Positions 1 through 64,000 of a DNA stretch of 64,000 nucleotides are shown one piece after another. Each line of letters opens with the position of its first letter. Position 1 is the first letter of the stretch. The position numbers and the translations under genes were made by a program. This stretch comes from Undibacterium sp. Jales W-56 (GTDB lineage Bacteria; Pseudomonadota; Gammaproteobacteria; Burkholderiales; Burkholderiaceae_D), in the NCBI RefSeq assembly GCF_025548535.1, contig NZ_JAJLQW010000006.1, forward strand, positions 124,001-188,000. Direction: 5' to 3'. The notes beneath the pieces were generated by a model that saw nothing but the letters and a program-made list of their open reading frames with translations, did no database searches and was not told the origin of the DNA.

Positions 1-873
1 ATTTTCCAAGGCTTCTTTGGAAGTAAAATACCCACCAAAAAGGTATGCACCACAGAAAAGTGCGGTGGGCATCCAGTCTGGCCCGGCTTCTGCGCGACCC
101 ACAAGCCATCCCGCTAAGACAAAGGCACCTGCAAGAAAAGCGAAAATTAATTCTGATTTTTCGCCAAAAATTCCGCCATGGTCATGCCCCGCGTGTCCCT
201 CAGACTTCGGATCATGCTCGTGTCGGTGCTCCGTATTGTCACCGTGGTCATGCTCGTGTTTGTGCTCGTGATCTGCATTGTGCGGCCGTACGGCGGAGTC
301 AGAGGAATCCTCTTGACCGGCCTCGTGTTTGTCGTATTCGCCGCCCCCCTCGCTCAGCGAACCATGACCGCAGGGCGATGGCTCGCGGGAACTGGCTTCG
401 GGCTCATAGATACGCACATCTTCAGCTGTAAATTTCCCGCCAAGAGCGTTGATCTGTTTTGAGAGGTCAAGTTGAGAGAGCACTGCTCGCTCGTACTCAA
501 CGCGTATGGCGCCAGAGGGTGAAACATCCGCCTCCAGAACCCCTTGAATGCTACGCAAACGGTTAGCAAACAACCTGGCGCTTCGCGCATGCAATGGGAT
601 GGTTATGCGTGTGGAAAAGTGACCGTATTTTTGTGTAAGCTCTGCACCCAACGAAGTGACCAACTCCTTCACGCGCGAAACGGCAATCAGCGCAGGTTGA
701 TAATGTAGACACAGAACCGGCGCTTGTGACTCGGTTTCCTTTAAGTGAACGCGGTCGATTCCCGAGCGGCCCGACAATGCCTGAACCAACCGCTGTACAC
801 AGCGGTCTTTGGGATCAGCAATTTCCGGAAAGATGAGCGGTAATTCAAGACTTATTGTCTCTGATTGTTTCAT
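1..873 (-). CDS. Heavy-metal P1B-type ATPase, N-terminal part (cut by window edge)
   Basis: The reading frame is open from an ATG at 873, preceded by AGGGGA, to the left edge (291 codons, no stop). Residues 1 to about 150 form two divergent metal-binding-like ferredoxin folds without the usual CxxC. A long His/Asp/Glu-rich linker with repeated HEH and HDHG follows. At about residue 235 comes the first membrane segment in the style of ZntA/CadA pumps (EKSELIFAFLAGAFVLAGW). Known relatives export Zn, Cd or Pb at the cost of ATP. The catalytic core with DKTGT and CPC lies outside the window, so completeness and exact metal cannot be judged. Confidence 0.75.
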   Translation of the reverse strand, partial: MKQSETISLELPLIFPEIADPKDRCVQRLVQALSGRSGIDRVHLKETESQAPVLCLHYQPALIAVSRVKELVTSLGAELTQKYGHFSTRITIPLHARSARLFANRLRSIQGVLEADVSPSGAIRVEYERAVLSQLDLSKQINALGGKFTAEDVRIYEPEASSREPSPCGHGSLSEGGGEYDKHEAGQEDSSDSAVRPHNADHEHKHEHDHGDNTEHRHEHDPKSEGHAGHDHGGIFGEKSELIFAFLAGAFVLAGWLVGRAEAGPDWMPTALFCGAYLFGGYFTSKEALEN

Positions 874-1029
874 GTTTTCCCCTGGGAATAAGCTGCCATT
901 GTCGGTCCTGCTATAGGCACTGTCTGTACTGTACCGTACGGAATTACTGTGGACGAAGATTCGCCCCGAAATTGGCTCGCGACCTTATACAAACAAAAAT
1001 GCTACCGCAGAGCAATTCCGGTAGTAGCA

Positions 1030-1401
1030 CTAGTCGCCTGAGCGCTCTTGTTCTTTGGACCTGCTGGGCCATAGCATCAGCAAAAGAGCGCCAATCAAAG
1101 CGATAGAAAGACCGACCCAGTCAATGAGCGTTAAGACCAGGTTTTTGTCGAAGAACCCCCAGATCACTACCGTTACCAGGCACAAAAAACTGTAGGTGCC
1201 GTAGAGGGCGCTGTCTCTGCGACGATGCAGGTTAAGAAGACACCAAAATACAAAAAATCCCAGCGCAACCACGCCCCAGAGCCAAGGGCTGTGTGTACGC
1301 GTCAGACATATGAACACTAATGAGATTGACACCAGCTCAGTGATGATCGTAATAAAAACGAGCAAAGCCGCTCTCAACGTAATTTTTTGCTTATTCTGCA
1401 T
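1030..1401 (-). CDS. YnfA/UPF0060-like small membrane protein
   Basis: A 123-residue protein with four predicted membrane helices and short loops. The pattern FFVFWCLLNLHR, then a YGTYS stretch, then a final hydrophobic helix ending DWVGLSIALIGALL resembles the YnfA family, distant relatives of small multidrug exporters with no firm function. The start at 1401 (ATG) is preferred because AAGAAGG lies just upstream. It overlaps the end of the MgtC-like gene by 11 bases, so the two are probably translated together as the tail of the metal operon. Confidence 0.65.
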   Translation of the reverse strand: MQNKQKITLRAALLVFITIITELVSISLVFICLTRTHSPWLWGVVALGFFVFWCLLNLHRRRDSALYGTYSFLCLVTVVIWGFFDKNLVLTLIDWVGLSIALIGALLLMLWPSRSKEQERSGD

Positions 1402-1855
1402 TGGCGCCTTCTTCCCGCTCAGCCTTCCGCAAAGCACGCCGACGGGTAAAATTACGCCAACCAGGTATATGTTGCATCACCAATACGCCATATACCAACA
1501 ACGTAGTTATAAGCGCAAGGATATACATCCCGTAGGCTGTCGCCATACCAATGGAGGCTGTGGCCCACAACGTTGCCGCCGTCGTCAACCCTTCAATTCG
1601 CCCCTTATACTGCAGAATGACGCCTGCGCATAAGAAACCAATCCCTGTGACTATTTGCGCGGCGATGCGGCCTGCATCACCGCCGGCAACATGCAACGAG
1701 ACCAAGGAAAATGCACAAGCCCCGATTGAGATCGCTATGCACGTCCGAACGCCGGCGTCGCTTCCCTGTCGCTCCCTGTCCAGACCGATAACAGCGCCCA
1801 GAACCGCCGCCATCAGCATACGCAAAGAGAGGATCAACTCGAACTGCCAGTCCAT
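1391..1855 (-). CDS. MgtC/SapB family membrane protein
   Basis: A 154-residue protein that matches the membrane domain of MgtC/SapB. It has an N-terminal helix with LGAVIGLDRERQG (the family GxERE-like loop), then GVRTCIAISIGACAFSLVS, AGRIAAQIVTGIGFLCAGVIL and GLTTAATLWATASIG. The C-terminal ACT-like domain of long MgtC proteins is absent. Family members affect magnesium homeostasis and F-type ATP synthase in pathogens, but the short forms are uncharacterised. It lies 10 bases after the PII-like gene and overlaps the YnfA-like gene, so it belongs to the czc-associated transcription unit. Confidence 0.8.
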   Translation of the reverse strand: MDWQFELILSLRMLMAAVLGAVIGLDRERQGSDAGVRTCIAISIGACAFSLVSLHVAGGDAGRIAAQIVTGIGFLCAGVILQYKGRIEGLTTAATLWATASIGMATAYGMYILALITTLLVYGVLVMQHIPGWRNFTRRRALRKAEREEGANAE

Positions 1856-1865
1856 AACCGAGGCG

Positions 1866-2195
1866 TCAGAGCATTTGCGTGGCGGTTTCGATGCTGGTCG
1901 TAAAAATCCACCCCTTCGATGGTTGCCCCGCTTTCTTGATCAGCTCGACCAATTGAGGGGCTAGGTCGTCCTCACAGATCAGCTCAAGCTTTGCCTCTGC
2001 TACCACTGGCTCGGCAAGATCAACCGAATAACGCTGCTGTGACGGTTCTGCCACGGTATAGAGCCGCTGCACTGTGGACACGGTCACGTTGTAGCAGCCT
2101 TTACCATTGTTGAGGTCGCAGAGCCCCGAATTTCTTAGTGCTTCCGTGATCGAACTAATTCGATGAGGGTGAATAAACGCTTTGACTTGCTTCAT
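1866..2195 (-). CDS. PII-like (GlnB-fold) protein linked to metal efflux
   Basis: A 109-residue protein starting MKQVKAFIHPHRI, the first strand and helix of a PII/GlnB fold. The T-loop region reads CYNVTVSTVQRLYT and lacks the uridylylated Tyr context of true GlnB. It resembles the PII-like/DUF3240 proteins found beside HME-RND pumps. The start at 2195 (GGAG 5 bases upstream) is chosen over an upstream in-frame start. It directly follows czcA. A second copy (15329-15658) follows the second czcA, so a role in sensing metal or adjusting the pump is a reasonable inference; no ligand is visible. Confidence 0.75.
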   Translation of the reverse strand: MKQVKAFIHPHRISSITEALRNSGLCDLNNGKGCYNVTVSTVQRLYTVAEPSQQRYSVDLAEPVVAEAKLELICEDDLAPQLVELIKKAGQPSKGWIFTTSIETATQML

Positions 2196-2244
2196 TTTGA
2201 ACTCCTCGATATATGCGCTGCCCGGTCGGGCAGCGCAGGCCACA

Positions 2245-5200
2245 CTATGCAGTCTTCAATGCCTTACGTTCTCTGCGGTTTTCAACCCACTCATAGAGGA
2301 GGGGAAGCAGTAGCAGGGTTAGAGCAGTCGATGTGAACAATCCTCCTACGACGACAGTGGCGAGCGGTCGTTGTGTTTCCGCACCAACGCCGCTCGACAA
2401 CAGCATTGGTACCAAGCCGAAAATGGCGATCGAGGCGGTCATCAGGACTGGCCGCAGGCGCAGCGCAGCCCCTTGTCGAACCGCTTCACGCACGCTTAAC
2501 CCCCGTTCTCGCTGTTCATTCAAGAACATAACAAGGACAATCCCGTTGAGCATTGCCACACCAAATACTGCAATAAAGCCAATCGCGGATGGCACTGAAA
2601 GATACTGTCCGGTGACGAACAGGCCCACAACTCCGCCAATAGTGGCGAAGGGAACGTTGGCAATAATGAGCGTCGCATACGTTACGGAATTGAAGGCCGT
2701 GTAAAGCAGGATGAAGATCAAACCGATCGTCAACGGTACGATCACGGCCAGCTTTGCCATCGCGCGCTGCTGATTCTCGAACGCGCCGCCCCACTCAATA
2801 ACATACCCTTCCGGAAGTTTTACCTGCGCTCTAATTTTTGCCTCAGCTTCTTTCACGAAGCTATCGACGTCACGACCCTGGACATCCATTTGAATTACAG
2901 CGTAGCGCTGCAATTGCTCGCGCCGAATGAAAGAATAGCCTTCATCCAGTTCGACCTTGGCGACGTTTGACAACGGAACCAGAGCTCCGTTCTGCGTGCG
3001 GATCGGAATATTATTAATACTCTCTACACTGTTGCGGAACTCGGGGGCCAGCCACACCTGAATCTCGAAACGCTTCGTCCCCTCAATCAGTGTGGAAACG
3101 CTCTTTCCACCGATTCCGGCCTGGATAACTTCCAGAATTTCGTCAGCATTGATTCCATATCGAGCTGCAGCATCGCGGTTGACCTGGATGACCATCTGCG
3201 GCTTTCCCTTATTCGCCTCCAGTGACAGGTCTGCTACCCCTGGCACTTTGTCGAGAACCCCCTTCATCTGCCCCGACAATCGATCTAACGTATTCAAGTC
3301 TTCACCGTAGATCTTCAGCGCCAAAGTTGCACGTACGCCCGATATGAGTTCCTCGATCCGGCTTTGAATAGGCTGTGTTGATGCAATAACCGCGGTGGGC
3401 ACCACTTTCTCGAGTTTCGCCTGCATTTCCTTGGCAAGCTCAGGAACCTCCACTTTTTTCGGCCACTCCTTCTGCGGTTTGAATTCGACAAGCAGTTCCA
3501 TGTAGTTCACGTCCGCTGTTTCTCCTCTCTCGGCGCGACCGATCATCGCAACAGAGGATTTGGTTTGTGGGAATTGCTTCAGCACCCCTTCAAGCTGTTG
3601 CGAAATGCGGATTGACTCCTCCAGCGACGTGGAAGGTATGCTAGTGACGCGAAACAGAATTCCACCTTCCTGCAGCGATGGCATAAATTCTTTCCCCAAA
3701 AACGGGATCAGGGCAAGGGAGGCAACCAGAGTGACGACGGCCCCGATGACAACTTTTTTCTTGCTATCGAGTGCCCAGTCGAGCAAAGGCAAATATAACT
3801 TCTTGGCCCAACGCACGACGAAGGTATCCTTCTCCTCTTTGGCCTTCAGGATCAGGGCCGACAACACCGGAACCAATGTCATGGTGAGCACAAGCGAGCC
3901 AATCATGGCAAACGTAATGGTAAGAGCCATCGGTTTGAACATTTTCCCTTCCAGACCCGTCAGGGAAAACAACGGGAGGAAAACGACGATGATGATCAGA
4001 ATTGCGAATGCCACCGGATTCATGACTTCTCGCGCGGCCTCCAAAATGATGTGTGTCTTGTTCATCGGCTTACCGACGTTATGCGCGAGCAATCGGAACC
4101 CGTTTTCAACCATCACGACAGCACCGTCGACCATCATGCCGATTCCAACTGCCAATCCTGCGAGCGACATCAAGTTGGCGGAGAGCCCCCATTGCTGCAT
4201 CAAAATAAAACTAATCAGCATTGCGAGTGGCAAGGCGACAATTACGACGACTGCCGAGCGGATCTCGCCGAGAAACAGGAAAAGAATGATGGCGACAAGT
4301 ATCGACCCCTCAACCAAAGCACTTTCAGCGGTCTTGACAGCCTTGTCGACCAGTTCGGTGCGATCATAGATCGGCACCAATGAAACCCCCTTGGGCAATG
4401 CATCTTGCGCTAGCTTGAGCTTCTGTTTTACTGCTTCGACGACGCCTTTGGCATTTTCCCCGATGCGCTGCAGCGCCATTCCCATCACTACTTCTTTACC
4501 GTCTTTTGTCACCGCGCCGGAACGCAAGGACGGACCTTCTTTGATCTCCGCGACGTCCTTCACATAAACAGGAGTCCCCTCGCGGGTCGCCAAAACCACA
4601 TTGCCGATATCTTTAACGTTCGCCACCAGACCCAGTCCGCGGACCAAATATTGCTCTTGGCCGATATTCATGTACTGGCCACCCACCTGGCGATTATTTG
4701 CAGTTAATGTCTCCATGACCGTTTTAAGGCTCAGGCCATATTTGATCAACTGATTCGGGTTAATCAAAACTTGATACTGTTTTTCGTCGCCGCCCCATGA
4801 GCTAACGTCATCGACGCCTGGTGCAGTTCGCAGTTTCAGGCGAACGTTCCAGTCCTGTAGCGTTCGCAGATCCATAGTCGACATTTTCTTGTCAGCTGAT
4901 TCCACCGTGTACCAAAACACCTGACCTAAACCGGAACTGTTGGGGCCCATAACCGGCTCTCCGTAGCCCTGCGGGATCCTCTCCTTGGCTTCCAAGAGCT
5001 TTTCGCCAACCAGTCGACGCGCGAAATAGATGTCGACGTCATCTTTGAAATTGACGCTGACATATGAAAGGCCGAACAGCGACACAGAACGGATTGCCTC
5101 GACACCAGCCAGTCCCGCCATCGAACTCTCGATCGGCGTCGTCAGCAGTTTCTCTACATCCTCGGCGGCCAAACCGGCCGACTCCGTATAGATGTTGACT

Positions 5201-5337
5201 TGCACGGGGGTGACGTCCGGGAACGCATCGACGGGCAGTTCGTTCCATGCACGGACACCGAGCAAGATGACAATCAGGAAGGCGACAATAACCAGGACCT
5301 TGTAGCGTAACGAGAAGTCCACAATATGATTGAGCAT
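2245..5337 (-). CDS. czcA: CzcA/CusA-type HME-RND efflux pump, copy 1
   Basis: A 1030-residue inner-membrane proton/cation antiporter of the heavy-metal RND family, of full family length. It begins MLNHIVDFSLRYKVLVIVAF (TM1), followed by the periplasmic pore domain with FPDVTPVQVNIYTESAG. TM4 carries GIGMMVDGAVVMVENGFR, with the essential Asp. A second periplasmic domain follows, then TM8-12 ending LLLLPLLYEWVENRR. The ATG at 5337 is preferred, with GAGGGG upstream. It sits 11 bases after czcB and forms the tripartite pump with CzcB1 and CzcC1. The TM4 signature is unlike CusA (copper/silver) and closer to divalent-metal subgroups, but the substrate cannot be fixed from sequence. Confidence 0.95.
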   Translation of the reverse strand: MLNHIVDFSLRYKVLVIVAFLIVILLGVRAWNELPVDAFPDVTPVQVNIYTESAGLAAEDVEKLLTTPIESSMAGLAGVEAIRSVSLFGLSYVSVNFKDDVDIYFARRLVGEKLLEAKERIPQGYGEPVMGPNSSGLGQVFWYTVESADKKMSTMDLRTLQDWNVRLKLRTAPGVDDVSSWGGDEKQYQVLINPNQLIKYGLSLKTVMETLTANNRQVGGQYMNIGQEQYLVRGLGLVANVKDIGNVVLATREGTPVYVKDVAEIKEGPSLRSGAVTKDGKEVVMGMALQRIGENAKGVVEAVKQKLKLAQDALPKGVSLVPIYDRTELVDKAVKTAESALVEGSILVAIILFLFLGEIRSAVVVIVALPLAMLISFILMQQWGLSANLMSLAGLAVGIGMMVDGAVVMVENGFRLLAHNVGKPMNKTHIILEAAREVMNPVAFAILIIIVVFLPLFSLTGLEGKMFKPMALTITFAMIGSLVLTMTLVPVLSALILKAKEEKDTFVVRWAKKLYLPLLDWALDSKKKVVIGAVVTLVASLALIPFLGKEFMPSLQEGGILFRVTSIPSTSLEESIRISQQLEGVLKQFPQTKSSVAMIGRAERGETADVNYMELLVEFKPQKEWPKKVEVPELAKEMQAKLEKVVPTAVIASTQPIQSRIEELISGVRATLALKIYGEDLNTLDRLSGQMKGVLDKVPGVADLSLEANKGKPQMVIQVNRDAAARYGINADEILEVIQAGIGGKSVSTLIEGTKRFEIQVWLAPEFRNSVESINNIPIRTQNGALVPLSNVAKVELDEGYSFIRREQLQRYAVIQMDVQGRDVDSFVKEAEAKIRAQVKLPEGYVIEWGGAFENQQRAMAKLAVIVPLTIGLIFILLYTAFNSVTYATLIIANVPFATIGGVVGLFVTGQYLSVPSAIGFIAVFGVAMLNGIVLVMFLNEQRERGLSVREAVRQGAALRLRPVLMTASIAIFGLVPMLLSSGVGAETQRPLATVVVGGLFTSTALTLLLLPLLYEWVENRRERKALKTA

Positions 5338-5348
5338 GTTTGTTCCCC

Positions 5349-6536
5349 TCAATCCGCACTAATTTGCGATTTCAACATCTTGGCCTTAAGGGCATATGCC
5401 CCCACACTGACGATGGTTTCACCCGCACGGACCCCTCCCTTGATGATCACTTGGCCGTGGATTTTCTCTCCGACTTGCACGGCGCGCGAGGCAAAGCCGT
5501 GCCCATCTTGCACAAACGCGGTGGGCTGACCTTGGATCAGCACAACGGCATCTTCCGGCATCATCAATTCCTTGACGGCGCCAGTCGTTTGAATCGCGGC
5601 ACTTGCAAACATCCCCAATTTCAACTTCCCGTCAACATTCGGCACTTCCACTCTCGCGCCGACCGTTCGCGTTTCCTTGTCCATCACGCTGCTGATATAC
5701 GTGACCTTGCCGCGGAAGGATTGCCCGGGGTACGCATTGACGGTGACGGTGGCGGGGACACCGACTTTGACCTTATCAATATCTTTCTCAAAAAGATTCG
5801 TTTCGATCCACACGTTTGATAAGTCTGCAATGGCAAAAAGGTGTTTGTCGGGCTGAGCGAGTTCGCCGAGGACTGCTTTTTTCTCGACCACGGTGCCTGC
5901 AAACGGCGCGGCTACAGCAAATACTGATGGGTCACCAGATTTTCCAGACAGGCCCAGCGCGTGCCGACGTTCTGTCGCAGCCCGCAGCACGGCCCGTGCT
6001 TTGGCCAAGTCAGCTTGCGCCCTCAGCGCATCCTTCTGCGGAATGATCTGGTCAGCACGCAGTTTTTCTGCACGTTCCGCAGCTGCGCTGGCGACTGTCA
6101 TCTCTGTCACGGCTTGGGCATAGGTCGATTGAGCTTCGCCCGCTTCAATACTGTCGATAAGTGCCAATGGTTGCCCAGCCTTGACGCTGTCACCGAGGCT
6201 TGCCATCACTTTTGCAACTTTACCGGAAACCCGGGGAGCAATGCTCGCAAAGCGATCCTGATTAGCACCAATCGTCGCTGTTACGGTAATTTCCGCGCGC
6301 AATTCTGTGGATTGAAGTACAGATGTCTTGATGCCGGCAGCGGCGATCTCCTCTGCAGACAGTTTCAGCTCTCCTTCATCTGAAGCTTTGCCGACCGCGT
6401 CCGCGCTGGCAGCGCCAACAATTGCCGGTTTCTGCTTGTCGGCCGCTGGTGCTATGTTCTCAGACTTGCCGCAGCCGTACAGTGCGATCATGGTCAGGAT
6501 TCCAGCGACAATTAACCGCAGGTTTGTAGGTTTCAT
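5349..6536 (-). CDS. czcB: CzcB-type periplasmic adaptor, copy 1
   Basis: A 395-residue membrane-fusion protein. Starting at the ATG at 6536 gives a lipoprotein signal, MKPTNLRLIVAGILTMIALYG followed by Cys, so it is probably lipid-anchored facing the periplasm. The helical hairpin (about residues 130-200) is flanked by lipoyl halves (GDSVKAGQPLALIDSIEAGEAQ; VAAPFAGTVVEKKAVLGELAQP). A beta barrel and membrane-proximal domain with VEVPNVDGKLKLGM follow. It joins CzcA1 in the inner membrane to CzcC1 in the outer membrane, and lies between czcC and czcA as in known czc operons. Confidence 0.93.
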   Translation of the reverse strand: MKPTNLRLIVAGILTMIALYGCGKSENIAPAADKQKPAIVGAASADAVGKASDEGELKLSAEEIAAAGIKTSVLQSTELRAEITVTATIGANQDRFASIAPRVSGKVAKVMASLGDSVKAGQPLALIDSIEAGEAQSTYAQAVTEMTVASAAAERAEKLRADQIIPQKDALRAQADLAKARAVLRAATERRHALGLSGKSGDPSVFAVAAPFAGTVVEKKAVLGELAQPDKHLFAIADLSNVWIETNLFEKDIDKVKVGVPATVTVNAYPGQSFRGKVTYISSVMDKETRTVGARVEVPNVDGKLKLGMFASAAIQTTGAVKELMMPEDAVVLIQGQPTAFVQDGHGFASRAVQVGEKIHGQVIIKGGVRAGETIVSVGAYALKAKMLKSQISAD

Positions 6537-6589
6537 AGGGAATAGTTCCGTTGATATAGTTGTTCTTGAATAGAGCGGCGCCGGAGACA

Positions 6590-7915
6590 TCAGTGTGCTC
6601 CAACCGCACCGGCTTTACCGGCGATGCGCATGAGACCGATTTGGGTCTGGCGCAGCTCTGATTGGGCATCGATCAGATCGCGTCGCCCTTCGAGAAGTTG
6701 GCGATTGACCAGCAACAGCTGAACCAGGCTAATTTCGCCAGCTTGAAGTGATTTCGACGACAGACGCTGATTTTCTTCAAGGGCAGGCAGGACTGCACTC
6801 TGCAGAGCCTGGACGCGTTCTCTCAAACTCTGCAATTTCTGCCATTGGGCATAGACGTTGCCTTCGCTGTCCCGTAAGGCCGCTTCACGTTCGATACGTA
6901 CTTGCGCCAACTCGGTAGCTGCACGCCCAATGTTCCCGGCATTGCGCTTAAAAAGCGGCAGTGGGACAGACAAGGTTACCGAGGTAAGGCGCTCTCGCCC
7001 GGCTAATGCTCCTTCTCGCCCTGTTGAGATGCCCACAGTGATGTCCGGATAGCGAGATGCTCTCTCGAGCGCGAGGCGACTCCTTGCGGCGTCTTCGCGA
7101 TTGCGAAGGGCTGAAAATAATGGACGCTCGCGCATGTTGGTTTGAAAGTTGGCTAAGTCCACGTTGTACCCGGGAGCGATCAAATCGCCAACCGCCCGCG
7201 GCAACACTTCTGGTGACAGTTGGATCGTGGTTGCAAGATCCGAGCGCGCAGCGATTAACTGCTCGCCCAGAAGTCCGATCTGATTTTTTGCACGGACCGC
7301 TTCGACTTTAGCCAGGTTACCGTCAAGCCTGCTATCCTCCCCGGCCGCAACCCGTTTACCAATAGACGCGGCCGTATCCTCGATAATTTTCAGCGAAACC
7401 GTCTCTGTAGCTATTCGCTCTTGCAGCGCAAGCACTTGAACGAATCGCTGCTCAACTTCATACCTGATGGCGATGCGTATTTCAGCAATAGTGGCTTGCA
7501 GCGCGGCCAGTTCCTTGTCAGCCGCTTGGCGTCTGTAGCCTTGTTGCCCAGCGATCTCAAATGTTTGCTCCAGACCCGCATTCCATTCGCGACGAGTCTC
7601 GACTGCTCCTGCGGCGCCGCTGACGTCGCGACGAATGCGCTCACTGCTGAGCTTTGGGTTGTTCCAGAGGATTGCGTGGGCATCCGCAACCTCCCCCCGA
7701 ACGCTTGACTCTCTTGCGACTTCCCGACGCAAGTCGGGGTTGTTGGTTTCGGCAAGATGCCACGCTTGCTCAAGCGTTAGCGGCCGCGCAGAGTTGTCTG
7801 TGCTCACTTCCGCAGACGATGGCACGATCGTAGGAGACGATGCCGTGCCGGCCAGTGCGTAAGTGTGTGATGTCAGAAGGGCAACAGTGCCCAAAGTTAG
7901 TAGATGCTTGTACAT
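6590..7915 (-). CDS. czcC: CzcC-type outer-membrane efflux channel, copy 1
   Basis: A 441-residue TolC-family outer-membrane factor with an N-terminal signal peptide ending near YALAG. It contains two OEP repeats with long helices (for example LTLEQAWHLAETNNPDLRRE and QAGEISLVQLLLVNRQLLEGRR). The ATG at 7915 has GGAG 8 bases upstream; a longer upstream frame is less likely. It delivers metal to the outside as part of CzcCBA1. It lies 53 bases before czcB and 100 bases after the czcI-like gene. Confidence 0.92.
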   Translation of the reverse strand: MYKHLLTLGTVALLTSHTYALAGTASSPTIVPSSAEVSTDNSARPLTLEQAWHLAETNNPDLRREVARESSVRGEVADAHAILWNNPKLSSERIRRDVSGAAGAVETRREWNAGLEQTFEIAGQQGYRRQAADKELAALQATIAEIRIAIRYEVEQRFVQVLALQERIATETVSLKIIEDTAASIGKRVAAGEDSRLDGNLAKVEAVRAKNQIGLLGEQLIAARSDLATTIQLSPEVLPRAVGDLIAPGYNVDLANFQTNMRERPLFSALRNREDAARSRLALERASRYPDITVGISTGREGALAGRERLTSVTLSVPLPLFKRNAGNIGRAATELAQVRIEREAALRDSEGNVYAQWQKLQSLRERVQALQSAVLPALEENQRLSSKSLQAGEISLVQLLLVNRQLLEGRRDLIDAQSELRQTQIGLMRIAGKAGAVGAH

Positions 7916-8015
7916 CGAAATTACTCCAAAAATTCCGGAATCAATTCGACGGGACGCGTCCACGAACGCCTACACGCTCGTGAACGGTAAAAATTTTAAA
8001 TGTCGTCCCGTCGGC

Positions 8016-8363
8016 CTAGGCGACGGGTTTACGGTCAGGCCGCCTGGGGGCCTCGGGAACGTGGGAAGTGAAAAGCGTCGCAATGGGGTGTGAGTAGAAC
8101 CGGGCGATCAGTACCGGAGAGGCCACAAATTCGCTTGTGAAGAGCGCTGGCGCAGAACCATGGCAAGAATTGCAGTCGAGATGGACAGTGCCAAACGAGG
8201 TCTTCTTGTCGGTCGACTCACTTTTGCCCTGATGGCGGTGGGCGTGATGACCAAAATGGTTCGAGCCCGTTCCTTTTTCATGCATGCAGTAAGCACCCGC
8301 AGCAGCCCAAGCGGACTGAAACGCGAGTAACACGAGCAAGAGGATGAGGAACAATTTTTTCAC
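8016..8363 (-). CDS. czcI: CzcI-like periplasmic protein, copy 1
   Basis: A 115-residue secreted protein with a GTG start, a signal peptide (KKLFLILLLVLLAFQSAWAAAG) and a His-rich middle (HFGHHAHRHQGK). A CxxC pair lies in DCNSCHG, and the C-terminal segment FYSHPIATLFTSHVPEAPRRPDR is typical of CzcI family proteins. CzcI precedes czcCBA in Cupriavidus-type operons and is thought to influence czc expression in the periplasm. Position and composition support the call. Its direct role is not established. Confidence 0.75.
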   Translation of the reverse strand: MKKLFLILLLVLLAFQSAWAAAGAYCMHEKGTGSNHFGHHAHRHQGKSESTDKKTSFGTVHLDCNSCHGSAPALFTSEFVASPVLIARFYSHPIATLFTSHVPEAPRRPDRKPVA

Positions 8364-8521
8364 TGTTAAATGATAGCATAGATGAAATTAGAATGTCGCC
8401 CCATACGGACTGCGGGAGGCGACGCGTGTGCGCTCTTGGAAACCCGAATTAGGGGTAGCATGCGATCTTGACGTGCGTCAGCGATAAATGTGTGATAGTT
8501 CATAAGGGGCAAAAAAAATTT

Positions 8522-8701
8522 ATGCAATCTCACACCGAAGAGGTACATGACGAGCTTAACGCAATGGTTTTATACACGTCTCTCGGTTCGTCTCTCGTCA
8601 TATTATTCATCGGGTGGCTTTGGTACCGAGATCGCAAGAATAAAAAGCGCCCCCCACCGGACCGAAAGACCCACTCTCGGCGAAAAAAGAAAGTTAGATA
8701 A
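8522..8701 (+). CDS. Possible small single-span membrane protein
   Basis: A 59-codon frame: an acidic N-terminus (MQSHTEEVHDELN), one hydrophobic helix (LVILFIGWLWY) and a strongly basic tail (DRKNKKRPPPDRK). This follows the positive-inside rule for a small membrane protein. The ribosome site is weak (AAGGGG about 14 bases upstream), and a longer frame begins at 8468. It is divergent from the czcI gene and convergent with a pseudogene. I do not recognise a family. Confidence 0.4.
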   Translation: MQSHTEEVHDELNAMVLYTSLGSSLVILFIGWLWYRDRKNKKRPPPDRKTHSRRKKKVR

Positions 8702-8710
8702 TTCCCTGTC

Positions 8711-9395
8711 TCATCTGGCCCCTCGCAGCATCCGCAACCCGTAACAACAACCAGCATGCCTGTGCCCATGTCCGCAAAGAACGCCATCCACAAGATTGCA
8801 TGCCCAGCCAGGGCCAGTGCCAGAAACAGGGCCTTGAGCGGCAATGCGAGGGCAATGTTCTGCACTGCACCGCACGCGTGCGTGCGTGCGTGCGCTTAGC
8901 TGCATGAACGCGAACAGCTTGTGCAGGTCGTCGTGGTCCACCGCGACGTCGGCAGTCTCCAGCCCGGTATCAGCGCCGGCCGCTACCGTGGCAAAGCTGA
9001 TATAGGCGCTGACCCGCGCCGGGGCATCATTGATGCCGTCACCGACCATGCCAACCGGTCCATACTGCGCGCAGCGTCTGGATAGCGGCCAGCTTATCCT
9101 CCGGCAACAGATTGCCGCGCACGCCCGTGACGCCCGCTTGCGCCGCGATCGCCGCCGCCGTGTGCTCATTGTCCCCGGAGAGCATGATCACATGAACGCC
9201 AAGCGCGCGAATGGCGCCGATTTCACTCGCGCTATTGGTCCGCTTCATGTCCGCCGTCGACAGGATGTTCAGCGGGGCCGACGCCAGTATCACGGCGCTT
9301 TTACCGTCACGTTCAAAGCACTCAACGCTCGCCTCAAGGTCTGCCCCGTGCACCCCAGTTCGCGCATCCAGCGCAGGTTGCCTAAGCTGTGTTAA
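8711..9395 (-). pseudogene. Decayed Zn/Cd/Pb P-type ATPase, C-terminal half
   Basis: Pieces of one CadA/ZntA-like ATPase occur in different frames. 9395-9040 gives a nucleotide-binding-domain part with VHVIMLSGDNEHTAAAIA and GNLLPEDKLAAIQTL. About 9060-8900 gives GMVGDGINDAPA and TGLETADVAV. 8865-8740 gives NIALALPLKALFLAL and WMAFFADMGTGMLVV, the last two membrane helices with the metal-site Lys and Asp. At least two frameshifts break it, and the N-terminal half with DKTGT and CPC is missing. The left limit is approximate. The complete cadA at 10623-13034 is a diverged relative, not the parent. Confidence 0.8.
8877..8892. repeat. CGTG tetranucleotide repeat, four units
   Basis: Four perfect CGTG units lie inside the broken P-type ATPase, where relatives read roughly LSxxTHAxxxQNIAL. 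The frame changes at this tract, so slippage at the repeat is the simplest explanation for one of the frameshifts. Confidence 0.7.
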
Positions 9396-9560
9396 GAGTT
9401 CAGGTATTCTGTATAGCTCGAAGCCGAGGATAGCATCCTTTGGTCCCACTAACCGGCGCGAACCACAATGCCTTACGCCGATGGCTACGCAGCGCCGGAC
9501 AACGCCATTGCGCCGCGCAATCAGCCTTCGGCAGACTTATTATTTCTTCATATTGGTGTG

Positions 9561-9941
9561 CTATGCCATCCACTTGTCGAGCTTGGCAATCTCCTTGGTC
9601 TGCTCGGTCACCATCTTTTGCGCCATCTGTTTCAGCTGCTTGTCTTTGCCCCGCGCAAGTTCCATTTTTGCCATGTCGATGGCGCTCTGGTGGTGGCTGC
9701 ACATCATCATGGCAAAATCGTGGTCGGTCTCGCCTGACATCTTCATCGCCTGCATCTCGGCCTGCATTGTCGGCATCGCGGCCATAAAATCCGGCGCGGT
9801 CGCGGTTTCGCCGCCGGGCGTTGTCGCATGGGCATGGGATGCCGGGGCCGCTGCCTGGGCAGACACCGCGACGGGGGATATCAGTACGGCGCTGCAGACC
9901 AGGCCGACAGCGGCTTTTTTCCAGATTAATGGCATTTTCAT
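9561..9941 (-). CDS. DUF305 family secreted protein
   Basis: A 126-residue exported protein with a signal peptide ending near VAVSAQA. It carries a DUF305 helical core: PDFMAAMPTMQAEMQAMKMSGETDHDFAMMMCSHHQSAIDMAKMELARGKDKQLKQMAQ. The Met/His pairs (DFAMMM, HHQSAID) are typical of this ferritin-like fold, which is often found in copper- and silver-resistance islands. A second ATG lies two codons downstream; GGAGA sits upstream of both. Its copper role is inferred from family context. It is isolated between an ATPase pseudogene and a truncated Cys-rich copper-binding gene. Confidence 0.75.
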   Translation of the reverse strand: MKMPLIWKKAAVGLVCSAVLISPVAVSAQAAAPASHAHATTPGGETATAPDFMAAMPTMQAEMQAMKMSGETDHDFAMMMCSHHQSAIDMAKMELARGKDKQLKQMAQKMVTEQTKEIAKLDKWMA

Positions 9942-10029
9942 TGCGTCTCCAAGTTGAGTAATATTCTATTGGCTGTGCAGGGCAAAGCATTCAATGCTAG
10001 TGCGCCGCATGGGTAGCAGTGCTGGCGCC

Positions 10030-10241
10030 CTCGCAGGTCTTGCCACGCCCCCCATGGCTGCACAGGACGCGGCGTAGCACCAGCAGATCTCGGTACAGTG
10101 CTCCATGCCTCCCATACGCTCACAAGCCGCGGCGCACGCACCGCAAAAGGCGGCGTCCAACGGACAATTGCTCAGCATAAAATTGGCCGACGTCTGGCAC
10201 AGCTCGGCGCAATTGATCATCAAACGCATGCTCCGGCTCAA
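10030..10241 (-). pseudogene. Truncated four-helix Cys-rich copper-binding protein (Csp-like)
   Basis: The sequence MRLMINCAELCQTSANFML, then CPLDAAFCGACAAACE and MEHCTEICWCYAASC, matches the last three helices of the Cys-rich four-helix-bundle copper storage/DUF326 type. The first helix (CxxxCxxC repeats) is absent. The upstream DNA is a transposase relic, so the 5' end was probably removed by insertion and deletion. The frame continues into about 20 unrelated residues at the C-terminus. It is probably non-functional. Confidence 0.6.
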
Positions 10242-10556
10242 GATGCGCGCCCCCGATTTCGAGGTAGTGGATCATCGCGGTTTGAAGACAAGTTGCGTGG
10301 CATTCTGCACAAGCATCAATGCAGATCTACATTTCACTTTGAGGGGGAAGGCATCGAGAGCGCCCGCTCAGATATGTGGAAGCCGTATTTGCGCGGCATC
10401 CGCGAGCGCTGCACCAGTGCCTTCAATATCCTCGACCGCTTCCACTTCGTCGCTAAGATTAACCATGCCGTCAAGGACGTGAGGGCTGCTATATGGACAC
10501 GGCTGCCACGAAAAAAAGCCACGCCACTTTTTTGGCGGTCGATGGAGGGATTCTAA
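10242..10556 (+). pseudogene. ISL3-family transposase relic
   Basis: Plus-strand frame with SDMWKPYLRGIRERC, then FNILDRFHFVAKINHAVKDVRAA. This matches the DDE-region core of ISL3 transposases (SDMWKPYL followed by LDRFH). Only about 60 residues are recognisable; both flanks are scrambled and no terminal inverted repeats were found. It lies exactly where the 5' part of the copper-binding protein gene is missing. Confidence 0.65.
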
Positions 10557-10622
10557 GCAAGCACAGCCATTCTTAGCGTTTTCTTGGTGAGCCTCGAGGT
10601 GCCATATGCTTCAACGATCTGA

Positions 10623-13034
10623 TCATTGTTGCCTGTTTCCTTGGCGCAGCAAGCGAAGCCCATTAAATACCACCAGCAGGCTGGCACCCATATCGGCGAA
10701 TACCGCCATCCACATCGTTGAGTAGCCCATCAATGTGAGCACAAGAAACACTGCCTTGATGCCCAGTGCTAGGACAATGTTTTGTGTAAGGATGCTCGCC
10801 GTCATTTGTGAGAGCCGAATGAATGCGGGTATTTTGCGCAAATCGTCATCCATCAGCGCGACGTCAGCGGTTTCGATGGCAGTGTCTGTGCCGGCCGCCC
10901 CCATTGCGAAACCGATATCGGCACGCGCCAATGCGGGTGAATCGTTTATACCGTCGCCCACCATACCGACCTGTTCGTTGGCGGTCGAGAGAGATTCAAT
11001 CATTTTGAGCTTGTCTTCGGGAAGCTGGTCGCCGCGCGCGTCGTCGATTCCGACCTGCCGAGCGATCGCCGCAGCGGTATGCGGGTTGTCACCCGTCAGC
11101 ATCAGTGTGCGCACCCCAAGCGAATGCAGCTCCGCGATTGCTTGCCGGCTGGTTTCCTTGACTGTATCAGCAACAGCGAACAGTCCCAGCACTTGGTCAG
11201 GAGTGGCCAGCATGACGACCGTCTTCCCCTGCAGTTCAAGCTCGTCGAACATCGTCTCCAGTTTCGATGAGCCGAGGCCAAGCTCGGCAAGTAGGCGATG
11301 ATTGCCAAGGTGGAGCGTCTCACCGTTTGCCTCTCCACGAACACCTCGGCCAGGGAGCGCAGCAAAACCCGCGATTTCGCGCGGCGCGACTTTGGCCTGG
11401 CTGGCCGCCCGGGCAATTGCCCGGGAAACCGGATGATCCGAGCGAGCGGCGAGGCTCGCGGCCAGTGACAGAACCGTCGCTTCATCCCTGTTTAACAGTA
11501 TGAAATCGGTTTGCGCCGGCTTGCCATGGGTAATAGTGCCAGTCTTGTCTAGCGCGAGCACTGTCAGCTTGCGCCCGCCTTCCAAGTAAACGCCACCTTT
11601 GATCAGGATACCTTTGCGTGCAGCGGCAGCCAAGCCGCTGACAATAGTAACCGGTGTCGAAATGACCAACGCGCACGGGCATGCGATGACCAGCAGCACG
11701 AGCGCTTTATAAATCCAGTCCATCCAGGCCGCGCCCACGACCAACGGAGGCACAATTGCCACCAATACAGCAACGGCGAACACTCCCGGGGTATAAATGC
11801 GTGCGAACTGGTCGACAAAGCGCTGGGTTGGCGCCCGGCTTCCTTGTGCGGACTCGACTGCGTGGATGATGCGTGCAAGCGTGGAGTCGCTCGCGCGGGC
11901 GGTCACCCTGAATTCAAAGGAACCGGATTCGTTGATCGTGCCCGCAAATACCGTGTCATCGACGGTTTTGTCCACTGGCAGACTCTCACCGGTGATTGGG
12001 GCCTGATTGATTGCAGACTGGCCACTGGTGATAACTCCGTCAAGAGCGAGACGTTCACCCGGTTTCACTCGCACCACCATACCTAGCGGCACATCCTTGG
12101 CTTGCATCCCCCCCCAGCTGCCGTCCAGCTGGCGGACCGTTGCACTCTGCGGCGTTAGATCCAGCAGGCCACGAATTGCGTTCCGCGCGCGGTCCAGCGA
12201 TTTTGATTCGATGATCTCCGCCAGCGCAAACAGGAACATGACCATTGCCGCCTCGGGCCAATGTCCAATCAGGATGGCGCCCGTGACTGCGATAGACATG
12301 AGGGCATTCATATTAAGATTGCGATTTTTCAGCGCAATCCAGCCCTTTTTATAGGTTGGAAGCCCTCCTGTAGCGATCGATAAGAGCGCTAGAAAAATAA
12401 CGCCCCAGTGAGCATCGTTGTAAAAGGAATAGACTAATTCCGACAGCATCGCAGCTACGCCAGAGCCGCTGACAAGCCACCAGTTAACCTTCCCGTGCGC
12501 CACGTCGGCCGAACTTGTTTCAGGTCGCTTGTCCTCAACAACCTCGGCCCGCAGGCCGATCGATTGCAGCGCTGCGAGAACGGCCAGACGCGAATCTTGT
12601 GTGTGACGCACCGTCAGCCGGCGCTGCATCAAGTTAAACTGCAGGTCCGAGACACCGACTAGTTGGACTAGCTTCTGGCGTATCAATCCTTCCTCTGTCG
12701 GGCAATCCATCTTCGCAATGTGCAGCACGCTGGTGCACAGGCCAGGGACATCCTCCAGTTTCGCCCGCATGCCAATGCTAGCGAAGGCTGCTTCCACCGG
12801 GTCTAGCGATGGCAGGGTATGGATCACTTTGAGAGTGCGCAGCATCAGATTGAAATCTAGGCTTTGGACGCCTTCAATCCTTCCCAGCTTGTCGCGGATC
12901 AGCGCCTCTTCGTTCGGGCAGTCCATGTTTTCAATTCGGTAAGTGACTTGTTGTTCGGTTGCGTTGGACGCTGTAGTAATGCTGTCCGGTGATGGAGCTG
13001 CGCAATCGCACCCATTTGATATTTTGTTGTCCAT
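10623..13034 (-). CDS. cadA: CadA-type Cd/Zn/Pb-exporting P1B-2 ATPase
   Basis: An 803-residue pump, complete. It starts at the ATG at 13034 with AGGAGA upstream. Two N-terminal metal-binding domains each carry a single-Cys CPxEE motif (MDCPNEEALI and MDCPTEEGLI) instead of CxxC. Then come the actuator domain (PITGESLPVDK), the membrane site CPCALVIS, the phosphorylation site DKTGTITHGK, SDHPVSRAI, and GDGINDSPALARADIG. The last helices contain the Lys (LGIKAVF) and Asp (VFADMGASL) of P1B-2 zinc/cadmium pumps. It moves metal from cytoplasm to periplasm, feeding the CzcCBA2 pump encoded upstream in the same direction. Confidence 0.94.
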   Translation of the reverse strand: MDNKISNGCDCAAPSPDSITTASNATEQQVTYRIENMDCPNEEALIRDKLGRIEGVQSLDFNLMLRTLKVIHTLPSLDPVEAAFASIGMRAKLEDVPGLCTSVLHIAKMDCPTEEGLIRQKLVQLVGVSDLQFNLMQRRLTVRHTQDSRLAVLAALQSIGLRAEVVEDKRPETSSADVAHGKVNWWLVSGSGVAAMLSELVYSFYNDAHWGVIFLALLSIATGGLPTYKKGWIALKNRNLNMNALMSIAVTGAILIGHWPEAAMVMFLFALAEIIESKSLDRARNAIRGLLDLTPQSATVRQLDGSWGGMQAKDVPLGMVVRVKPGERLALDGVITSGQSAINQAPITGESLPVDKTVDDTVFAGTINESGSFEFRVTARASDSTLARIIHAVESAQGSRAPTQRFVDQFARIYTPGVFAVAVLVAIVPPLVVGAAWMDWIYKALVLLVIACPCALVISTPVTIVSGLAAAARKGILIKGGVYLEGGRKLTVLALDKTGTITHGKPAQTDFILLNRDEATVLSLAASLAARSDHPVSRAIARAASQAKVAPREIAGFAALPGRGVRGEANGETLHLGNHRLLAELGLGSSKLETMFDELELQGKTVVMLATPDQVLGLFAVADTVKETSRQAIAELHSLGVRTLMLTGDNPHTAAAIARQVGIDDARGDQLPEDKLKMIESLSTANEQVGMVGDGINDSPALARADIGFAMGAAGTDTAIETADVALMDDDLRKIPAFIRLSQMTASILTQNIVLALGIKAVFLVLTLMGYSTMWMAVFADMGASLLVVFNGLRLLRQGNRQQ

Positions 13035-13118
13035 GCAATTTTTCTCCTGTCGTTCAATTTCGTTATCCGGGCTCAGCATCCTAAATCTCAGGTCTCGTAC
13101 TGGAATCAGAGAAGGCGT

Positions 13119-14414
13119 TCAGAGCTCATTGTTGCTATCGCCGATACGAGTCGCCCCTGTGGAATCGATTCGCGCAACATGGACACGTGTATGCGCATCA
13201 TCCCAGAAAGCGGCCCGTATTGCTTCAGCAAGGCGGCGCGGATGAGTCATGAATATGTACGCGGCAAGGATCAGGTACACCCATCCCAGCCAAGTTAACG
13301 ATGTGATGGCGCGGATCTGATCATGCTGAAAAAGTAATGCCAATATCACTTGTGCGCTAAACAGGCTCGCCAGCATGAATCCTGCAACAACACCAAACTG
13401 CAACCGGATCAGGAGCGAGACGCCAAACACGGATTGGGCAGCGGTCAGGAAAAATTCTTCGTGCTGGCGCGCGTCGAGTGGCAACACCACCAGGGATGCA
13501 GCGCCCAGGGACATTGCTAAGGGCAACATTCCAACCAGGAGGGTCCATTGATTGATCTTGTCGCTGATCATTGCCGTCATGCCGCCTGCAGCGCGGCCCG
13601 ATAGTACGAACAGTACCGCGATCACGATAGCTGGTGCCTCGCTGGCTAGCGGGGCAACCCACTGGATCAGCAGGAATTCATCGATTCCGACAATCCGGCC
13701 CGACGCGACGATCGATTCGGCAAACGGCTCAGCTGATATAAAGATGACGGCCGCTGCCACCGTACTCAATGCCGCCATCCACGTCCACTGCGCCTTCGTA
13801 CCCAATGTCGACAACGCTGCCGCAGGTCCGGGTTCCTCTTCCTCCTCGTCCTTTTTTTCGCCCTTCGGCAGTTGACCGACCTGCCACAGATAGGCACCGA
13901 AAATTCCAAACAAGGCAATTGCATCTAACGCATCGATACGATTTTTCATCAGAATTACAAATGCATACGCGCTTGCCAAAAGCAGGAATCCGACTTCGAT
14001 GGCATTGGTACGAGCGAGCGTGATGGCTTTCTCACGAGTACGACGCCAATGCAGGAAAACGAGCAATGGCCAACCTAAACCGATCAAGAGGCGATTTGCT
14101 CCGGTCATGTTCGCCGCCGCGTAATGGATGTATGGCGATTGCGGATGCTTACCCGCCTGGAAGGCGTAATACATGTCAACCGCGTATTCGGGAAGAACAG
14201 TAATCAAGGCCACCACGGCAAGGATCAAGCCTTGGGAAATCCGACCCTCAGCCGCCTCTGCACCCCATGACAGCATAAATCCAGCGGCAAGTACCGCAAT
14301 ACCGAAAACGGCTGTACCGGCCACCGGGTCGAGATGCCAATGCATGAAGCGTGTGACGACTGCTGGCGCCATGGCCATCAATGCCACCATCAAGAAAATC
14401 ATAAAGCGTTTCAT
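13119..14414 (-). CDS. CaCA-type sodium/calcium (cation) antiporter
   Basis: A 431-residue, ten- to eleven-helix membrane protein with two inverted alpha repeats: GAEAAEGRISQG with VLPEYAVDMYYAF, and PLASEAPAIVIAVLFVLSGRA. Each holds the acidic residue expected for cation binding in CaCA exchangers. An acidic cytoplasmic loop (KKDEEEEEPGPA) separates the halves. Its ATG overlaps the stop of the DUF6328 gene (ATGA), so the two are translationally coupled. In this setting it might carry divalent metals, but only cation antiport is supported. Confidence 0.8.
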   Translation of the reverse strand: MKRFMIFLMVALMAMAPAVVTRFMHWHLDPVAGTAVFGIAVLAAGFMLSWGAEAAEGRISQGLILAVVALITVLPEYAVDMYYAFQAGKHPQSPYIHYAAANMTGANRLLIGLGWPLLVFLHWRRTREKAITLARTNAIEVGFLLLASAYAFVILMKNRIDALDAIALFGIFGAYLWQVGQLPKGEKKDEEEEEPGPAAALSTLGTKAQWTWMAALSTVAAAVIFISAEPFAESIVASGRIVGIDEFLLIQWVAPLASEAPAIVIAVLFVLSGRAAGGMTAMISDKINQWTLLVGMLPLAMSLGAASLVVLPLDARQHEEFFLTAAQSVFGVSLLIRLQFGVVAGFMLASLFSAQVILALLFQHDQIRAITSLTWLGWVYLILAAYIFMTHPRRLAEAIRAAFWDDAHTRVHVARIDSTGATRIGDSNNEL

Positions 14415-14911
14415 TGGGTCTCCCGGGCTGTGGGCGGCCTGGCCGAACTGGATAAGCGCCTATTAACCAAATGCGGCAAGAGCCACCACAGGGCGATAAT
14501 CAACGTTGCGACCGTTGCCGCTACGACGCCCCCGAGAACATGGCCGAAGACCTCAGAAATGATTAAGTCCACGCCCAACACGACGGCTGCGGACAATGCT
14601 GACGCGCCCATGAGCATTTGGCCGCTTGCGAGATGCTTGAACGTGACCCGGTCTAACAGTGGCCGCATCATCCGATGTTGCACGGCTGGTGCGGTGAACA
14701 GAACCAGGCTGACGACCGAGCAGATAAACGTCGCTAGGAAAACCCACTTTTCGGACAGCACAATTTGCCTGAAGCCGGCGCTGAAAGGTAAGGTCATCAA
14801 AAACGCCGTGAACAGCTGGGCGCTCAGCAGCAGCACGCGCAACTCTGTCAGCATGTCGCTTAAATCGTCGTCACTTGACACTTTTGTGTCCTTACCGTTC
14901 TCACTAATCAC
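14411..14911 (-). CDS. DUF6328 family membrane protein
   Basis: A 166-residue protein. The cytoplasmic N-terminus DDDLSDMLTELRVLLLSAQLF is followed by four hydrophobic segments, the DUF6328 pattern. Function is unknown. The longer upstream frame is not convincing; the GTG at 14911 has GGAAGGA 9 bases upstream and overlaps no other gene, so I prefer it. It lies 16 bases after the lipoprotein gene and overlaps the antiporter gene by ATGA. Confidence 0.65.
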   Translation of the reverse strand: MISENGKDTKVSSDDDLSDMLTELRVLLLSAQLFTAFLMTLPFSAGFRQIVLSEKWVFLATFICSVVSLVLFTAPAVQHRMMRPLLDRVTFKHLASGQMLMGASALSAAVVLGVDLIISEVFGHVLGGVVAATVATLIIALWWLLPHLVNRRLSSSARPPTARETQ

Positions 14912-14927
14912 GTGATTCAGTCCTTCC

Positions 14928-15287
14928 TCATTTATAACTTGACAGGACCTGCTTGACTTCAGGCACGACGCCTGCTTCGCAAAGCTTCGGAGAAAATTCC
15001 ACCCAATCGTGCAAATGTACCTGAACGGACGGCGGCACAATGGCGGGCAGGTACTCCCCACGTCGACCATGCGGAACTTTGATCTCCACATATTGTCCGG
15101 AGTCGATTTGTGCCGGCGTGAGTGACCCCAAGCAGGCCGGCGGGTTGGTTCGCAATTTTTCGGCGGTATATACCGACGAAATCCAACCCGCGCGGCTATT
15201 TACCCCGACTCGGGGATCTGTCATGGCGCACCCAGTCAACAGCACAAGGCAGGCAACTGCAGTTTGTTTAAAAGTTTGATTTTTCAT
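14928..15287 (-). CDS. Putative lipoprotein, paralogue A
   Basis: A 119-residue protein with a lipoprotein signal (AVACLVLLTGC). The mature part SVYTAEKLRTNPPACLGSL, then YVEIKVPHGRRGEYLPAIVPPSV and VVPEVKQVLSS, aligns with the lipoprotein at 15672-16034. Shared features include one internal Cys after a Pro-rich turn (PPACL versus APWCL), an LTPxQ turn, a VPP motif and a second Cys near the end. I know of no named family. The two copies flank the PII-like gene, which suggests a shared periplasmic role in the metal operon. Confidence 0.65.
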   Translation of the reverse strand: MKNQTFKQTAVACLVLLTGCAMTDPRVGVNSRAGWISSVYTAEKLRTNPPACLGSLTPAQIDSGQYVEIKVPHGRRGEYLPAIVPPSVQVHLHDWVEFSPKLCEAGVVPEVKQVLSSYK

Positions 15288-15328
15288 AGTAATTTTTCCG
15301 TGTGAATTATCAATTTCAAGAAAGCGTG

Positions 15329-15658
15329 CTATCCGAGCTTTGTGGCGCTCAAGATATCGCTGACGAATACCCATCCAGCGCTCGGCTTCGCCGCTTGAAC
15401 GATCAAATGTTGCAGCTGATCTGCCAGATGGTCTTCACAAATCAATTCCAATTTCGTTTCGGCCACAACTGGTTCGGCCAACACCATGGAGTAGTGCTGC
15501 TGCGCCGGATCAGAACTCGTGAAGAGCCGCTGAACGGTAGATACTGTCAGGTTGTAACAACCGGACGCTGCGCTGATGTCGCATAAGCCTGAGTTGCGCA
15601 ATGCTTCGACGACCGCGGTAATGCGGTGTGGGTGCATGAATGCCTTAATCTGTTTCAT
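15329..15658 (-). CDS. PII-like (GlnB-fold) protein, copy 2
   Basis: A 109-residue paralogue of the protein at 1866-2195, sharing MKQxKAFxHPHRI, LRNSGLCD, CYNxTVSTVQRL and LAEPVVAExKLELICED. The start at 15658 has GGAGA upstream. It lacks the true GlnB uridylylation loop. Here it is flanked on both sides by related lipoprotein genes and sits downstream of the second czcA. Conservation with both efflux sets suggests it acts with the CzcA pump rather than in nitrogen control. Confidence 0.78.
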   Translation of the reverse strand: MKQIKAFMHPHRITAVVEALRNSGLCDISAASGCYNLTVSTVQRLFTSSDPAQQHYSMVLAEPVVAETKLELICEDHLADQLQHLIVQAAKPSAGWVFVSDILSATKLG

Positions 15659-15671
15659 ATCAATCTCCAAT

Positions 15672-16034
15672 CTACTTAGTAGCGCGCAAAACTCGGGTGA
15701 CTTGAGGGATCGCATTGCGCTCGCACTGGGCAGACGTGACCACGACCTGATCGCCTGTTTGCACCGTCATGGCGGGGGGAACTAACGCCTCGAAATATTT
15801 ATAGCCAATTTCCCGAGCTACACGGATCCTTACGTAGGTTCCGGCCGCCATCTGCTCGGGCGTAAGGGTGTACAGGCACCACGGCGCCTTGTAGCGCAGG
15901 TCCTGACGGGAATAAATCTGATAAACAACACCGGTCTTACCATCCCCCCCAGCGGGAAGTTGGGCGGTTGAACATCCTGCAAGAATGGTGAAACCTGCGA
16001 TGGAAGCGGCGAACATTGACAGACGAATTTTCAT
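15672..16034 (-). CDS. Putative lipoprotein, paralogue B
   Basis: A 120-residue protein with a lipobox (FTILAGC). The mature part reads QIYSRQDLRYKAPWCLYTLTPEQMAAG, then YFEALVPPAMTVQTGDQVVV and IPQVTRVLRATK. It is clearly related to 14928-15287 and carries two Cys in the mature chain. The ATG at 16034 follows GGAAGAAAG; longer upstream starts would overlap the czcA gene. It lies between czcA2 and the second PII-like gene. Function unknown; a periplasmic metal-binding or pump-accessory role is only an inference. Confidence 0.65.
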   Translation of the reverse strand: MKIRLSMFAASIAGFTILAGCSTAQLPAGGDGKTGVVYQIYSRQDLRYKAPWCLYTLTPEQMAAGTYVRIRVAREIGYKYFEALVPPAMTVQTGDQVVVTSAQCERNAIPQVTRVLRATK

Positions 16035-16120
16035 TTCTTTCTTCCTTGGCTGAAGTGCAGTTGGTAACGGGGTATCGTGAAATATTCCGATCGCTACATC
16101 TTTTTGAATCGACGGCAAAC

Positions 16121-19100
16121 TTACGGTCGGCTCGACGAAAGCGCTGCTAAACTCCTGCGCTCCTTGCGGTTCTCGACCCATTCATATAGCAGCGGCAGCA
16201 GCAACAACGTCAATGCGGTCGACGTAAACAGACCGCCCACAACGACAGTCGCGAGTGGGCGCTGTGTTTCGGCACCGACGCCTGAGGAGAGCAGCATTGG
16301 CACCAGGCCAAAGATGGCGATCGATGCCGTCATCAAAACAGGTCGCAGCCGCAACGCCGCGCCCTGACGCACGGCATCGCGCACGCTCAGGCCCTTTTCG
16401 CGCTGTTCGTTCAGAAATGTCACCAAAACAATTCCGTTCAGCATCGCAACGCCAAATACAGCGATGAAGCCGATCGCCGACGGCACCGACAGATACTGCC
16501 CAGTGATGAAGAGTCCGACGACACCGCCAATAGTGGCAAACGGCACATTCGCGATAATGAGAGTTGCGTAAGTGAGCGAATTGAATGCGGTATAGAGCAG
16601 GATAAAGATCAATCCAATGGTCAGGGGGACGATGATCGCCAGCTTGGTCATGGCCCGTTGCTGATTTTCAAAAGCGCCGCCCCATTCGATCACGTAGCCT
16701 TCCGGCAGCTTGATCTTCGCGGCGATTTTTGCGGCAGCTTCCTTCACGAAGCTGTCCACATCTCGTCCTTTTACATCCATTTGAATCACTGCATAGCGCT
16801 GCAGTTGCTCACGGCGCACGAACGAATAGCCTTCGTCCAGTTCGATCGTGGCCACCTCCGACAGTGGCACCAACGCGCCGTTCTCGGTGCGGATCGGGAT
16901 CGCGCTGACGCTTTGCACGCTGCTACGAAATTCCGGCGCCAGCCATACCTGGATGTCGAACCGCTTGGTACCGTCGATCACAGTGGAAACGGCCTTGCCG
17001 CCGATGCCGGCCTGCACGACGTCAAGGATGTCGTTGGCATTAATGCCATAGCGCGCTGCCGCATCGCGGTTGACATTGATAAGCAACTGGGGCTTGCCTT
17101 TGTTCGCTTCAAGCGACAAATCCGCCACTCCAGGAACCGTGTCGAGAACGGTCTTGATCTGTCCTGACAACCGGTCCAGTGTCGTCAGATCTTCACCGTA
17201 CAATTTCAGTGCCAGAGTCGCGCGGACACCGGAGATGAGCTCCTCCACGCGCATCTGGATCGGCTGGGTCGCTGAGATCACCGAGGCCGGCGCTGTCTGC
17301 TCGAGCTTCTCCTTCATCGCTTTCGTCAGATCTTTTACGTCCGTCTTGGCTGGCCATGTGCTCTGGGCTTTGAGGTTGACCAGTATCTCCATGTAGTTGA
17401 CATCAGCGGTATCGCCTTTCTCGGCACGGCCGATCATCGCGATGGCCGACTCTGTCTGCGGGAACGTCTTTAGCGTCTTTTCAAGTTCTTGTGAGATCCG
17501 GATCGATTCGTCCAGGGAGGTCGACGGGATGCTACTCACCCGGAACATAATCGTTCCTTCCTGAAGTGACGGCATGAATTCCTTGCCCAGAAAGGGAATG
17601 AGCGCAAACGAAGCAAGCAGGGCGATGACGGCGCCGGCGACGACGACTTTTTTACGTTCCAGCGCCCACTCGAGCAGAGGAAGGTAGAACCGCTTAGCAT
17701 GCCGAACAACAAAGGTATCTTTTTCCTCTTTGGGTTTCAAGATCAACGCCGATAAAACAGGCACCAGCGTCAAAGTCAACACCAGGGATCCGACCATGGC
17801 AAACGTGATGGACAAGGCCATGGGCTTGAACATTTTCCCCTCCAGGCCGGTGAGGGAAAATAACGGGAGAAACACGACAATAATAATTAAGATCGCGAAA
17901 GCAACAGGATTCATCACTTCGCGCGCCGCTTCCAGGATCACATGGGTACGGTTTGTGGGCTTACCGTTCTGATGCGACAACAAACGAAAACCATTTTCCA
18001 CCAACACCACGGCGCCATCGACCATCATGCCAATGCCGACAGCCAGTCCGGCAAGCGACATCAAATTCGCCGAAAGCCCCCACTGTTTCATGAGCATGAA
18101 GCTAATGAGCATCGCAAGAGGCAAGGTAACGATGACCACCAGAGCCGAACGAACTTCCCCCAGAAAGAGGAAGAGAATGAGTGCAACCAACACGGAACCT
18201 TCGACCAGCGCCCGTTCGGCGGTTGCGACTGCTTTATCGACCAGATCGGTTCGGTCGTACACAGGCTTGATCGTGACCCCTTTAGGCAATGCCTGCTGAA
18301 CGACCTTGAGTTTTTCCTTGACGCCTTCAACTACCGCTTTGGCGTTTTCTCCGATTCGCTGCAGCGCCGTGCCCATCACCACTTCCTTTCCGTCTTTCGT
18401 GACGGCGCCCGTGCGCAAGGACGGACCTTCCTTCACCTGCGCAACATCGCGAATGTAGATGGGTGTACCGTTACGGGTAGCAAGGACTACGTTGCCGATG
18501 TCTTTGACGTTCCCAACCAAGCCAAGTCCACGCACCAGGTACTGTTCCTGCCCAATGTTGAGGTATTGGCCACCTACTTGACGATTGTTTGCTGTCAGCG
18601 TCTCCATGACAGTCTTGAGGCTAATCCCGTATTTAATTAGCTGGTTCGGGTTGATCAGCACCTGAAATTGTTTTTCGTCGCCGCCCCACGACGAAACGTC
18701 GTCGACGCCCGCCGCTGTGCGTAATTTGAGCCGCACGTTCCAGTCCTGCAGCGTGCGCAGATCCATGGTTGACATCCGCTGATCAGTCGATTCCACGGTA
18801 TACCAAAATACTTGTCCCAATCCCGAACTGTTCGCCCCCAACGTCGGTTCCCCATATCCCTCCGGGATCCGTTGTTTGGCTTCCAGTAGCTTTTCACTGA
18901 CGAGCCGGCGAGCGAAATAGGTATCGATATCGTCTTTGAAATTAACGCTTACATAGGACAGCCCAAACAACGACACGGATCGGATGGCCTCTACACCGGC
19001 CAGTCCTGCCATACTTGTTTCGATCGGTGTCGTGAGCAGCTTTTCAACATCCTCCGCCGCCAAGCCCGGCGACTCCGTGTAGATATTGACCTGAACGGGA

Positions 19101-19228
19101 GTGACGTCTGGAAACGCGTCGACAGGCAAATCGCGCCAGGTCTTCACGCCGAGAATAATCACGATTACAAACGCCACAATTACCAGAACCTTGTAGCGCA
19201 AGGAGACATCAACGATGGTATTTAGCAT
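16121..19228 (-). CDS. czcA: CzcA/CusA-type HME-RND efflux pump, copy 2
   Basis: A 1035-residue RND pump very similar to copy 1 along its whole length. The N-terminus is MLNTIVDVSLRYKVLVIVAF and TM4 carries GIGMMVDGAVVLVENGFR. The end is LLPLLYEWVENRKERRS plus a short extra tail. The ATG at 19228 has GGGGAG upstream, 11 bases past the czcB stop. It forms a second tripartite system with CzcB2 and CzcC2. Differences from copy 1 are spread through the periplasmic domains rather than clustered, pointing to an old duplication or separate acquisition. Confidence 0.95.
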   Translation of the reverse strand: MLNTIVDVSLRYKVLVIVAFVIVIILGVKTWRDLPVDAFPDVTPVQVNIYTESPGLAAEDVEKLLTTPIETSMAGLAGVEAIRSVSLFGLSYVSVNFKDDIDTYFARRLVSEKLLEAKQRIPEGYGEPTLGANSSGLGQVFWYTVESTDQRMSTMDLRTLQDWNVRLKLRTAAGVDDVSSWGGDEKQFQVLINPNQLIKYGISLKTVMETLTANNRQVGGQYLNIGQEQYLVRGLGLVGNVKDIGNVVLATRNGTPIYIRDVAQVKEGPSLRTGAVTKDGKEVVMGTALQRIGENAKAVVEGVKEKLKVVQQALPKGVTIKPVYDRTDLVDKAVATAERALVEGSVLVALILFLFLGEVRSALVVIVTLPLAMLISFMLMKQWGLSANLMSLAGLAVGIGMMVDGAVVLVENGFRLLSHQNGKPTNRTHVILEAAREVMNPVAFAILIIIVVFLPLFSLTGLEGKMFKPMALSITFAMVGSLVLTLTLVPVLSALILKPKEEKDTFVVRHAKRFYLPLLEWALERKKVVVAGAVIALLASFALIPFLGKEFMPSLQEGTIMFRVSSIPSTSLDESIRISQELEKTLKTFPQTESAIAMIGRAEKGDTADVNYMEILVNLKAQSTWPAKTDVKDLTKAMKEKLEQTAPASVISATQPIQMRVEELISGVRATLALKLYGEDLTTLDRLSGQIKTVLDTVPGVADLSLEANKGKPQLLINVNRDAAARYGINANDILDVVQAGIGGKAVSTVIDGTKRFDIQVWLAPEFRSSVQSVSAIPIRTENGALVPLSEVATIELDEGYSFVRREQLQRYAVIQMDVKGRDVDSFVKEAAAKIAAKIKLPEGYVIEWGGAFENQQRAMTKLAIIVPLTIGLIFILLYTAFNSLTYATLIIANVPFATIGGVVGLFITGQYLSVPSAIGFIAVFGVAMLNGIVLVTFLNEQREKGLSVRDAVRQGAALRLRPVLMTASIAIFGLVPMLLSSGVGAETQRPLATVVVGGLFTSTALTLLLLPLLYEWVENRKERRSLAALSSSRP

Positions 19229-19238
19229 GATGCTCCCC

Positions 19239-20453
19239 TTAATCCGCGTCGCCAATTTGCGACTTAAGCATCTTTGCTTTTAGCGCGTATGCGCCAGCAG
19301 TAACAACGTTCTCGCCAGCCGCAACTCCGGACTTCACGACCACCTTGCCCCGTAATTTTTCCCCGACTTCTATCGCGCGTGCCTCAAAGCCGCCTTTCTC
19401 TTGGACGAACACAGTTGGTTGTCCCTGAATTAGCACGACTGCCTGCTCCGGGAGCAACAGTCGCTTGCTCGTGCCCATAGTTGAGATCGCTGCGGTGGCA
19501 AACATGTCCAGCTTGAGTTTTCCATCTGGATTAGGGACTTCCACTCTCGCCTTGATCGTGTGAGATTCCTTGTCCATACCGCTACTGATATAGGCGACCT
19601 TGCCGGCGAATGTCTCGCCGGGATAGGCTGCAAGGGTAATTAGCGCCTGCGCGCCGACGTGCACTTTTGCGATGTCTTTTTCGTATAGGTTGCCCTCGAT
19701 CCAGACGTTCGATAAGTCGGCAACGGCAAAGAGCATTTTGTCCGGCTGCGCAAGCTCACCTAGCACCGCTTTTTTCTCAACGAGCGTGCCCGAGAATGGC
19801 GATGCGACCGCAAAAGTGGAGACGTTGGCGCTTGGGGATGACTTTCCAGCGATGCCTAGCGCTTGGCGTTTATCGGCGGCCGCACGCAGTATCGCTTTCG
19901 CTTTTTCAAAATCGCCTTTCGCCCGAAGATAGTCTTTTTGCGGAATGATTTGGTCTGCAAAAAGTTTTTCTGCGCGTTCGGCTCCCGCTTTTGCCAATTC
20001 ATGCTCACTGGAAGCTTGGACGTAGCTGGACTGCGCCTCGCCGACTTCAATGCTGTCAATCACCGCAAGCATTTGCCCGGCACGCACCTTGTCGCCAAGA
20101 TTGCCGGAGACTTTGACGATGCGACCTGCCACCCTTGGAGCGATATGCGCGAATCGGTCCTGATTTGCGCCAATCGACGCCGTCACGACAATTTGTTCGG
20201 CGGAATCTTGCTCCTGCAGCGGTGCGACCGAGATGCCGGCGGTGCGTGCGATGTCTGCCGACAGGACCAATTTGCCTTTTTCGTTCTCCTCCGTGGCGGG
20301 CGCCTCTTTTTTGGCCGCACTCGCCTCTTTGGTCCGAGCACTTGGCTCAGACTGTACTTTTTGTTCTGCGGCAGGAGCGTGACCTTTGCCGCAACCGCTC
20401 AGGGCGCATACCAGTAGCAACGCGCCGGCACCTTGCCAAATAAGTAATTTCAT
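19239..20453 (-). CDS. czcB: CzcB-type periplasmic adaptor, copy 2
   Basis: A 404-residue membrane-fusion lipoprotein: GALLLVCALSG followed by Cys. A Lys/Glu/Ala-rich linker (residues about 40-65) precedes the hairpin and lipoyl halves (GDKVRAGQMLAVIDSIEVGEAQ; VASPFSGTLVEKKAVLGELAQP). The C-terminus ALKAKMLKSQI matches copy 1. It links CzcA2 and CzcC2. The linker is longer and more charged than in copy 1. Confidence 0.92.
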   Translation of the reverse strand: MKLLIWQGAGALLLVCALSGCGKGHAPAAEQKVQSEPSARTKEASAAKKEAPATEENEKGKLVLSADIARTAGISVAPLQEQDSAEQIVVTASIGANQDRFAHIAPRVAGRIVKVSGNLGDKVRAGQMLAVIDSIEVGEAQSSYVQASSEHELAKAGAERAEKLFADQIIPQKDYLRAKGDFEKAKAILRAAADKRQALGIAGKSSPSANVSTFAVASPFSGTLVEKKAVLGELAQPDKMLFAVADLSNVWIEGNLYEKDIAKVHVGAQALITLAAYPGETFAGKVAYISSGMDKESHTIKARVEVPNPDGKLKLDMFATAAISTMGTSKRLLLPEQAVVLIQGQPTVFVQEKGGFEARAIEVGEKLRGKVVVKSGVAAGENVVTAGAYALKAKMLKSQIGDAD

Positions 20454-20503
20454 GGATATTGTTCCGTATTGATTTTTGGGAGGGGTGGCATGCAGCAATT
20501 GCC

Positions 20504-21817
20504 TCAGCGCTGCGCGTCCGCAGACCAGCCGGCCGCCTGTTGTAGGGCGATGCGCGTGATGCGCAATTCAGCTTGGGCATCAATCAGGTCGCGCCTGCCA
20601 TCCAGGACCTGTCTGTTCACCAGTAGGAGTTGTGTCAGCCCGATTTCGCCAGCGTGGAGGCTCTTGACCGATAGGCGTTGGTTTTCTTCCAGCGCGGGAA
20701 GGGCAGTGTCACGCAACGCGCCAACACGCGCCGTCTGGCTCTGCATCTTCTGCCACAGCGAGTGGATGTCAGCGGCCGCATCGCGGCTCGTACTGCGGCG
20801 TTCGATCTGCGCCTGCGCCAGTTCGGTACGGGCACGGCCGATGCCCCCGGCATTATTCCGGTAAAGGGGCAGCGGCACTGAGAGCGTCATTCGGACGAGA
20901 CGTTCGCGTGAAGCATCGGCGCCCTCGCGCGACGCTGCGACGCCCACGGTAACGTCCGGATAGCGCGCAGAACGTTCTAGCGCAAGGCGCGCTGCAGCAG
21001 CCTGTTCCCGATGGTCCAGTGCGCGTAGTAGTGGACGGGTGGCGGCGTGTGTCAGCAGGCTTTCCAGCGAATAAGCTGGCAAAGGCGTTTCCAGTGTGCC
21101 AAGAGCCTCAATGCTGGTACCGGGCGGCATTTGGAGGAGCGTCGCCAATTCGGCGCGGGCCTGCATCAGTTGCTCCTGAAGTAAGCCAATCTGATTGCGT
21201 GCCCGAACTGCTTCCACCGACGCCAGGTTGCCGTCAAGGCGGCTATCCTCCCCGGCAACAACACGTTTCGTGATGGCCCGGGCTGTCTCTTCGATCGCAA
21301 CCAATGAGCGCTGCTCGGTAGTGATCCGTGCCTGGAGTGCTATGACGCCTACGAACTGGCGTTCAACGCCGCCCCGAAGTTGCAGACGTGCTTCCATGAT
21401 CGACGCTGCAAGGGCTTCAAGTTCCTGCTGCGTGGCTTGGCGACGGTGTCCCTGCTGCCCAGCGATTTCAATCGTTTGTGTTATGCCAGCTTGCCACTCG
21501 TGTAACGATTCGGACGGCAGCCCAACCTGGGGTACGACGCGGCGAGTGCGCTCCATTGCCAGCTCGGGATTGTTCCAAAAAAGTGCACGCGCATCGACCG
21601 CCTCGCCCTCGACGGCCATACGCCGAGCAAGTGAGCGTTGCAACTCAGGGTTTTGTGCTTCAGCCCGCTCAATCGCCTGTTCGAGCGACAAGGCGATTGG
21701 CGGTACTGGCGCCGTCGCCAACTGTTCCGTTAAGGGCGCTAACCCGGGATTTGCAGCGGACGCAAACAAGGGGACGGCAAAAAGTGCCGCGGCAAGCGGC
21801 AGCAATGAGACCTGCAT
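20504..21817 (-). CDS. czcC: CzcC-type outer-membrane efflux channel, copy 2
   Basis: A 437-residue TolC-family protein with a signal peptide (MQVSLLPLAAALFAVPLFASA) and two OEP repeats (LSLEQAIERAEAQNPELQRS; HAGEIGLTQLLLVNRQVLDGRR). The ATG at 21817 with TTGGAG upstream is preferred to a TTG 4 codons earlier. It is the first structural gene after czcI2 and completes CzcCBA2. Confidence 0.92.
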   Translation of the reverse strand: MQVSLLPLAAALFAVPLFASAANPGLAPLTEQLATAPVPPIALSLEQAIERAEAQNPELQRSLARRMAVEGEAVDARALFWNNPELAMERTRRVVPQVGLPSESLHEWQAGITQTIEIAGQQGHRRQATQQELEALAASIMEARLQLRGGVERQFVGVIALQARITTEQRSLVAIEETARAITKRVVAGEDSRLDGNLASVEAVRARNQIGLLQEQLMQARAELATLLQMPPGTSIEALGTLETPLPAYSLESLLTHAATRPLLRALDHREQAAAARLALERSARYPDVTVGVAASREGADASRERLVRMTLSVPLPLYRNNAGGIGRARTELAQAQIERRSTSRDAAADIHSLWQKMQSQTARVGALRDTALPALEENQRLSVKSLHAGEIGLTQLLLVNRQVLDGRRDLIDAQAELRITRIALQQAAGWSADAQR

Positions 21818-21905
21818 CGAATTCTCCAATAAAACGGGGGATATTCGGCGAAAGGTCGGACTAGCGCCTAAAGATGGCGCTCAAAGCCAGGACGCTCCCG
21901 CCAGC

Positions 21906-22259
21906 TCAGCTGGCGGTGGTCCAATTGGGCCGCGTCGGGCCGTCTGGGATGTGAGATTGGTAAGCGGTAGTCAGGCTGAGTATGCTGGCCAGGAATGGAA
22001 CAGACTGGGTGGGTGCAACGAGCAAATACGACGGTGCGACCGCCGCAAAATGACAGAACACGTGGCACCCAGGGCAGCAACTCTTGTCGTATCGTACTGA
22101 AGAGGAAGCGGATAACGACTTGTTCAAATCTTGCTTGATCCCCGTGAAAACAGGCGCTGATTTAGGTACCTCAACCGAATTGTTCATGTACGACACCGCA
22201 GCCCATGTGGTATGGAGCGGGATCAAGAACATTAACAATATGAGCAGGGCGCGTTTCAT
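21906..22259 (-). CDS. czcI: CzcI-like periplasmic protein, copy 2
   Basis: A 117-residue exported protein with a signal peptide (MKRALLILLMFLIPLHTTWAA). Its Cys-rich motif CCPGCHVFCH takes the place of the His cluster of copy 1, and the C-terminal AYQSHIPDGPTRPNW resembles the SHVPEAPRRPDR end of CzcI proteins. It leads the second czc array and is divergent from the FTR1-type gene. Probable regulatory or metal-binding periplasmic protein. Confidence 0.68.
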   Translation of the reverse strand: MKRALLILLMFLIPLHTTWAAVSYMNNSVEVPKSAPVFTGIKQDLNKSLSASSSVRYDKSCCPGCHVFCHFAAVAPSYLLVAPTQSVPFLASILSLTTAYQSHIPDGPTRPNWTTAS

Positions 22260-22309
22260 CGTTCCAAATTATACATAAGTATTTCTAAGGTTGGGGCATG
22301 AAACCGGCA

Positions 22310-22335
22310 TATAATGAGAATTATTCGCATTCTCA
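22310..22335 (+). promoter_or_regulatory. Fur-box-like operator overlapping a TATAAT -10 box
   Basis: A perfect inverted repeat, TGAGAAT (22315-22321), 7-base spacer, ATTCTCA (22329-22335), has the same hexamer-7-hexamer plan as the classical Fur box GATAAT-N7-ATTATC. A TATAAT hexamer (22310-22315) abuts it, although no strong -35 was found. It lies 28 bases before the ATG at 22364, so iron-dependent repression of the FTR1-type gene is likely. It also argues against the upstream ATG at 22298. Confidence 0.7.
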
Positions 22336-22363
22336 CTCAGCACTCCCCTTTTCGCGAGATTCT

Positions 22364-24286
22364 ATGTTACCGCTCCGCACTATCCTGATTGCATTGCTGT
22401 GCTTTGCTTCTGCTTCGCTTCCAGCCCGCGCCAATGACCTGCCCACCCAAACCAAGACGAAGCAGATCTGGCAAATGCTGGACTACCTGGCTGTCGACTA
22501 TGGCCGGTCAGTGAAAGACGGAGCCGTGCGCAACCAGAGCGAATACGCGGAGATGGAGGAGTTCGCTCGTACTGCGGAACGCCAATTGGCAGAATTGCCA
22601 GACAGTCCTGCGATGCCAGAGCTCAAATCAGAAGCTGCGAAGCTGCGCACGTCTATCGGGAACAAGTCCTCGCCACAAGAAGTTGCCGATCAGGCTCATG
22701 CATTGGCAGGCCATCTACTTGCCACGTATCCAATTCCCATGGCGCCGGTCAAGCTACCCGAACTCCAACTCGGCGCAAAGCTGTACCAGAGCCAATGCGC
22801 CTCCTGCCATGGCGTGTCCGGCCACGCCGATGGCCCGCTTTCTGCAACGCTAAATCCACCTCCGATCGCTTTGGCCGATCACGGCCGCGCGCAGGAGCGC
22901 AGCGTGTTCTCCCTGCAGCAAATTATCACACAGGGTGTGGCCGGTACTTCTATGCGCGGTTTTACTGAACTGACTGACGAAGAGCGTTGGGCAATCGCAT
23001 ATTTTGCTTCAACAATGTCCTATAGCGATGCGGACCGCCAGACGGGCGCTAAAATATGGGCCACCCGCCCGAATATACAGGCGGCCGTTCCGACGCTGGC
23101 TGCATTGACTCAGACATCCGAGGCGACCCTTGCCAAAAACATTGGTCCAGAGGTGGCGCGACCATTGATTGCTTACCTGCGTAGCACGCCTGCCGTACTG
23201 GCGGCATCCGGCGCCGACAGCGTCTTGATAGCCAAATCCAAGTTGAAGGATAGCGTTGCAGCCCTCGAAGCCGGCGACACGTCGCAGGCTTCCCGTTTGG
23301 CCCTGTCGGCCTATCTCGATGGATTCGAACCTGTGGAGCCTGCACTGGCCGCGAAAAACAAGGGTTTGTTTGAAGACATTGAAAAAACGATGGGCATGTA
23401 TCGCAATGCTGTCAGCCAGAACAATATCGGGCAGGCACAGGCGATCGAGCAGCGTTTGCAAAAATTGCTCGCGGAAGCAAGTGCGGCCCTCGATACATCC
23501 AACGATCCGTTATCTACCTTCCTTGGGGCACTGACCATCCTTTTGCGTGAGGGTCTGGAGGCGCTGCTGATCGTAGTTGCGATGATCGCCTTCCTTCGCA
23601 AGGCCGAACGTACCGATGTGCTCAAATATGTGCACGGCGGCTGGATCGCGGCGCTGGGGAGCGGCGGCCTCACTTGGGTGGTTGCTACTTACCTGGTCAA
23701 TGTTAGTGGAGCAAGCCGTGAGATGACAGAGGGTTTTTCGGCCATTTTTGCTGCTGTCGTCCTTCTTGCCGTCGGTATCTGGATGCACCAAAAAAGCTTG
23801 GCCGGTCGATGGCAAGCGTACGTCAAGCAAAAACTGTCGGCCGCTCTCAGCAAAAAATCGGCGATGATGCTGTTCTTGCTGTCGTTCGTTACTGTGTATC
23901 GCGAGGTGTTTGAAACTGTCCTGTTTTATGCCGCGCTGTGGACGCCGAACAATGGCATATATTTGATCTCCGGCTTAGCCTTGGGAATAATCCTTCTCGC
24001 GGCGATCGGCTTTCTCTTGCTGCGCTCTTCGGCCCGCCTGCCGATCAGTAAATTCTTCGCGTGGAGCTCCGCGCTGGTTGCGGTGCTGGCCGTCGTACTC
24101 ATGGGCAAAGGTGTCGCGGCGCTGCAAAAGGTTGGCTACCTGGGACTTACACCGATCTCGATGCCGCGCATCGATGTACTCGGCCTATATCCGTCCGTGC
24201 AGACTGTGCTTGCGCAGGTAGTGATCCTATTGATAATTGTGGCAAGCATTGCTTTCAATATCAAATCGCAGAAAAAATTAGCTTAG
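22364..24286 (+). CDS. Cytochrome c / FTR1-family iron (or lead) permease fusion
   Basis: A 640-residue protein. It has a signal peptide (cleavage near PARAND), then a helical domain with a cytochrome c haem site C-A-S-C-H at about residue 145, a second helical domain, and a C-terminal seven-helix FTR1 permease. The permease carries the two iron-binding motifs REGLE (about 395) and REVFE (about 513). The C. metallidurans lead uptake protein PbrT is an FTR1 relative, so uptake of Fe or Pb is possible. The start at 22364 is chosen because the upstream ATG (22298) would place the Fur-like operator inside the coding region. It is transcribed away from czcI2. Confidence 0.88.
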   Translation: MLPLRTILIALLCFASASLPARANDLPTQTKTKQIWQMLDYLAVDYGRSVKDGAVRNQSEYAEMEEFARTAERQLAELPDSPAMPELKSEAAKLRTSIGNKSSPQEVADQAHALAGHLLATYPIPMAPVKLPELQLGAKLYQSQCASCHGVSGHADGPLSATLNPPPIALADHGRAQERSVFSLQQIITQGVAGTSMRGFTELTDEERWAIAYFASTMSYSDADRQTGAKIWATRPNIQAAVPTLAALTQTSEATLAKNIGPEVARPLIAYLRSTPAVLAASGADSVLIAKSKLKDSVAALEAGDTSQASRLALSAYLDGFEPVEPALAAKNKGLFEDIEKTMGMYRNAVSQNNIGQAQAIEQRLQKLLAEASAALDTSNDPLSTFLGALTILLREGLEALLIVVAMIAFLRKAERTDVLKYVHGGWIAALGSGGLTWVVATYLVNVSGASREMTEGFSAIFAAVVLLAVGIWMHQKSLAGRWQAYVKQKLSAALSKKSAMMLFLLSFVTVYREVFETVLFYAALWTPNNGIYLISGLALGIILLAAIGFLLLRSSARLPISKFFAWSSALVAVLAVVLMGKGVAALQKVGYLGLTPISMPRIDVLGLYPSVQTVLAQVVILLIIVASIAFNIKSQKKLA

Positions 24287-24497
24287 CGTGAACGGTCCGC
24301 ACCCAGGATGCTGTTTTTTCGCTAAGGGATGCGGAATTTTGATTCGCCATATCAATGCGATACCTCGCCAATGGAGCGGAGCCTTCGACGTTGCACAGCG
24401 CCGAGACCCAGAGGACAGCGGCCGGGCCACGCTCAAGTCGCCCCAACACCGACGGCAGTACGTCAGTTGAAATTTCATAATCTTCGATTTTGAAGTG

Positions 24498-25313
24498 TCA
24501 GAACATTTTGCTGACTCCCAATGACACGAAGACGCGCGGCGGCGTGGCACCATGTGTACGCCCGCCGACGCTGAAATCTAGCTGAACGTCACGCATGGGC
24601 AAATATGCAACGCCTGCATCGAAAACCGCAGCCGACTTGCCATTTTTTTCCTCGCGGGATTGCATCCCAGTATCAACGAACAGACTTAGCGCCTTACTGG
24701 GGTTATAGCTGAGCGTCACGGCTAGCAACTCCGTATTAAATCGCCGGTTCTGGCCATCTTCATAAGCAGCCACGCCCACGTTTGGATTGAACGACCACTG
24801 TTCGGCGAAATCCCAGTCCGCTGCGAGTCGGACATCCCCCGTGGCATGCTGGGAGCGGAAGTCCCGCGAACCTGAAGCTGGAAAGACTCGGACAATAACC
24901 CCTAAAGAAGGTTGACTTGCTTTATTCGCTTCAAGGAACTGGTATTTCGTGCCGATCGATACCGGGGCAATTCCTTGGCTTCGGGTTACACCATTTTCCG
25001 GATCTGCTGTTCTTTGCATAGTGTAAGTATTGCTCTCAACACGCACTTCCCACCGATTGTTTATGCCGACGCGAAATAACGTCGGAACAAATGCTGTTTG
25101 GTCGGAAGCTAATCCGCCCCGCCGAAACTCCTTCTGAACGCCTGTCTCAATTTGAACTCGACCTGCGCCTATGACTTTGCTGCCATCGGCGATGCCGGGA
25201 CGGTCTGGATTAATGTACTCATCGTCTTGCGCAAGCGCGGTGGATGTCAACTGCAGCGACATCACTAACATTAAGGCCTGCGTTGGTCTCAACGAAAAAC
25301 GACCAATATTCAT
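24498..25313 (-). CDS. Outer-membrane beta-barrel protein, MetA-pathway/transporter type
   Basis: A 271-residue exported protein with a signal peptide (LMLVMSLQLTSTALAQ). The mature N-terminus DRPGIADGSKVIGAGRVQIETGVQ and repeated amphipathic strands ending VFVSLGVSKMF (terminal Phe) are typical of small outer-membrane barrels annotated as phenol-degradation MetA-like transporters. The start may be 25313 or 25331. It is convergent with the FTR1-type gene, so it may supply outer-membrane passage for the same metal, but this rests on proximity only. Confidence 0.65.
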   Translation of the reverse strand: MNIGRFSLRPTQALMLVMSLQLTSTALAQDDEYINPDRPGIADGSKVIGAGRVQIETGVQKEFRRGGLASDQTAFVPTLFRVGINNRWEVRVESNTYTMQRTADPENGVTRSQGIAPVSIGTKYQFLEANKASQPSLGVIVRVFPASGSRDFRSQHATGDVRLAADWDFAEQWSFNPNVGVAAYEDGQNRRFNTELLAVTLSYNPSKALSLFVDTGMQSREEKNGKSAAVFDAGVAYLPMRDVQLDFSVGGRTHGATPPRVFVSLGVSKMF

Positions 25314-25433
25314 AGCGCGGTTAGCAAACATTTTGGGCGAGTTCTTTCATTCATATTTCGACATTGTGATAATACGCCGTTGTGTGTGTTTGCGTGGGTC
25401 GCTCGCACTGCCTTGGTCTCGGCTATGTAACAA

Positions 25434-25487
25434 GCGGCCGCGCTTCACGTTTATGCAAAGCTTCACATAAACGCGAATCCCGGCCGC
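25434..25487. repeat. Nested inverted repeat, recombination-site-like
   Basis: The layout is symmetric: GCGGCCG (25434-25440), 7 bases, CGTTTATG (25448-25455), 10 bases, CATAAACG (25466-25473), 7 bases, CGGCCGC (25481-25487). Both arm pairs are perfect. GCTTCAC also recurs directly at 25442 and 25460. No T-run follows, so it is not an ordinary terminator. The spacing of two short arms around a core resembles tyrosine-recombinase or Tn3-family resolution sites. It lies 19 bases before the start of a broken FTR1 gene. Confidence 0.6.
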
Positions 25488-25505
25488 CCCTCAACGCGCG
25501 GGGTA

Positions 25506-25854
25506 GTTGTGCCGCGCTGTGGACGCCCGACAATGGCATGTATCTACTTGCTGGCCTTGGGGCTGGGCGCGGCAATCCTCGGCGCAATCGGCTTCATGTT
25601 GTTGCGCTCCTCTGCGCGCCTGCCGATTGGCCAGTTCGTTGCGTTCAGCTCCGCGCTGGTTGGCGTGCTGGCCGTCGTGCTTATGGGCAAAGGCGTCGCA
25701 GCGCACCAAAAGGTGGGCTATTTGAAGATGACGCCGATTTCGATACCACCCATCGAATGTGCTCGGCCTTTACCCGTCCATGCAAACTGTCTTGGCGCAG
25801 GCCCTCATTCTCACGATCATTGTCGCGAGCATTGCATATAATATTGAGTCGCAA
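25506..25854 (+). pseudogene. C-terminal fragment of a second FTR1-family permease
   Basis: Plus-strand fragment beginning at the equivalent of ALWTPNNGIYL in the complete protein and running through FMLLRSSARLPIGQF and VVLMGKGVAAHQKVGYLKMTPIS. It then shifts frame at about 25755 and continues LGLYPSMQTVLAQALILTIIVASIAYNIESQQ. It is similar to, but clearly diverged from, the end of 22364-24286, so it is a relic of another permease gene rather than a fresh duplication. The haem and REGLE parts are absent. Confidence 0.85.
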
Positions 25855-26047
25855 CAAAAATCAAGCGTGGCGCTGGAACGGCGCCAATCCGATCAATATC
25901 GGCATACCTACTCAGCGTTCCCGCCGGCCTACTTGCAAGCTATGCCGGGGGCTAGTCCGTTGATTCGTTTGTTGTCACCAATCACATGTGCGGAACATTT
26001 GGCAAATTTGGGCATGGTCGGATTCAAATGCCGATCGCGCCGCGGCG
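25855..26047. other. Non-coding junction between cargo and backbone
   Basis: No convincing gene. The stretch separates the broken FTR1 fragment from the DUF1173 gene, where base composition by eye rises in GC and gene content changes from metal resistance to element backbone. I found no clear terminal repeat or target duplication. Confidence 0.4.
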
Positions 26048-27277
26048 TTATTGCCCCGTAGCTGCTCTTTTCCTAATCACAACGGGCAATGCCGGCATCG
26101 GCATGTCGGTGATCCAGACCCATTCCTCGGCACCTCTCACCTTGAGCGTTTTCTCCTTCAGCCCGCGTTCCTTGGGTTCCATGAAGGCACTCACTACATG
26201 CAAGGCCAACGGCGTGTCACCGGCGTCCAGCAATAACGCGTTCGGAAACGGCGCCGCGCTGTTGGCGTCGTAGCGCAGCGGCTTGATGAAGCGGCGCTGC
26301 TGTGCCACCAGTGCATCGATCAAGCCGATTTCATGGATGCCATCGACAGGAACCCATTGATCCGTGGTGAGCATGAAGCTGGCCTTGTCAATCTGGTAGA
26401 TATGCTCCCGTTTCGCGTAGATCAGGGCGCACATGACGACGCGGGGCTTGCGCGGCGTGTCCGCATCGCGCGCCTCGAACAGACTGCCGTAGACCCGCTC
26501 AATGCGCTCCCAAGCCTTGGTGTTGATGAACAACGGTGCATCGGGCATGTGCTTGACCCAGACTTTGCGCCCGAGTGGCGTCGCTTCGCTGCATTTGAAC
26601 TCGCCCAATACCAGCGCCATCCGAAATTGCGACTCGCCGTCCGGCGCCTGGAGCAGCGCGAGCTTGCTGCGTCTGCGCTCCGCAGCCCGCGACTTCGTCG
26701 CTTCGCTGAACGGTTCTGGCACATAGAGACGCTCCGACAGGCGCACGCCTTTTGTCGTCACATCCTCGGCCGCTTCCATCAGGTACCTGTGCAGCACTCC
26801 CTGATTGCGCTTGCCCTCCATCTTTGGCGTCCAGCGGTTCATTCCGGCGCGTTCGAACAGGAAGTGCATGACGGCGCGCAGGCTCATCCTGCGCCTGGGA
26901 ACACTGACCTCGGAAGGCTCCGACGGTTCGCCCCGCGGAACGGTCCGGCCGGGCATGCGGACCAAGGGAAAATCGACGCGCAACTCCACGGATTCCGCAG
27001 AGTGCTCGATGATCGACTCACCCATCAGTTCACCCAGTCCCGACTGGTGCAACTCCGACTCGTACGACGGACAGGACGCATGGTGCCTTGTGCCCGTCTC
27101 GGGCATGCGCTTGACCACGTACAGCCGGTGCCTAGCGACGTACATTTCGATACCACCCGGCACGCACATGCAGCGCGGACGCTCGGGTGTGTCGTAGACG
27201 CGCGCGAGCGCATCCTGCAAACGCTCGTCGTCCGCCGCGAAGGTAACTCCCTTGATGAAGAAGCGCTGCTCTTCCAT
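26048..27277 (-). CDS. DUF1173 family protein
   Basis: A 409-residue protein starting MEEQRFFIKGVTFAADDERLQ. Features include a possible zinc-binding CMCVPGG and CPSYESE region in the first 90 residues, ERAGMNRWTPKM, and a central VLGEFKC. The set is typical of DUF1173 proteins, carried by ICEs and plasmids and without known function. The start at 27277 is 9 bases after the integrase-like gene, so the two are co-transcribed; the long upstream frame to 27511 overlaps that gene and is not credible. Confidence 0.75.
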   Translation of the reverse strand: MEEQRFFIKGVTFAADDERLQDALARVYDTPERPRCMCVPGGIEMYVARHRLYVVKRMPETGTRHHASCPSYESELHQSGLGELMGESIIEHSAESVELRVDFPLVRMPGRTVPRGEPSEPSEVSVPRRRMSLRAVMHFLFERAGMNRWTPKMEGKRNQGVLHRYLMEAAEDVTTKGVRLSERLYVPEPFSEATKSRAAERRRSKLALLQAPDGESQFRMALVLGEFKCSEATPLGRKVWVKHMPDAPLFINTKAWERIERVYGSLFEARDADTPRKPRVVMCALIYAKREHIYQIDKASFMLTTDQWVPVDGIHEIGLIDALVAQQRRFIKPLRYDANSAAPFPNALLLDAGDTPLALHVVSAFMEPKERGLKEKTLKVRGAEEWVWITDMPMPALPVVIRKRAATGQ

Positions 27278-27285
27278 GGACGCGC

Positions 27286-28221
27286 TCACACCAGTTCGCG
27301 CACGACCATGTGCAAGGGTTGGCGCGTGTGCGGCAGGAGCTCCCTCACCGACTTCAGTTCGCTGATCCCCAGCACTACGCCAATCTGGTCCTCGGCGGCG
27401 CCCCGTTCGAGCAGACGGGCTGCGACCGTGCGACGCGCGTTCAGCGCCGACATGCCCTCGAGGCCGATGCGGCGGAATATCTTGCGATAGGTTTCGAGGA
27501 TGCCCCGACAAAGGAACCGGGTTTGCCCCACCTCGCCATAGCTCACGATTTCGAAGGGCGCGCCTGCCTCCGTCAGAAACAGCCGGCTGTGGGGATCAAG
27601 GCCACGATAGCTGGCAGGCGCTGGCCCCGTCCCTGCGGCGGTAGTGCCAAGGCCGTGGCGCAGTCTTTCCGCCAGGTAGTCGTCGATCGCGGCATTGGCG
27701 CGCTGGCTGGCAAAAAAGAGCGGTCTGGCACTACGGTTGATCGCAACGTCCGCACGCAACACCGACTCTTCCCTGACGCTGCCGTCAATGCACAGGTAGT
27801 CGCGCACTTCCACTCGCGCGATTTCGAGCGGCCGCGCGCCGGTCGACAACAGCATGTAGAACAGTGCCGTATCCCTGCGCGGACAGGCGCTGCGCGAGCG
27901 CGTCCTGCGAACCGCCATGTCGATCTCCTGATCGGTAAGTATCCGCCCGGGAGGGGCATCTTGCGACGCGGCCGGCGTGTATCGCTCCAGGGCGGACAGG
28001 ACCGATGCGCTGCATGTGCGCAGTCGCTGCACGAATGCCAGGCCATCCTGATTGAGCCCGTCGATGCCGACCTCCCGGCTCAACTTCAACGCCAAGCCCT
28101 TGATCCGCCGCTCGACCGCAGTGCGGGTAACGCCGTGTTCCGCGGCGACGGCATCGTAAGTCTTTCCGGCGACGACATCCTTGAGCATCGCAATCGATTT
28201 AAGTGCTGAGTCGGATTCCAT
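27286..28221 (-). CDS. HTH plus tyrosine-recombinase-fold protein, copy 1 (active site degenerate)
   Basis: A 311-residue protein. Residues 15-45 (GKTYDAVAAEHGVTRTAVERRIKG) look like a helix-turn-helix. From about residue 95 an integrase catalytic fold begins, with the first Arg in STGARPLEIARVEVRDY. At the usual HxxRH motif it reads LNARRT, so the second Arg stays but both His are lost. The last 40 residues contain no Tyr, so the nucleophile is missing. It is paralogous to 29076-29999. It may be a DNA-binding regulator derived from an integrase. It lies upstream of the DUF1173 gene. Confidence 0.8.
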   Translation of the reverse strand: MESDSALKSIAMLKDVVAGKTYDAVAAEHGVTRTAVERRIKGLALKLSREVGIDGLNQDGLAFVQRLRTCSASVLSALERYTPAASQDAPPGRILTDQEIDMAVRRTRSRSACPRRDTALFYMLLSTGARPLEIARVEVRDYLCIDGSVREESVLRADVAINRSARPLFFASQRANAAIDDYLAERLRHGLGTTAAGTGPAPASYRGLDPHSRLFLTEAGAPFEIVSYGEVGQTRFLCRGILETYRKIFRRIGLEGMSALNARRTVAARLLERGAAEDQIGVVLGISELKSVRELLPHTRQPLHMVVRELV

Positions 28222-28330
28222 GGTGGCGGTGTCACCTGTAGTCGAGGTAGTTCATGGTGATCCGGCAGCCACTGGCCGGCGAGCCAAAATCACGCTGGAA
28301 AGCCGGGGCTTTCGGCATTAGTGATACCGT

Positions 28331-28579
28331 TCACGGACCTTCCGCGTCCGGGCGTTTGGTGCCGGCGCCCGAATCACCTGTTTCGACGATCCAGCTACGA
28401 ATGTCTTCGGCCCGCCAGGCGGTCACTCGCGCGGACAGTTTGACGGGAGCCGGAAACGTTCCGGCAAGCACCCGGCGCCAGAGTGTCGATTTGGAGATCG
28501 GGACGAAATTCAATACCTGCGCTTGCCGCAGAAAACCAGTTTCAGGAAAGATTGGATGAATCGGATTGCTTGTTGACAT
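28331..28579 (-). CDS. AlpA-family helix-turn-helix regulator
   Basis: An 82-residue protein: FLRQAQVLNFVPISKSTLWRRVLAGTFPAPVKLSARVTAWRAEDIRSWI. This is the winged HTH of AlpA/excisionase-like proteins, including the Trp-rich WRAEDIRSWI end. Members activate integrase genes or bend att DNA. The start at 28579 is favoured by length. It lies between the two integrase-like genes on the same strand. Confidence 0.85.
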   Translation of the reverse strand: MSTSNPIHPIFPETGFLRQAQVLNFVPISKSTLWRRVLAGTFPAPVKLSARVTAWRAEDIRSWIVETGDSGAGTKRPDAEGP

Positions 28580-28594
28580 GATCGGCCCTAACAC

Positions 28595-29075
28595 CGGCGG
28601 CGCGCGCCGGACAGAAGTAGCTGACCTGCTCTGTCGCGATCATGCGAGGCCAGAAATGCATAATCGTTAGGGAATCGATACTTACGATATACCGGGGACT
28701 CCCGACCGGACGGTATGGATCAATAAGTGCATATTGACTGAATGCGCAGGACTACTGCGCAAACGAAATGGACAACTTGTGGGCATCGGCGAGAGCCGGC
28801 GGGTAGTGGGGCAGGTATCGACTGCGACGCCGCCAGCGCTGACATGACGGATTGGGTGAGTTGGGCGCAACGTCTTTTTATCGGGATGTCGTGCGACCTG
28901 GTGAAAGCGTAAGGCAGAGGGGAACCATTTTCAAGCCCGGCTTGCGCTTCGCCACGGCGAATACCGAAAGCCATTCGCCCACTGGGACGCTTCGGTTGGC
29001 GTCCGGTTTCCATGAACGGCTTCGGCAACTCGAATTGCCATGCCGACGGGTGTTATAACGCTTGCGGCGCTCTGC
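28595..29075. other. Long intergenic region between alpA-like and integrase-like genes
   Basis: About 480 bases without a convincing gene. A 102-codon minus-strand frame (28720-29028) exists, but its sequence is low-complexity, Arg/Ser/Pro-rich and without a ribosome site. The AT-richer part at about 28655-28740 may hold the promoter of the alpA-like gene. I see no clear repeat or terminator. Confidence 0.4.
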
Positions 29076-29999
29076 TCACATCCGGCTGACAACGCTCCAA
29101 AGCGATTGGCGATGTTGGGATAGCAGTTCGCGCACGGACTTTTTCTCGCTGATCCCCAGGATCTCGCCGATCTGCTCCTCCGTGGCACCGCGCTCGCTCA
29201 TTCTGACGGCGACCAGTCGCCGCACGCTGATTGGCGACACGCCCGGCAACCCGATGCGCTGGAACATTTTTTGATACACGTCCAGGATCCCACGGCACAG
29301 GAAGCGCGTCTGCCCGCGCTGGCCATAGCTGACGATGTCGAACGGTGCGCCCTGCTCCGTCAAGAACAGCCGGCTGTGGGGATCGAGGCCGCGAAAGGTC
29401 GCTGCCTCTTGGGTGCCGAAACCCCGCAGCAATCGATCGGCCAGGTAACTGTCGATCGATTGCTGCGACTTCGGACTGGCGAAGCATAGCGTCCTGGCCT
29501 TTCTATTGACCGCCACCTCGCTGCGCATGACCGACGCAATGCGTACGCTGCCGTCAGCGTTCAAATAGTCGCGCACTTCGAGCCGCGCGACCTCCAGCGG
29601 ACGGGCTCCGGTCGTCAGCAACATGATGAGCAGGGCGACGTCGCGATCCGGGCAGGCGCTGCGCATTCGCGTTTTCTGTAGCGCCAACGCGATGTCCTCA
29701 TCGGTGAGCCGTCGCCCGACAGGTTTCTCTTGTGGTGCCTGCGCTGTCCGCGGTTTGTACCGCCGGATCGCATCGGCAATTTCCAGTTTGCGCGCTCGAA
29801 GTCGCTGGACGAAGACGGGGCCGTCCTGATTGACGCCATCGATCCCGACCTCGCGTGAGAGCATGAGCACCGCCGCCTTGATGCGGCGCTCCACGACGGT
29901 ACGTGTTACGCCATATGCAAATGCCACGGCATGATAGGGTTTTCCGTCGATCACGTCCTGGAGCATTGCAATCGACTGCATGATTGAATCCGTTTCCAT
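29076..29999 (-). CDS. HTH plus tyrosine-recombinase-fold protein, copy 2 (active site degenerate)
   Basis: A 307-residue paralogue of 27286-28221. METDSIMQSIAMLQDVIDGK aligns with the start of copy 1. It has the HTH AFAYGVTRTVVERRIK, the first Arg in TTGARPLEVARLEVRDY, and ISVRRLVAVRMSERGA in place of the HxxRH box. No Tyr occurs in the last 40 residues (ISEKKSVRELLSQHRQSLWSVV). The same residues are lost in both copies, which argues for selection for a non-catalytic job rather than decay. The start at 29999 matches copy 1. Confidence 0.78.
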   Translation of the reverse strand: METDSIMQSIAMLQDVIDGKPYHAVAFAYGVTRTVVERRIKAAVLMLSREVGIDGVNQDGPVFVQRLRARKLEIADAIRRYKPRTAQAPQEKPVGRRLTDEDIALALQKTRMRSACPDRDVALLIMLLTTGARPLEVARLEVRDYLNADGSVRIASVMRSEVAVNRKARTLCFASPKSQQSIDSYLADRLLRGFGTQEAATFRGLDPHSRLFLTEQGAPFDIVSYGQRGQTRFLCRGILDVYQKMFQRIGLPGVSPISVRRLVAVRMSERGATEEQIGEILGISEKKSVRELLSQHRQSLWSVVSRM

Positions 30000-30284
30000 T
30001 TCGAAAGCACGCTTTGCTAATGTTGCACCCGAAGTTCCCATCTATGAATGCGATAAGCCGAACAAGATGCCATGCGTCAACCTGCTTTCGAAGACGACTG
30101 GACTCGGATTGGTTTTCTTGGCGCGGCAACGCCACGCGATGTCGCTCGCACAACTGCATCAAAAAATTTTTCGATTTCCCTCGTGTCCCCCCTCAAGCCG
30201 TCGATTGCATTTTCTATTGCCAGCAGTCTTCGCGGTTGCCTATATTTGGCAGAAAATCCGTACCAAATAGACATCATTGCTTAA

Positions 30285-30410
30285 CCAATTGTAGTTATTA
30301 AATAGATATTTTTCCACTGGAACAACTATAAAATCACCAATGCCGCTGGAAAAAATCCTCTATAAAATGGTATTCGTTGCTCTTGACTAAATATTGTTAA
30401 GAGTCGTATT
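30285..30410. promoter_or_regulatory. AT-rich segment with inverted repeats upstream of an Xre gene
   Basis: Inside a 559-base gene-free gap lie TTTTTCCA (30309-30316) and TGGAAAAA (30347-30354), 30 bases apart. A 24-base imperfect palindrome also occurs: CTCTTGAC (30380-30387), 8 bases, GTTAAGAG (30396-30403), with one mismatch. ACTATAAAAT and CTCTATAAAAT recur near the first pair. The stretch is much AT-richer than its surroundings. It could be the operator/promoter of the Xre gene or part of an origin of transfer. Confidence 0.45.
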
Positions 30411-30558
30411 TACAGATTCTGAAATTGCGCCAAGTGCCAAGTACGATGAACGCCCTACCGCCCGGAAGTCTCTGGACGAGAAGTTCCACGGTCGTCACTT
30501 TCGCAATAGGGTATCCAATCACGTGGTGTTAGAAGCAGCATGACACCACCATGGGCGC

Positions 30559-30804
30559 ATGCCCAGGCTCTCTTCCAAACTCGACAGCGATAAAAAATTA
30601 GTGCGGCTAGGCGCCGCGATTCGCGCGCGACGGAAAGAGTTGGGCGTCTCGCAGGAAGAGTTAGCGATCGACTGTGGCGTCGAGCGCAGCAATATGGGGA
30701 AGATCGAACGCGGCGAAAATAATCTCTCGATTTTGAATCTCGTACGCATTGCGGAAGCGCTCAACGCGAATGCCGCAGACATCTTGGCGGATGCGAGTCT
30801 TTGA
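30559..30804 (+). CDS. Xre-family helix-turn-helix regulator
   Basis: An 81-residue single-domain Cro/CI-type protein: LGAAIRARRKELGVSQEELAIDCGVERSNMGKIERGENNLSILNLVRIAEALNANAADIL. It has the HTH plus its five-helix frame and nothing else. No strong ribosome site is visible, and an ATG 8 bases upstream is out of frame. It probably represses its own promoter in the AT-rich gap upstream. Confidence 0.85.
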   Translation: MPRLSSKLDSDKKLVRLGAAIRARRKELGVSQEELAIDCGVERSNMGKIERGENNLSILNLVRIAEALNANAADILADASL

Positions 30805-30908
30805 GCAGTTTGCAAGCACGCCTCCTCCGTTCAAATGGGCGCTCCCATCGCTGATGATGGCTTCGAGCGATGCGGCATTGGATGGCTGGGTTGGCATCCA
30901 GCGCAGCC

Positions 30909-31208
30909 TCACTCATCGGCGCTATTTCTTACAACGTGCACAGGCGAGAAGCTGACATGGCTGAGTTGCTGCCCCTGGCTACAGCCGACAATTGGAACGG
31001 CATATCCACTGGACATCGAGGAACCGTTGGGCTCAATAGCGAGATCCCAATATCCTTCGCCCATGCCGAAGTTGTTCTCTTCCAGGAATGCAACTGCGAA
31101 GTATCTGCCATGCGTCGCGTGCAATTCAATGGCGACGGCGATCATTCGGATATGCATATCGTCTTGCGTTACCCCTGTCAAGAAAGCCTGCTGACCAGAT
31201 TTGCCCAT
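30909..31208 (-). CDS. Hypothetical protein
   Basis: A 99-residue frame starting MGKSGQQAFLTGVTQDDMH, with a good ribosome site (GAGGGTGAC directly before the ATG). It contains mixed helix/strand sequence (IAVAIELHATHGRYFAVAFLEENNFG). I recognise no family. Codon use and the ribosome site favour a real gene. It is convergent with the Xre gene and lies downstream of the DUF1845 gene on the same strand. Confidence 0.5.
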   Translation of the reverse strand: MGKSGQQAFLTGVTQDDMHIRMIAVAIELHATHGRYFAVAFLEENNFGMGEGYWDLAIEPNGSSMSSGYAVPIVGCSQGQQLSHVSFSPVHVVRNSADE

Positions 31209-31296
31209 GTCACCCTCTTTGTGAGCAAATTGATTTTCATCAATTCTGCCCATGCAATATGAATACGCCTTGATTAAAATCAACAATTCTTTCGGC

Positions 31297-31965
31297 TTAG
31301 TCCAACGCGTTATCCTGACGCGCAGGACCTTTCGCCGGGTTTTCCGATCGATGCTCTGGTGCCGGATCCTGCGTTCCCATCGCGTTCATGCGACGGCGCA
31401 GTCCCGTTGCCAGATTGCGGGCGGCAACCGCCACGCCACGGATCGCACGTTTGAAGCCGGCACGCTGAATATCGGCCTCGCGCGCCGTGATCACTTCATG
31501 GATCTCCAAGGTCTGCAGCAAGGGCATCACCTGATCGAACTTGTTCAACAATTCCAGGTAACGCCGGCCGGTCGAAGAAATGACGCCGACCTCGATCTCC
31601 AGGGCTTTCGTGTCGTAGGTGGCAAGGCTTGTAATTCCGTTGACCTTGAACAGGGCTTCCGCGCCGTCGATCGCCTTGTTCAATTCCTCGGTGGCGGTGC
31701 CAAGCTTGCCCCGCAAGAGCGCTTCGACGCGCTCGACATCCTCATGCTTTAGCTTGGTGCGTGCGATGACCGACACGAAATGGCTATTGAGCTGCAAGGT
31801 ACTGAAGAAGCGTACGAACAAGCGCTTGGCCTCGGCGCTCGTGAAATGGGTCATCAGTTTCACGCTGGCCTGCTCGACGCGGCGAAAATCCGCCTTCACC
31901 TCTTTCGCCAATATGCGTGCGTTCGCCTCGCCCAGGTCCGTCACCACCATTTTCGTGTCTGTCAT
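31297..31965 (-). CDS. DUF1845 / AcaB-like ICE protein
   Basis: A 222-residue, mainly helical protein: MTDTKMVVTDLGEANARILAKEVKADFRR, then LTSAEAKRLFVRFFSTLQLNSHF-type helices and HEVITAREADIQRAGFKRAIRG. It resembles the DUF1845 (PFL_4669/AcaB-like) family found in conjugative elements. AcaB of IncC plasmids activates the FlhDC-like master regulators, and this element carries such a pair at 40437-41399. GAGGAG precedes the ATG at 31965. The family call is from memory of motifs and needs a profile search. Confidence 0.6.
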   Translation of the reverse strand: MTDTKMVVTDLGEANARILAKEVKADFRRVEQASVKLMTHFTSAEAKRLFVRFFSTLQLNSHFVSVIARTKLKHEDVERVEALLRGKLGTATEELNKAIDGAEALFKVNGITSLATYDTKALEIEVGVISSTGRRYLELLNKFDQVMPLLQTLEIHEVITAREADIQRAGFKRAIRGVAVAARNLATGLRRRMNAMGTQDPAPEHRSENPAKGPARQDNALD

Positions 31966-32104
31966 GTCGCGCTCCTCGTGTGCTTCCACCGCCCCCATGG
32001 TCGCGGCTCGCGTCGATACCCGCCACCAAAAATGGCGAACGGACGTTGGGGATTTCGGCACCAGCCTCGGCTCTGAATCGAAACCATATTGACATCGGCG
32101 CACC

Positions 32105-32420
32105 GCCGAACTAACTTGGCGCTATGCAGCAGCTAGCCCTGCAAGCGATTGGCCAGCCCCTCATCTCATATGCGCACCCGCGGCACGCTCTCGATTGTGC
32201 CTGTCGCCCATCGTCAGAAAGAATGCTTTCGACGCTAGATTTTCTTCTGGCGTCGAAAGCTTTCTCGCATCGGTAGCTGGCACACCGATCACGCGGCTCT
32301 TGCCGTCACGTACCCAAGCCAGTCCAAGCAGTGCCGGTCTCCATGCCGGCCGTTCATCACCCCGTGGGGGCAATCGCTCCCGCCTGCGGCGCGCATTGCC
32401 CTCATTTTCTTTTGGAGGCA
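32105..32420. other. Divergent regulatory gap with 11-base inverted repeat
   Basis: No convincing gene on either strand. It contains a perfect inverted repeat, GCTTTCGACGC (32225-32235) and GCGTCGAAAGC (32250-32260), with a 14-base loop and TTTCTC after it. That could be an operator or a weak terminator. The end of the gap (32360-32401) forms the leader described separately. Confidence 0.5.
32360..32420 (+). ncRNA. Structured 5' leader with alternative hairpins
   Basis: GGGCAAT (32368-32374) can pair with ATTGCCC (32395-32401). The same G-run can instead pair with the CCC at 32360-32362, so two exclusive hairpins are possible just before TTTTGGAGGCA and the ATG at 32421. The layout (GC hairpin, then a short AT tract, then a strong ribosome site) resembles the leaders before 33470 and 36392. 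Confidence 0.4.
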
Positions 32421-32987
32421 ATGATGCAGAATTCATTTTCAGCACCCTCGGCAGGGCGACTCCCCGATCCGGCTGCCGGACGCAGTCCGCCAGTTGCGGG
32501 GCAGTCCGTTCTATCGATGATGATCGATCCCGTTGACGAGGATACGACGCCATTTAATGACGCGCCAACCGGCGAATGGGACGAAGAAGACATCGTATTT
32601 CTACACTGGCGTCTTCTCAAGGAAGTGGGTGGACTGCGCGACCCGGCAACGCCCCTTGAAGAAAAGCTCGACACCTTGCGCTGGATTTTCACCGAGCGCG
32701 AGAAAGAGAGCCGGCCATTCTCGTTCGTCAATTGCCTCAATGTGGTCGGCTGCAGCCCGCTGTCGCCACTGCCCTATTTCGGGCGATTGGACGCCGACGA
32801 GATTCGCGATGCAATTCAATGTCAGGTCAAGTTCTGGCTCAATGCGACGCTGATGCGATACCCGTCATGGGTACGTGAGGCGGTCCTCAGAAATCCAACG
32901 TGGATCGAAAGTCGATTGTCGAAAAATCCACAGTGGATCAATGAGCAGGTAAAGAAGCACAGCGTGCAAGGCGACTTGTTCGCCTGA
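32421..32987 (+). CDS. Hypothetical ICE protein
   Basis: A 188-residue protein beginning MMQNSFSAPSAG. A Pro-rich, probably disordered first 50 residues is followed by a folded acidic/aromatic part (WDEEDIVFLHWRLLKEVGGLRD, FGRLDADEIRDAIQCQVKFWLN) and a basic, Trp-containing tail. GGAGG lies 4 bases before the ATG. No family recognised. It opens a plus-strand series of backbone genes running to 37456. Confidence 0.7.
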   Translation: MMQNSFSAPSAGRLPDPAAGRSPPVAGQSVLSMMIDPVDEDTTPFNDAPTGEWDEEDIVFLHWRLLKEVGGLRDPATPLEEKLDTLRWIFTEREKESRPFSFVNCLNVVGCSPLSPLPYFGRLDADEIRDAIQCQVKFWLNATLMRYPSWVREAVLRNPTWIESRLSKNPQWINEQVKKHSVQGDLFA

Positions 32988-33083
32988 TCGCGCCATGTCC
33001 CAGTGTGCGTCGCCAGCGGACCGATTCAATGGTTCGGCCGACTGCGCCACCATTTCAACGATTTATCATTCAGGAGAATTGCC

Positions 33084-33395
33084 ATGTTCACCGCAACCCA
33101 TAGCAAACGCCGGCGTGGCCCGATGGTCAATGTCCACGCCTCCGAAGATATTGAATTTCTGGTCAAAGAAAGCGAGATCGTCACCGGACAGCTCGGACGC
33201 AAGTTCGTCATTTCCGGCGCCGACCAGCTCGTATACATGATCCAGTGGTATCCGGACGGTTATAAGGTGCAACGTCTTGACGACGAGGGCAATGCCACGA
33301 GCACGCTCTACGTCCAGCCCGAGGAACTCGGGTCGCACAGTCTCGGCGAAGCCCTGCGCGCCGGGCAGTTGTATACGCCACAAGTGCGTCACTAA
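33084..33395 (+). CDS. Hypothetical ICE protein
   Basis: A 103-residue protein: MFTATHSKRRRGPMVNVHASEDIEFLVKESEIVTGQ, then QLVYMIQWYPDGYKVQRLDDEGN and VQPEELGSHSLGEALRAG. A basic N-terminus is followed by a small mixed alpha/beta body. The start at 33084 has AGGAG 8 bases upstream. No family is recognised. It stands 74 bases before the GHKL ATPase gene. Confidence 0.7.
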   Translation: MFTATHSKRRRGPMVNVHASEDIEFLVKESEIVTGQLGRKFVISGADQLVYMIQWYPDGYKVQRLDDEGNATSTLYVQPEELGSHSLGEALRAGQLYTPQVRH

Positions 33396-33413
33396 ATCTG
33401 TTCTTCCCCCAAC

Positions 33414-33469
33414 GCGGGCCATTGCCCCGCTTGGGGCAGTGTTCCGCCCATCATTCCAGGAGCACTCAC
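33414..33469 (+). ncRNA. Leader hairpin before the GHKL ATPase gene
   Basis: TGCCCC (33423-33428), loop GCTT, GGGGCA (33433-33438) form a perfect stem. An outer GCGG (33414-33417) can pair with CCGC (33444-33447). CCAGGAGCACTCAC and the ATG follow. There is no T-run, so this is a 5' leader structure rather than a terminator. Confidence 0.45.
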
Positions 33470-35095
33470 ATGAACATTCATATCCGCATCAATGAGGAAG
33501 GCGCACTGCGCAACCAGCGCTATGCATTCACCGACAAGTTCACGCTCGTCTCCGAGCTGATGCAAAATGCCCGGCGCGCAGGCGCCAGGCGCATCGAGAT
33601 CGCCTACGACGACGCGACGGGCATCCTGCGCGTGGTCGACGACGGACGGGGAATCGCGGACTTTCAGAAACTGCTGACTTTTAACGAGTCCGGCTGGGAC
33701 AATGAAACCTGCGACCACGAACGGCCGTTCGGCATCGGCTTTTCGAAATGCCTGTATGCCGCATCGCGCTGCATCGTTTCGTCGCGCGACCAGAAGATCG
33801 ATTTTGTAACAAGCGAAGCGCTGGCCAGGCAACCGGTCGAGGTACACGATATCGCGCCGCTGTCGCATACGGCGGTGGAACTGCATGGGGTGCAGCTACC
33901 CGACTTGAAGTTTCGCCTGCACGCGATCTGTAGCGGTTTTCCAGTCCGGGTCTGGTTCAACGGCGCCGAGCTGCCGCGCATTCACGCGGTCGACCAGCTG
34001 CCGTTTATGAACACGCACATCGGGCAGGTGTACCTGCGAGGCACTGGCGATGGGAAGTACACGCGCAATACCCTGATGTTCCTGCAAGGGCTTTGCGTGG
34101 CCCGTCCATCGTTTTTTGAAGGCTTCCAGGTCAATGTCGTGCACCTCGATGCGAGGCAGTTTGTCGCCCGCCTTCCCGACCGCGACAAGCTCATCGATGA
34201 AGACGATCAGACAAAACGGGTCTATGCCTGCATGAAGTGGCTGTGGCGCCAAATGCTGCACGACGCGAAAAGCAGCTTGGGCGCGGAGGAATTCGTCGAA
34301 GCGTTTTTCGACGTCATGCGCTACTGGCAGCATGTTGATCTCATCAACGACGTGCCGGCATTGCCCACCTGCCTGACCCATCGAATCTCGGGTTATCCGA
34401 TTCAGGAGGGCTACGAAGGGCGCTGCTACCTTGCCGCCCCCGACAAATGTGTGACGCGCGCGGAAGTGGTGGATGGCAGCGTGCACCTGGTCGATCTCGA
34501 TGCCGTAAGCAGCGAGAACGCCGCCGGCTGGATGTTTGCCAAGGCAAGGGATTACACCGTCCTGTCGACGTTGGAACTGCATCCGGAACACTGGGTACAC
34601 CCTTACGTCGACGCCATCAAGGAAGAGTCCATCCGGGCCAAGGCGATCAACGAGCAATGCAGGATGACGCTCGACGGCCGCTGGGTTACGCCGCAAGTCA
34701 TTCTGTGCGACGCCGTCGAGATATCGATCGGCGCCGATTGCGTGACTGTCACCGACGTCGGCGTCTATTGCGACGGCGTGATATTCATCCCGCCCGGAGA
34801 ATGGACCGGCGAAGCGGTAAGGCAGGCGTCGGATTTCATCGATTCCGACAACCGTTTCCTTGAGGAAGACCGCGACGCCGATCGCTCCGCGCTTGCGGAT
34901 CTGATAGACAGGCTGCGCTCGGTCGATCCCCAGTCGACACTTGGGTCGCTATTGCAGGAATTGAGGCTGGAGAATTACCCGCTATTGCGCGGTAAGACCT
35001 TTCAGCTCCAGATCGGGCATGCGCACGGCAAGCACGTGATCGACGTCCTCCCCGCGCCGGTGGCGCATGCGGCACTTGCGCAAGGGAGGTCATGA
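33470..35095 (+). CDS. GHKL-type ATPase (Hsp90/MORC-like N-domain)
   Basis: A 541-residue protein. The ATP-binding Bergerat fold is clear: N-box ELMQNARRAGA at about residue 30, G1 DDGRGI at about 57, and G2 HERPFGIGFSK at about 85. A second alpha/beta domain with LPDRDKLIDEDD follows (about 240). The C-terminal 250 residues match nothing I recognise. Relatives include MORC-, Hsp90- and MutL-type machines. The stop overlaps the ATG of the next gene (ATGA), so it is made together with a zinc-ribbon/Toprim protein. Its role in the element is unknown. Confidence 0.8.
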   Translation: MNIHIRINEEGALRNQRYAFTDKFTLVSELMQNARRAGARRIEIAYDDATGILRVVDDGRGIADFQKLLTFNESGWDNETCDHERPFGIGFSKCLYAASRCIVSSRDQKIDFVTSEALARQPVEVHDIAPLSHTAVELHGVQLPDLKFRLHAICSGFPVRVWFNGAELPRIHAVDQLPFMNTHIGQVYLRGTGDGKYTRNTLMFLQGLCVARPSFFEGFQVNVVHLDARQFVARLPDRDKLIDEDDQTKRVYACMKWLWRQMLHDAKSSLGAEEFVEAFFDVMRYWQHVDLINDVPALPTCLTHRISGYPIQEGYEGRCYLAAPDKCVTRAEVVDGSVHLVDLDAVSSENAAGWMFAKARDYTVLSTLELHPEHWVHPYVDAIKEESIRAKAINEQCRMTLDGRWVTPQVILCDAVEISIGADCVTVTDVGVYCDGVIFIPPGEWTGEAVRQASDFIDSDNRFLEEDRDADRSALADLIDRLRSVDPQSTLGSLLQELRLENYPLLRGKTFQLQIGHAHGKHVIDVLPAPVAHAALAQGRS

Positions 35096-36111
35096 TGGAA
35101 AGCGAAGCCTTCGAAGCACGCGTCGCCGACATCAAGGGACGCGCCCATGGCCGCTGGAGTGAGCTGCTGCCCATGCTCGGCGTCGACAAGAAAATTCTCA
35201 ACAAGCGCAATCAGCCTTGTCCCCTTTGCGCCGGACGTGACCGGTTTCAGTATACCGACAAGTTTGGCGAAGGGAATTACCATTGTCGCGGCTGCGGCCC
35301 CGGCGGCGGACTCAAACTGCTGCAGGGCGCACTGGGCTGGGACTTCGGCACGGTGTTGACCAAGCTTGAGGAGCATGTCGGCCGCGGCGCCCCCGTCAGC
35401 CATCATTCGCATCCGAGAACGGTCGAACCGTCCGCGGACTGGATGAAGAAGCTGGCCAAGCGGATATGGGGCGAAGCGCAGCCAATTGCACAGGGCGACG
35501 AAGTCGATCGCTACCTGCGCAACCGCGGCATTACGCTGAGCGCCTATCCGAAAGTGCTGCGATATCACCCCGCCCTTGGCTTCTATGAAAAGGATGCGTC
35601 GGGAAAGTCATGCCAGGTGGCAGAGTACCCTGCCATGCTCGCCTGTATCCAGGGAGCCGATGGGCATGCTGTCACCTTGCATCGCACCTACCTCACCGAT
35701 GGCCGCAAGGCATTGCAGCACGAGGCGAAGAAGGTGCTATCGGCCGGATTTGGAGGCTCTGCCATCAGGTTGTACGCCGCAGATGAGGAATTGGCGATTG
35801 CGGAGGGCATCGAGACCGCACTGGCCGTGCACTTAAGTACCGGCAAGCCCGTCTGGGCGACGATCAATGCGGGCAATATGGAAAAGCTGTGGTTGCCGGA
35901 ATCGGTGCGCCGCATCCGCATCTATGCCGACAATGATGGCGACGCCCAGTTCGAGGGCCAGGCCTGCGCGTTTTCCCTGGCGCGGCGCTTGACGAGGGAC
36001 GTCAATAGAACAGACTCCCGGCAGGTCGAGGTCTTCGTACCCCGGCACGCCGGAACCGACTGGGCCGATGTCTGGTGCTCGCGTATTGGGCACGTCGAAC
36101 AGATGGCGTAG
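35092..36111 (+). CDS. Primase-type zinc ribbon and Toprim protein
   Basis: A 339-residue protein. Residues 43-68 hold a primase-helicase zinc ribbon (CPLC, then CRGC, with the characteristic GRDRF between). Residues about 230-290 form a Toprim domain: LAIAEGIETALAVHLSTGKPVWA, then RIYADNDGD. There is no helicase domain. Many plasmids and ICEs encode such proteins to start DNA synthesis after transfer. It overlaps the GHKL gene by ATGA (a second ATG follows at once), which is unusual and suggests a two-part complex. Confidence 0.85.
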   Translation: MMESEAFEARVADIKGRAHGRWSELLPMLGVDKKILNKRNQPCPLCAGRDRFQYTDKFGEGNYHCRGCGPGGGLKLLQGALGWDFGTVLTKLEEHVGRGAPVSHHSHPRTVEPSADWMKKLAKRIWGEAQPIAQGDEVDRYLRNRGITLSAYPKVLRYHPALGFYEKDASGKSCQVAEYPAMLACIQGADGHAVTLHRTYLTDGRKALQHEAKKVLSAGFGGSAIRLYAADEELAIAEGIETALAVHLSTGKPVWATINAGNMEKLWLPESVRRIRIYADNDGDAQFEGQACAFSLARRLTRDVNRTDSRQVEVFVPRHAGTDWADVWCSRIGHVEQMA

Positions 36112-36277
36112 GTTTAAGGCGCGGCAGCAATGCCGCGTCCGTTTTTCCGAAGGCCGAACGGATGAAAGGTCTTTCCTGCGCGATCTTGACGAGATCACGT
36201 CGAAAAGATTTTTCGCTGGTTGCTGTCATACCAGGATGCACGCTTTGCGCGCATCGAAGACAGCCCTGCCATCACGC

Positions 36278-36391
36278 GCGCGGTTGACCGCGCATAGCCG
36301 ACTCGGAATATTGAGTCAATCATTGACCCCTGCGGGAACGTACATCCCGCCATGGGTCATGTCGTTTCCGCTTTTTCTTTGGAGTATTGCC
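36278..36391 (+). ncRNA. radC-motif-like RNA leader before DUF932 gene
   Basis: Three stems lie in order: GCGCGG/CCGCGC (36278-36293, loop TTGA); GACTC/GAGTC (36300-36317); and a two-tier stem TGACCC (36324-36329) with GGGTCA (36354-36359), enclosing GCGGGA (36332-36337) with TCCCGC (36345-36350). TTTCTTTGGAG and the ATG at 36392 follow. The known radC RNA motif sits upstream of radC and DUF932 genes in proteobacterial mobile elements, and this has the right place and shape. The match is from memory. Confidence 0.55.
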
Positions 36392-37456
36392 ATGAAAAAC
36401 GGACGTTCTCTCATCAACCTCGCTCACGAACTCGAACGCCAGCTCGCGAGCAAGCGAGACATGATCGTGCCCTCCTCCATGATGCTCTGCCATACCGATG
36501 ACGGAGGCAAGTGCAAGATGATGATCGAAGAACCTGGCGGCGTCGGAAAGTATGACATCACCAACCTCGCCCGCCGTCAACTGGCGGAAAAACTGAAGAT
36601 TCCCTTCGCATACTTCGAACGCATGCGCGCGGAGCAACCTGGCCTACTCGACCGGAACGTGAACACATGGCTGCAGACCGATAGCGAAAGGCGCATGATC
36701 CGTACGCTTGACGGCAACGTGCGCGCGGTCCTGTCGGATCGCTACCGCCGGCTGGACAATTTTGACCTGGCCGAGAATGTGCTGCCGATTCTGCAGAAGC
36801 TGCCGGAAGTGCGCTTTGAATCGGTCGAACTGACCGAAACAAAGATGTACATCAAGGTCATCACGCCAAGCACCCAGTTTGAAATGGCGCCAGGCGATAT
36901 AGTGCAAGCTGGAATCGTGATCACGAATTCCGAAGTTGGCCACGGTACGCTGTCGGTGCAGCCACTGATCTATCGGCTAATTTGCAGAAACGGCTTGATC
37001 GCCGCCGATCACGGCCTGCGCAAGACCCACGTCGGGCGCATCTCGCAATCGGACGAGGAAGTGATCACCGTGTTCCGCGACGATACGCTCGCCGCCGACG
37101 ACACGGCATTCTTTCTCAAGGTACGCGACGTGGTCGAAGCGGCCGTGTCCGAGGCAAGCTTCGTTCAGGTCGCGCAGAAGATGCAACGAACGCTGGGCAT
37201 CAAGCTGACCGGCGATCCGGTGAAGACCGTCGAAGTGCTGGCCAATCGCTACACGCTCAACGAGGCTGAGCGCGCTGGTGTCCTGCGCCACTTGATTGTC
37301 GATGGTGACCTGTCGGCGTATGGATTGGTCAACGCGGTCACGCACTACTCGCAGGACGTCGAGGACTACGACCGGGCGACCGAATTCGAGGCGCTCGGCG
37401 GGAAATTGATCGACCTGGCAGCGAGCGAGTGGAAGGGGCTGGCCGAGGCGGTATGA
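36392..37456 (+). CDS. DUF932 family protein
   Basis: A 354-residue protein: MKNGRSLINLAHELERQLASKRDMIVP, YDITNLARRQLAEKLKIPFAYFERM, LDGNVRAVLSDRYRRLDNFDLAENVLP, then IVITNSEVGHGTLSVQPLIYRLICRNGLI. These are DUF932 hallmarks (phage/plasmid toxin-antitoxin-neighbour and anti-defence-associated family; activity unknown). The ATG at 36392 has TTTGGAG upstream. A strong terminator follows, so it closes the 32421-37456 gene series. Confidence 0.85.
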   Translation: MKNGRSLINLAHELERQLASKRDMIVPSSMMLCHTDDGGKCKMMIEEPGGVGKYDITNLARRQLAEKLKIPFAYFERMRAEQPGLLDRNVNTWLQTDSERRMIRTLDGNVRAVLSDRYRRLDNFDLAENVLPILQKLPEVRFESVELTETKMYIKVITPSTQFEMAPGDIVQAGIVITNSEVGHGTLSVQPLIYRLICRNGLIAADHGLRKTHVGRISQSDEEVITVFRDDTLAADDTAFFLKVRDVVEAAVSEASFVQVAQKMQRTLGIKLTGDPVKTVEVLANRYTLNEAERAGVLRHLIVDGDLSAYGLVNAVTHYSQDVEDYDRATEFEALGGKLIDLAASEWKGLAEAV

Positions 37457-37467
37457 GTTTCGAAGTG

Positions 37468-37497
37468 AAATAGGCATCCCGATCGGGATGCCTATTT
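37468..37497. terminator. Strong Rho-independent terminator, probably two-way
   Basis: The perfect stem AAATAGGCATCCC / GGGATGCCTATTT surrounds GATC, with T-rich DNA on the plus side and AAA on the other. It lies between the convergent DUF932 and hipA genes and can serve both. Confidence 0.9.
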
Positions 37498-37543
37498 TCT
37501 AGCATCTGTTCCGTCCAAGATGAAGGACCTGGAGACAGTCCGG

Positions 37544-38815
37544 TTACGCTTGAATCACCGCCTCCATGCGTTGTATCTCGAGACGTGACAGTCCTTGACG
37601 TTGAGCCTCGTCGCGCCAGCCGGCAAGTGCGCCACGCACCTCGTCCACGAGGACGTTGGCGCGCGCCGCGCTCAATCGGTACATGTCGGCACAGCTGACA
37701 GCCGCCGGCAAGCTTGGCTGCGCATTGTGTCCATCCAGGGTCAAGGCGTGGCTCGCCTTGTCCGGACTGGGGTTCATGTCGTAGGCGGGAGAGAGGCGCC
37801 AGCCGGTGGCTTCCCGGATAAACCCGTGGTTGCGCATGTGATCGTCCCGGTTGCCGATCAGCACGTTAAACACCACGCGCCGGAACAACTGCTCCAGATC
37901 CGCAGCGATATGGTTCCGTGCCCCTTGATCCTCGATGAACTCGACAAGGTCTAGATAGCTGCCGCCTGGCTGGCCATCCCTTCGTTCGAGCAGCGTCATC
38001 GCGGAAGCGAACATTCTGCGGCTGTCGCCGCTGCGGTCGAAACGCTGGATGCAAAACGTGCGGTAGCGCTCGTTCAATAGTTCGATGCGCGCTTCTGGCA
38101 CGACAATGCCTGCCCTGGCAGCGAGTGAATGGGCCACGAACTCCCATGCCCCGACGTCATAGCGATCGTCGCTGGCCGGAAATTTCGCGAACCACAGCAG
38201 ACCATCGCCATCGGTGAAGTTCGCCTTCGGCCGCGCGCCGCCCAAGGAACTGCCGGGCGTGATCAGCATGGCCAACCATTTTTCGTACTCCGGCAATTTC
38301 TCGACGCCAGGCTCCTCGATACGGCGGCTGATGTGGGCCAGTTCGCCAAGACTGGTGACCGGAGGCGCCGCATGCGGATGGTCGTCCAGAAACGGGCCGT
38401 CGGCGCCTTTCCGGAAGCGCAGCGCCCCCATACGGGTCAAGTCATGCACGCCCAACAGGAAGTCCACTTCGTGGAGCTGACGCATCTTGCGCCCTTCCCG
38501 CTCAGCCATTGCGGCTTCGCGCCGCTCAAGCAAGACCCGACCCCAGCGATCCGGGGCGGAATCCATGAACACACCGAAGGCCGGCATGTCGACCTCGGGG
38601 TGCTGCTCGCCCGCCCACAGCTCCAGGCGCGGATCGAGCATGAAACTATTTCCGCTCTTGATCCAGTCGCTGTCGTAGGCAAAGCTGGCAGGCAACTCCA
38701 AACGCAAGGTGTCGCGGTACATGGTGCCGACGCGAGCCTCCACCCCCAGGTCGGCTGCCCAGAGATAGACGTCGTACGCGTCGCGCGTACCGTTATTCGG
38801 CTTCTTGGTGACCAT
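37544..38815 (-). CDS. hipA: HipA-like serine/threonine kinase toxin
   Basis: A 423-residue protein (ATG 38815; another start lies at 38836). The HipA couple domain (GVFMDSAPDRWGRVLLERRE) is followed by the kinase core: P-loop GSSLGGARPKANF, catalytic NRDDHMRNHGF and metal-binding SPAYDMNP. The kinase motifs look intact. HipA in E. coli phosphorylates glutamyl-tRNA synthetase and halts translation. The gene overlaps the 3' end of the HipB-like gene, the normal antitoxin-toxin order, and would stabilise the element. Confidence 0.9.
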   Translation of the reverse strand: MVTKKPNNGTRDAYDVYLWAADLGVEARVGTMYRDTLRLELPASFAYDSDWIKSGNSFMLDPRLELWAGEQHPEVDMPAFGVFMDSAPDRWGRVLLERREAAMAEREGRKMRQLHEVDFLLGVHDLTRMGALRFRKGADGPFLDDHPHAAPPVTSLGELAHISRRIEEPGVEKLPEYEKWLAMLITPGSSLGGARPKANFTDGDGLLWFAKFPASDDRYDVGAWEFVAHSLAARAGIVVPEARIELLNERYRTFCIQRFDRSGDSRRMFASAMTLLERRDGQPGGSYLDLVEFIEDQGARNHIAADLEQLFRRVVFNVLIGNRDDHMRNHGFIREATGWRLSPAYDMNPSPDKASHALTLDGHNAQPSLPAAVSCADMYRLSAARANVLVDEVRGALAGWRDEAQRQGLSRLEIQRMEAVIQA

Positions 38816-39170
38816 TGTCTTCTGTACCGTTTTCACTGCCCGCTGGTTTGGACGGCGCCAGGCGTCCTCTCGGCTTTCTCGCGACCGGCATCTTCAGGTC
38901 CTGCAATTTGCGGCCGAGCTCGTCATCCTTCGCCACTTTGTCGATATCCTTTTCGACACCGAGGACACGCAGGGCCCGGACATAGGTGCCCATGGCGATA
39001 CTGGGATCGCCTTTCTCGAGGCGATTGAGCGTATCGCGTGATACGTTCATCCGTTCAGCGAACAGGAGCGTGCTAATGCCGCGGCGCAGACGGGCTTCCC
39101 GCAGCCGCTGGCCGAGCGCGGCCATCTGCTTTTCGATTGCCGGGAAGGGGCGGGATGGCGATGTCTTCAT
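38793..39170 (-). CDS. hipB: HipB-like antitoxin and autorepressor
   Basis: A 125-residue protein with an Xre HTH (LGQRLREARLRRGISTLLFAERMNVSRDTLNRLEKGDPSIAMGTYVRALRVLG) and a Lys/Pro-rich tail, longer than E. coli HipB. The start is the ATG at 39170. Two matching operator copies lie upstream. The stop falls 22 bases inside the HipA frame. Confidence 0.85.
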   Translation of the reverse strand: MKTSPSRPFPAIEKQMAALGQRLREARLRRGISTLLFAERMNVSRDTLNRLEKGDPSIAMGTYVRALRVLGVEKDIDKVAKDDELGRKLQDLKMPVARKPRGRLAPSKPAGSENGTEDNGHQEAE

Positions 39171-39199
39171 GTCAGATATATTGGACAAAGATTCTCGCG

Positions 39200-39291
39200 T
39201 TGTCAATTTTATCGGACAATTAATTCATCACGCCATGGAAATGTCCGATAACACCGACAAACTTCCGTTGTTTGTCTATTTTATCGGACAA
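39200..39291 (-). promoter_or_regulatory. Paired HipB operators
   Basis: Two 20-base copies of TTGTCnATTTTATCGGACAA (39200-39219 and 39272-39291) differ only at n. Each has TTGTC/GACAA arms. An inverted half-copy, GTCCGATAA, lies between them at 39243-39251. They stand 30 and 102 bases upstream of the antitoxin start, as expected for cooperative autorepression. Confidence 0.75.
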
Positions 39292-39419
39292 ACATGAGAG
39301 CAACACAACTTTGGGACGAAGCGAATGTTTGATGTATATAGTTCAACAAATTCGCAATCCAGTGACACCTTTTCACTAGCCAATCCCCATCTATCGATCT
39401 GGCAACGAGACCGATCCGG

Positions 39420-39719
39420 TCAATTCATCCGGCAAAAGTTCAGAATACTGATGCAACCACGCGCCTTCCCCAGCACCTTCAAACCCAGGCGCTGAGCTGC
39501 CGCCGTGTTCTTCACAACAAGCGATGGCTGGTAATTTTGGTTCGCGCAACTTAGCACCAGTCCTTCGCCGATGCGACTCTCGACATTGCGGACCATGACA
39601 CGACCGTCGCATTCGACGACATAGATACCATTTCCGACGATGTCCCGCGTTTCGAAATCGACAAACACCATGTCGCCATCGTGGATGATCGGCTCCATAT
39701 CGTCGCCCGGCATCTTCAT
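39420..39719 (-). CDS. S24-fold repressor C-terminal domain, encoded separately
   Basis: A 99-residue protein: MKMPGDDMEPIIHDGDMVFVDFETRDIVGNGIYVVECDGRVMVRNVESRIGEGLVL. This is the LexA/CI-type S24 fold. The usual Ser of GDSMEP is Asp here, and the usual Lys before the R-x-E segment is Arg (MVRNVE), so self-cleavage looks impossible. The ATG at 39719 overlaps the stop of the HTH gene (ATGA). Either the two halves are made as separate, coupled subunits, or one ancestral gene was split by a frameshift. Confidence 0.7.
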   Translation of the reverse strand: MKMPGDDMEPIIHDGDMVFVDFETRDIVGNGIYVVECDGRVMVRNVESRIGEGLVLSCANQNYQPSLVVKNTAAAQRLGLKVLGKARGCISILNFCRMN

Positions 39720-40156
39720 CGGCAAGCAACGATCACGGCATCGGACAAGTCTTGGACCACGGGGGCAATCCACGTCGCGGCAGAGGGACCATCGCCCATC
39801 CGGGTATCCTGGCACTGTCCAATCGCGCCATCATCCAGACTGGCAGAATTTGCAGGGCTCAATCCGAGAAACCAGTTCGCATCAACCTTGAATCCCTTGC
39901 ACAACAGCGCGAACGATTCCAAGTCTGGCAGGCCCGGCTTGACGGGGTCGATCCACCGTCGCGACGTCTGTGGAACGCGGCCGGTCAAGGCCGACAAGTG
40001 GGCCAGTCGCGCGCCTTTCGGCACCATCGCGGCATCGAGCTTCGCGATCAAGCGCTCACGAAATTCAGCGCCTACGCCACACTTCCCGGCCACATCACGC
40101 TTCAATCCCGCTTTGTAGCTACAACCTTGGCCCTGCTGGCATTCACCGGTGTCCAT
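39716..40156 (-). CDS. HTH repressor half of an SetR/CI-like regulator
   Basis: A 146-residue protein with GGAGTAGGGAAC before the ATG at 40156. AEFRERLIAKLDAAMVPKGARLAHLSALTGRVPQTSRRWIDPVKPGLPDLESFALLCKGFKVDANWFLG is a CI-like DNA-binding domain. The chain then runs through a linker to DLSDAVIV, where relatives would continue into the S24 domain, but it stops by TGA. It is divergent from the FlhDC-like pair, with palindromic sites in between. It probably holds transfer off. Confidence 0.8.
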   Translation of the reverse strand: MDTGECQQGQGCSYKAGLKRDVAGKCGVGAEFRERLIAKLDAAMVPKGARLAHLSALTGRVPQTSRRWIDPVKPGLPDLESFALLCKGFKVDANWFLGLSPANSASLDDGAIGQCQDTRMGDGPSAATWIAPVVQDLSDAVIVACR

Positions 40157-40243
40157 GTTCCCTACTCCCTCTCATTTTCTTGTCGGATTCTGCACGGTCC
40201 GCTTTTGATTTTTTTCACCGCCCAGCAAAGCACGCCGAAATCG

Positions 40244-40329
40244 GAGCATTTGCTTGTGGCAATTGAAGAGTTCAGAGCATTTGCTCTTGACGACAACATT
40301 ACCCAAAATATAAATTAAAGCACATGTGC
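40244..40329. promoter_or_regulatory. Probable repressor operators in the divergent promoter
   Basis: GAGCATTTGCT occurs at 40244-40254 and again, as the perfect palindrome GAGCATTTGCTC, at 40275-40286. A related palindrome, GCACATGTGC, lies at 40320-40329. They sit between the divergent repressor and FlhD-like genes, in an AT-rich stretch, at spacings suited to cooperative binding by a CI-type repressor. Confidence 0.6.
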
Positions 40330-40436
40330 AATCAAGCCTGCATCTTGAAGCACCTCCCTATTTATCTACATCAATCGCCCGCCTATGTTTGTTGCAAGAC
40401 GATTGTGTTGATAGTACTGCCGAAAGGAAATGAGTC

Positions 40437-40769
40437 ATGGGTGATGTGCAATTTTCCGATGTGCAACTTCTGAATTTGTCCATGCTGATCACGATGAGGG
40501 ACAGTATCAAGCAAGACCTGGTTTCCGGATGCTGCAAGTTCGGCTTGCATGTCGACCAGGCGCGCTTCCTGGGCGACCTCACGTTCGATCAGATCCTGGT
40601 CATGGTGGCCAATATCGGACACGAGTGCCTGTTCCCGCCGCGCCAGGATCTCGTCTCGCTATTGAAACTGCCCGTCCCTCTCGCCGGGCCGATCACGTCG
40701 GTCCATCCTCCTTACCAGACCCCGCCGATGCCGGGCACACTATTTCCCCGATGCTGCCGCGCCTCGTGA
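40437..40769 (+). CDS. FlhD-like transcription activator subunit (SetD/AcaD type)
   Basis: A 110-residue protein with AAAGGA before the ATG. DVQLLNLSMLITMRDSIKQD, then CCKFGLHVDQARFLGDLTFDQILVMVANIG, is the FlhD helical fold. It is followed 12 bases later by an FlhC-like gene with a GTG start. In SXT and IncC elements SetCD or AcaCD switch on all transfer operons. I infer the same here from the pair, the divergent repressor and the downstream tra genes. Confidence 0.75.
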   Translation: MGDVQFSDVQLLNLSMLITMRDSIKQDLVSGCCKFGLHVDQARFLGDLTFDQILVMVANIGHECLFPPRQDLVSLLKLPVPLAGPITSVHPPYQTPPMPGTLFPRCCRAS

Positions 40770-40781
40770 GCGGAGGCCATC

Positions 40782-41399
40782 GTGACGAAAAATACGACTT
40801 GCGCCGAGCGCCATATTCGCGCGCTCGGCTTGGCGAAGGACTGCGCCGCGCTCGGTGCGCGCATCCGCACCATCGGCTATGTGACCGGCATGCCACACGG
40901 GCAGTTGGGCGATCTGTTTTTTCCCGACCGCCAGTTGGCGCCCCGAGGACGCCCGCCCGATTCCCCCGACTGGTATCACAACGCAAATTTGCTCAATCGG
41001 GCCGAAGCGTCGATCCTCGTTTCGGTTTATCGACGCGTTCGGGACCTTGGCTTCGGCCCGGCCGAGGCGCTTGTGGCGGCGTACAAACACTATCTCGCCG
41101 CTTGCCACATGGCTCCGCGTATTCATTTCGACCGCGCCTTCGACCTGGCCTCCCATATGGACGGCATTTGGCTCGTCAGGGCAGCGAGCTTCTCGCTAGT
41201 GACCTGTCCGGCCTGCACCAGCCAATATGTCACCTCGATCGGTGCCCATCCTATCGGCAATCACTTGTGCCCGTTTTGCAAACTGGTCAAGCGTTACGCA
41301 AGCGATCCGCGCATCCAATCGTCGTTTCCGGTCAACGCGCTTCCTGACCTGAAGGCGCTTCAATTCAGCGTGCTCGCCCTGCCGAGACAGCGAAGGTAG
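40782..41399 (+). CDS. FlhC-like transcription activator subunit (SetC/AcaC type)
   Basis: A 205-residue protein with a GTG start behind GGAGG. The N-terminal helical part contains ALGARIRTIGYVTGMPHGQLGDLFF, and the zinc site is CPACTSQY plus CPFCKL at about 145 and 165, as in FlhC. With the FlhD-like partner it would form the master activator of transfer. The tra genes begin 100 bases downstream. I found no clear copy of the SetCD/AcaCD target box upstream of them by eye. Confidence 0.82.
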   Translation: MTKNTTCAERHIRALGLAKDCAALGARIRTIGYVTGMPHGQLGDLFFPDRQLAPRGRPPDSPDWYHNANLLNRAEASILVSVYRRVRDLGFGPAEALVAAYKHYLAACHMAPRIHFDRAFDLASHMDGIWLVRAASFSLVTCPACTSQYVTSIGAHPIGNHLCPFCKLVKRYASDPRIQSSFPVNALPDLKALQFSVLALPRQRR

Positions 41400-41498
41400 A
41401 CCCTGATGTCAAAACCCCCATCGTAAGTCGGCCATTTCGATTGGTGGCGGACAGCGACCTGCGCGAACATCAATCGTCCATCATCTTCCAGACCAAGC

Positions 41499-43343
41499 AT
41501 GCGCACCGTAGATCGTCTTCTGGGTAGTTTCGGTCTGCGGCGTGCAAACATATCCGCCCCCGAAAACATCGCCCCGCCAGCATCGGCGACCAGCGGCGCG
41601 CAAGCGGCGCCCTATCCGCCGGTCGACCCGGGCATTCCGGCCCTGTCCATCGACGAGATACTGGCCCCACACTCGGACCTGATCGAGCGTATCAAGGTCT
41701 GCTACGGCATGGACCGCCCTACCTTCGAACAGGAGTTGCTGTCGCTGATACGCCGCTACGCCGAATTCGTACATCTGCTGCCTGCGACACCGGACAATTA
41801 TTTCAACGCACCGGGCGGGCTTCTGCGCATGGGGCTGGAAACCGCCTTCTTCAGCCTGCAGGGAACGGACGGCCACATCTTTTCGGGACGCGCGACGATC
41901 ACGACACGTCGTCATCTGGAACCGAGGTGGCGGCACGCGACCTTCATCGCGGGCCTGTGCAGCGAGATCCATCGCACCCTGTGCCATGTCATTGTCACCA
42001 ACGAACATGGCGACGAGTGGCAGCCATACCTGTCGCCGCTGGCAAGCTGGCTGTCCGCCCACAGCGTGACGCGTTTCTATTTGAAATGGCTCCCCAACGT
42101 GCACGAGAGCCGCACGCTGGGCGTATTCGCATTGCCCCATGTCGTGTCGGGGGAGATGCTGCAGCACCTCGCCACCGGCAATACGGTCATCGTGCCGCAT
42201 ATGATGGCGAGCATCTCAGGCATGCCGATCTACCGTGACCGCAATATTCTGGACGACCTGGTACGTCGTTCGGTCGCGCTCGTCGTCGACCGGTATCTGC
42301 AGGCGAGCGCAGATCGCTACGGGCAGCCGCAACTTGGATCACACCTGGAGCGCTATCTGGTTGACGCATTGCGCCGGATTGTCAGTTCCAATTCGGCCTG
42401 GACCCCAAATGGCGAGAAATCGCGCGTCTGGTACGGCAGCGATGGCCTGTTCATCGTCTGGCCGAACGCGGCGACGGAAATGCGCGTCCTGCTCGAATCC
42501 GATCAATTGCCCGGGATACCCAAGGCGCCGGAAACGATGCTCGAGATTCTGATAGCGGCCGGCGTCTTCGAGCCACAGCATTCCGGCCAGGCCACATGGC
42601 ATATTGCTCCACCCGATCTCAAGACCGTGATCGAAGCTGTCAGGTTGTCGTCCCCGGCGATTCTATTCGCCGGCCTCGACCCCGAGCCCAAGCCGCTTGC
42701 TGTTCCACTGATTCACTCTGCCGCAAGCGCCAACGCCGGCGCCAGCGCCGCACCGAATTCTGCGGCGCATGGTGGCCCCACGCTGGTCAATACAGCTCAT
42801 AAACCTTCACCGGCCCGCCAACTCCCGCTGCCAATCGAGACGGAGCCAGCCCCGCATGACCGATCCCGCGCCACGGCAACGGTAGGCATCATCGGCGACA
42901 TCGCAGCGTCAGCAAATCCGGCCCACGCGGGACAAGCGCGGTCAAAGCACGCTGAATCGACCGTAAGCAAACACGCGTCAGTTCTGCCGACATTCAAGCT
43001 CGAAGCGCCGATGCGCTTGAATCCCGCTGTACGCGACGCGCTAGCACAAATCGTCGACACCTTGAATCGTGACGGTGCCGTGGCGGCCGCTCGAACCGTC
43101 TCGGCGGGCCTCTTCATTCCGCTTGCAGAATTCGAAGGCCGCAGGATCGAGCCATCGTTGGCATTGCGCGCGTTGGCCGATGTAGGAATGCTCGTGCATA
43201 GCCACGGGACCAATGGTTCATCATCACAGACCGATGTTCTCGACTTCGGTGACGATAAGAAGTTGGGCCTGGTCCTCCACCCTCGTTTCATAGCCGGACT
43301 TGACCCTGCCGATTTCGACGCTGGAAATGCCGGGGAAGGCTAA
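41499..43343 (+). CDS. traI: TraI-like protein of the MOBH relaxase family
   Basis: A 614-residue protein. Residues 80-190 match the TraI_2 domain of MOBH relaxases: FVHLLPATPDNYF, APGGLLRMGLETAFF, EPRWRHATFIAGLCSEIHR. The canonical HHH, GGLxxHSLE and LHD residues are replaced by NYF, M and SE, so the HD-type metal site appears lost. The C-terminal third (430-500) is Ala/Pro-rich, ending in a winged-helix-like domain seen in TraI proteins. No clear ribosome site. It precedes traD by 1 base, the SXT order. Confidence 0.75.
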   Translation: MRTVDRLLGSFGLRRANISAPENIAPPASATSGAQAAPYPPVDPGIPALSIDEILAPHSDLIERIKVCYGMDRPTFEQELLSLIRRYAEFVHLLPATPDNYFNAPGGLLRMGLETAFFSLQGTDGHIFSGRATITTRRHLEPRWRHATFIAGLCSEIHRTLCHVIVTNEHGDEWQPYLSPLASWLSAHSVTRFYLKWLPNVHESRTLGVFALPHVVSGEMLQHLATGNTVIVPHMMASISGMPIYRDRNILDDLVRRSVALVVDRYLQASADRYGQPQLGSHLERYLVDALRRIVSSNSAWTPNGEKSRVWYGSDGLFIVWPNAATEMRVLLESDQLPGIPKAPETMLEILIAAGVFEPQHSGQATWHIAPPDLKTVIEAVRLSSPAILFAGLDPEPKPLAVPLIHSAASANAGASAAPNSAAHGGPTLVNTAHKPSPARQLPLPIETEPAPHDRSRATATVGIIGDIAASANPAHAGQARSKHAESTVSKHASVLPTFKLEAPMRLNPAVRDALAQIVDTLNRDGAVAAARTVSAGLFIPLAEFEGRRIEPSLALRALADVGMLVHSHGTNGSSSQTDVLDFGDDKKLGLVLHPRFIAGLDPADFDAGNAGEG

Positions 43344-43344
43344 C

Positions 43345-45231
43345 ATGCTGATCCGAAAATATGAGATGCCGTGGCGCCGTGCCTACGAGGCCTATGCAGC
43401 GCTGGCCTGGTTCATTTCCCTGGTATTCTTTGTCACCATCTCGGTTCGAGCGGAACTGCCCAGTCAATTCACTGGGCCGCTCGCCATCGCATGCATGTGG
43501 ATGACAATACGCCGCATGCATCAGGCACTGCGAATCCTGGTTGTCCGCGCGTCGCTATCGGGGCGGGCCATGCAGGTGCTAACCACCAAGGAGCTCAAGA
43601 CGCTGTGCAGGCAGCCAGACCAGGTCTTCCTGGGCTTCGGCTTCGAATGGCTGCCGGTGCATTCCCAGCGTCTGTATGAACTGTCAAAAGTGAATTTCCG
43701 CGACTATTCCGTGTCGCCTGTCTTGCTGCATTGCCTAGGCTACGAGGCGAATCCACAACCGGACAGCGAGATCGGTCTTCCCTACATTCACGGCGTCGAA
43801 TCGAGGGAGCACGCGCTCTATCGTCCGCTGCAGAACTTTGAAGGCGGCACGCTGCTGGTCGGCACGACGCAGTCAGGCAAGGGGGTGGCGCTCGCCAATC
43901 TGGTCACGCAGGCGGTGCGGCGCGGCGATGTCGTCGTCGTCATCGATCCAAAAAATAGCCGCCGCCTGAAAAGGGCCGTGATGCGGGCCTGCGCGGACTA
44001 CCGCGACGCCGACACCTTCCTTGAATTTCATCCGGCATTTCCCGAAAACGGCGTACGGCTCGACTTCACGTTCAACTGGCAGAAACCGACCGAAATCGCC
44101 TCGCGGATTCAATCGGTCATGCCTCCGGATACCGCCGGCGCCTTCAGCGCGTTCGGATGGGACGCCGTCAATGTCGTGGTCCAGGGCTTGGTTGATCTCG
44201 AGGAGCGGCCGAACCTAATGAAATTGACCAAGTACATCGAGGGCGGCATCGAACCGGTGCTGGAAGCGTCCTTGCGCCGCTTCTTCAATGGCGTCTATGG
44301 CTCGACCTGGCGCGATCAGCCGGAGATGAGAAAATTGCTGGGTGATGCACAACGCGGCAACCTGAAAAGGCCGTCGGAAGCGGCCAGCAACGACCTGCTC
44401 GCCTTCGTCGCCTTCTACGAGCATCACGTGCCGCAGAACCAGCACAACAAGGTCGTCGACTCGCAGGTACGCACCTTCCGCCACAACCGGGAGCACTACC
44501 AGAAGATCACCGCGAACCTGCTGCCGATCCTGTCCATGCTCACCTCCGGCGACCTGGGGCTGAGCCTGTCGCCCGACCCATTCGACGCCGTCGACGTGCG
44601 GCCGATCATGAATTTCGAAAAAATCGAGCGCGGCGGCCACGTCCTTTACATGTGCCTTGACTCATTGCCCGACCCGTCGGTGGCGTCGGCCATCGGCGCG
44701 CTCTCGCTGGCCGACCTGGCCGCGCGCGCGGGCATGCGCTACAACCTGGGCGGCTACCGGCGCATCTCGCTCTTCGTCGACGAGGTCTCGAACGTGATCA
44801 ACCAGCCGCTGATCGAGATCCTCAACAAGGGAGCGGAAGGCGGCATCTTCACCACCTGCGCGATGCAGACGCTGGCCGATCTCGCCAAACGGCTCGGCAG
44901 CGAAGACGCCGCGCGCATGGCGCTTGGCAACCTCAACAACCTGATCGCCCTGAGGTCCAAGGATCGTCCCACGCAGGACTTCATCGTCGAGACGTTCGGC
45001 AAGACGGCCATTCACACGGTGCGCGTCGGCTTGAGCGAGGCGTCCGATGCCCACCTTGGCGACTTCACCTCGGTGTCCTCGGCCCAGTTGAGCGAAAGCA
45101 TGGAAGAGTTGATCCCGGCCGACATTCTCGGCAAGCTGCCGAACCTGCAGTATTTTGCGTCGGTGTCGGGTGGCAGGATCATCAAGGGACGCTTCCCAAT
45201 CCTCAATCCAGATTTCGACCGTCCAACTTAG
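43345..45231 (+). CDS. traD: TraD type IV coupling protein
   Basis: A 628-residue hexameric ATPase that hands the relaxase-DNA complex to the T4SS. Two N-terminal membrane helices are followed by Walker A GTTQSGKG at about 173 and Walker B RISLFVDEVSN at about 473. The start at 43345 has GGGAAGG upstream and begins 1 base past the traI stop; a longer frame from 43300 overlaps traI. It is followed by a DUF4400 gene as in SXT-like elements. Confidence 0.93.
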   Translation: MLIRKYEMPWRRAYEAYAALAWFISLVFFVTISVRAELPSQFTGPLAIACMWMTIRRMHQALRILVVRASLSGRAMQVLTTKELKTLCRQPDQVFLGFGFEWLPVHSQRLYELSKVNFRDYSVSPVLLHCLGYEANPQPDSEIGLPYIHGVESREHALYRPLQNFEGGTLLVGTTQSGKGVALANLVTQAVRRGDVVVVIDPKNSRRLKRAVMRACADYRDADTFLEFHPAFPENGVRLDFTFNWQKPTEIASRIQSVMPPDTAGAFSAFGWDAVNVVVQGLVDLEERPNLMKLTKYIEGGIEPVLEASLRRFFNGVYGSTWRDQPEMRKLLGDAQRGNLKRPSEAASNDLLAFVAFYEHHVPQNQHNKVVDSQVRTFRHNREHYQKITANLLPILSMLTSGDLGLSLSPDPFDAVDVRPIMNFEKIERGGHVLYMCLDSLPDPSVASAIGALSLADLAARAGMRYNLGGYRRISLFVDEVSNVINQPLIEILNKGAEGGIFTTCAMQTLADLAKRLGSEDAARMALGNLNNLIALRSKDRPTQDFIVETFGKTAIHTVRVGLSEASDAHLGDFTSVSSAQLSESMEELIPADILGKLPNLQYFASVSGGRIIKGRFPILNPDFDRPT

Positions 45232-45240
45232 AGGCAAGCC

Positions 45241-45867
45241 ATGATCCGCTTCGTATCGACCGCGTCACTTCTGGCGCTCCTCGTGCTGGTGCTGTATTTG
45301 CCATCCGCCTGTCCGCCGCAACGCTTCTTCGATCAATTGCGGATCGAAGCGAAGTTGAACAGCAAGTTTTTTGGCACGGGCCATGCGACGCGCATTCTGG
45401 CGCGCATGCTCGATTTTCAGACCGCAACGAGCAAAGTTAGCCCGGTGCCTTCGATGAACCAGGCGCCATCCCCGTCGGGCGTCGACGCGGCGGTCGCCAG
45501 CGAGATGGTCCAGGTCAATCACCGCCTGTTCAACAACCCCTACTTTCGTTCGATCGACGCCCTGCTGGTATTGGCAAGCTACCGGCTGTCCGCGCTGCTC
45601 GAATGGGTTCCCGTCCTGCTGGTGCTCGTATTGGCCATCCTGATTGACGGATTTCTGGTGCGTCTTGTCAGATCCAAGGAATTTATCCAGCACAAGCCGG
45701 AAATGTTCGCTTTGAGCGCTTGCGCGGCGATCATGACGGCTTGCGCTACGGTGCTCGCGTTTGTCCTGCCCATCACGATCCATCCACTGACGCTTCCCTT
45801 TGTGCCAGTGGCGATAAGCCTATTTGTCAGCCGAGCGGTCGCCAACTTCCACCGCCGTGGCAAGTAA
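45241..45867 (+). CDS. DUF4400 integral membrane protein (SXT TraJ position)
   Basis: A 208-residue protein with an N-terminal helix, a periplasmic stretch, and three further helices (LLEWVPVLLVLVLAILIDGFLVRL, ACAAIMTACATVLAFVLPI, PLTLPFVPVAISLFVS). DUF4400 proteins follow traD in SXT/R391-type elements. GAGGCAAGCC precedes the ATG. It probably assists the coupling protein; the exact role is unproven. Confidence 0.75.
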   Translation: MIRFVSTASLLALLVLVLYLPSACPPQRFFDQLRIEAKLNSKFFGTGHATRILARMLDFQTATSKVSPVPSMNQAPSPSGVDAAVASEMVQVNHRLFNNPYFRSIDALLVLASYRLSALLEWVPVLLVLVLAILIDGFLVRLVRSKEFIQHKPEMFALSACAAIMTACATVLAFVLPITIHPLTLPFVPVAISLFVSRAVANFHRRGK

Positions 45868-46059
45868 GCGCGCACCGCCAAGAATGCCGATTTCATTGAT
45901 CACCCTGTCTATTCAGCAAGGGAATGTTGCATTTCGCAATGCTTTACTGGATACTCATCCGCCTTGCCACGGGCGGCACTTTCCTCGGCGATCCAAATTT
46001 GGTCGCTGCAGTAAGAACAAACGCCTCTGCGCAGTATGAAAATGATTCAGGAGCAAGTC

Positions 46060-46518
46060 GTGGCATTTCCAGCGTCTACACACGAATACGTCCAAGCTCC
46101 GGCGGACACGAAGAACAATGCCGGGTCGATCGACCCGCCATCAGAATGGCACGCACGCCTGTCGCCCGAATCGGTTGCGGCCGATATGCTTGCTCAGACC
46201 GAAAGTGATTTGCCTTCACTGACCAAGGCGGAACTGGCCGAACTCCTGTTCGAGCATGTCGGTTTGAACAAGCGGGAAGCGAAAGACATGATCGATACGT
46301 TTTTCGACGAAGTCTGCAGCGCGCTTGAGCGTGGGGAGTCGGTAAAGCTCTCTGGCTTCGGCAATTTCCAACTGCGTGACAAATCCGCACGACCGGGCCG
46401 CAATCCGAAGACTGGCGAAACGGTACCCATCCCGGCCCGCCGCGTTGTCACCTTCCATCCCAGCCAAAAGCTCAAGGACATGGTCGATCAATGCGGCTCC
46501 TCTGACCCAGGCTCTTAA
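46060..46518 (+). CDS. IHF/HU-family DNA-binding protein with N-terminal extension
   Basis: A GTG at 46060 with CAGGAG 7 bases upstream gives 152 residues; the ATG at 46036 has no ribosome site. An unusual extension of about 50 residues precedes the IHF-alpha core: [79 protein letters not shown]. The DNA-bending arm [10 protein letters not shown] is intact. Element-encoded IHF-like proteins may shape oriT or att DNA. Confidence 0.85.
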
Positions 46519-46760
46519 ATTTGGCGATGGTCACATACGAAAACATGGCGGGCCGGCCGTAGGTGCGTCAATTGCAGATGTGCGCAGCGCCGTGTAACTG
46601 GTTTCTATCATTCGCAATGGAATTTCGTTGGACTAATCGCGAAAGCCCGTCCTGGAGCGTCCCATTCTTTACCGACATCGCTACCAGTTGTCTTTAATCT
46701 GTTTCCTATCCGCCGTGCTCGCCACGGTTCGCAGCGATCAAATGGAAAGGGACAGGCAAT

Positions 46761-47261
46761 ATGGACACCACGATCCCAGGCAAGCAAAGAGAGCCATCGC
46801 CAGCCGCCAAAGTCCACGGCCAGGCAAACGACACGATCGAAATCCGGCTGTGGGTCGAGGAGCACGAATGGCTCTACGGCGTGCACACGAATGTGAAGAA
46901 CACCTCGCCGACATTCCGTTGCCCCGACCTGATCAGCGCATGCGTCGAAATTGTCCTAGCCGATACTGATGCGGCTGAACGTGTCTTCGCCTATCTGAGC
47001 ACCGAACTTGTACTGCGCCCCATTCATACACCGCGCCGCGTCGGCTCCCTATGGAAACCTCAGCGCGACCTGTTGCAGGACCTTCAGCGCTCGCCATTGA
47101 ATCGCCATCCGCATCCAAAATTCCAGCTCGACGAATTGACGACCACTTGCGTGGCCTTGAGCCGCAGGAGCGATCCGTCGGGCGAACTTGTTTTGCAGCA
47201 GTGCCGCATCAACTTGGCGGATCGCCTGGCCAGGAGCAAGGGAATTCATCGTAGCAACTGA
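46761..47261 (+). CDS. Hypothetical ICE protein
   Basis: A 166-residue protein: basic N-terminus, DTIEIRLWVEEHEWLYGVHTNVKNTSPTF, PDLISACVEIVLADTDAAERVFAYLSTELVLR, and an Arg-rich C-terminus with CVALSRRSDPSGELVLQQC. GGAAAGGGACAGG lies upstream. The first half recalls small ribbon-type DNA-binding proteins seen near ICE transfer genes, but no family can be named. The gap before it (46519-46760) holds nothing I can identify. Confidence 0.6.
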   Translation: MDTTIPGKQREPSPAAKVHGQANDTIEIRLWVEEHEWLYGVHTNVKNTSPTFRCPDLISACVEIVLADTDAAERVFAYLSTELVLRPIHTPRRVGSLWKPQRDLLQDLQRSPLNRHPHPKFQLDELTTTCVALSRRSDPSGELVLQQCRINLADRLARSKGIHRSN

Positions 47262-47427
47262 ACACGCGTACCGCGGACGCATCCGGTCCGCCGACCATTC
47301 CATCACCGACCCCGCCAAGGCTCCTACGGCCAAGGCTTGACCCGAACACGACTGTGGCCGGTCGCACCGGTCCCGATATGACGCCCGCAAACCCTGTGCG
47401 GCGCATCGGTCCTCGTTGGGGTGAGCC

Positions 47428-47976
47428 ATGCGACATCTTCAAAACACGGGATTACTGATTCTGCTGATCCTTCCCATGCATGCCTGGGCATGCTGGGAAG
47501 CGGCTGCCGAGCGCTATCAGGTTCCAGCGCGGCTGCTTTATGCAATCGCCAAGGTGGAATCGAACCTCAATCCCCAAGCCCTCAACCGCTCCCACCTGCA
47601 CCGGACGGGCACCTACGACATCGGGCTAATGCAAATCAACAGCTCGAACCTGCCCGCGCTCGCGCCCTACGGTATCCGGGAGAGCGACCTTGCCGACGCG
47701 TGCACGAACATCCACGTCGGGGCTTGGCTGCTCTCGCGCAGTTTCGAGCGCCACGGCACCACCTGGGACGGCGTCGGCGCCTATAACGCCGCGTGCACTC
47801 AACTCAAGGGCGCGGCGTGCCAACAAGCTCGCGCCAAGTATGCATGGCTGGTCTATCGCCAACTGCCGTCGCCGCAACTGGCGCAATCGACCTTGACTGC
47901 AGCGGCCGGGCACGGAGGTCGCCGGGTCGCATCGACCAGCGCCGCTGCCGTTCGCGCCGCAAAGTTGGTGCAATGA
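47428..47976 (+). CDS. Lytic transglycosylase of the T4SS
   Basis: A 182-residue secreted enzyme that opens peptidoglycan for the transfer channel. It has a signal peptide ([13 protein letters not shown]), catalytic Glu in [14 protein letters not shown], and [18 protein letters not shown] and GVGAYNAAC of the goose-type lysozyme (SLT) fold. Its stop overlaps the start of the OmpA-type lipoprotein gene (ATGATGA). Confidence 0.9.
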
Positions 47977-48689
47977 TGAAGCACACTGTCCAGGCAATTT
48001 CACTTGCATGCCTCATCGCAGGTAGCACACTGCTGCTTGCCTCATGCGCGCTGCTCGTGCCGCAACGACTCGACGTCGCCGCCAAGCGGATTCCTTCTGA
48101 CGGTTCAAGCCGTCATATTGTCCAAACGGGCTTCGGCAACATGGCCATGTATGGTGTGTGCGCCGACCCGGCCTGTCCCGCAATTAGCCAGAAGACGCTG
48201 GCCATCGTCGCCGACGACAGGACAGCGCCACCGCAGGACACTGGCGGTTTCGCTGCACCAGCGCTGCCGCCGAAAATTCCAACCCAATCATCGGCGGCGA
48301 TAGAAGCCAGCAGCAAACCCGCCGCACATGCCGCTACCCGCGACCATCACGTGATTGTGCGGTTCATGTCGGGCAGCGACTTGCTTGCTCAGTCGGGCAA
48401 GAACACGCTCGACCAGGCGCTGCACCTCGCGCTCAAGGCCAGTCGCATTGTCATCCATGGCCGCACCGACAGCGTCGGCCCCAACGCCCCCAATCAAGCA
48501 CTCGCCCTGGCACGCGCCCTCAGTGTGCGCGACTACCTGCGCGAGCGCGAACCAACGATTCCCGCAGACATGATCCTCGACGCCAAGGGGCACTGCTGCT
48601 TCGTCGCATCCAACGACACGCCGAAAGGCCGTCAGCAAAACCGGCGTGTCGAGATCGTCTTCAGCGTTCCCGAGCGGGTGGCGCCATGA
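47973..48689 (+). CDS. OmpA-domain lipoprotein
   Basis: A 238-residue protein (start 47973 or 47976). Lipobox LLLASC, then a linker rich in Pro/Ala, then a peptidoglycan-binding OmpA domain from about 130: [52 protein letters not shown]. Together with the transglycosylase, with which it is translationally coupled, it probably anchors or prepares the cell wall at the transfer site. OmpA-type lipoproteins are not part of the classical F set. Confidence 0.85.
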
Positions 48690-48752
48690 CGTTTTTCCAT
48701 ACACCCGCTCACCTGTTCGACCTTTCCTAACTTACTTTTACTGGAGGCATTC

Positions 48753-49121
48753 ATGAGTATCGCTTTAATCAAGGCATCGCCCACCCCATCGGCTCCGCGC
48801 TCGCATGCGGGGCGCAAGCCGATGACCGTCGTCGCGCTGCTGTTGACGCTCGTCGTCGGTCTGTGCGCCGCTTTCCCGGGCTATGCGCTGGACCTGGTCG
48901 CCTTTTCCGGCATTACCGGTCCGATGACGTCCGCATTGACGCAGATCTCGGCACTGGGGCCCGCCATCAAGGCCTTGGTCGGCTTCGTCGGCTTCGTCGT
49001 CGCGCTCATTTCCCTGTCGGCGCTGCGCAACTTCGGACCGGTCCTGTTCTACGTCGGCCTGGCGATCTTCGCCGCGGTCGGCCTCGTGATCGCGGGCGCG
49101 ATCATGGGAGCGGTGCTCTGA
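48753..49121 (+). CDS. traA: TraA-like F-type pilin precursor
   Basis: A 122-residue precursor with CTGGAGG upstream. A long leader (about 45 residues, cleavage probably near GYALDL) is followed by two hydrophobic helices (ALGPAIKALVGFVGFVVALISLSAL and FGPVLFYVGLAIFAAVGLVIAGAIMG) joined by the short basic turn RNFG, the F-pilin layout. It sits directly before traL, the position of traA. No TraQ-like or TraX-like gene lies nearby. Confidence 0.78.
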   Translation: MSIALIKASPTPSAPRSHAGRKPMTVVALLLTLVVGLCAAFPGYALDLVAFSGITGPMTSALTQISALGPAIKALVGFVGFVVALISLSALRNFGPVLFYVGLAIFAAVGLVIAGAIMGAVL

Positions 49122-49152
49122 CCATCTGCGCCTCGGCCAGCGGGAGAATCGC

Positions 49153-49452
49153 ATGCAGACAGATACCTACATTCCACGCCGTCTCGACGACCAGTGGAAA
49201 CTCGGATTCTGGGATGCCGACGTGGCTGCCCCGATCCTGTTCTGTTTCATCCTTGGCTATCTGTCCGGATCGAAGATGTCGTTTGCCTTCTGCATGGCGA
49301 TCGGCATCTTCGTCTCTCGCTGGCTGTCCCGCATCAAGGCCGATAAACATCCCGCCTTCGCGATGCACTGGATCTATTGGGCACTGCCGCCCACGCCTCT
49401 GACCGCGATGCGCGCCACTCCTCCGTCCCACCTGCGCCGCATGGTCGGCTAA
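49153..49452 (+). CDS. traL: TraL, T4SS inner-membrane assembly protein
   Basis: A 99-residue protein with YIPRRLDDQWKLGFWDADVAAPILFCFILGYLSG and two membrane helices. The IPRRLDDP-like start and FW-D-E-type turn are TraL hallmarks (VirB3 counterpart). GGGAGAATCGC precedes the ATG. Confidence 0.92.
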   Translation: MQTDTYIPRRLDDQWKLGFWDADVAAPILFCFILGYLSGSKMSFAFCMAIGIFVSRWLSRIKADKHPAFAMHWIYWALPPTPLTAMRATPPSHLRRMVG

Positions 49453-49470
49453 TCCGGATTGGAATTCGAC

Positions 49471-50031
49471 ATGGACTTTGCCAAACTCGACAACGACATC
49501 AAGGAGATGCGGCGCCGCAATCGCGGCCTCGGCCTGTCCGTCGGCGGCCTGATCACGGCCCTGCTCGCCTGCCTCGTCATCATCCTCAACCTGATCGGCA
49601 CGGAGCGCACGATCGTGGTGCCGCCCTCGATCGACAAGACGTTCTGGGTCACCAAGGATCGCGCCAGCCATGAGTACCTGGAGCAAATGGGCAGCTTCAT
49701 CGCCTGGCTGATCCTCGACGTCACTCCCACGTCGATCGACTGGAAGAAGGACGTTCTGCTCAACTACGTCGCCCCCGACCAGCATGGCGCCATGAAGTCG
49801 CGGCAGGAGGTCGAAGCCGAACGCCTGAAGCACATCAACGCCAGCACATCGTTCCTTCCGCAACAACTCGTGGCCAATGAGACGAACCAGTCGGTGGTCG
49901 TCCGGGGGCGGCTGCGTACCCAGGTCAACGGTCAGGAAACCGCGCTGGAAACGAAAGCCTACCTCGCCGAATTCCAGTACATGGGCGGGCGCATTCACCT
50001 GAAATCCTTCAAGGAATATCACAATGAATAA
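49471..50031 (+). CDS. traE: TraE, T4SS inner-membrane protein
   Basis: A 186-residue bitopic protein, the VirB8-like TraE. It has a cytoplasmic N-terminus, TM at about 20-42 (LGLSVGGLITALLACLVIILNLIG), then a periplasmic domain beginning RTIVVPPSIDKTFWVTKDRAS. The ATG at 49471 is preferred to a TTG 4 codons earlier. Its end overlaps the traK start by 8 bases. Confidence 0.92.
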   Translation: MDFAKLDNDIKEMRRRNRGLGLSVGGLITALLACLVIILNLIGTERTIVVPPSIDKTFWVTKDRASHEYLEQMGSFIAWLILDVTPTSIDWKKDVLLNYVAPDQHGAMKSRQEVEAERLKHINASTSFLPQQLVANETNQSVVVRGRLRTQVNGQETALETKAYLAEFQYMGGRIHLKSFKEYHNE

Positions 50032-50842
50032 CAAGCCATGGATTCCACCGCTGCTCGCCGCGCAGCTTGCACTCGCAGTGCTATCGGCATCATCCGCGCA
50101 TGCCAGTCAAGTCATCGACGCGCGCGATGGCGTGACGATTGAAGCCGTCATCGCGAGCCGCGAGTCGACCCGCATCCGGATCGACAATGCACCGATCACA
50201 GATGTCTTCGGCAATCTCTATTCGAGCAACTGCGCGCCGTCGGCATCGACGGTCGCGGGAGCGCCAATGCCAAACGCGCCCGCCATCAACCCGGCCGGCG
50301 AGATTGTGCTCGAGTGCGACCGGGACAAGGGCGAGATCTATGTGCGTCCGGTCGGCAATTCGAACAAGCCGATCAATCTATTCGTGGCGTCGGCGAATGC
50401 CACTTACACCCTGCTGCTGCGCCGCTCCGACACGCCTTCCGACACGATCGTCATACGCGACAAGACGGCGCGCCGACTGGACGGCGATCCTACCAAAGCA
50501 GGGCAAGGCCCCCTGGGCACGTCCGCCAACCATGTGCGCGCAATGAAGGCGCTCCTGGTTGGCATGGCAACGGAGCGCCCCGCGCCGGAAGTGCGCGTGG
50601 AGGACATCAACCGGCCCATCCAGCTTTGGAGCGAAGTCAGGTTGCTGCTTACGCGCAGCTACGCCGCGCGCGGCCTGGTGGGCGAAAAGTACCTGCTGAC
50701 CAATGTGAGCGGACAGACGATGGTCCTGAGCGAGCAGGAGTTCGACCGGCCCGAGGGACAAGTCGTCGGCGTCGCCATCGACAACCTCAATCTGCGCCCG
50801 GGCGACAGCACCGTCGTTTATGTGATCCGGATCGGGAGCTGA
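50024..50842 (+). CDS. traK: TraK, T4SS outer-membrane core secretin-like protein
   Basis: A 272-residue secreted protein (VirB9-like) with a signal peptide to about AHAS. DGVTIEAVIASRESTRIRIDNAPITDVFG is the TraK N-domain, and YLLTNVSGQTMVLSEQEF with NLRPGDSTVVYVI at the end is the C-domain that binds TraV and TraB. It overlaps traE and stops 2 bases before traB. Confidence 0.92.
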   Translation: MNNKPWIPPLLAAQLALAVLSASSAHASQVIDARDGVTIEAVIASRESTRIRIDNAPITDVFGNLYSSNCAPSASTVAGAPMPNAPAINPAGEIVLECDRDKGEIYVRPVGNSNKPINLFVASANATYTLLLRRSDTPSDTIVIRDKTARRLDGDPTKAGQGPLGTSANHVRAMKALLVGMATERPAPEVRVEDINRPIQLWSEVRLLLTRSYAARGLVGEKYLLTNVSGQTMVLSEQEFDRPEGQVVGVAIDNLNLRPGDSTVVYVIRIGS

Positions 50843-50844
50843 GC

Positions 50845-52236
50845 ATGGGCACATTCGACAAACTCAGGAGTGCGATCGATAAGCTCACGCCGAAGCAGCG
50901 CCAGTACGCCGCACTCGCTGCCATCATGGGCTGCGGCATCGGGGCACTGTGGGCGGTGTTCTCGTTTAATGGCGGCGACGGCAAACCGGCCAACTCGCGG
51001 CCATCGAACTCGACCGGGGCGGCAGCCCCGACCAATATCGGCGTGATGGCCCCGGGCCAGCAGGTCAATCCGGTGGACCAGTGGGTCGGTACCGCCGGGC
51101 GCAAGCTCGCGCAATACGAGAACGAGCGCGACGAGCAGTCCCGCTTCAACCGGGATCGCAAGGATTTCGAAGACAGGACGATGCAGCGCTTTGGCGACCT
51201 GGAACAGCGCCTGACCAGTGCATCCCAGGCCAAGACCGCCATGCCGGCGCCAATGACGTCCCCAGCAGCGCCGGTTGTGCCGATTGCGCCGCCATCGTTT
51301 CCGCCGCCCGGCGCATTGCAAACCAAGCTGCCCCCGCCGCCCGGAACTGGTATCCCCGCCGGCACCATGCCGCCCGGGACGCCAGCCGACGGCGCTGACC
51401 CGCTGGTGCCGGGCTTGGTACCGGGACTCGTGCACGCGTCAATGTTCGAGCCCGGCAAGGCGCCAGCATCCCGTGCCCAGGCTGTGGCAGGCGCGAGCGG
51501 CGATGGCGCCAATGCCGATTCGATCGAGACCTTCCTGCCGGTCAGTTTCACGCGCGGCACGCTGCTCGGCGGGCTCGATGCGCCCACCGGCGGACAGTCG
51601 CAATCGAACCCGCATCCGGTATTGATCCGGCTATCCGACAACTCCGTCCTGCCCAACGGCTACAGAGCCGAGTACCGAGAATGCTTCGTGATCGCCGCCG
51701 GCTATGGCGACATCAGTTCCGAACGCGCCTATCTGCGCACCGAAAGCATGTCGTGCGTGCGCGATGACGGCGCCACATTGGAGGTAAGGATTCAGGGCAG
51801 CGTCTACGGCGAAGACGGCAAGGTCGGCATGCGCGGAAGGCTCGTCACCAAGCAGGGACAGATGCTGGCCAACGCGCTGCTGGCGGGCGTCGCCAGCGGC
51901 ATCGGCCAGGGCCTCGCGACATCCGCCACGACCACCAGCACGTCGCCGCTCGGCACCATCGCCAGCGCTTCCGGCATGGATGCCTACCGCGCCGGAGTGG
52001 GCACCGGCGTCGGACACGCGCTCGACCGACTGGCCCAGTACTACATCAAGCTCGCCGAGCAGACCTTCCCTGTCATCGAGATCGACGCGGGCCGGGAGAT
52101 CGACGTCGTCATCACCAAGGGCGTTCGCATCGATGCGCCGCAACGGCCGCGAACGGGCCGCGCTTCAAATCTCGCCGCCACCCGCCCCATCCTTGACAAC
52201 AGCACTCTGAAGGAGTCCCGCGATGAAAACTACTGA
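50845..52236 (+). CDS. traB: TraB, T4SS envelope-spanning core protein
   Basis: A 463-residue VirB10-like protein. TM at about 22-38, a coiled-coil stretch ([32 protein letters not shown]), a Pro-rich periplasm-spanning region (about 130-190), then the beta-barrel domain with [21 protein letters not shown] and [24 protein letters not shown]. The start at 50845 follows GGGAGCTGAGC. It overlaps the dsbC-like gene by 14 bases. Confidence 0.93.
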
Positions 52237-53098
52237 TGCCGGCATGAAAAGCATGGCAATCGCCCTGCCTTGCCTGCTCGCCCTTTGCGTTGGCGCCAGC
52301 GCGGCGCCGCCAAGCGCGGACGAGACACGCCTGCTCGCCGCTTTGCGCCAGGCCCATCCCGACACCACGTTCACCAGCATCGCGCGCACGCCGATTCCCG
52401 GCCTTTACGAGGTATGGATGGGGCCCAACGTGGCCTTCGTATCGGACAAGAATCCGCGCTACCTGGTCTTCGGGCGCGTATTTGACACGAAGAACATGAC
52501 CGACCTGACCGGGCCGAAGCTGGCGAAGGCCGAGCAGGCGCACGCGGGAACCGACACCCATGCCACGGGACCGACCTTGCCGATCGAACAGTTCCCGCTG
52601 TCTGACGCCATCAAGACCGTACATGGCGATGGCGGCAGCGCAAACCGCGCCATTGTCGTTTTCAGCGACCCGGCCTGCCCGTACTGCAAGCGGCTGGAAT
52701 CTGAATTGGCCAGGCTCGACAACGTTACCGTCTATACCTTTCTCGTGCCGTTCCAGGGCTACCCGCTGCCGACCTCGATCTGGTGCGCCGCCGACAGACA
52801 GAAGGCCTGGCGTGACACGATGCTGGGCAGCGATATATCCGCAGCGAGCGCGCCGCTCGCTGCTCCCGCCCAATCGGCGTCATTGGATTCGATGGCGCCC
52901 CCACCGACATGCGCGCATCCGCTCGACACCAATCTTGCCCTGGCCAAGCGCCTGGCGGTTCACGGCACGCCCACGCTCTTTCTCGCGAACGGCCGCCGAA
53001 TCGACGGCTACGTCGAGGCGAAGGAGATCGAATCCCGTATCGCGGACCGGGCGCAACCCAACACAACCGCGTCACAGAAAGAGGAAGCCGCTCAATGA
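52223..53098 (+). CDS. dsbC: DsbC-like periplasmic disulfide isomerase
   Basis: A 291-residue protein with a signal peptide, a dimerisation-like N-domain and a thioredoxin fold with CPYC ([14 protein letters not shown] at about 155) and cis-Pro in [17 protein letters not shown]. DsbC enzymes in F/SXT-type T4SS operons help fold Cys-rich TraN, TraU and TraV. It overlaps both traB and traV. Confidence 0.92.
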
Positions 53099-53778
53099 AA
53101 TTCACTCTCCATACTGCGGGAATGGCGCGCGCGCTGCCCATGCTCTCCGTCTTGCTGGTGTCGGCCTGCGCCAACATGAGCGGCGTGGGCGGCGCGACCG
53201 AATACAGCTGCAAAGCTCCCAAAGGCGTGCAGTGCGATTCGGTGTCGGGCAACTACTTCAACGCAATCCAGAACAATCTGCCCGCCCAACGGCGGCAGCG
53301 GGGCGCGACTGCCACCGCACGCGATGGCGTTGCCCTCGTTGTGCGAGGCCCTGACGGCGCGCCGACACCTTCAGCTACGCAAGGTGCAACAGGACGGCCC
53401 TTGGCCGGGGTGACGGCAATGAACGCGGGCGGCGAGTCTCTGCGATCCCAGGCTCGCGTGCTGCGTCTCTGGTTCAAGCCTTGGGAAGACCTCGACCATG
53501 ACCTCTATGACCAGGGCTACGTCTATGTGCAGATCGACGGCGGCAACTGGCTGATCGACCATGCGCAGCAACGCATCCGCGACGCCTACGCGCCGATTCG
53601 GCCTCCCCGTCCGTCGGGAACCCGCGCCAGCGCACCCGACAAGACGCGCTACCCGGGTGCTGGCGGGCCCAATGGGACCGGCTCCACAGACGGCAACGCC
53701 AATCCTGTGGCGGCCCCCTTCCCGTCCCCCGCTCAGGCAATGCCTGGCCCCAGCGGCCCCGGCGAAGAACGCCAATAA
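53095..53778 (+). CDS. traV: TraV, T4SS outer-membrane lipoprotein
   Basis: A 227-residue lipoprotein: LSVLLVSAC lipobox, then [22 protein letters not shown] (the TraV CxxxxGxxC pattern), [30 protein letters not shown], and a disordered Pro/Gly-rich tail. VirB7-like part of the outer-membrane core with TraK and TraB. The start overlaps dsbC by ATGA. Confidence 0.9.
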
Positions 53779-53800
53779 CCCGACCAACAAGGAGACCAAT

Positions 53801-56362
53801 ATGTTTGAATCCATGCGCGCCGGCTTGCTCGGCGGCGGCAACGGCAGTGGCGGCTTTTTCGGCCTGGGTGGACGCGACGATTCGCCTGCGGAGCAATTCG
53901 CAAGCTGGCTGCCCTACTCCGCCTATATCGGCAGCGATGACATCTTCGTCAACCGCGACGGTCTCGGTTTCATGCTCGAGGTGATGCCGCAATCGGGCGC
54001 CGACGAGCGGATGGTCGAAGTGCTCGTCTCGCTGTATTCGACATGTCCGAAAGGCGCGGGCATCCAGTTCCACCTGTTCGCGTCCCCGCATATCGGCGCC
54101 TTGCTGCGCCGCTACGCCAATCTGCGAATGGAGGACGACGACCAGGCAGAGAAGGCCATGCATTGGGGACGGCCGGCCCGCAACGACAACCTGTTTCGCC
54201 GTCTCGCCCGTCAACGCGTCGGCCACCTGCTTAAGGGCGCGCAGAAGTCGATGACGACGGGCTTTCACTACACGATCAGGGACTTTCGGCTGATGATGAG
54301 CGTCGCCCTGCCGGGTGGCCCCGATGACCTGAACCGGATCGAGGAGTTGACCGCGCTGCGTGACGCCATGTCGACGACGCTGCGCGCGGCCTCGCTTCCA
54401 AACCGGGTCTGCAACGCGGCCGACCTGATCAACTGGTGCTCGCTATTCACCAACCCGAACCGCATCTCGCGCACGGATACGCCAGATCTGCACTACGACG
54501 ACGGGCGCGAGATCCGCGACCAGATCGTCGACTTCGACACGATCCAGGATGCGCATGCGAACGGGTTGCTCCTATGGAAGGAAGGCGACGCCACCGCGCT
54601 GGAGGCGCGTTTCTACTCGATCAAGTCGTTTCCGGAGCGTTTTGCCCTGTGGCAGATGGGCTCGTTGATCGGCGACCTGATGCAGCCGGCGCTGCAATAC
54701 AACGCGCCGTTCCTGCTGACCATGGGCGTCCACGTGCTCGATCCGAACGCAACCAAGGCCACCGTCACGGCAAACCATGTGCGCGCGACGCAAAACGCCC
54801 AGAGCAAGATGGCGGCTGTCATGCCCGATGTGGGCAAGAAGCTCAAGGACTGGAATGCGGCGGCCGACGCGATCGACGTCGGCGGCGCGCTCGTTTCCAT
54901 GTACCACCAACTTGCGATCTTCACCCTGGCCGACAAGGCGGCTTCCGTCGAAGAGACGGCGAAAGCGATCTGGCGTGCCCGTGGGTTCGAACTCAATGCC
55001 GACGTCTACATGCACCGCCAGGCCCTCATCGCCAGCCTGCCGATGACATTGTCCGAGCGCTTTCATGGCGACCTCAGGAAAATGCGTCGGGTCACGCGCA
55101 AGACCATGGCCAACGCGATCCACCTCGCGCCATTGATCGCGGAGTGGCGCGGGACGCGCACGCCGACACTCGTCTTCGGCGGCCGGCGCGGACAGTTGAC
55201 CATGCTCGACCTGTACGACAACGACCTCGGCAACTACAACTTCGCCATCATCGGCGCGCCGGGATCAGGCAAGTCAGTGCTGATGAACGAGATGGCCTGG
55301 TCGTACCGGGCGATTGGCGCCAAGGTCTGGATGCTTGACCTTGGAAGGTCCTTCGAGAAGCTGTGCCGCAAGGCGCGCGGTACCTACATCGAATTCCGTC
55401 CCGATGTCGACATCTGCCTCAATCCGTTCTCCAGCGTGCAGGACATCAACGAGGACATCGACATGCTGGTGCCGGCCATCGCGAAGATGGCGTCGATGCA
55501 GCACACGCTGGAAGAAGTGCAATACAAGGCCATTTCGGCGATGACCTTGAAGCTGTACCGGAAATATGGGCGGGACCTGACCGTGACGGGCCTGCGCGAC
55601 GCGTTCAAGACCGGCACAATCGAGGAGCTCGGCGTCGTGAACGATCCGCGCATCCGCGACCTGGCGATCATGCTCAACCCCTACGCCAAGGGCGGCCAGT
55701 ATGAGCGCTTCTTCGAGGGACGCAGCAACATCGACTTTTCGAACGACTTCATCGTCATCGAAAACGAGGAACTGAAGCGCAAACCCGATCTGCACGCCGT
55801 CGTCAACATCCTGCTCCTGTACCGGATCACGGGCGAGATGTACCTGACACGCAACAGCAAGAAGGTGCTGTTCATCGACGAACTCAAGCAGCAACTGGGC
55901 GACATAGGGGCCGACGACCCGGTCAAGGCCGCCGTTGTCGAGGAAGCGGCGCGCCGCGCCCGCAAATATGGCGGCGCGCTCGGCACCGCCACCCAGAGCG
56001 CGGACGACTACTACGGTTCGGCGCAAATGGAGGCGGCATTCAATTGCTCCGACTGGGTTTTCCTGCTGCGCCAGAAAAAGGAATCGATCGAGATGCTCGA
56101 CCGGAAGGGACGGCTGACGATGGACGAGCCGAAGAAGCGCCTGCTCAATTCGCTGCGCACTGAGCCGGGCGTGTTTTCCGAACTCTACATCTCGTCGCCG
56201 GTGGGCGAAGGCGTCGCACGCAACATCCTCGATCCGGCCACGCATCTTCTGTTCTCGAACAAGCTGGAAGACAACGCACCGATCGACGAGTTGCGCGCCC
56301 GGGGTTACAGCATCGACGACGCCATCACAGAACTATTACGCCAGAGGGGACACATCGTATGA
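53801..56362 (+). CDS. traC: TraC, VirB4-family T4SS ATPase
   Basis: An 853-residue ATPase. The N-terminal TraC/VirB4 domain contains SAYIGSDDIFVNRDGLGFMLE. Walker A GAPGSGKSVLMNEM lies at about 486 and Walker B KKVLFIDEL at about 687, with ATQSADDYY after it. It energises pilus assembly at the inner membrane. AGGAG lies 8 bases before the ATG; a long upstream frame reads through traV in another frame and is rejected. It overlaps trbI by ATGA. Confidence 0.95.
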   Translation: MFESMRAGLLGGGNGSGGFFGLGGRDDSPAEQFASWLPYSAYIGSDDIFVNRDGLGFMLEVMPQSGADERMVEVLVSLYSTCPKGAGIQFHLFASPHIGALLRRYANLRMEDDDQAEKAMHWGRPARNDNLFRRLARQRVGHLLKGAQKSMTTGFHYTIRDFRLMMSVALPGGPDDLNRIEELTALRDAMSTTLRAASLPNRVCNAADLINWCSLFTNPNRISRTDTPDLHYDDGREIRDQIVDFDTIQDAHANGLLLWKEGDATALEARFYSIKSFPERFALWQMGSLIGDLMQPALQYNAPFLLTMGVHVLDPNATKATVTANHVRATQNAQSKMAAVMPDVGKKLKDWNAAADAIDVGGALVSMYHQLAIFTLADKAASVEETAKAIWRARGFELNADVYMHRQALIASLPMTLSERFHGDLRKMRRVTRKTMANAIHLAPLIAEWRGTRTPTLVFGGRRGQLTMLDLYDNDLGNYNFAIIGAPGSGKSVLMNEMAWSYRAIGAKVWMLDLGRSFEKLCRKARGTYIEFRPDVDICLNPFSSVQDINEDIDMLVPAIAKMASMQHTLEEVQYKAISAMTLKLYRKYGRDLTVTGLRDAFKTGTIEELGVVNDPRIRDLAIMLNPYAKGGQYERFFEGRSNIDFSNDFIVIENEELKRKPDLHAVVNILLLYRITGEMYLTRNSKKVLFIDELKQQLGDIGADDPVKAAVVEEAARRARKYGGALGTATQSADDYYGSAQMEAAFNCSDWVFLLRQKKESIEMLDRKGRLTMDEPKKRLLNSLRTEPGVFSELYISSPVGEGVARNILDPATHLLFSNKLEDNAPIDELRARGYSIDDAITELLRQRGHIV

Positions 56363-56739
56363 GACCCATGTTCAAGTCCTTGCTCGTGAATTTACTCACG
56401 AGCGCCCTTGTTGTCGCGATCGCCCTTCCGATCGCCTTCAACTTCTACGACCGGACGGTGGCGCGTCCGGCGCGCCTGATCGGCGTGGTCGATGTCGGCG
56501 AAGTCTACCGCCTCAAAGAATCTGAATTCACGCAGATCGTTACCAGGACGTCTTCAGAAGACGAGCGCCAGAAGGCGCTGCTCATGGCGCGCCGGTTTGC
56601 GCAGCGCCTGCCACTGGCGCTGGAGGAATTGCCCCGGGATTGCCATTGCCTGGTCGTGGTTCGCTCGGCAGTCGCCGGCGTCCCGCCGAACGCCGTCGAT
56701 CTGACCGCGTCGCTCAAACACAAGGTGGAATTGCCATGA
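56359..56739 (+). CDS. trbI: TrbI-like F-type T4SS inner-membrane protein
   Basis: A 126-residue protein with one N-terminal helix (LLVNLLTSALVVAIALPIAFNFYD), then the periplasmic VVDVGEVYRLKESEFTQIV and LPRDCHCLVVVRSAVAG. Size and position (between traC and traW) match TrbI, which affects pilus retraction in F. It overlaps the next gene by ATGA. Confidence 0.8.
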   Translation: MRPMFKSLLVNLLTSALVVAIALPIAFNFYDRTVARPARLIGVVDVGEVYRLKESEFTQIVTRTSSEDERQKALLMARRFAQRLPLALEELPRDCHCLVVVRSAVAGVPPNAVDLTASLKHKVELP

Positions 56740-57341
56740 ACGATAGAACATTCACTCTCGGCCCGCGAGATCCCGCCGGCAGTCTGCCGCGCCGGTTCGC
56801 CCTGGGTCTGGTCCGACTTCCCGCCCGCTTGACGCGGCACGTGCGCGCGCACTGGATCGCCTATGTGCCCGTTTTCACGATCTGGGGCCTTGCGTTCACG
56901 CGTGTCTTCATCGATCCGACACCGCACCTGCCGATCCTGTTCAACTGGACACCCAGTCTCGCCTACAAGGTCGCGTTTGTTCGCTACGGGAACCTGCAGC
57001 CGTTCAAACAGGGCGACTACATCATTTTCGCCTTCGACGGCGAAGCACAGCGCATCTATCCGGGCCTGCGCGCACAACCGTTCTTCAAGAAGATCGGCGG
57101 CGTGCCGGGAGACCGGATCACCGTCGTCGACCGCCAGGTATTCGTCAACGGCCATGGCGTAGGACTGGCCAAGGCGCACACATTCGACGGCCATCCGCTC
57201 GCCCCGATCGCTGAAATGGTGATCCCCGCTGGCCAATTCTATGTTCAGGGAAGCAGTCCGGACAGCTTTGACTCGCGCTACCGCGCCAGTGGCCTGGTCC
57301 GCATGGACCAGGTGCTCGGCAAGGTCATCCCCCTGTTTTGA
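56736..57341 (+). CDS. S26-family signal peptidase (TrhF/TraF type)
   Basis: A 201-residue membrane peptidase. TM at about 40-60, then the Ser of WTPSLAYKVAFVRYG and the Lys of FFKKIGGVPGDRITVVDRQVFVNG, and a final GSSPDSFDSRYRASGLV, all S26 features. Such peptidases occur in H-plasmid and SXT-type T4SS operons and probably process the pilin or another tra product; F itself lacks one. ATGA overlap with trbI. Confidence 0.87.
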   Translation: MNDRTFTLGPRDPAGSLPRRFALGLVRLPARLTRHVRAHWIAYVPVFTIWGLAFTRVFIDPTPHLPILFNWTPSLAYKVAFVRYGNLQPFKQGDYIIFAFDGEAQRIYPGLRAQPFFKKIGGVPGDRITVVDRQVFVNGHGVGLAKAHTFDGHPLAPIAEMVIPAGQFYVQGSSPDSFDSRYRASGLVRMDQVLGKVIPLF

Positions 57342-57352
57342 TGGAGCCAGAC

Positions 57353-57715
57353 ATGCGCATAACCATTCTGATGACAATCGCCCTCCTCAGCGCCGGCACG
57401 GCGCTGGCGCAGGACACGTCCCCCTCCTCGGGGCCGCGACAGGAGACGCGTGCCCTCGCGGACGATGTCGCACTGGACGTCTACCTGGACGCGCTGGCAC
57501 AGATCTCTCCGGCCGCGCGCGAAGGGGCTGATGTCTATCTGGAGGCGTTCAAACGCCGCTGCGGCCGAGCGCTCGGCACCATCGAATTGCGAAGGGCCAT
57601 CGCCGAAGGCAGCGGCGACCCGGTATTGATGGCGATGATGCGCGCGGCCGCGCAGCGCGACACGGCGATGCTCCAGCGCTTATCCGGCACAGTCGCTTGC
57701 AAGGGCAGGAGGTAG
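57353..57715 (+). CDS. Hypothetical secreted T4SS-operon protein
   Basis: A 120-residue secreted protein with signal peptide (MRITILMTIALLSAGTALAQ), mature helical sequence (DDVALDVYLDALAQISPAAREGADVYLEAFKRRCG) and two Cys (near KRRCG and VACKGRR) that could pair. The start at 57353 has GGAG upstream; another ATG lies at 57341. It has no counterpart in F. It lies tightly between the S26 peptidase and traW, so it is probably a pilus-assembly accessory. Confidence 0.7.
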   Translation: MRITILMTIALLSAGTALAQDTSPSSGPRQETRALADDVALDVYLDALAQISPAAREGADVYLEAFKRRCGRALGTIELRRAIAEGSGDPVLMAMMRAAAQRDTAMLQRLSGTVACKGRR

Positions 57716-57717
57716 AC

Positions 57718-58392
57718 ATGTGGCGCCCACCGTTCCCGGCTTTGCTTGCCCGAATGGGGCTTGCGCGAATGGGGCTTGCGCGACTTGCGCTTGCCCCAGC
57801 GCTCCTCGCCCCCTGCCTCGCCGCGGCGATCGACCTTGGTACCATCGGGCCGGTCTACCCGATCGCCGAGCCAAACCTGCTCGATTTCATCCGGCAGCGC
57901 CTGCTGGCGAAGGAGCGCAGCGGCGAACTGGAGACTCTTCAGGAAAGCACCCGGCGACGGGGCATCGAGTCAATGACCCACCCGCAGCCTGTTCCCGGCC
58001 TGCGCACGGCCGAGACGGCACGCACCTTCTATTTCGATCCGACGTTCACGCTCGACCGAAACGTTCAGGACGACAAGGGCCGCTTGCTGTTTCCCGCTGG
58101 AACCCGAAAGAACCCGCTGGAGATCGTGTCGCTGTCGAAGCACCTGCTGTTTTTCGACGCGCGCGACCAGCGCCAGGTAGCGCGCGCCCGCGACCTGATC
58201 GCGCTTTACCACGGCCACGTCAAGCCGATCCTCGTCGGCGGCTCCTACCTCGACCTGATGAAGTCATGGCGCTCGCCCGTGTACTACGACCAGCAAGGCT
58301 TGCTGACGCGCCGGTTCGGCATCACGCAGGTGCCGGCGATCGTCTCCCAGGAAGGCCTGCGCCTTCGTATCGATGAATTGGTGCTCCCATGA
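57718..58392 (+). CDS. traW: TraW, F-type T4SS periplasmic protein
   Basis: A 224-residue secreted protein: DLGTIGPVYPIAEPNLLDFIRQRL is the TraW N-domain, then RTFYFDPTFTLDRNVQDDKGRLLFPAGTRKNPLE and FGITQVPAIVSQEGLRLRIDEL. Its signal peptide contains a perfect 15-base tandem duplication (57751-57780, MGLAR twice). TraW pairs with TrbC in pilus assembly. It overlaps traU by ATGA. Confidence 0.92.
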   Translation: MWRPPFPALLARMGLARMGLARLALAPALLAPCLAAAIDLGTIGPVYPIAEPNLLDFIRQRLLAKERSGELETLQESTRRRGIESMTHPQPVPGLRTAETARTFYFDPTFTLDRNVQDDKGRLLFPAGTRKNPLEIVSLSKHLLFFDARDQRQVARARDLIALYHGHVKPILVGGSYLDLMKSWRSPVYYDQQGLLTRRFGITQVPAIVSQEGLRLRIDELVLP

Positions 58393-59411
58393 AGATCTTC
58401 ATTCAGCTTGTTCTGCTGCTCGCCTTGCTTGTCCGTCTCGGTACCGCCAATGAGGCCCATGCCGCCGGCGCGGCGACCTGCACCGGGAAATTTCCCAATC
58501 CGATCACGGATATCTGCTGGAGCTGCATCTTCCCGATCAGCATAGGCGGTGTGCAAATCGCCAACTTCGGCGCACAGGAGGACATTCCCAACCCGTCCAG
58601 CCCCATCTGCAGTTGCGGCACCAATCCCACGGTGGGGCTTTCGATAGGATTTTGGGAGCCCGCGCGCCACGTCGAGGTCGTGCGCAAGCCGTTCTGTCTG
58701 GTCTCGCTCGGCGGTGTCGACATGGATCCGGGCATCGCCGCGCCGGAGGCGGCGCGTTACACGCGTGCCGAAGGCGACGGCGACGGTGGAGCCTTCTACC
58801 AGGCCCACTTCTACGTCAATCCCGTCATGTACTGGCTCGATGTCGTCTCCGACTTCCCGTGCCTGGAGCACGGCTCCTTCGACCTGGCCTACCTGACCGA
58901 AGTCGATCCCTTGTGGAAGGACGACGAGCTGACCTTGATCCTCAATCCCGAGGCCGTGCTGTTCGCCAATCCGGTCGCGATCGCCGCCTGCGCCGCCGAT
59001 TGCGTGGCGGCCTCCACCGGCTTCGGAATTCGGGAAATGTTCTGGTGCGCGGGCTGCCAGGGCGCCATCTATCCGCTCGACGGCCTGGTGCCGTATCACC
59101 TCGGCGGTGTGCGCACGGCGGCGCTGCTCGCGCAACGCCTGACCGCAAAGATGCACCGTGAACTGCTTGCATGGGGCTGGCATGGGCAATCAGGCCTGTG
59201 CGGCCCCTACTTCCTGCCGGTCATGGACAAGACGGCATACAAGACCCAACTGACCTACCCGATTCCCAACACGGACCAGGAAGCCGGAAAGTGCTGCCAA
59301 CCATTCGGGCGCACGACCGTGACTTGGGGCGCGGGCAAGGAATATCCGGTGCGAGGGGAAGACTTCGCTTTCATGCTCTTCAGAAAAAGGAACTGCTGTG
59401 TTGGCTATTGA
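58389..59411 (+). CDS. traU: TraU, F-type T4SS periplasmic protein
   Basis: A 340-residue Cys-rich secreted protein: TGKFPNPITDICWSCIFPISIGGVQIA, ICSCGTNPTVGLSIGFWEPARHVEVVRKPFC, and NDQEAGKCCQPFGR-like end. It has more than ten Cys, needing disulfide help from the DsbC- and TraF-like proteins. Needed for DNA transfer in F. It overlaps trbC by 14 bases. Confidence 0.94.
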   Translation: MKIFIQLVLLLALLVRLGTANEAHAAGAATCTGKFPNPITDICWSCIFPISIGGVQIANFGAQEDIPNPSSPICSCGTNPTVGLSIGFWEPARHVEVVRKPFCLVSLGGVDMDPGIAAPEAARYTRAEGDGDGGAFYQAHFYVNPVMYWLDVVSDFPCLEHGSFDLAYLTEVDPLWKDDELTLILNPEAVLFANPVAIAACAADCVAASTGFGIREMFWCAGCQGAIYPLDGLVPYHLGGVRTAALLAQRLTAKMHRELLAWGWHGQSGLCGPYFLPVMDKTAYKTQLTYPIPNTDQEAGKCCQPFGRTTVTWGAGKEYPVRGEDFAFMLFRKRNCCVGY

Positions 59412-60231
59412 AACCATTTTCGCCTCCGAGGAGGCCCTGGTCCGCACCGATTGCCGAAACCATCGGCGCGGCCGGCGTGGACGTGCCATGCTCGCTACTC
59501 TTGCGTTGGCTGTGTCGCCGTTGACGCAATCGGTGTTCGCCCAGTCCCCAAGCACTGCGAACGTGACGGTGACGGAGGCCGACGTCGCGCGGGCAAAGCG
59601 CTCCCAGCCCGTGATCACCGAGCAGGACATCGAGCGCGCACGCAAGAAATACGCGATGCCGTCCGATGCGCAGTTGCGGCGTGTGCCCTTGCCCTCCACG
59701 CCGAACATCGGCGCGCTGCCGCAGCCGAAGACAACGGCGCCGCTCGACCTGGAAGCGATCGCCAAGGGCTTCGAGGCCAACGTCGGGTTCGAACAAGCCC
59801 AGGGCTTGGCGGCCGGTCCAAAATTGCTGGTGTTCGTCAGTTTCGCCATGCCGGAGCCGACGCTCAAGCGCTTGGCCGAACAAGCCGGCCGCGCCAACGC
59901 CACGCTCGTGCTGCGCGGCTTCGTCAACGGCTCCTTGCGCGACACGGTAGCGCGGGTGCAAGGGCTCATCGGCGCGGGCCGTGTCCCATTCCAGATCGAC
60001 CCGCAGGGGTTTGACCGCTTCGCCATCGACAAGTCGCCGAGCTTTGTCCTGGTGCGTGACGGCGCGTCGACACGCTCGTGCGCCAGTGGACAGTGCTTCG
60101 CCAACGATGCCTTTGTGAAAGTGGCCGGCGACGTCAGCCTGGATTATGCGCTGGAAAGCATGGGGCGCGCCGGCCCCCGGTTCGCGGGCAGCGCCGCACG
60201 CTATCTCGACAAGATCCGGAGCACGCGATGA
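59398..60231 (+). CDS. trbC: TrbC, F-type pilin assembly protein
   Basis: A 277-residue secreted protein with a GTG start behind AAAGGAAC inside traU. The N-terminus is long and basic before the signal helix (LATLALAVSPLTQSVFAQ). A thioredoxin-like TrbC domain follows at about 135-230 (KLLVFVSFAMPEPTLKRLAEQAGRANATLVLRGFVNGSL), without CxxC, then a CASGQCF pair. It works with TraW. Confidence 0.88.
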   Translation: MLAIETIFASEEALVRTDCRNHRRGRRGRAMLATLALAVSPLTQSVFAQSPSTANVTVTEADVARAKRSQPVITEQDIERARKKYAMPSDAQLRRVPLPSTPNIGALPQPKTTAPLDLEAIAKGFEANVGFEQAQGLAAGPKLLVFVSFAMPEPTLKRLAEQAGRANATLVLRGFVNGSLRDTVARVQGLIGAGRVPFQIDPQGFDRFAIDKSPSFVLVRDGASTRSCASGQCFANDAFVKVAGDVSLDYALESMGRAGPRFAGSAARYLDKIRSTR

Positions 60232-61553
60232 AAAAATTCACGACATGGCTCACCTTGATTTCGTTCGTGTCGATGGTGACGTCCCCAAATGCCATCGCCC
60301 AATCGAACAATGAAGGCGCCGCCGCCGGCTTTGCCGCCAATGCCTTTGCCCGCGGCAACGTCAATGCGCCACAGGCCGCCGCGAACGTGCCGGGCTACAC
60401 CAACGCACCGCCGGAATCCGCCTACTATGGGCAGGGCAACCTGAGCACCCAGGCCAACGCGCGCGTGCTGTATTGCCAGACGTTGCCAAACGATCCCGTA
60501 TGCCAGGCGCAGACCGGCGCGATCGCGTCGGCCGGCACGGTGCGCCCGCCCATCACCGCCACCGATCCGGCCGTCGCCGGCGCGAGCGCGGTCGTTCAAA
60601 ACCCCGCGTCCCAGCTCGGCGCCCTGTCAAGCTACTACGCGGGCTGCACCAGCGCGCCGGGAAGCCCATGCCCGTCCAATGTGTTCTGCCTGGGCCCCAG
60701 TTGCTTCAACACCAGCTACACGTCCGACGCCGACTTTGCCCGTTCCATGTCCATGATGGAGGCCGCGCGCGAAGCCGGCGTCTACCTCGACAAGAACATG
60801 CAGGTGTTCGCGGGCGAGGCGAACCGGTGCCGCGACCGCTTGCTGAAGAATTGCTGCTATGCCGACGCGGGTGGCGCCGGCATGACGAACCAGAGTCTGT
60901 TCGGGGTTGGCTCGCGGCTGGTCTACGACATCCTGATGAATTCGGATAATCGCAACTTTGTCAGCCAAGGCATCACCGCTTTGCTGACCAGCGGCGGCTT
61001 TTCCGGCAGCTTCACTTCCTATGGCGTCACGCTCGCCGTGAACGGCACCGCCCTGCCTGCTGGCTCGGTCACGCTGGCGGCAAGCGACAGTCTCGTCATA
61101 GCGTTCGATCCCTGGTCGCTGGCCATTGCCGTCATCATCTACATCATCATGTCGATGACCTCTTGCAACGACAACGAGGGCAAGCTGGCGATGCAGGAAG
61201 GCGCCGGCCTGTGCCACAGCATCGGCACCTACTGCTCGTCCTGTCTTCGCATCCTGGGCCATTGCGTGTCATGCATCGAACACACCACTGGCAAGTGCTG
61301 CTTCAACAGCCGCCTGGCACGCATCATCAACGAACAAGGGCGCAACCAGGTCGGCAAGGGTTGGGGTAGCGGGGAAAATCCCAGCTGTTCCGGCTTTTCC
61401 ATCGCCCAGTTGCAGGCGCTCGACTTCGCGGCGATGGACCTGACCGAATTCTATGCGTCGATCGTTCCGACTCTTCCCAACGTCGGCGCGATCCAGGCCA
61501 TCAACGCCGCACGCATTTCGAACTGCTACTACGGACAAGGACGCTGCCAATGA
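60228..61553 (+). CDS. traN: TraN, mating-pair stabilisation protein
   Basis: A 441-residue Cys-rich secreted protein: signal peptide to AIAQ, then an N-terminal low-complexity stretch, CLGPSCFNTSYTSDADFARSMSMMEAAREAG (TraN core), CRDRLLKNCCYADAGGAGMTNQSL, and a late CCFNSRLARIINEQGRNQ typical of TraN. A hydrophobic helix lies near the middle (WSLAIAVIIYIIMSM). It is shorter than F TraN, so receptor recognition may differ. Confidence 0.9.
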   Translation: MKKFTTWLTLISFVSMVTSPNAIAQSNNEGAAAGFAANAFARGNVNAPQAAANVPGYTNAPPESAYYGQGNLSTQANARVLYCQTLPNDPVCQAQTGAIASAGTVRPPITATDPAVAGASAVVQNPASQLGALSSYYAGCTSAPGSPCPSNVFCLGPSCFNTSYTSDADFARSMSMMEAAREAGVYLDKNMQVFAGEANRCRDRLLKNCCYADAGGAGMTNQSLFGVGSRLVYDILMNSDNRNFVSQGITALLTSGGFSGSFTSYGVTLAVNGTALPAGSVTLAASDSLVIAFDPWSLAIAVIIYIIMSMTSCNDNEGKLAMQEGAGLCHSIGTYCSSCLRILGHCVSCIEHTTGKCCFNSRLARIINEQGRNQVGKGWGSGENPSCSGFSIAQLQALDFAAMDLTEFYASIVPTLPNVGAIQAINAARISNCYYGQGRCQ

Positions 61554-61939
61554 ACGCCATTCAAGCTACCGTCGCGCCCATCGCCATCATGCTGTTCGCA
61601 TGGGTAGGAGCCGCCAGCGCGCAAACGCCTGAACGCATGCCTGTCACCGATGCCCGTCCGCTGCTGGTCGCGGCGCTCGACTCGCCCGGCGGCGAGGTCC
61701 ACGGCGTACTCGTTGGCAGCCTGGCCGACGCGATCACGCTGCGCTTCAAGGCCACGTCACCGATCTATATCGATGTCTCGACCACGAAGCGTTATCGCCA
61801 GGCCGGATGCGGCCGGTTCAAGGTCATGTTCTGGCAGGAAGGCGTGTCGCTTCCCTCCTCCCCCGCCCCCAGAAAACAGACGATCGAGTTGGGCATCAAC
61901 TACTGCCGCGATGGCCTGCCGCCCCGCTCCTTGTCCTGA
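61550..61939 (+). CDS. Hypothetical secreted T4SS-operon protein
   Basis: A 129-residue secreted protein (signal peptide to AASAQ). The mature part contains LLVAALDSPGGEVHGVLVGSLADAITLRF, YIDVSTTKRYRQAGCGRFKVMF and INYCRDG, so two Cys may pair. ATGA overlap with traN. It occupies the place between traN and traF, where other F-type systems have variable small genes. No named family. Confidence 0.72.
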   Translation: MNAIQATVAPIAIMLFAWVGAASAQTPERMPVTDARPLLVAALDSPGGEVHGVLVGSLADAITLRFKATSPIYIDVSTTKRYRQAGCGRFKVMFWQEGVSLPSSPAPRKQTIELGINYCRDGLPPRSLS

Positions 61940-61964
61940 CGCCACAGTCCCACAGGAGATAGAC

Positions 61965-62855
61965 ATGAATCCGAATAACCGGCACTGGTTGCCAGCGATG
62001 GCGGCGCTTGCATTCACGCTTGCGTTGCCATCGGCCATGTCGCTTGCCCAGGACCAGGACACGAGCACCGCCACTGCCCGATCCAGCTCCGGCCCCGGCT
62101 ACTGGACCGACAACTGGCGTGGCTGGCACTTCTATGAGGAACCCGAGCCAAACGACGAAGCCGAGCCGCCCCTCAAGAGACCGCCATCGCCCCTGCCGGC
62201 AGCGCCCGTGCAGCGGCGCGCTCCTGAACTCGTCCAGTTCGAGGCCTTGCAGAAGACGCTGGAGCAGTACCGCAACATCGCGATCATCAAGCCGACCGAG
62301 GCCAATGTCCGCCGCTACATGGAGCTCGAATCGAAGGTCGTCGCGCAGGCCTCGTATTTTGCCGATGTCGCGCAGCGCGTCGCCTGGGCGACGCCGGAAC
62401 TCGATCCGACGCTGCAGGGGCGCCCCGTCAATGCGAAGGCGATCGAGGTGTTCGAGCAGGATCAGCTGACAACGCGCTCGCAGGCGATGGCCACGCTCGG
62501 CAAGGATCATGTGCTGTTCTTCTTCTTTCGCGGCGACTGCCCGTTCTGCCATGCGTTCGCCCCGACGCTGGAGGCGTTCCAGGCGCGCTATGGCATCAAC
62601 GTCGTGGCGATCAGTGTCGACGGCGGCCCGATACCGGTCTTTCCGAATGCCCGGACCGACAACGGGATCGCGCGCACGCTCAAGGTGACGCAAGTGCCGG
62701 CCGTCTTCCTGGCACAGCCTTACTCGGGAAAGATTTCGCCGATCGGCTTTGGCGTCCTTTCGGAATCCCAATTGCTCGAACGCATTTCCACCGTGGCCGC
62801 TCCCGCTACGCAGGAAATGGCGCCGGGCAAGAACAAGCACATCGTTCTTCGTTAG
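61965..62855 (+). CDS. traF: TraF, F-type T4SS thioredoxin-fold protein
   Basis: A 296-residue secreted protein: GPGYWTDNWRGWHFYEEP (the WHFYxxP start of TraF), helical middle, then a thioredoxin domain with CPFC (FFRGDCPFCHAFAPTLEAF at about 187) and cis-Pro in VTQVPAVFLAQP. F TraF lost its CxxC, whereas this one keeps it, so it can be an active redox partner. AGGAG lies 8 bases before the ATG. Confidence 0.92.
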   Translation: MNPNNRHWLPAMAALAFTLALPSAMSLAQDQDTSTATARSSSGPGYWTDNWRGWHFYEEPEPNDEAEPPLKRPPSPLPAAPVQRRAPELVQFEALQKTLEQYRNIAIIKPTEANVRRYMELESKVVAQASYFADVAQRVAWATPELDPTLQGRPVNAKAIEVFEQDQLTTRSQAMATLGKDHVLFFFFRGDCPFCHAFAPTLEAFQARYGINVVAISVDGGPIPVFPNARTDNGIARTLKVTQVPAVFLAQPYSGKISPIGFGVLSESQLLERISTVAAPATQEMAPGKNKHIVLR

Positions 62856-62865
62856 GAGAGTCACC

Positions 62866-64000
62866 ATGGCAAACCAATCGATCAAACGCCGTTCCTGCGC
62901 CATATTGGCCGTGGCGCTGTCTCTCGGCCCCGTCGTCTGCACGCAGACGGCGAGCGCAGGGGACCTGAACAGTGAGGTGAACACCATGTTCAACAACCTC
63001 GGCACCATAGGCAACTACACGGCGCCCGGAGCCTTCCGCGGCCAGACATTCAATACCTATACCGGCGGCAGTCTGTTCATGCGCGCGCCAAACAAGGTCT
63101 ACCAGCTCACCGCCATCCAGTTCCCCAGCGCGAAGGCCGGATGCGGGGGCATCGATGTCTTCGGCGGTTCGTTTTCGCATATCTCGGCAACCGAATTCAA
63201 GAACATGCTGAGAAACATCACGGCTGCCCTGCCCGGCATCGCGTTCCAGCTAGCGCTGGAAGCCGTGTCGCCTTTGCTGGGCGGCTTGACGAAATGGGCA
63301 AAGGGACTGGAAACCTGGATCAACAACGCGCGCATCAATTCCTGCGAGACGGCCAAGGCCATCGTCAGCACGGCCGCGGAATCGGTCGGCTACAGTTCGC
63401 AGGAAACCTGCGCCGACCTGGCCATCGACATGGGACTGGAGACGGACCGCGACGCGGCTCGGCGCCGCTGCGCCACCGACCGCCCAAGCGTCCTCGCTTC
63501 CGCCCGCGCCTCGAGCGACCCCAATGTGCGCAACAAGGCCCCGTTCGTCGGCAACCTGACCTGGAAGGCGCTGCAATACACGGGATCGTACCTCGACGAT
63601 CAGGAACGTGAGCTCATCATGAGCATGGTCGGCACGATCATCTACTACCCGGACGAAGCGAATCGCGACCCGGAACCAATCGCGCCGACGATCACCTCGA
63701 TCAGCCAGTTACTGTATGGCCAGGCGGCGGGGGCAGGCACCGACGTCGTGCAGCATGTCCTTCAATGTAACAACTACACGAACTGCGACACCGTCACGCT
63801 CAACACGAGCTACACCCACACGCCTTTCACAGCCAAGGTCGAGAACATGATGCGCTCGATCGCCTCGAAAATTGCGACCCGCACGGCGATCCCGAACAAC
63901 TCGGCGGAAGTGGGCTTCGTCAACCAGACCACCGAGCCGGTCTACAAGATGCTGTCGATCGGCTCGACGATTCCAGGCTCTGGCCTCGCCGACAGCCTCA
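62866..64000 (+). CDS. traH: TraH, F-type pilus assembly protein (cut by window edge)
   Basis: 378 codons are visible with no stop before the right edge. Signal peptide to TASAG, then LNSEVNTMFNNLGTIGNYTAPGAFRGQTFNTYTGGSLFMR, AGCGGIDVFGGSFSHISATEFKNMLRNI and the conserved Cys of NSCETAKAI, all TraH features. GTTAGGAG precedes the ATG. In F, traG follows; it would lie outside the window. Confidence 0.94.
   Translation, partial: MANQSIKRRSCAILAVALSLGPVVCTQTASAGDLNSEVNTMFNNLGTIGNYTAPGAFRGQTFNTYTGGSLFMRAPNKVYQLTAIQFPSAKAGCGGIDVFGGSFSHISATEFKNMLRNITAALPGIAFQLALEAVSPLLGGLTKWAKGLETWINNARINSCETAKAIVSTAAESVGYSSQETCADLAIDMGLETDRDAARRRCATDRPSVLASARASSDPNVRNKAPFVGNLTWKALQYTGSYLDDQERELIMSMVGTIIYYPDEANRDPEPIAPTITSISQLLYGQAAGAGTDVVQHVLQCNNYTNCDTVTLNTSYTHTPFTAKVENMMRSIASKIATRTAIPNNSAEVGFVNQTTEPVYKMLSIGSTIPGSGLADSL

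Follow-up and report, generated by a model that had tools for sequence, protein, structure and literature searches.

The master repressor of phage SPbeta, MrpR (YopR; PDB 8A0A, 8BJ6), has the recombinase fold and binds DNA without recombination activity, and its authors consider that conversion of recombinases to regulators is probably more widespread (PMC10516654). For SroF of phage phi3T (PDB 9RGL, 9RD5), the title of the 9RGL entry refers to a repressor and antirepressor. In animals, domesticated Crypton recombinases (DUF3504) that have lost the nucleophile form part of transcription regulators carrying additional DNA-binding domains (PMC3212892), and inactive integrase-fold regulators as such are, with MrpR and these proteins, already known. 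The other systems relevant here are the transfer activators of conjugative elements. SetCD (SXT/R391) and AcaCD (IncA/C) are class II activators acting from sites at -35 (PMC4344509, PMC4207636); the essential part of the AcaCD site is CCSAAAWW (PMC8409611).

Here we describe two genes in a 64-kb stretch of Undibacterium sp. Jales W-56 DNA (the window, Table 1), whose products have the integrase fold and an incomplete active site; together with their relatives we call them dead integrases. The window lies within an ICE-like element that encodes a MOBH relaxase, TraD, F-type secretion genes and, as judged from ORF translations, metal-resistance cargo. As in MrpR, the two proteins combine the tyrosine-recombinase catalytic fold with loss of recombinase residues and are encoded by a mobile element. 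MrpR, however, has an N-terminal core-binding domain and the Tyr and Lys but is without the first Arg and the His, whereas the proteins described here have, by sequence, an HTH in the N-terminal half, keep the Arg and have lost Tyr, Lys and His. Because the two patterns of residue loss are nearly opposite, the function of MrpR may not carry over. The habitat also differs, being conjugative elements of Pseudomonadota here and phages in the case of MrpR and SroF. The Crypton proteins are eukaryotic and of independent origin, and they lack the second Arg, a residue present in every one of 49 HTH-type relatives of the two proteins.

Table 1. Features of the window discussed in the text
Feature	Position	Strand	Remarks
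DUF1173 protein	26048-27277	minus	PF06666 E 4.1e-98, 329 bits against a cut-off of 25, nearly full length
Integrase-fold protein 1 (copy 1), inactive	27286-28221	minus	311 aa; N-terminal HTH and tyrosine-recombinase catalytic-domain fold
39-bp conserved box (ATGCCGAAA...TTTTGGCTCG)	28280-28318	minus	58 bp upstream of the start of protein 1
AlpA-like small HTH protein	28331-28594	minus	PF05930 E 6.6e-10, 39.2 bits against a cut-off of 21; between the copies
Integrase-fold protein 2 (copy 2, solo), inactive	29076-29999	minus	307 aa from ATG 29999; no box upstream
AcaB-like regulator	31297-31965	minus	PF08900 E 0.0045, weak, below cut-off; conserved in 32 loci
Same 39-bp box before AcaB-like gene	32023-32061	minus	Site outside the motif-building set
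Small conserved gene, placed like SetD/AcaD	40437-40769	plus	18 loci; no Pfam match; identity inferred from position
SetC/AcaC-like activator of the FlhC type; may read the box	40782-41399	plus	PF05280 E 1.1e-8, above cut-off
Same 39-bp box before traI	41406-41444	plus	Site outside the motif-building set
TraI-type (MOBH) relaxase, first gene of the transfer operon	41499-43343	plus	PF07514 E 1.6e-64

Fold, active site and ancestry of the two proteins

The two copies are 63% identical. The reading frame of copy 2 is open from 30041 (29076-30041, 321 aa), and the ATG at 29999 is the start that aligns with relatives. Both copies score under the cut-off of the Pfam integrase model (E 0.0018 and 0.0006), which makes them borderline integrases on sequence alone. 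An AlphaFold model built with 46 window and locus sequences (pLDDT 91.7) bears out the recombinase catalytic fold that the first-pass annotation had assigned. Residues 88-311 match recombinase catalytic domains, best exemplified by XerA (Z 18.9, rmsd 2.9, 178 residues), followed by Cre, XerH and the Tn1549 integrase (Z 15-16) and lambda Int (Z 13.6); the same list holds the integrase-fold phage regulators SroF (phi3T, Z 13.2) and YopR/MrpR (SPbeta, Z 11.7-12.1). These structural matches are confined to residues 88-311; the N-terminus matches HTH families by sequence. Residues 1-50 are helical and contain an HTH in sequence (26 of 46 relatives match HTH_23 and 17 match HTH_28), and this domain appears to take the place of the usual N-terminal half, i.e. 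of a core-binding domain. Proteins of the family are basic, with a median pI of 9.8.

To map the active site, relatives were aligned with the genome's own two XerC/XerD-type recombinases, in which the seven positions are R, E, K, H, R, H and Y. In this alignment the column of the nucleophile Tyr is occupied by Leu295 in both copies, that of the strand Lys by Ile or Val161, that of the HxxR His by Leu or Ile260 and that of the third-box His by Ile286, while Arg130, Glu133 and Arg263 are retained in both. Four of the seven residues, the nucleophile included, are lost, and both phosphate-contacting Arg positions remain. At the HxxRH box the two copies have LNARRT and ISVRRL, with the box-II Arg present and the His absent, and neither copy has a Tyr in its final 40 residues. 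The first-pass annotation had described an integrase-fold pair lacking the catalytic Tyr and His, and the residues agree with it. The same losses extend to the family: among 49 full-length HTH-type relatives, Tyr and the third-box His are absent from all and the HxxR His from 47. The box-II Arg is invariant in this set. The retention of the first Arg (within TGARPLE), also pointed out earlier, holds for both copies but not for the whole family, since Lys replaces it in 14 of the 49 and it is mostly lost in headless dead relatives. Taken at the level of sequence, the two proteins are probably non-catalytic and derived from a plasmid-borne tyrosine recombinase.

Scanning of GTDB genomes yielded 77 loci, mainly in Burkholderiales, and scanning of plasmids 205 matches, including shorter catalytic-domain-only forms. 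In a tree computed without the catalytic columns, the 56 inactive sequences of the sample all fall into a single clade (99/97), on a long branch apart from the active sequences and nested in a grade of short, catalytic-domain-only plasmid recombinases whose active site is complete and whose signature is SSHSGRR. These are the nearest active relatives in the tree (e.g. Acidovorax pACP4.3 CBP36_RS21165); they share the fold and the plasmid habitat but, unlike dead integrases, have all of R, K, H, R, H and Y in place and lack an HTH. HTH-bearing forms make up one inner branch (100/100). Since the dead sequences are one clade among active recombinases, the catalytic losses happened once and were inherited by both window copies. 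The likely order of events, as read from the tree, is a short active plasmid recombinase, a single loss of catalysis and then gain of the HTH. The two copies belong to one six-sequence group, in which copy 2 is closer to the protein of locus L018 (89/77) than to copy 1. It had been argued that the same losses in two diverged copies point to a non-catalytic use; that argument is weak because both copies inherited one ancestral loss, whereas the use itself is supported by the 56-sequence clade, the fold and selection. In 11 measurable pairs dN/dS is 0.05-0.23, i.e. synonymous change far exceeds non-synonymous change, and this purifying selection indicates that the genes are working genes.

A phage or viral origin was considered and rejected, as neither 50,697 phage records nor IMG/VR yielded a relative when searched by sequence patterns of these proteins. 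Two further observations concern the short forms. A subfamily of the short recombinases (L009, L012, L014, L098-L100, L103-L105) has HxxRR (SHSGRR) instead of HxxRH and retains K, H and Y. Genes for catalytic-domain-only recombinases also open long same-strand runs of tiny hypothetical ORFs (~50-150 aa) on plasmids; the recombinase at the head of the run is dead in L003, L004 and L005 and live in L098, L099 and L105, and some runs include ArdR.

A 39-bp box shared with transfer genes

A weight matrix for the 39-bp box, built solely on sites upstream of integrase-like genes, found three sites in the 64-kb window (the training site and those before the AcaB-like gene and traI) and none in shuffles. 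The three boxes lie 54-58 bp ahead of start codons when the AcaB-like gene is taken to start at ATG 31965, its likely start behind a GAGGAG Shine-Dalgarno sequence (the ORF is open from 32103). The box is also found upstream of AcaB-like genes in most relatives with a placeable start; before traI it was found in the window and in locus L017 but not in most other loci tested, among them the remaining FlhC-bearing ones. In all four elements with two copies (the window, L020, L022 and L033) the DUF1173-linked copy has the box and the solo copy does not.

The left half of the box, TGCCGAAA, agrees with TGCCSAAA of AcaCD sites, while its right half and its length differ from AcaCD and SetCD sites. 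The element resembles the SetCD and AcaCD systems in having a MOBH relaxase, an F-type secretion system, an FlhC-type activator, an AcaB-like gene and a box before the transfer operon (PMC4344509, PMC4207636). FlhC homologues are rare: they occur in 3 of 72,556 plasmids, which are three of the four plasmids bearing an HTH-type dead integrase and DUF1173, and an FlhC-type protein was found in 1 of 399 genomes of the order. Because the element encodes an FlhC-type activator, and because the box is common to the AcaB-like gene and the relaxase operon, the operon of copy 1 and DUF1173 probably belongs, by sequence comparison, to a SetCD/AcaCD-like transfer regulon. The accessible parts of the two reports name no dead integrase among the regulon genes (PMC4344509, PMC4207636). 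Alternatively, the box may be an operator of the dead integrase itself; however, 27 of 73 family upstream regions have neither the box nor AcaB or FlhC in view, and the resemblance of the left half to AcaCD sites also speaks against this.

Neighbouring genes and alternative roles

With belief and doubt about evenly balanced, we propose that dead integrases are non-catalytic DNA-binding regulators or organisers, produced when transfer is on. The main rival to regulation is suggested by DUF1173, which starts 8 bp past the stop codon of protein 1. It lies directly 3' of the integrase-like gene in 55 of 59 loci (the two genes often overlap by 4 bp), a figure conditional on the integrase, through which the loci were retrieved. 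DUF1173 is present on 3,383 plasmids, 2,528 of them conjugative, and on thousands without the integrase, so that its role in conjugative elements is wider; on a Xanthomonas plasmid it adjoins TraD and a MobF relaxase gene. The tightness of this operon, the plasmid distribution of DUF1173 and the box common to the copy 1 operon and traI would all suit a pair that processes or organises the DNA of the element in transfer (as an oriT or relaxosome accessory, or in protection or re-establishment of the incoming strand) rather than controlling transcription. We nevertheless regard this as rather unlikely, given that the predicted fold of DUF1173 matched OB-like folds weakly at best (Z no higher than 5.6) and that the solo copies are not paired with DUF1173. 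Close to the N-terminus of DUF1173 is a CxC...H...C set that is invariant or nearly so, and many members have a GEFK motif. PADLOC returned no defence-family match for either integrase-like protein or for DUF1173.

The first-pass annotation also noted that the copies flank an AlpA-like gene and precede a DUF1173 gene, identities that the PF05930 and PF06666 profiles confirm, and suggested that the group is one module. The conserved part of such a module is the dead integrase with DUF1173, whereas AlpA is optional: its gene, 110 bp upstream of protein 1 in the window, is found within 600 bp upstream in 24 of 96 family hits, and, being upstream of the 39-bp box, is probably a separate transcription unit. 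AlpA-type proteins are known as Xis/RDF proteins or integrase activators, and the element has a complete, active-looking Arm-DNA-bind-class integrase next to a tRNA-Ser gene. These two facts favour an architectural or directionality factor which, with AlpA and the active integrase, bends or occludes attL/attR, a form of the att-site role proposed earlier. Such a role is improbable, because the same gene pair sits on replicating plasmids, where AlpA is absent from the surrounding 16 kb; in addition, the integrase is ~54 kb from the two dead copies, and the 3' end of the tRNA has no second exact copy in 123 kb. Tyrosine recombinases work as tetramers, with only half of the protomers cutting at any one time, and a dead integrase could serve as the non-cutting member of a mixed synaptic complex that tunes recombination, either alongside an active recombinase or through pairing of copies 1 and 2. 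The recurrence of two-copy elements with the box only at the DUF1173-linked copy fits this idea. Its chances are nevertheless slim, considering the long branch between dead and active sequences, the HTH in the N-terminal half where a core-binding domain would be, and the absence of a conserved active partner gene adjoining the dead one. Finally, the active site still has its two Arg and its acidic residue, and Tyr142 and Tyr182 are conserved in the core, which would fit a recombinase using another nucleophile. But the nucleophile, the general-acid Lys and both His are lost in nearly all members, the C-terminal helices of the 49 full-length HTH-type relatives have no conserved Tyr, and we consider persisting catalysis highly improbable.

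The Arm-DNA-bind-class integrase, and not the two dead copies, is likely the enzyme for integration of the element. A second att copy was sought without success: no 14-base repeat of the tRNA-Ser 3' end turned up within 123 kb, and its sole other near-match in the genome is on another contig. The same element has several other features of note: an apparent type I restriction-modification locus (R, S, M) between the transfer genes and the integrase, just past the right end of the window (L093:3969-11040); genes for a HipB-like HTH protein and a HipA-like kinase (30559-30804 and 37544-38836), ~7 kb apart on opposite strands; and an apparent decayed partial copy (25400-25900) of the C-terminal part of an FTR1-like iron permease, downstream of the gene at 22298-24286.

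Proposed function and its implications

Regulation by non-catalytic DNA binding could work as follows. The FlhC-type activator would read the box and switch the copy 1 operon on together with transfer. The dead integrase would then clamp specific duplex DNA of the element through its Arg-lined core and the HTH, without cutting, and regulate promoters of the element, most likely by feedback repression or modulation in the manner of MrpR in SPbeta. The boxless solo copy would be under other control and may have a related, perhaps opposing or partner, role. A target site of the dead integrase itself was not found. An inverted repeat over the start codon, seen by eye in the solo copy and in L016 and L018, was tried as an autoregulatory site and rejected, since across 45 relatives it did not rise above shuffles. 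Of the two roles put forward by the first-pass annotation, that of DNA-binding regulators is plausible in the light of the MrpR and SroF precedents and of the promoter element shared with transfer genes, and that of att-site architects is not sustained. More tentatively, we envisage a single domestication of a recombinase in conjugative plasmids and ICEs that gave rise to a lasting family of HTH-headed DNA-binding factors, wired into an FlhC-type transfer switch and duplicated with divided control; such elements would thereby own a regulator made out of their integration machinery.

New features are the architecture of HTH plus core, an origin that took place once within conjugative elements, the pattern of kept Arg and lost Tyr, and the link to an FlhC-type transfer regulon. 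Our literature search, which left most subscription journals outside, found nothing on the dead-integrase family and a single paper that mentions DUF1173. In public annotation most proteins of the family are called 'site-specific integrase', a label that leads astray anyone looking for integrases or for the limits of mobile elements. Live and dead relatives, nested as they are in the tree, provide an ordered series on the change from enzyme to DNA-binding factor, and the box gives testable predictions on transfer control in a metal-resistance ICE. If dead integrases are regulators, the conversion of recombinases to regulators would not be confined to SPbeta-like phages but would be established in conjugative elements of Pseudomonadota.
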